From Pigoraptor vietnamica (Eukaryota; Opisthokonta; Filasterea): DNA of 24,904 bases. Of this stretch, positions 1-24,904 are shown piece by piece (position 1 is the first letter of the stretch; every line of letters starts with the position of its first letter). The stretch is from assembly GCA_943704525.1 (NCBI GenBank), contig CALSCQ010001792.1:1-24904 (forward strand), written 5' to 3'. The notes under the pieces were generated by a model, which had not been told where the DNA came from, ran no database searches, and saw only the letters and a program-made list of their open reading frames with translations. The translations under genes were made by a program, and so were the position numbers.

Positions 1-114
1 GGGGGGGGGAGAGGGACCTTGCGGTTACATTGAAGTGGATTGGGGGAGACGAGGAAGAGGGGTGTACGCCCGCCAGCGCTAAACTTCGCACTGAAATCGC
101 CGCCTTCCTCGCAG

Positions 115-627
115 TTCCGGGGCCGATGCGCCGGTTCTCTTGAAGGAACCCGCCATTCACGCCATTGCGGGCGAGCTGTCCGTCACGCCGGCGCAGGTGG
201 GAATCGACGTCGCGATGGCCGGCGGCGTACGTTGTACGGAGTGCATTGACCTTCAACGTCTGTTGACTCGATGCGTTGGACTTGTAACAAAAGTGCGAGG
301 CGTATACTGTTGCAGGTGCTGCTCCGTTGGGGGCTCCAGCGAGGGACCAGTGTGGCGTCCAAGTCGCAGACACCTGCGCGCATCGCGGAAAACATGACGG
401 TGGCAAGTCGCTTCTGCTTGAGTGCCGAGCAAATGGCTCGGATCGACGGTGGGTTGTGTCAGTGCGTAGATTGTGGGCAACAACAGCACACACACGCGCA
501 GAGGGCAGACATATACAAACACACACATAAACACACATGCACACACACACATGCACACACACCTCACACACGCCGAGTGACTGCAACTCGCGGAGCTAAC
601 GGCCTCATCTCGTTCGAAATCCCATAG
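115..627 (+). CDS. Aldo/keto reductase, C-terminal exons (5' part outside window)
   Basis: These are the last about 81 residues of an NAD(P)H-dependent aldo/keto reductase, a soluble TIM-barrel enzyme that reduces aldehydes and ketones. I read three exons: 115-196, 316-448 and 596-627 (stop TAG 625-627). Each is bounded by AG/GT and the phases fit. The first exon gives the family's helix before the cofactor site, ending SVTPAQ; the second continues VLLRWGLQRGTSV, then SKS, TPARI and AEN. In the family this Lys-Ser, Arg and Asn group binds the 2'-phosphate adenosine end of NADPH. The chain closes with CLSAEQMARID and a short tail ending ISFEIP. Bases 1-114 read as intron, ending in a CCTCGCAG acceptor. 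The catalytic Asp-Tyr-Lys-His half lies outside the window, so substrate class cannot be judged. The second intron (449-595) contains a CA microsatellite. Confidence 0.85.
485..570. repeat. CA microsatellite in the last aldo/keto reductase intron
   Basis: An imperfect (CA)n tract interrupted by ATAC, TAA and ATG. It fills most of the 147-base intron between the last two reductase exons and is the source of several spurious open frames here. Confidence 0.9.
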
Positions 628-1881
628 CAATCACGACGCGCTTTCGCGCTTGGGACGGTTGGAAGATCTACGCGCCCCCCGGTCAGTCGCGTGCGGACTT
701 CTGGGACGGCTTTCCAGACGGAGAGGAATGAAGACGCATGCTTCACTGCCTTAGTTGCCGGGTCTTCTCCCACCGTACTGCTGTCTCTTAAGCTTCTCAC
801 GCACATCGATATCATTGCCGATGCACAGCCTGCGACTGAAATCGCAGCGGACAGCCGTTATCGCGTCATCGCGCACCCCGACGACCCTGTTGTTCGCACT
901 CAGTCCACGGGGGAAGCGCACAGTCGCGCGCTGCGATTTCAGTGCGCACACAGAATGCAGCCTCATCCATAGCAGCAAAGAGCAACGTCCTTGGTCTCGC
1001 GCTTTATCAGCGCCGGTCGTCCTCCTTCACCGGTTACATGCCTGCGGCCGTGCTGCATTAGGTGCCGAACGGCGTATTTTTTCGACTCAACACTATAGTC
1101 ATCGCACGGAGCCGTTCTTTGGGGGGTGCGACCCCCGGCAACTCTACGCGGCCAGCCAGTGGGACTGCAGGCACAGTGGCGCCATAGTGGAGGAGTGGAG
1201 GGAGCCGGCACTACTTGCCCGGCGCCGTTTCATAATCGCCGGTGAGTTTTTTTTGTATCAGTCCGGACCGGAAAGGTGACATGGCCGAACTGTCGACCAG
1301 TGACTGACACTCGGCGCCGGTGACGGGGCACGCTTTAACTGGGCGCCCGTTGTTCTGGGGCGCAGTTTCAGTCGCCATTGCGCAAGGGCTGGGAACTATG
1401 GCCAATAAGGGGCGCGCGTGCTGCAGAAGAATGACGTGAGAGAGTGAAAGTGCGCACGTGTGCACATTTGTGCGTGCGTGCGTGTGCCAGTGTGTGTGTG
1501 CCGACGCGTGTGTGTATGCACGCGTGCGCGTTATGACACTCGTTCATAAGCATCACGTGCGGCAAGACGCCTCCTTGTGTCGCCACTTTGCTCACGCGTC
1601 GTCCGAGTTGCAAGTGTCGGCAGAGGGGATGGCGCTCTCCGTGCCTTTCATCGAATTCCTGCTCGTTAAGTTGCAACGGGTCTCGGGAGGACGTTCTTCA
1701 CGTCAGAGGCCATCACGCGCCGACCGCAACAATGGAATTGGGGTGGGGTTTGCGTTGCGCGGTCCGGCCTTTACCGTTTCGCTATTGACCCGGCGACTGC
1801 ACGCCCTGACCTTTAATTGTGCCGAATGCCCGTGTTGTGCTCAGCCCGTCATCGGTCTCATGCACTCCAAACACATCCCAG
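628..1881. other. Intergenic stretch, no recognised gene
   Basis: No reading frame here resembles a known family on either strand. The longest open frame (755-1279, +) has no domain-like pattern and lacks the codon bias of the neighbouring real exons. The stretch holds an imperfect inverted repeat (arms about 832-849 and 929-947) and a GT-rich tract at 1450-1530. A hydrophobic segment encoded from 1630 (MALSVPFIEFLLVKLQ) could be a first exon of the membrane-protein gene that follows, but I could not join it in phase. Confidence 0.5.
1450..1530. repeat. GT/GC-rich microsatellite
   Basis: Alternating pyrimidine-purine tract of TG, TGCG and CG steps, such as TGCGTGCGTGCGTGTG. The pattern is Z-DNA-prone. 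No coding sense is seen. Confidence 0.85.
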
Positions 1882-2796
1882 GTGCTCTTCACGGGGACCT
1901 CAGCATCGCGCTGTTTGCCGCCTTCGTGATCATCTTCCGCGAGGGCGGCTTTCGCCAGTCCCTGGGCCGCATGCGCGTGGGAGAGGCCGCGCGCGTCCTC
2001 CTCGTCGACACGATCAGCGACACGCTGAACCCACGTGGCATTCGTCATGCCGCACATGAGCTTCGCACTCGATCCTCGAAAAGACGAACGTACTCTTCGT
2101 CGCCATTGTCGCATGGACCGTGGGCCACTCGCTGCCCCGCGCGCGCCTCTTGAGCTCTGTCGTCACGACCGCCGGAATTCTGTACTACTCCTACGTCGAG
2201 CCGAGGCGTCGAAGCTCAGCACGGGCGAGACTTCGTCGTGTATTTTTGGGCGCCATGGTCGTCCTGAGCATGCTTGCGCTTGAGTTCTCGCACGCGCTCG
2301 AGAAGGAACTGGTCGCATCGCAGCGTGCCTCCAAGTGCGCCGTTCTCTTTCTCACCCACATCCTCGGCGGTCCGCTGACCGTGCTCTTCGCGCGGTACAA
2401 CGGCTCGAGCGTCACTGGCTTCAATTCCAGTGGGGACTGTACGATTCCCTTGTTGCTGCTCGGCGGCGGCGCGATGACGGTCGCGTACATATTCACGCAG
2501 ATGACGGCCACGCACACGACGTCCACCCGGTCGTGCACACGGGCGTCTCTAACATTCGCACGATGCTGAAGGTCGGCATCGGGCTGAGGGGCCAGAGCTG
2601 GCCGTCGGACGTGCGGATAGCCATGGCGGCCGTCGCCGTATCTTCCCACCTCATTACGGCCACGGAGGCGGGCGCTCTTCGCTCTGCGGAAAGTGTCGGC
2701 GTGTCAGTTGCGTACGCTCGCAGCATTGTCGTGGGTGCTGCCCACAACGCGCGCACCGCTGCCCCTGAACGCTCGCCGTGCGGGTGGGAAAGGTGA
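1882..2796 (+). CDS. Putative multi-span membrane protein, DMT/SLC35-like (model uncertain)
   Basis: This region encodes several hydrophobic helices with strong G/C third-position bias. In order: LSIALFAAFVIIF; then RMRVGEAARVLLVDTISDTL; LEKTNVLFVAIVAWTVGH; SSVVTTAGILYYSYVE; GAMVVLSMLALEFSHALEKE; CAVLFLTHILGGPLTVLFAR; IPLLLLGGGAMTVAYIFTQM; and finally NIRTMLKVGIGL and IAMAAVAVSSHLI. The order and the Leu-Glu-Lys/Gly-Ile turns recall the drug/metabolite transporter superfamily, which includes nucleotide-sugar carriers, but no diagnostic motif is decisive. The frame changes near 2035-2061 and again near 2520-2550. The first change could be a 26-base GT-AG intron; the second has no convincing splice sites, so sequence error or decay is possible. 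The start codon is not identified and the stop at 2794-2796 is tentative. This is a weak assignment. Confidence 0.38.
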
Positions 2797-3537
2797 TGGG
2801 CGAAAGCGAGCTGCAGCCTCTTGAGAAGGAGGACTGAACTCAGTCTCACTGCATTCGCACGCCATGCTTTCATCTAAAGATGTCTGGGCGGTCGATCTCC
2901 GGCTGGGCAATGATGCAATAATTTGGAACGAGCACTGTCGCATTCCTCCGCGTTCGCCGCCGTCGAATGCTGCGGCTCGCGCTAGTACCAGCCGTGTACC
3001 CAATTGCACTCAACTGAGCAGTCGAGCGGGACCGGACCGGCGTCCGCCAGTTTCACAGTGGGCCACCGACCGGCTCAAGAAAAGCCAGAGAATGCGGAAG
3101 AGTGAAGCGGTGCGGGCGTCTGGTCCGGGCTAAACAGCCAATCGGTCTAACACCCACCCTTGATTGCACACGGTAGCGTCCCTGTGGCACCGACGTGACG
3201 TCAGCCGTTTGTGGCCATGTCCGTCACCACTCCAAAAGCGCCGTGCGGTATGCGAGGGCGCGCCGATCTTCGCCGAACGATCGTTCTCTTTCGAACGGGA
3301 AATCTCACGACACACTTGCACTCGCTTACGAGAGCACACGCGCACACTCGCGTAGTCTCTGTTGCCTGCAGGACGCCGCTCGACTTCGCGGGGTAATTTT
3401 TGGCACCGTGCGAGCGATTGACAGGGGCAAAACTTATTATTGGCGCAAGGCACGCACGACACACTCGCGCACGCACACACGCACACATACACACACACAC
3501 CACACATTTCGCGCGCCACATAGTGTGCTGCGTTGAA
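2797..3537. other. Intergenic and 5' flank of the MINDY gene
   Basis: I see no gene. A CCAAT-like pentamer occurs near 3137 and a CA microsatellite at 3459-3507, 31 bases before the MINDY start codon. An open frame runs into the MINDY ATG from 3400, but its residues come from the CA repeat and are probably untranslated leader. Confidence 0.5.
3459..3507. repeat. CA microsatellite in the MINDY 5' leader region
   Basis: Imperfect (CA)n with CGCA and ATAC interruptions, directly upstream of the start codon at 3538. Confidence 0.9.
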
Positions 3538-5838
3538 ATGGGCGGGCCCCAGGACGACGGCACTCTGCCGACCGAGCACAACGACAGCGGGAGCGCCCCT
3601 GTCGTCCCGCAAGCAGATGCGCCCGCAACCGAGCCCTCTCCCGCGCCACCTGCAGCGGACGACGACACCGCTTCGAACGTGGAGGTGATTGAACAGGGAA
3701 CGGCGGCGCTGTCCCTCTCCGACGCCGTGCATCCATTGGATGTTGCACAGGTGCCAGGGGCTGTTCCCGGCGCAGTCGCCGCGAGCGCCGTCGAAGCACA
3801 GCAGGCGCCTTCTTCAAGCACTCCGCCGCCGCCTGCGCTCGTCCCGGCGCCCGACGCACGCGGGAGTGAGGCGCAGTCGCCCGACATTTACGCGCTGAAG
3901 CGAATTCCGTGGCGCGGGAAGACGATTGGCATCGTCACGCAGAACATTAACGGCCCCTGCCCGCTCATCTCCATCTGCAACGTGCTTGCGCTGCGTGGGA
4001 GCATCCAGTTCCACGCGGACATGGAGATGGTGTCGTACCAGCACTTGTGCACGCTGCTCGGCGACTGCCTCATGCGGTCGGCGGCGACGCCGACGTCCGC
4101 CGCCGTGCACGTGGGCGAAACAGAAGCCGACCGCGCGCGCAACATTGAGGACTGTTTCAACGCATTCCCGCGGCTGCAGACGGGGCTGGACGTTAACGTG
4201 CGCTTCTCGAGGTGCGCTGTGCGGAAGTGTGCTGCATAGTCATATCGCTATATTGTGCGCAAGTGCTTGCGTTCTGACACGGCGTGCCATTCGCAGCATC
4301 GACGGCTTTGAGTTCACGTCCGAGTGCCTCGTCTTTGACCTTCTCGACATCCGCCTCGTGCACGGCTGGCTGTCGGACCCGCAGGACGCCGACACGCACG
4401 CCGTCATCGCCAAGACAAGCTACAACCAGCTCGTCGAGCGCGTCATCGCCTTTCGTTCGGCGGCGGCGGACAAGAGCGGCGGTCCAGGGCCGAGCGACCG
4501 CGAGATTCAAGAAGGTGCGTGCAGTCGGTCGACGTGCCTGTTTGATGTGTTTCTGTGTCTCAATGTGCGAGTGCGTGTGGTGTGTTCGTGCGTGCGCGTG
4601 CGGTTCATGACTAATCTTGGCGCACACTCGCGTGACAGGCCTTATTGCGGAGACTTTCCTGGAGCAGACAGCGTCGCAGCTCACGTACCACGGCATATCC
4701 GAGCTTGTCGCGTCTTTGCGTCCCGACCAGCCGTGCGTTCTCTTTCGCAACAACCACTTCAGCACGCTGTTGAAGCACCGCGACGAGCTGCTTGTGCTTG
4801 TTACCGACCAGGTGCGTGTGTGTCGCATGCCTGTGACACTCGCGGAATTGCGTGCTGGTGACGGCAGAATGCGATCGCACACTGTGAGTGTCTTTCAAAC
4901 AACGCTGCTGTGTATGCAACTGGCACGGTTGGTTGACCCGCACATATTCGTGCGCAGGGATTCTTGCACTCGTCCGCTGTTTGGGAGACCCTCAACAACG
5001 TCGAGGGCGACGGCATTTTCCTCGACGGGGAGTTCCACAATGTGGGTCGTGCTGTGCCTGGTTGTCCCGTCATTTTGTCATGTATATCCTGCGCACTCTC
5101 ACACTATTCTTCATCCTCTTCTCTTTTCCAGATCCCCGCGCAATCCGGTGAAGACTACCGTGCCGAGGCTGCGCCGGCCACAGTCGCTGAAGCCTCTGCG
5201 CAGAATTCCGAGTGGGTGTCCGTGTCCTTGTGTAGTTGGCACACGCGCGTTTGGCAATATGCATGCTGACGCCCGCCCATTGCGCTTGTGCAGCTATCTT
5301 CTCGCGCTCAGCCTTCAGCGACAAGAAGATGAAGAGGCGCGGCGCATCGAATCGCAGCGACAGGTCCAGTCCCGTCCCACTTCCGGGGTGGGAAGGCCGC
5401 AGGACGCTGTGCCACAGCAGCCGATGGGCAGCGTAGCGTCCGTCCACGCGCCGCAGGGCCAGGAAATGGACCCAGAGTGAGTCTCTTCATCTCAAATCAC
5501 GTCGTCGCGTGCCTGGTGGCTTCGTGTTGGCCGATGGCGTCGTTGTGTACTTGATACGCGATCGACTACGTACGTGCTCCTACCAAATTAGTGCCCCGGA
5601 GTTTGCTGACGGCAGCTCCATTGCTTTCGACAGTTATCTCCTCGCGCTTCAGCTTCAGGAAGAGGACGATCGCCGCGCACGCGCGCACCAACAGCAACAG
5701 CAGGCGCAGCAGGGCGGAGGGCAGCGCACGCCTTCGACGGGCTCACGACCACAATCGGCGCCTCGCCAGGCGAACACGCAGAACGCACAACAGGCGCCCA
5801 GGGACGACGGCAAGAGCAGCGGCTGCTTGCTCTCATGA
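3538..5838 (+). CDS. MINDY-family deubiquitinase (DUF544), tandem MIU and CaaX box
   Basis: This encodes a cysteine protease of the MINDY-1/2 (FAM63) family, which trims K48-linked polyubiquitin. Seven exons: 3538-4211, 4297-4514, 4639-4811, 4958-5041, 5132-5211, 5294-5476 and 5634-5838. All have GT-AG junctions and the phases close exactly to 538 residues. The first about 110 residues are Ala/Pro-rich and probably disordered. The catalytic core begins near IPWRGK. It shows QNINGPCPL, with the oxyanion Gln and nucleophile Cys at the family positions, then CLVFDLLDIRLVHGWL, and LFRNNHFSTL with the catalytic His. Exons 6 and 7 each open with a MIU helix, DYLLALSLQ and DYLLALQLQ, the polyubiquitin-binding motifs. 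The protein ends Cys-Leu-Leu-Ser, a CaaX box with Ser last, which predicts farnesylation and membrane attachment. The start is the first in-frame Met after the CA-repeat leader. Confidence 0.96.
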
Positions 5839-6135
5839 TGCCCTCTGCGTGTCGAGTGAACGAGGGACGACTAAAGGGACCTGTCTAATCGATTCTGCAG
5901 ACTGCACTCGGGTCATTTCTGCAAACGCAACCAAGTTATGTATGAACAGAGAGATGATATTTGACAAGAAGCAAGAGCGACAGCGCACACGCGCAACGCA
6001 GCCGCGACATAGTAAAGAAGGCTTTCATAGATTACGCAAAGTATCGCCGCAGAACTATACACAAAACGCAAACGCACACGCACGCGCAACAACAAGAAAT
6101 CACGTGTCATTTCTCAATCACCGGCCCGCTGGCGC
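5839..6135. other. Short gap between two convergent genes
   Basis: 297 bases separate the MINDY stop from the stop of the opposite-strand cyclase gene. They must hold both 3' ends. No canonical AATAAA is visible on either strand and no gene is seen. Confidence 0.5.
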
Positions 6136-9100
6136 TCAGAGCAGGGCGTCGGACGACTTGCGGCGAACGCCCTGTCGCTTCTTCATCCGCTCCACAAGCA
6201 TCATGCGGGCCTCTTCCAGCCTGCGAATCTCGCTCTCAATGCGCTCGTCCTCCTCGAGCCACGCCCCGAGCTCGCGTGACGACACGGAGCCGGCGATCGC
6301 GAGGTACTCGAGGTACTTGCGCAGCTCATCCGCACACTGCCAGTGGTGCGCCACAGCCGAGAGCATCTCGCGGGTCATGCGGTGCGTCCCAAACACGCGC
6401 TCGTGCCACAGCGCCGCGTCCCTGTGGAGCTTCCGGCGCAGCTGGTGCAGCACCATGTCGTACGCCGTCTCGCGAATGGCGGCCTCGACGAACATGTACG
6501 AGTCATGATACTCCCCGGACGCGTTCAGCACCCCGCTCGAGGAAAACGGGTCCACGCTGCCGCTGTTCGACCGCAGCGACGCTGCAGAGTGCGACTCGTT
6601 TGCCGCGCCTATCGGCGACGCGCGAGCGTCGTGCGCTCCCACGGGCGCCGCCAGCAGCGAACTAGAGCTCGCGCTTGACCTGAGAGCGGGTCGCCCTGCC
6701 CCGTCAGCGGGCACAAGGAAGCCCATGGCGACGAGGTTGTCGAGGTCGTCGAGCACCTGGATGCCGCCGCGCTCAAACGCCGACGTAAGGTGCACGAGGA
6801 GGTCCACGCCAAACGAGTCGCCAATAACGCTCGCAATCTTGAGCGTCACCTGCTGCGAGGGCGTGAGGCGATCGATGCGCGACGCAAAGTGCGGGCGGAT
6901 GAGGTTGAGTTCGCTGAGCAGCTGCACCGCGGGCACCCCGCGCTGGGACGGGTGCGCCGACCCCGCGGCGTCGCCCTCGTGTGCCGTGAGGGAGCGCACA
7001 GATGCGTCGAGCGGCGTCGACGACCCCGATTCCACGGGCGCTAACAGCGGTGACATGGTCGGGTCCTGCGGTACGGGCGGGCGCGTCTCGTCCTCCTCGC
7101 GCGGCGCATCCCTCGTGATCGGCCGAACGTCGTCAAAGTGCTTGAGGAACGTCAGCGTCAGCAGCTGCGCGACAAGCGGGATGCCGCTTGACCGCTCCAC
7201 GATGCGGGCGACGCCAAGCTCCGCCGCGCTCGCTTCCTCGGGAGGAACGCCCTCGTACACGGTCGTCGACGACAGAACCTCGAGGGCCGCGGACGCGCTG
7301 TTCGATGCCTGACGCCCGTACGCACCGCCACGCTTGCCGTCGCCCCTTCGACTGTGGTTGTTGTGGCGGGAGAATGGGCTGCGCTTGGACTGGAGGTGGG
7401 CGGCGATGCGCTCGCGGATGGGAATCGTCATGTCCTCGCGCGAAAGGCGCGGCAGCACGACCGTCTCCATCCACTGCGACTTCGGCAGCCGCTCGAACAG
7501 GGCCATCGGCGTCGACGACGCACGCACGGCACACACGAGCAGCGCGTGGACGTTGGCCGCCGCGAGCTGCTCGAGCACAGAAAACGACGACTCGTCGAAG
7601 CAGTCGGCGTCGTCGATGAAAACGATCGCGCCCTTGGGCATGCTCCGGAGGCGCCGCTGCAGCAGCTTGGTCAGAATTTTCACCGACGTCGCCAGACGCG
7701 CAGGCGCCGACATGGACGCGGCGACACCAGAGCGCAGGGCCGCTTCCTCATCCTCCCAGTCCAACGCGGACGAGGACGCATCACCGCCGTTCGTCGCCTG
7801 CGCGGGGTTCTGGGCGTCGGCAGGCGCTTCGCCCGGAGCGACGTAGTCGTTCGCGCGGCCGTGACTAAAGAGGTCAGAGACGAGCGGAACGAGGGCGGCG
7901 AGGCGAGCGTCTTTACCGGAGAGGAGATCGGCGCGCGCCGCCTCCACCGCATCGCGTCCACGCTTGCGCGTCAGGGACTCGTACAAGCCCGCCCACATCT
8001 CGAGAGGGCGCGCATTCCCGACGCGCGAGAACGCAAAGTGGACGACGGCAGTTCCGGTCGCGCGTATGCGCTCGTCGACCGAGAGCTGCTCGTACGCGTC
8101 CGCGAGGAGACGCGTCTTTCCAATTCCGTGGTTGCCGCCCTCGCCCGTCACGAAGATCGCGTTGAACATCGGCGTCATTGTATGCGCGAACAGATCCGCT
8201 GCCTCCGAAATGTCGGCCATGAACGTGTCTCGCCCGACCATCGGCGACTGCGCCTGCCTCGCGCGCTCCACGGCCGCCGCGTCGTCGCCACGCGCCTCCT
8301 CTTCCTGCGAGCTCGCACGTCGGCGGCGGGAAGGACGGAGGATGCTCGCGAGGGCCGCGTGCATGTACGGCACGAACCCGTCCTTCTTCTCGCGCGCCGT
8401 GCGAACGTATGATGCCGTCAGGGTGAGCTCCTTGCCCTTTAGCTTAAGCTCGCGCTTCGGGTCAAACACAACATTGTCCATGATGGCGGCCTCCGACGTC
8501 GCCTCGTCGCACAGCACGCGTCCCCACTCCGACAGCACCATGAGCCGCGCGGCGCAGTTGACAATGTCAGAGTGGTGCGTGTACTCTTTCCGATCCTGAG
8601 AGCCCACGGACCCGCAGAAGGCAGGCCCCGTCGCAACGCCCGCACGCGCACGGAACCCCTTCTTCTCCAGCTGCGAGACGACGCGCGTGCACGTGAGCAC
8701 CGCGCGCGTGACGTCGTCGTGATGCGTCTTCTGCGGCAGGCCGAACGCAAGGTGTGCGACGAGCCCCTTGTCGTCCACCAGGAACTTGGAGATCGACCCC
8801 TCGAACGCGTCCACTGACGACCGAATGACGTCAAAGGCGTCGGACAGCTTGCGCGCCGTCTCCATGACGGGTTCCTCACCCTCCAAGTACGAAGCCTCGA
8901 TGTCGTCAAGGTCGATCGCGTTGAAAGCAAACGACGGCCGTCGCGGCGCGTAGAACGGAACGCCCAGCGACATGCGGCGCTGTGAGTTTGCCGGCACCGA
9001 CGCGGGACCGGCAGTGCTGCTGAGGGTGGCAAAGTCCGACGCCCCGAGGCGGCGCGCGTTGAATCCCTTCTCAAAGTCAATCCCGCCGATGTTCATGAAG

Positions 9101-12100
9101 ACGACCGTGATCGTGCGGAGGTCCGTCAGCCACTCCGTCTTGTTCTCGTGCGTGTAGTTGTACACCTGCATCGGCACGTACGCCTTGAGAGCCGCCTCCA
9201 TCGCAGGTGAGAGGCGCGGGGCCGGCAGCGGGTGTGGGTCCAGGTCGGCGCCTACAAGGCGCAAGACGACGTATGCGACAGGCTGCGGTTGCGTGCGCTG
9301 CGGCGACGATCCGTCGGCGGGGGTCGCGGCGGGGGCGGAAGGAAACACGGGCTCGAGCTCGCATGCGCCCTCTGGAAGCAGCGCCTTGGCCTCCGGTGAG
9401 ATGAGCACTTGGTTGGGGCGCGCGACCTTCTCCGAACGCGCCATTTGGCCGATGGCCGGTCCGACGAAGACCTGCTGCCAGCAACCGCCCGAGCCAATGT
9501 GCACGATGGTGGTCTGCCCGGTGCCGATCCCCACCTGCGCACGTGTTTGATACGTTATGCGATCGTTTTAGCTGTTGCGCGTGTGCGAGCGAGGGCAGCG
9601 ACGCGAGACATTACCTTGAGACGGCACGAGAATCCCCGCAGCATGATGATACGCCGCACGGCGCGCACCAGCGTGATGCTACACTGGATGGCCTGGAGCG
9701 TCGTTGCCACGAGGTTGCGCTTGGAGGTGCACGGGAACACTGCACACATGCCGAAGGTGAGTGTGTGTGCACACTCGGATTCCTTGGCGTAACGTCCGTC
9801 CATGGCACCACGAACAGGGGCGCCGAACAGAAATGGCTCCCGTCATGCTCAGCTTACCGGCCGCAATGGCATCGCCCGCGAACTTGGTGACGTCGCCGCC
9901 GTTCGCCGATATGATCGGAATGAGCCTGCCCGGCGATGGAACCAATAAATCAATACAGTCAAGAGAATAAACATTCGAAATAGCACCCCAGGCGACCAAA
10001 TCGGGCACACGCCCACGCGCGTTACCAGCGCACTCACGAATTGAACACGCCGTCCAGGAACATGGCAATCTTCTCCGCGCCGTCCGTGAGGTCGCGCACC
10101 ATTCCCTCCGTGTACGTCGTGAAGTCGCTGATGTCCGCAAACAACACGGCGCCCTCTATGTGCTCGCAAGCAGGAGACCGTAGGGGAAGGTTGGGGTTCC
10201 GCGAGTACCGCTCCGCCACCGACCGCGGGACGAACGTGGACAGCGAGGCGACGACGCCGTGTCGAAGGACGCTCTCGCCGTGCTTACGGTCCGAGACGTC
10301 CTGCCCAACCATCATGACGCCGACAAGCTCCCCCTCGCCGCTCATCCGGGGCGAGACGTTGACGAGGAGGTCGACCTCCGCGCCCCTGTTGGAGCGGAAG
10401 GAAATCTCAATGCCGCTGGGCGCATTGCCGTCCGAAACGGACTCGACAAGTTCCACCATGAACTTGGAGGGATTGGGGCACGAGTCGCTGGGGATGAGGA
10501 ACGAGGCCAGTGGCGAGCCCACGGCCTGGTCCCGGCGGACGCCCGTGAGCCAACGCATGCGCTCGTTCCACTCGACGACCATGCCAACCATGTCCATTCC
10601 GAAGATGGGCACGCTCGCGCCGTCGATCATGCGGCGAAGGTCGCCGGCGGTGCGACGGAGTTCGAGCGCGCGCTTGGCGTGCGTGACGTTCTCCATCGTG
10701 AGAATGATCACCCGCTTCACGTCGGCCGCACCGGCGTCGCTCTCGTCACTGTCGCGCGGGGACGTCACCTCGATCGCGGACGACGGCCGTGCCCCAAAGG
10801 GCAACGAACCGTCCATTGTGGCTTGCGAGGCCCCCCCCGTGCGCACCTGCGACCCGGCGACGATAAGGTCGAAAGACTGCACCGAGTTGGCCACGCTCGT
10901 CTGGCCGCCGATTGCAGCGAACATGGCGGACGCAAGCGACATTGTCAGGTCGTCCGTGCCCATCGAACTGCCCGTCGCGAGCAAGTTCTGGTTGCTCGTA
11001 GTGACGCGAATCTCCACGTCCTTGAAGGACTCGCCCGTGCGCCGAATGTTCTCCACTGCCGACTTGAGGCGGGGGTTGCTGCCAAACTGCCCCCCCGCGA
11101 GCTCGTACAACCCGCGTCCGCGCACGTCCTCGTCCGCCATGCGCAGAATCTTCAAGAACGCGCGGTTCGCAGACACGCAACGAAGGTCGGCGTCGAGCAC
11201 GATCATCGGGTCGCGTGTCGAGCGGAGGATCGACTCGCTAAAGTTGCGCGCGGCCACCATGTCATCTCGCGCCGCACGCATGGAGCGGAACAGTGCCGCA
11301 TTCTTCAGCGACACGGCAACCTGCTTGGCGAGAAGCTCCAGAATCCACAGCCGGTCGGCGGTGAACGCGTGCGCCGTCTGCCGGTTCTCGACGTAAAGCG
11401 CCCCCTGAAACTCACCGCCGCGCTGGAGGGGCACGCACATCGCGCATGCAACGCCCGCACGCGCCACGTGCGGGTCCTCTCCAATCACCATGGGCCGCCG
11501 CGTGTCCTCGATGAGCAGCGAGTCGCGCGTTCCAGCCACATAGCCGATGATGGCGGCAGACACGTGTGGGTTGCGCTCCACGGGCTCGTCGTCGCACACG
11601 CAGCGACCCTCCGCAAAACGCGCAGCAACGTAGAGATTCGACGTCAGCCGCGGGGACGACAGCGGACCCAGAGACGACTTGCGTCCGACATCGACCACCA
11701 GCGGCCTCGCGTTGGCGCCCATCGAACCCGCGCGGCGACGCGAGCGGGGAATCGACGGCATGTCGCGCGGGCTGGGCATCGAGGCAAGCGACCCACGAGG
11801 GAGGGCCTCCTGCTCGGGCACCATGGGCACACGTACCGGCGAATACATTGGCTGTCGAGCATCCGGTGCCTCGCTGAACGAACGCACGCGCCCTTGTCCT
11901 GACGGAGCGTCCGCGTCGCGAAGCTGCTGGTTACGTGCGGTAGCGGGCGACGTAGTCGCAAACGTTTGCATCGGCGCGACAGTGTCCGCGGGGCTCGTTC
12001 GGCGCGACGTTTGCGGCGAGCGCGCGCGAGGTGTGCTTGGTGTGGTCGGACTGGCAGAGTCTTCTACGTCCTCGATGACAGTCATCCCCTCGTCTCTCGC

Positions 12101-15100
12101 GCGGCTGGAAGGGCGCGACGGCAGCGATGTCATGCGACGCAAAACGGGCTCCTCTTCGCCCGCGTCCGCTGTCGACACCGCACCGGCAGACTGGGAAAGG
12201 GCGCGGCCCTCGTCCCCTTCGTCGATGCCCCCAGAGCTGCGGCGGCGTGACGGCGACGAGGGCGCACGTCGCTCGTCTTGCGTTGCGTCGCCTTTCGAAG
12301 CGCGGTTCCCAGATAGCGCCAGAGACAGGCGTCCGTCCTCTCCCTCGTCGATGTTACCCCTGTTCCGGCTCCCCGGACGGGACGGCAGAGAAGCCGGGCG
12401 ACGCTCGTCCTGCGCTACGTCGCCCTTCGAGGCGCGGTTCGATAGAGCGAGCGACTGCCGACCGTCGTCCCCTTCATCGATGTTGCCCCTGGTACGGCTC
12501 ACCGGGCGCGACCCCCCACGTGAGTGCGACGCATCCAGTCGGCGAAGGTGCGCTTCATCCGTAGGCGTTTCGCGGACGAGCACGAGGGCGGCGTGGTCGG
12601 CGCCGCAATTCTGCGCAATAATCTCGAGCAAGACGGTTTGGAGCTTATCAAACTCCATCTCCTCGGACAGCGCACGCGCAGCGCGGAAGAGGGCCACGAG
12701 ATCGATCGAGCCGCCCGGCGCCGGCGTCGCTCCCGCCGAGCGTGAGAGCGAGGGAGAGCGCGCAGAGTCCGCCGGGCGGGGGACACCCAGTCCAGCACCT
12801 GGCGAAGGCGACACAGCTGTCGGCGCCTTTCCCTTGCGAAGGTCGGGATAGCGGCGGTAGAGCTCGTCGACCTTCTTCGTCGCGCCCCAAGCCGCATACG
12901 CCGACACAGCCTCGAGGAGCACGGGAGTTGCGAGGTCCGCAGTTTTTCCAGCGGTGAGCAGGTCGGCGGCACCCTCGTACGCGAGTGCGGCCACGTGCCA
13001 GAACGACTCCTCGCGTGCCAGACGAGCCGCCTGGCCATAGGCTGCCAGGGCGTCCCCGTAGCGGCCTTCGATGCGCTTGATCTCCGCGCGCACAAACATG
13101 CACTTCGAGAAGAAGTTTCGGCGGGACGCCTGCGAATAGTCTTCGAGGCGCGACACGTGCGACTTCAGCCGCTCAAGCATATCCGTAGCCTCCGACGCGG
13201 CCTGGGGAGGCAGCTGCAGTCGGCGGTCGACCGATGGCGTGCGAGAGAGCGACTGCTTCGTGCTCGCGGCGTGGCCGGTAATGTTAGCGTCGATGTCACC
13301 GCCGGTGGAAGGGTCTGCAGAAGCGGCAAAGTTGATGGAGTGCGCGGGATTGCTTGGGTCGCGGTGCCGGTCGACGACGGCCCGGCACGCACGCGCAAGC
13401 GCGACGGCGCCGATGAAGTCAAACTCGCTGTGAGTGATCATCCCGTGGACTTGCTCGATCGTGTTCTCCTCGACCAGGCGCGAGTACAGGGCGTACGCGC
13501 GTTCGTTCCGTCCGAACACAAGCGCCGTAAGCATGCGGAAAATTCCGGTCGCAGCGTTCGCAAATGGCGTAAAGTCTCCATACGCCTCGCCCTCGCCGTC
13601 GTCGTCCTCCCCGGAGAGAATGGCCGACGGCATGTGCTCGCACTCGACGCGCGTGCCCGTAAGGCTGTGCACGGCGGCCATAACGGCCGCCATTGACCGC
13701 TGCATGTCCCGCTGCCCACTCATGCCCACGATGGGCGCGTTCTGCGTGAGCTCCGCGGCAAGGACCCCGAGCGGCGAACCCCGAAGGAACGACGTCCAAG
13801 CGAGAAAAACGCAGCTGAAGACGCGGTAGTTCTGGTCCGCTGCCTCGCTTGCTTGCGCGAGCGCCTTGCGAAGGGCAACAATGGCACTGTCGAACGTATC
13901 TCCCCACGGCGAGGCGAGACCGACGTGCAAATAGCAGCGGCCGAGATGGAGGGCCTCCCCGTACGTTTCGGCCAAGCGCGCTGCAACGTGCACGACCTGA
14001 TATCCCAACCGGTGCCGCTCGAGAATGCTCGCCAGCGCAAAACCGTACACGGCGATGCCTCCGCTGCTCGCTACGGAGTGACCACGGGCAAACGACAGCG
14101 CGGTGAGGCGCGCGGCGAAAAAGACGTAGGCGTTGATGTCGCCCAGGAGGAACGCAACGGGAATGAGCTCCATCAGCGCCGTGTCGAGTGCCTGCACGCG
14201 CCACAGCTCCTGCTGCGGAACAAGGCCCCTGTCCGCGCACGACTCCGCGACCAACTCGACCAAGTCCCTCTCCACAATGACGTCATCGATCGACTCGACC
14301 TCCGCGGCGACGGCCTCCTCGTCCACCACAAGGGGTATTCGGCACCCAAGCAGCTCGAGGCAATCGAGCCCGACCGACATGGCGTCCACGTACCGCGCAA
14401 GTGCCGTGAGGACACCGACCTGCAGTAGCATGACGGGTATGACCGACGCTGCGACGCCATTCGCGAGAACGCGCGCTTCCTCGAGCCCCCTCGACGCCGC
14501 GAGGTAGTGGCCGAGGAAATACTGGCACGCTGCCTGGTTCATCGCAATCGTGTACGCGTGCCGGTCACGCGACGCCTCCGTGCAGAGAGGCAAGAGGAGC
14601 TTGGCGCGGCTGAGGTACTTGAGCGCCTCCTCGTGAGCGGCCGCGTTGACGGCGAGTGTACCGGCGGCCGTCAGCTGCGCCGCGGACAAGTCGGGCAGCT
14701 TGTCCGCACGGGACCCGCTACGCAACAGGTGCCCCGCAATGGCGAACACGCGCTCGTTCTCGTCCGCGCCCACGGACCCGGGCGCACTGTTACTACCTGA
14801 GCTCGCCGCCCCCGTCGATCGCCTTCGAAGATCAGCGGCGTCCGATCGCCTGAGAGGACCTCCCGCGCTACCACTGCCTCCGTCGGACGGGCGGCGTTCA
14901 GGGCGCGTGGCCGACACGGGCATCGTACGGGACCGCGATGGGAGTTCGGTCGGTTCCGGCGTGGCGGAGGCGGCGAGGAGCGTCTTGGCAAGATCGAAGT
15001 GGACGGAGGTCTTCTCGTCCTCCGAGAGCAACTGATAAAACGCCTGCTGCACACGATCGTGCACAAATGCGAACACGCGCGAGAGCTCAAAGGTCTCCTC

Positions 15101-17990
15101 GTTACTCGGCTCTGCGCTCTCGAGCGACACCGTCTGCGACCGGCTCAACCCGGCAAAGCTCCGCGTTACTCGCAGTTTTCGCTCCTCCGGCACGCTGAAA
15201 GGGCCGAACAGAGGCTCGTTTTTATCGCCGTCCGAAGACCCGCCGCTTGTTGTCTGGTGAAGTTCGCGCCCGCTCCTCTGCTTGCGAATGGTTATCCCAC
15301 TGGTCGTCCGGGAGGCTGAGCGGTCGTCACGTGACACCACGCGCTGCACGAGGCCCTCGGCGAGCGCGTCCTGCAGGCGGGCAAGTGCATCGTCTTCGCT
15401 CACGCGCGCGAGCGCAGCGACGCCTCCGAGCGTAAACCGACATCCGATGACGGCCGCAAACTTCAGCAGTGTGCGCGTTTCTTCCTTCAGACCGAGCGCG
15501 CGCGAACTACGCTCAACGATGAAGTCGACCACGTTGGCCGTGTGTTCGCACGCCTTGATTTCCGCTAGCTTCCACGCCCACCGGTGTCGCTGAGCGTCAA
15601 AGAACAGCAGGCCGTCGTCCTGCAGCGCAGACAGAAAATGCGAAATGAAGAACGGATTGCCGCCCGTCTTAGTGTGGACGACCAGCGCCAGGTCGCTGAC
15701 CACACGCGGAGGCAGGTTCGTCGAGCGCGCAAGAAGTCCACAAACGTCGTCCACCACGAGGGCTCCGAGCGACAATCGGAGAAGGCGATTGCCCGCAGAC
15801 ATCGAGGCCGACGAGACAAGCTGGTGCAGAGCGTGTGCCGGCGTGATCTCGTTAGAGCGGTACGTCGCCACGAGAGCAAAGGGGCATTCCGTCTGCATGA
15901 CGGCGTGCTGCAATAGGCGCAGCGACGACGCATCCGCCCACTGGAGGTCATCGAGCACGAGCAACGCGGGGAAGTTACACGACGCTACCGCACGAAGCAA
16001 CGCGCAGAACGCATTCTGCAGTCGCAGCATGAGGTTGCTGATATTCGCGGCCGACGGCGCAGCCGCCAACGACGTCGGCGAATCTCCAGAAGCAGGCGGC
16101 GGATGGACCATGATCGACGGAGGGTCCAATGTTGGCGCCGAGAGGGAGGACCCACCCGAAGTGGCACTCGACGTACGCTCGGCCAGCGGATGGTGGTTTG
16201 GTGCCGCCCCGTCGGTCGATATGCCACTGCTAGTCCGTCGCACCAGGCGACCAAAGAGGGCCGACATCGGCGGGTGCAGCTGACAGAGAGCGGCCGCGTT
16301 GCGTCCCACGGCGTTGCGTAGCGTGACGAGCAGCGCAGTTCCGCCCGACCGCGTCGTCTTCGCAATCAGCTGACCCGTCATCTGCGCCAGAATGTCCACA
16401 ATCGCGCTGAAGGGACGCCCGGCGCCGTATTGGTCGTACTTTCCCTCGGCGTATGTGCAGCGCGCGACAAGGCTGGCGACAGACGCGCGAACGAGCGACG
16501 ACTTGCCGACACCCGACGGGCCGTCGACTAATACCACGCGGGGTACCTGGGACGAGAAGGCGTCCGAGACGGCATCACCAATCTTCTTCTGCTCCGCCGA
16601 GCGACCGAACAGCTCCGAGGGCATGGGAAGGCGATAGGGAACGTCCTTCTGCGCAATGGCGGTCGAAAGGAGCGCGTTGTAGCCGCTCGCCTTGAACTGC
16701 TCGAGGTCCGCGCGGACCCCTCGAGCGCTTTGGTACCTACGCAGGCACAGCAGGGTTACATGAAGGCACGACACTCGCCTATGTATGCCAATGGAGCACA
16801 TTGAAGTTCTCCGTTGTGGCACAACGCGTTGCAGCTTATCACACGCAGGCTGAGCTGCATGGGTTAGGGTCACGCACCTCTCGTCTGGATCCTTCCGAAG
16901 GAGCTTTTGCACAATGCGGTCGATGAACTCCGGAACGCCCAGAGGCTTGAGTGCGTCGGGAGGGCGCGCGATGTGTGCGTGGATGATGGCGTACGCGTCA
17001 CCGAGGAAGGGCGGCCTAATGTCGAATGTGGATCGGAGTGAGCATGAAAAATATCACAATAACGCGCAGACAGTGATGCACCACACGCACAACCACACGT
17101 TCGGCATTACATACACGCACACGTAACCAGCAGAACGCGCACACAGAGAGTCCTGCGCACCTTCCCGCGAGCATCTCGTAGAACACTGCCCCCATCGAAT
17201 ACAGGTCGGCGCGGTAGTCCGGCTCCCGCTTCACGCGGCGCGTCCGCTCGGGCGCCACATAGTCAATGCTCTTCGGGTGCGCAAGCACGTCGTCAAAATC
17301 GCCCGGAAATTCGCTCTCGGCGTTCGGATCCCGCGGGCTGTTGAACACCGACCCGCGCCCGGGTGAGACCGGTCGATTCACGGACGGGGAGTTCGTCGAG
17401 GGCGAGCTGGCCATCAGCAATCGCCCGCCCGCGCGCATGTACTCCGCGTGCTGGAAGTTCGCCAAAAGGACGCGTCTCTCCTCTCCACCGTGCAATACGA
17501 ACACGTTGTGCGAGGAGATGTCGTAGTGGCAAAGCTTGGCGTCGTGCGTCGCCTGGATCGCGTCGCATATCTGGATGGCGGCCGAGACGAACGCGCGGAT
17601 GGACAGCTTGCCCTTCTGCTGCACAAACTCGCGCAACGGCTCGTAAGGAATCGCGTCGAACACGATGCCCAGCATGCTTGGCTCGATGGGCAAGAGCTCT
17701 CGAGCGCGCACGACATTGTCGGACTTGATGCGCTGCAGAAATTCAAATTCGGAGCGGAGCACGGGAAACATCGCCGGGTCGTCTGTGAGCTTCATGCGGC
17801 AACGTGCGCCGTCGGAGACGCGCGTGGCCACAACGACCACCGCAAAGCCGTCCACATGCTTCTCTTCCACGACGAATCCACTCGCGTCGAGGGTCGCCGC
17901 GGCCGTCGTAAGGGGATCCTCCCCAGCCCACTCGTCGCCATTCGCGACGTCATTTGTCTCGGCGAGGCCGAGGGAAGCGAGGGCTGCCAT
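6136..17990 (-). CDS. Giant hybrid: degenerate kinase-NTPase-GAF-PAS-PAS-soluble adenylyl cyclase (C1-C2-NTPase)
   Basis: Predicted cytosolic signalling protein of about 3752 residues making cAMP from ATP. Exons, in transcription order: 17990-17161, 17015-16878, 16736-10038, 9925-9858, 9739-9615 and 9534-6136; all introns are GT-AG (80-145 bases) and the phases close. Kinase-like domain about 40-335: HYD 155-157, Asn162, APE 246-248, DLYSMG, but ANF (177-179) where DFG belongs and no glycine loop. First NTPase: Walker A GPSGVGKSS from 395, Walker B LLVLDDLQWAD near 585. Helical repeats about 975-1570. GAF about 1665-2145, split by a disordered insert. PAS about 2155-2230 and 2355-2475. Cyclase C1 from about 2515 (Asp2524, KFAGD with Asp2574). 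Cyclase C2 2759-2997 (Lys2870, Asn2946, Arg2950). Second NTPase: GNHGIGKT 3087-3094, IVFIDDAD near 3260. Coiled-coil tail. C1-C2-NTPase matches ADCY10-type soluble cyclase. No transmembrane segment is seen. Confidence 0.95.
12200..12530 (-). repeat. In-frame 132-base coding repeat inside the giant cyclase gene
   Basis: About two and a half copies of a 132-base (44-codon) unit. The copies are in register: the stretch beginning at 12267 matches the one beginning at 12399. Each encodes GNIDEGDDGR or close variants, followed by RASKGD and QDERR, and is Ser/Arg/Asp-rich. It sits in the disordered insert that splits the GAF domain and probably arose by unequal recombination. Confidence 0.85.
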
Positions 17991-18520
17991 GTGGGGCGGA
18001 GTCCGTCAACGGACAACGCTCCCCTTGAAATGCAGCGCGCGCTTGGAAGTGCAGACTAGCGTCACATGATGTCGGACGTTCCCACTGCGATCCCTCCCAT
18101 TCACAGACTGCTCCACTAGTCGGTGATGTGGAAGAAAACGACAGGCGCTACTCGAAGGCACCCTTCCGAATAAGACGTTTGTGCTATGGGTGGAGTGGTT
18201 TGAAGGCGAGGTGCGTGAAGCGATGCGTGCGATGTCAGTTTTCGAAAAAAAAAAGCGGCCGCGAATGTGTTCGGGCGATCGTGCCGATTTGGGGCATCGG
18301 AAAAATTTGTGCCATCATTAATTTGAGGTTACCCCAAAAATGTGTGAAATATTTCGGTGCCTGTCAATGCATGCAAAAACGTGGGACTTCCATTTCCGGT
18401 TCATATTTTCCGTATGAATTTTTCCATATAAATTATATTTCCGATGCCAATATATTTACCGCGAAAGCGGGAGGAACGCCTCAAACGGGCTTTCCCATCT
18501 GAATGAATGCCATTCTCGCA
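17991..18520. other. 5' flank of the giant cyclase gene, with an AT-rich island
   Basis: No gene is recognised. Bases about 18240-18500 are far richer in A and T than the surroundings, with A10 at 18245-18254 and tracts such as CCATATAAATTATATTTCC. The open frame 18128-18502 (+) resembles nothing known. The region may carry the promoter of the minus-strand gene starting at 17990, but I cannot assign individual elements. Confidence 0.45.
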
Positions 18521-18560
18521 CTCACCATGCACAGTGGGGGTTACGCCTCACAATTTGTAA
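18521..18560. repeat. 40-base dispersed motif, left copy
   Basis: It matches 24726-24765 at 36 of 40 positions in the same orientation, including CTCACCATGCA and GTGGGGGTTACGCCT; the flanks do not match. It lies 531 bases upstream of the cyclase start codon. The right copy is upstream of the other minus-strand gene, so it could be a shared promoter element or a remnant of a dispersed repeat. Confidence 0.7.
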
Positions 18561-19149
18561 CACGACCGGCACGTGACCTTGCCCTGCCCTGGCGCCGGCC
18601 GACTCAGTCCTGACGCCGAGTCCCACAGGCGGGGCCGGGGCGCCGGTATGCCACAAAGAGGCGCACGTGCGGAGAAGACCTGACTCCTGACTCTGCCGGC
18701 ACGTATCAATGCACCACTGATTTGGCGTGCCCGGGTGGCCCGAACTGCCGCGGCGGCCAGTTGCCGGAACTGAGTCGGTCACACGGCTTGTTATCTCAGT
18801 GTTGGCAGGCGTTCAGCCCGGGCTTTGCGTCTTCCGGCGGCGGCAGCCGTTGTCCGGTGGTTACTGACACCTGTCACTTTGATACCGCACTACCGACGTC
18901 TACTCATTCAGTTACACAATAGGGAATGATGGTATTAGGGGCTGCAGTGTGAAGCTACGTGCATACCAGTGACTGCTTGGGACAGCCGCCTCGACCATGA
19001 TACCAGGCCACCACGGGGGGCATGAGGAGGTGCACAAAAGCAAATGAGAAATTATTTATATTCATGGCAGGGATACGCGAGTTACCCACTGCTTCGTGCG
19101 AAATAATTTTGTTTCCGTGAGAGCTCGCGGATGGTTTTCCAACAAAAAG
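18561..19149. other. Intergenic stretch with nothing recognised
   Basis: GC-rich, non-coding in appearance, containing short self-complementary pieces such as GCGCCGGC and GGCGCC. I find no protein family, tRNA or transposon signature. Confidence 0.45.
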
Positions 19150-20467
19150 CGCACGTTGCGGAAGCACAAAACTCCGAGCGGCGTAAGCGCAGGAAGAGGA
19201 CAGGGAAGAGGAGCACGTCGGAACGCAGGAAGAGGGAAGAGGAGCACGTCTGGATCGATTCCGCAGGAAGAACGTCGCGGTAAGCGCAGGAAGAGCGCAC
19301 GTCGCGGTAAGCACAGGAAGAGCGCACGTCGCGGCCAGCGCAGGGAGAGCGCACGAGGCGGTAAGCACAGGAAGAGAAGCATGCCACCGTAAGCGCAGGA
19401 AGAGGCACAGGAAAAGCACGTCTGGAGAACGTCGCGGTAAGCGCAGGAAGAGCGCACGTCGCGGAAAGCGCAGGAAGAGCGCACGTCGCTGTAAGCGCAT
19501 GAAGAGCGCACGTCGCTGTGTAAGCAAGGAAGAGCGCAAGTCGCGGAAAGCGCAGGAAGAGCGCACGTCGCGGAAAGCGCAGGAAGAGCGCACGTCGCGG
19601 AAAGCGCATGAAGAGCGCACGTCGCAGGAAGAGCGCACGTCGCTGTGTAAGCAAGGAAGAGCGCACGTCGCTGTGTAAGCAAGGAAGAGCGCACGTCGCG
19701 GAAAGCGCAGGAAGAGCGCACGTCGCGGAAAGCGCAGGAAGAGCGCACGTCGCTGTGAAAGCGCAGGAAGAGCGCACGTCGCTGTGTAAGCAAGGAAGAG
19801 CGCACGTCGCGGAAAGCGCAGGAAGAGCGCACGTCGCGGAAAGCGCATGAAGAGCGCACGTCGCTGTGTAAGCAAGGAAGAGCGCACGTCGCGGAAAGCG
19901 CAGGAAGAGCGCACGTCGCTGTGTAAGCAAGGAAGAGCGCGCGTCGCGGAAAGCACAGGAAGAGCGCACGTCGCGGTAAGCGCAGGAAGAGCGCACGTCG
20001 CGGTAAGCGCAGGAAGAGCGCACGTCGCGGTCAGCGCACGAAGAGCGCACGAGGCGGTAAGCGCAGGAAGAGCGCACGTCGCGGTCAGTGCACGAAGAGC
20101 TCAAGTCGCGGTAAGCGCAAGAAGAGCGCACGAGGCGGTAAGCGCAGGAAGAGGCACAGGAAGAGCGCATCGCCGGAACCGCAGGGAGAACGTCGCGGTA
20201 AGCGCAGGAAGAGCGCACATCGCGGAAAGAGGAAGAGCGGACGCGGCGGTAAGAAAAGGAAGAGCGCACGTCGCGGAAAGCGCAGGAAGAGCGCACGTCG
20301 CGATAAGTGCAGGAAGAGGCACAGGAAGAGCGCATCGCCGGAACCGCAGAAAGAACGTCGCGGTAAGCGCAGGACAAGCGCACGTCGCGGTCAGCGCATG
20401 AAGAGCGCACGTCGCCGAAAGCACAGGAACAGCGCATGTCGCGGTAAGCGCAGGAAGAGCGCACGTA
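19150..20467. repeat. Minisatellite with a 27-base unit
   Basis: About 1.3 kb of tandem copies of a 27-base unit whose core is GCGCAGGAAGAGCGCACGTC. The variable 7-base part is GCGGAAA or GCGGTAA in most units; a 28-base variant carries GCTGTGTAAGCAAGG. A longer block containing CATCGCCGGAACCGCA occurs twice (near 20168 and 20329), showing higher-order duplication. Because 27 is a multiple of three, both strands stay open over long distances (on the minus strand a nine-residue repeat, DVRSSCAFR). I regard those frames as by-products: they have no start context, no domain and no family. Confidence 0.92.
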
Positions 20468-20468
20468 G

Positions 20469-20469
<1 letters not shown>

Positions 20470-20508
<39 letters not shown>
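20470..20508. repeat. (TG)n microsatellite at the end of the minisatellite
   Basis: An almost perfect run of about 19 TG units directly after a minisatellite unit. It may have expanded from the GCTGTGTAAG form of that unit. Confidence 0.95.
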
Positions 20509-20509
<1 letters not shown>

Positions 20510-20744
20510 CACGAAGCGACGCACGACCCAGACGTCGCGAGATACGCGCATGGAACGTGAAAGAGCCTCCCCCCCAAAAAAGAGAAGGAGCGCATCCGGA
20601 AAGTGAACGTCCACGCGAGCCGGGGGACAAAGAGCAGCGAAAGACTCACACAGCAAGGGTGCGCACGACACGTGTGGCGCGCGTAAAACACCTGCAGCGT
20701 AAACAGCGCACACGTTCATTGCGCGGGATGCGGTGGCGAAAACT

Positions 20745-23700
20745 TCAAAGATACGGTTCAACGTCCGGCAAGATGCCCTCAATGGCCTCGCAGTGCTCGA
20801 ACACTTCCAGCTCACCCAGTCGCGCACCGAAAGCGAGCTTGCTCACAGGTTTTTCGGGCACACAGGAGCGCGGTATAATCCAGACGAGGTGCCACTCTAG
20901 TTGCACTCCTAATGCCGCACTCCAGCGACGATGTTCGCCGGTAAGAAAGAAATTGATCGTATGGCTATGGTCCGACGGCGACTGGAGAGTAACTTGTATA
21001 GCAAAAGCCCGCTTGACCGCGCCCAACTGAGAAACCTGGCGCTCACCACTCTGTCCCGACTCGTGAAGGCGAGTGGTCGCAACGATACAGACACTCTTCA
21101 CAGGCCAGGGTGGAGTTGGCGAGAATGGAGCGCCAGTAGGAGAGTCGGCAAAAAAAACCGCATCGATAAATTGCAGCGCCCGGGTGTTCGGCACAAAGAG
21201 GACATTAGGAAGACGCTTTTGAGCATCGGAAAACGCAACGTCGGCAAAACGCTCGACTGCAGGATGATCGGACGTCACCAGCCCAGCGCGAGAGCCCATC
21301 CCGCCCAAGTTTCTGTAACACCGACTCTTCGACCATGAGGCCCTTCGACGACCGGTCGGCAAGACCCATTATCTTCCACCAATCAGGTTGCAATGCGTAC
21401 GAACGTCGATTGGCAGCATACGTCAGCAAGGCGTCCATGAACGCCGATTTCGCAACGCCCGAGACGCACCGCATCTGGCCCTGCGCGTCGATGAAGAAGT
21501 GGCGATGATCGACATGTTCTTTCGTGGCGCCCGCTTGGTGAAGCGCGCTGACGTCGAGACCACCGAGAGCAACTTTCGTGGCACTCACGCGACTCTCGCG
21601 CTCAGGACCGCTGACGGTCGAAAAAAACTTGATCGCCTGAAAAGACACATCATCCCAGAACTTTTTGAGCTCGCCGCGAATGGCCCTAAGCTGCATTGAG
21701 TCGACCGCCTCCACTTCGACAATCGACGGTTCATCGGCGCCGCTCATCGTCGAGCCCGACGAGGCCGCACCACTATCAATCTCGACCGAATCCTCGTGGA
21801 CGACCGATGGCTCATTTGAATCCCTCATCACAGTGTCCGACGAGTCGCCAACGCTATCGTCTTCCGCCTCGCCGCTCGACTCGACCGAATCCATCGGAGA
21901 GTCCGACGAGTCGCCAACGCTATCGTCGTCCGGCTCGTCGACCGAATCCATCGAAGAGTCCGACGACTCGCCAACGCTATTGTTGTCCGGTTCGCCACTT
22001 CCTCCATCATTGGCGTTGGCGCGTACAACCTCGAGGGCCTCCTGAATTTTTGCACAATACAACGGTAGCCGGCCAGTCTCCTCCTTAATGTCGTCGACGA
22101 CAGGGCCCAGCTCTTCCCATCCCCCGCAGTGCGCCAGCCAGGCTCCAAACTCGGCATACAGAGAAGCGGACGTTAGCACCGAAAGACACTATTGAGGAGT
22201 AGCAAACCACATCATAACACACCTCCGAAAACCCGCCAAACAAAGGAAAATCTCTTTGGCCTACTCGACGATCCTCGCAGTCAACCCCGCGCACAAAGTC
22301 GTTGTTCGCAGAATAACCGAATATCTTATAGGCAACCTGGACGTCGAAGATTCTCTTTTCCGTCTGCGTCCGGGCCTTCCCCTGTCCGTGCGCTTTCCGC
22401 TCCGAGCCCTCCGAGGTGGGATTCATCTGATCAACGATTAGTATAACATCTGTTCCCCATCGTTGGAGTACCTCGACCACCTCGTCGACGTTCTTAGAGA
22501 CCTCGAGACATCGTAGGACGTCCCGTACGTCAAAAAACGCAACTGCAACCGCTTGCGCGAGGACAGTCGGTTGGGAAAACATGTTCGACGCTGGCACGTA
22601 TACGACGCGCTTGCCCTCACGCAGGAGAAACACGGCCAATGCGGCGAGAAGATGCGACTTGCCGCACCCTTTCGTTCCATAAACGTTCAGACACTCGCGG
22701 CGGGCCAGTTCAGAGACTTGCTGGACCAGCGGGGCAAAGCTCTCGCGGCCCATATAACGGAAGCGGCCAGCGGTCACTGCAGGCCGAAACCGACGCGTCA
22801 TCCGAGCCTGTGGCTGGATGGCTGGAAATGGCAGTTCGCACCATTCCATTGGGTCCGACAGCGTCTTGCACGTCGCGCTGGCCGTGCACGATATCGCTTG
22901 CCGAAGTGACGAAGCTTCGCCAAATCGACCTGGGCAACGTTAGTACAACAATCTCAGTCATCACCGAAGTAAGATTGAGCACGACGCATACCATTGGCCA
23001 CACAAAAACGCAACACCACAGAGATCGTACTATTAGAAGAAGCAAGCCAACCGAGAGAGATAGCGTGTCACGTGTAATGTTCACGCCAGACGATACCTCC
23101 ATCACGCGTCCACGCCGGTTCACCACGAGAATCGCCTACAAGACGCAAGGGCATGATTACAAGTACGAAACAGCCAATCCGCCTCGTGATGCGCCCGAGG
23201 AAGGCAGCTTTCGAAGGGCCGCGGCAAAACAGTGTTTAGAAACACGGGCACGGTCACATCACGTGACGAGCACAACACTCGATTTAAGCATGGCATACAT
23301 CTATGACAGGTTGCGCGCGACTGCTGACCAGGGTGGGCAGGAACTGGGTCGACGGAGGCATCGCTCCTCCCGAAAATACTCTGCAGATCTAAACGAGGGC
23401 AATAAACGCGTAATGAGTATACACGACGTAGAGGGGTCAATCGAAAACATTTCGTATACTCACCCCAGTTTACGACCCGCCGAAATAGAGTGCCTCCGGC
23501 ACTGCGTGCCTCTGCAGTGACGTGCACAGAATATTGCAAAGTTAACATGCACGCATGGATGCCGTGCAATTAGCAAATGCAGGCGAGTGCATTGCGGAAC
23601 GTCGGCAGTCATGCGACAAAGAAAGGCGCAACTACCCCTCGCCGGCAATCGCGTAGAGACACACCGATACTGGCACACTGTAGTAACACACGCAAACATA

Positions 23701-24589
23701 ATGACACACGACTGCCGGCCTAAGAAGGAGAGCGGGCAATACAGGCAAGTGAGCGCCGATAGATCACTAGCGAAACCAACTCACCAAGTGAGGGGACTGG
23801 CGCCTTCTCCACCACTGGAAGTTAGTCAAGGGAATATCAGACAAGCTCCAAGCCCAACGAGCCAAACCATGGTCGCCAGCAAAGCGAGATCTCTCTCCCA
23901 AACAGTAAACGACCCACATTTCTGCTTCTTCACCTCCGGCACCTCGTCGTCGCCAGACATCGCACTTGCTGTCCGTTTGCCTATGAACAGCAGGCAAAAA
24001 GGGATTTACACAAAACATGTGTAACAATAAATACATACGGGTAGGCAGCAACGAAGCACTCTGAAGCACACGCTCAAGCGAAAAACCGACCCAAGAGTCA
24101 CATAAGCGACTGCAGTGCAGCTTGATGGCTAAAGAACAAAAGGCTGGAATGCAAACTACCCACCACCCGACGCTCCGCCCGCATTCCCTGCACGAGGACG
24201 GGATGAGCGTAAGGGATTGTGCGATGCAATAAAAAGTCTGAAAGCACGACAGGCTGCAGGTACAGAATACGAAATATGATAGGGATTGTGCGATGCAAGG
24301 AGTCTGAAAGCACGACAGGCTGACGTGAGGGTACAGAATACGAATACGAAGAGGACCTACCCCTCATCGCGAGCTCGATCAGCATGTCCATACGCTCCTT
24401 CTCGGCTTTCGCCTTGTCGTGCAGCTCCTTCACCACGTCAGGCAGCCTCTTCAACTCCTCGGCCTCAGCGGACGTCAACTGCTGCCGCGCGGTCAGCCCC
24501 TTGAGGCGCTGTTCCGCAGCGTCAGCCTCGTCCCCGAACCTCCGTGCATCCTCGGCGGTCAACTTAATCACCTCCCACTGCTGTGCCAT
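20745..24589 (-). CDS. Crinkler/RHS-like P-loop NTPase with C-terminal PD-(D/E)XK-like domain
   Basis: Member of the CR (Crinkler-RHSP) class: an NTPase followed by a restriction-endonuclease-like domain, known from oomycetes, chytrids and other eukaryotes as effectors or conflict proteins. Exons in transcription order: 24589-24361 (Lys/Glu-rich coiled coil, start MAQQWEVIKL), 23980-23918, 23814-23785, 22929-22223, then from about 22149 onward. The first four join in phase. Exon 4 carries FGEASSLRQAI, CKTLSDPMEWCELPFP, Walker A YGTKGCGKSH and Walker B VILIVDQMN, followed by FGYSANND. Next come an Asp/Ser-rich repeat linker, then FFIDAQGQMRCVSGVAKSA. The nuclease-like end has FIDAVFF, FAIQVTLQ and HLVWIIP. 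The gene looks largely whole, with at most about one break between its two main domains. No secretion signal or LxLFLAK-type header is seen at the N-terminus. The function in this organism is unknown. Confidence 0.82.
21836..22005 (-). repeat. In-frame acidic coding repeat in the Crinkler-like gene
   Basis: About three copies of a roughly 60-base unit encoding DDDSVGDSSDS and MDSVD-like segments. It forms an acidic, probably disordered linker between the NTPase and nuclease-like parts and is likely length-variable. Confidence 0.85.
22930..23784 (-). other. Long 855-base intron of the Crinkler-like gene
   Basis: The intron starts with GTGAGT on the minus strand and ends with TACTAAC followed by GTTGCCCAG. 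It is five to ten times longer than most introns in this window. Its flanking exons join in phase without it (PSLG to RFGEASS). It may hide a small exon, for example around 23350-23400 where a short open piece sits between splice-like sites, but I cannot prove one. Confidence 0.55.
24211..24349. repeat. Tandem duplication, period about 69 bases, in intron 1 of the Crinkler-like gene
   Basis: Two copies (from 24211 and from 24281) share GGGATTGTGCGATGCAA, AGTCTGAAAGCACGACAGGC and TACAGAATACGAA, with a few small differences. The second copy ends about 12 bases from the splice donor at 24360. Confidence 0.9.
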
Positions 24590-24904
24590 GGCTACGTACG
24601 CACCGATGCGCTTCCGCGACAGTGGATGCCTCGATGGACGGACGCAAAAAAGTTGGCGTTGGCAACTTGAGAAACCAAACGTTGGAAAATTGTGACGTCA
24701 CTTGCGGTCGTGATACCAGGAACCGCTCACCATGCATGGTGGGGGTTACGCCTTACTATTTGTAAAATGGCGGATTGGAGACGCTCTTTAAAGTCGGGCC
24801 GCGTTGAGAATAACACTTTTTACGATTTCACGTTTTGATTCGTATCTCCATTAATATTGCATATATTCGTACCAAACAAAGTGCAGCTAGTAGCCCGTGA
24901 GTCG
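24590..24904. other. 5' flank of the Crinkler-like gene
   Basis: No gene is seen. It holds the right copy of the 40-base motif and turns AT-rich from about 24770 to 24885, as the flank of the left copy also does. It probably includes the promoter of the gene starting at 24589. Confidence 0.5.
24726..24765. repeat. 40-base dispersed motif, right copy
   Basis: 36 of 40 bases match 18521-18560. This copy contains the perfect palindrome CACCATGCATGGTG, which has two changes in the left copy, followed by GGGGTTACGCCT and ATTTGTAA. It lies 137 bases upstream of the Crinkler-like start codon. Confidence 0.7.

Follow-up and report, generated by a model that had tools for sequence, protein, structure and literature searches.

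We report that a gene of the filasterean Pigoraptor vietnamica quite probably encodes a single signalling enzyme, probably cytosolic, in which a Chk1/HstK-type scaffold leads through a pair of PAS domains into a C1-C2 cyclase with the layout of soluble adenylyl cyclase (sAC), with its own NTPase and cAMP as the output. The evidence is sequence from one genome, which has four colinear copies of the arrangement; the catalytic residues are kept in the copy described here, and the bicarbonate switch is lost in all four.

Gene structure and domain order

The gene lies on contig CALSCQ010001792.1, and the stretch analyzed (24,904 nucleotides) is referred to below as the window. Its structure was read from the sequence. 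It runs on the minus strand from 17990 to 6136 in six exons, all in phase, and the coding sequence of 11259 nt contains its sole stop at the end and encodes 3752 amino acids. All five introns are GT-AG. Each was recovered in a model-free manner, those at 17016-17160 and 16737-16877 by protein-to-DNA alignment with the bacterial protein P0072 as query, and those at 9926-10037, 9740-9857 and 9535-9614 by each of three paralogue queries. A first-pass annotation of this DNA had placed six exons closing in phase at 6136-17990, and these coordinates proved exact. The aligner also placed three candidate extra introns, at 17271-17369 within exon 1 (P0072 query), at 8814-9008 within exon 6 (three of three paralogue queries) and at 9283-9348 within exon 6 (two of three); each has a length that is a multiple of three and falls in insert or linker sequence that aligned poorly. 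The open frame has its first ATG at 17990 and extends just five codons further upstream, so that an additional upstream exon may exist. GC content by codon position was 0.67, 0.50 and 0.80. The features of the gene are as follows.

17161..17990, minus strand: exon 1, N-terminus and kinase-like domain, residues 1-276 (Pfam, gene model, alignment, eye)
16878..17015, minus strand: exon 2, remainder of the kinase-like C-lobe (gene model, alignment)
10038..16736, minus strand: exon 3, kinase end, NTPase 1, helical region, GAF, PAS1, PAS2 and C1 start (Pfam, gene model)
15899..16615, minus strand: NTPase 1 (AAA_16), with GPSGVGKSS and LLVLDDLQWAD as Walker A and B by eye (Pfam, eye)
12725..15097, minus strand: helical region, residues about 870-1660 (from position; boundaries approximate)
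11285..12706, minus strand: GAF (second half Pfam, first half by eye; boundaries approximate)
11000..11224, minus strand: PAS1, a PAS_4 match (Pfam)
10295..10642, minus strand: PAS2, best stretch of PAS fold (Pfam)
10038..10252, minus strand: first part of C1 with the metal Asp (VLFADISDF), sharing an exon with PAS2 (alignment; upstream boundary approximate)
9858..9925, minus strand: exon 4, C1 with KFAGDA, the Lys95 and Asp99 equivalents (gene model, alignments)
9615..9739, minus strand: exon 5, C1 (gene model, paralogue alignment)
6136..9534, minus strand: exon 6, C1 end, C2, NTPase 2, C-terminal tail and stop (Pfam, gene model)
8395..9162, minus strand: C2, with the Lys334, Thr405, Asn412 and Arg416 equivalents (alignments; boundaries approximate)
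7555..8214, minus strand: NTPase 2 (AAA_16), with GEGGNHGIGKTRL as Walker A by eye (Pfam, eye)
6139..6492, minus strand: C-terminal tail, in part matching paralogues C1125 and C1198 (alignment)

The protein thus reads kinase-like, NTPase, helical, GAF, PAS, PAS, C1, C2 and NTPase, an order already given in the first-pass annotation and borne out by Pfam, by alignments and by three colinear paralogues. Pfam matched Pkinase in exon 1 (E 3.7e-16), AAA_16 (2.4e-21), GAF (2.3e-9) and PAS in two stretches (1.2e-25) in exon 3, and Guanylate_cyc (3.1e-10, C2 only, at 8428-8739) and AAA_16 (1.4e-8) in exon 6. The C1 domain, split by three introns, gave no Pfam match and was detected through alignment to the paralogues and to human sAC. 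The helical region of this copy matched no Pfam family, and the three window frames that were scanned gave no HisKA, HATPase_c or REC match. Some 300 low-complexity residues (about 11636-12571) interrupt the GAF domain, and the paralogues match GAF unbroken.

When aligned with P0072 and the paralogues, the kinase-like domain retained HYD...N, carried NFQ in place of DFS and lacked the TGRMNR segment that P0072 and the paralogues have; Lys67 was assigned by eye, outside the aligned part. The Lys, HKD and DFS are common to P0072 and all three paralogues. By these residues the window copy is probably a pseudokinase, and the kinases of the paralogues may be active.

The flanking DNA was also inspected. 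Open frames at 3400-4239 and 4614-5480 on the plus strand match the two parts of a MINDY deubiquitinase and probably belong to one gene that lies past the 3' end of the cyclase gene on the other strand. Beyond the 5' end, a 27-base unit is repeated in tandem at 19272-20466 (about 44 copies), an acidic open frame holds two copies of a 57-base unit at 21881-21994 (91% matches), and a P-loop ATPase-like frame at 22088-22939 on the minus strand matches the ATPase_2, NACHT and STAND families weakly.

Paralogues in the same genome

Searches of the genome (32.5 Mb, 1395 contigs) with exons 6 and 3 identified three paralogues, on contigs C1125, C1198 and C556, the last at a contig end. Their identity to the window protein was about 29-53% across the matched pieces. 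All three are colinear with it from the kinase C-lobe to C2, and two of them through the C-terminal tail as well. Nine paralogue frames gave the Pfam order Pkinase, AAA_16, GAF, PAS, Guanylate_cyc and a weak second AAA_16, with E values of 1e-32 to 3e-37 for the first AAA_16. The kinase C-lobe, AAA_16, helical part and GAF of the paralogues share a single open frame, 1517 to 1579 codons long, and their PAS2 is split by an intron farther upstream; in all four fused genes PAS2 ends and C1 begins within a single exon. The helical part of C1125 gave TPR matches, all under the curated cut-offs.

A genome search with the C556 scaffold returned the four fused genes and then lesser matches on C1163, C1278 and C1106, those on C1278 and C1106 being weak. 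The piece at C1163:1605-1715 shares 70% identity with a 39-residue part of the C556 scaffold and may be a remnant or else a fifth copy. The genome also carries plain C1-C2-NTPase cyclases on C1278, C706 and C1176. Exon-level matches genome-wide numbered 96 for the class III cyclase family and 19 for HisKA. A search of this genome for EF-1alpha found its first part at the end of a contig, along with an apparent HBS1-like protein.

We compared the paralogues by simple pairwise counts of dN/dS, a comparison that covers C1125, C1198 and C556. Between C1198 and C556 the ratio was about 0.04 for the PAS2-C1 exon (0.025/0.679), about 0.06 for the C2 exon (0.039/0.619) and 0.32 for the whole scaffold frame. 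Within the scaffold of this pair it was 0.07 for the kinase C-lobe, 0.17 for AAA_16, 0.34 for the rest of the NTPase, 0.33 for the helical part, 0.24 for GAF and 0.29 for the PAS1 part. The corresponding values between C1198 and C1125 were 0.06, 0.18, 0.31, 0.44, 0.28 and 0.55, with dS from 0.85 to 1.65 across the parts. Between paralogues, the kinase C-lobe, PAS2-C1 and C2 are tightly constrained and the remaining sensor parts drift.

Catalytic residues of the cyclase

Alignment to human sAC, with residue roles taken from the available portions of PMC12867704 and PMC12250328, indicated that the window C1-C2 retains the equivalents of Asp47, Asp99, Lys144, Lys334, Thr405, Asn412 and Arg416. 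Since these seven catalytic and substrate residues are kept together with Lys95, synthesis of cAMP by the window protein is likely. Asp47 and Asp99 were present in all 14 non-human aligned rows, and Lys334 and Thr405 varied in several of the other non-human rows too. The paralogue on C556 has Ala at Thr405, a base-reading residue in sAC, with the other compared catalytic residues kept; its substrate may differ, and therefore not every copy need make cAMP.

That last copy lends something to the idea that the cyclase part is no adenylyl cyclase in vivo, being inactive, specific for GTP or regulatory only, as does the fact that Pfam scores C2 and not C1 in the window. We consider this unlikely, given that all seven aligned residues are retained in the window copy and that dN/dS is very low for the PAS2-C1 and C2 exons of two paralogues.

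Relatives in databases and known systems

Database candidates were chosen by words and within length limits, coverage of intron-rich eukaryotes is uncertain, and the paralogues of this genome likewise failed to appear among the matches. With residues 236-780 as the query, 321 matches at E up to 1e-8 were found among 2214 proteins scored. Bacterial proteins of the order kinase, AAA_16, GAF, often PAS, and histidine kinase (for example P0003, P0005 and P0011), which we take to be of the HstK kind, share the scaffold domains at up to 411 bits to these residues among the matches listed. Among these matches the output is a histidine kinase in most and a sigma-54 AAA or GGDEF domain in some. Three of the 120 listed of the 321 matches carry PF00211, namely P0006, P0008 and P0072; among these matches P0006 and P0008 carry the cyclase where a histidine kinase would otherwise stand, and P0072 has both. 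P0006 and P0008, bacterial by our reading, have two kinase stretches, the same scaffold and one C-terminal class III cyclase domain, with no match to PAS or a second NTPase.

The output half was searched for separately. A query of residues 2480-3340 (candidates of 0.55-1.75 times the full query length) gave two matches among 2031 scored, P0001 and P0002, neither with a kinase, GAF or PAS match. P0001, a plain relative, has 3599 aa, a length to set beside the first-pass remark that the fused protein would be among the longest cytosolic cyclases. A C1-C2-NTPase profile of 1274 positions gave 61 matches among 8000 scored, and the precomputed domains of these matches included no Pkinase, GAF or PAS. 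Bacterial proteins named 'class 3 adenylate cyclase/TPR' (P0123, P0135 of Archangium, and locus L060 of an Anaerolineae at 6986-11149, read by eye) have the C1-C2-NTPase order in 1364, 1365 and 1387 aa, with kinase, GAF and PAS absent from their listed domains. Bacterial and archaeal genomes, scanned with the C1-C2-NTPase alignment through two short peptide patterns, yielded a single locus, L060, which starts at C1. The scaffold and C1-C2-NTPase occurred together in none of the matches listed (120 of the 321 for the scaffold), nor did we find this architecture in the titles and abstract openings listed by searches of an open-access library.

Several described proteins combine some of these parts. 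Candida albicans CHK1 (2471 aa) has a Ser/Thr kinase, AAA_16 and GAF in the same order but ends in a histidine kinase, ATPase and REC without a cyclase, as the available portion of PMC9069115 describes it; our comparison is with that description. The 'group X' assignment of a C. albicans histidine kinase appears in the part of PMC4965123 available, and the CHK1 kinase domain is at times joined to an ATPase and also occurs together with diguanylate and guanylate cyclase (PMC9069115 in its available part, citing Pandit et al. 2009). The cyclase-kinase families of Physarum and Acanthamoeba are amplified eukaryotic joins of kinase and cyclase, but they are transmembrane and have the cyclase between two kinases, and an AAA-GAF scaffold goes unmentioned in the available text of PMC4758236. 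Myxococcus xanthus PKN2 joins a bacterial Ser/Thr kinase to a cyclase domain but is transmembrane, with an NTPase-GAF scaffold unmentioned in the portion of PMC1262709 at hand. TIGR03903 (TOMM system kinase/cyclase fusion protein, 1267 positions), a bacterial kinase/cyclase fusion by name, matched exon 6 weakly at 29.5 bits and the C556 scaffold at 83 bits, both far short of its curated cut-off of 705.75 bits, and did not match window exon 3.

Each half is already known or in databases, and so is the idea of fusing such a scaffold to a cyclase. What appears to be new is the scaffold combined, in a eukaryote and in four copies, with C1-C2-NTPase as its output, an architecture absent from the matches listed and from the open-access titles and abstract openings listed. 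The first-pass annotation had proposed that a Chk1-type scaffold exchanged its histidine-kinase output for a cyclase and that the exact architecture was not known to have been described. The exchange agrees with the absence of any overlap in this genome between the 17 contigs with HisKA and the 16 with AAA_16 (AAA_16 scored for 17 of 132 candidates), and the domain-architecture search upholds the second claim among the matches listed. The full novelty that it gave to the output swap is lost to the bacterial kinase-AAA-GAF-cyclase proteins P0006 and P0008.

Origin of the fused genes

The bacterial relatives of both halves raise the question of acquisition from a bacterium of the entire architecture as one gene, which was then duplicated. 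The C556 scaffold scores 881 bits against P0072 and 1265 bits against P0003, summed over stretches, which speaks for this origin. Against it, the scaffold and C1-C2 are joined in none of the matches listed, and P0006 and P0008, with one cyclase domain, stand apart from the three paralogues in a quick tree, so that we hold a wholesale transfer to be improbable. That tree comprised 40 rows, 36 of them from the 119 usable bacterial rows and including P0006, P0008 and P0072; by its placement of P0006 and P0008 we rejected these scaffold-cyclases as the origin. The branch of the window row reached 4.08 changes per column, and the row was separated from the three paralogues by starred branches. Because of this extreme branch the scaffold tree says little about the window copy and shows no single common scaffold; the common origin of the four scaffolds rests on order, linkage and the C1-C2 tree.

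The C1-C2 tree had 54 rows, for which 45 of the 61 profile-search matches were offered and one was dropped for coverage. The four fused genes formed one clade (support 100/99). Human ADCY10 grouped with C1278 and C706 of the same genome (98/94), the fused genes falling elsewhere, and C1176 was placed with P0163, P0001 and P0142; the rows for C1278 and C706 are rough spliced models, that of C706 partial. Holding the fused and ADCY10-type rows together cost 12.5 log units, and the joint clade was not rejected by the AU test (p 0.243). Since the tree separates the two, the AU p is 0.243 and the branch of human sAC is long, ADCY10 orthology can be neither asserted nor excluded. The fused output has the ADCY10 layout, with ADCY10 descent neither shown nor rejected.

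Comparison with ADCY10 and the bicarbonate site

Human sAC was the best solved relative in a profile search (E about 5e-51, versus about 1e-13 for the next kind), and likewise with exon 6 alone (2.4e-13 versus 1.9e-4). Human ADCY10 (PDB 4CLF, 4OYA) and the window protein have the C1-C2 catalytic residues in common. To our knowledge, ADCY10 carries no such scaffold. A C-terminal P-loop/STAND part is found in ADCY10 (PMC12802110, available portion) as in the window protein. The Arg176 bicarbonate switch of human ADCY10, which has a separate place in the tree, is Ala in the window protein and in all four fused genes, and Arg176 occurred in none of the 14 non-human rows. Bicarbonate control is therefore not expected. 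According to the accessible part of PMC12867704, non-mammalian sACs lack one or both of Lys95 and Arg176 with few exceptions, and the sACs of sea urchin and salmon, each lacking one bicarbonate residue, are responsive to pH but to neither bicarbonate nor calcium. Control of the fused cyclases by pH is possible.

The protein might still be a bicarbonate- and calcium-responsive cyclase of the ADCY10 kind, its scaffold giving placement or stability only. The C1-C2-NTPase layout, the retained Lys95 and the closeness to human sAC would suit such an enzyme; with the substitution at Arg176 and the pH-responsive sACs of sea urchin and salmon (PMC12867704, available part) on the other side, we think it quite unlikely. 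Of the first-pass description as a complete ADCY10-like cyclase, the complete catalytic pair, the layout and the best solved relative stand; orthology by descent is neither shown nor rejected, and the bicarbonate response is not supported. Lastly, the locus might be two adjacent genes mistaken for one, the scaffold of Chk1 type and the cyclase of sAC type, a thought prompted by a gene model read from sequence and by the length of exon 3 (6699 bases); we rejected this as hardly credible on the same order in three paralogues of about 29-53% identity and the shared PAS2-C1 exon in four of four genes.

Proposed mechanism and significance

For the single fused enzyme that we favor, we infer the cAMP product, the cytosolic place, the direction of the signal and the use of the NTPases as conformational switches. 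The scaffold (kinase-like domain, STAND-type NTPase, helical array and GAF) would sense one or more intracellular signals, with inputs acting on GAF, on the helical/NTPase part and perhaps on the kinase-like domain, whose degenerate window version would be a binding or regulatory part. The change would then be transmitted via the PAS pair to C1-C2, PAS2, tied to C1 through a short conserved linker, probably being the transmission element. The NTPase at the C-terminus may determine the oligomeric state or the basal rate, as STAND proteins do. It cannot safely be assumed that NTPase 2 is a nucleotide switch, because in the available portion of PMC12802110 the nucleotides tested had no effect that distinguished its four sAC proteins. 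The four copies would seemingly be sensors of different inputs with a constant output.

More broadly, and with somewhat less assurance than for the enzyme itself, we lean towards a eukaryotic family in which a Chk1-type scaffold was uncoupled from the phosphorelay and fused to C1-C2-NTPase, giving cAMP synthesis gated by PAS, GAF and NTPase parts without a bicarbonate switch, and in which the copies diversify the sensors while the output stays fixed. Should bicarbonate not control the fused cyclases, the sensors on their own chain would offer a direct handle on what does. The kinase-NTPase-GAF scaffold would, if this is true, be a portable eukaryotic input module independent of the phosphorelay, and the family a possible source of chemically switchable cyclases.
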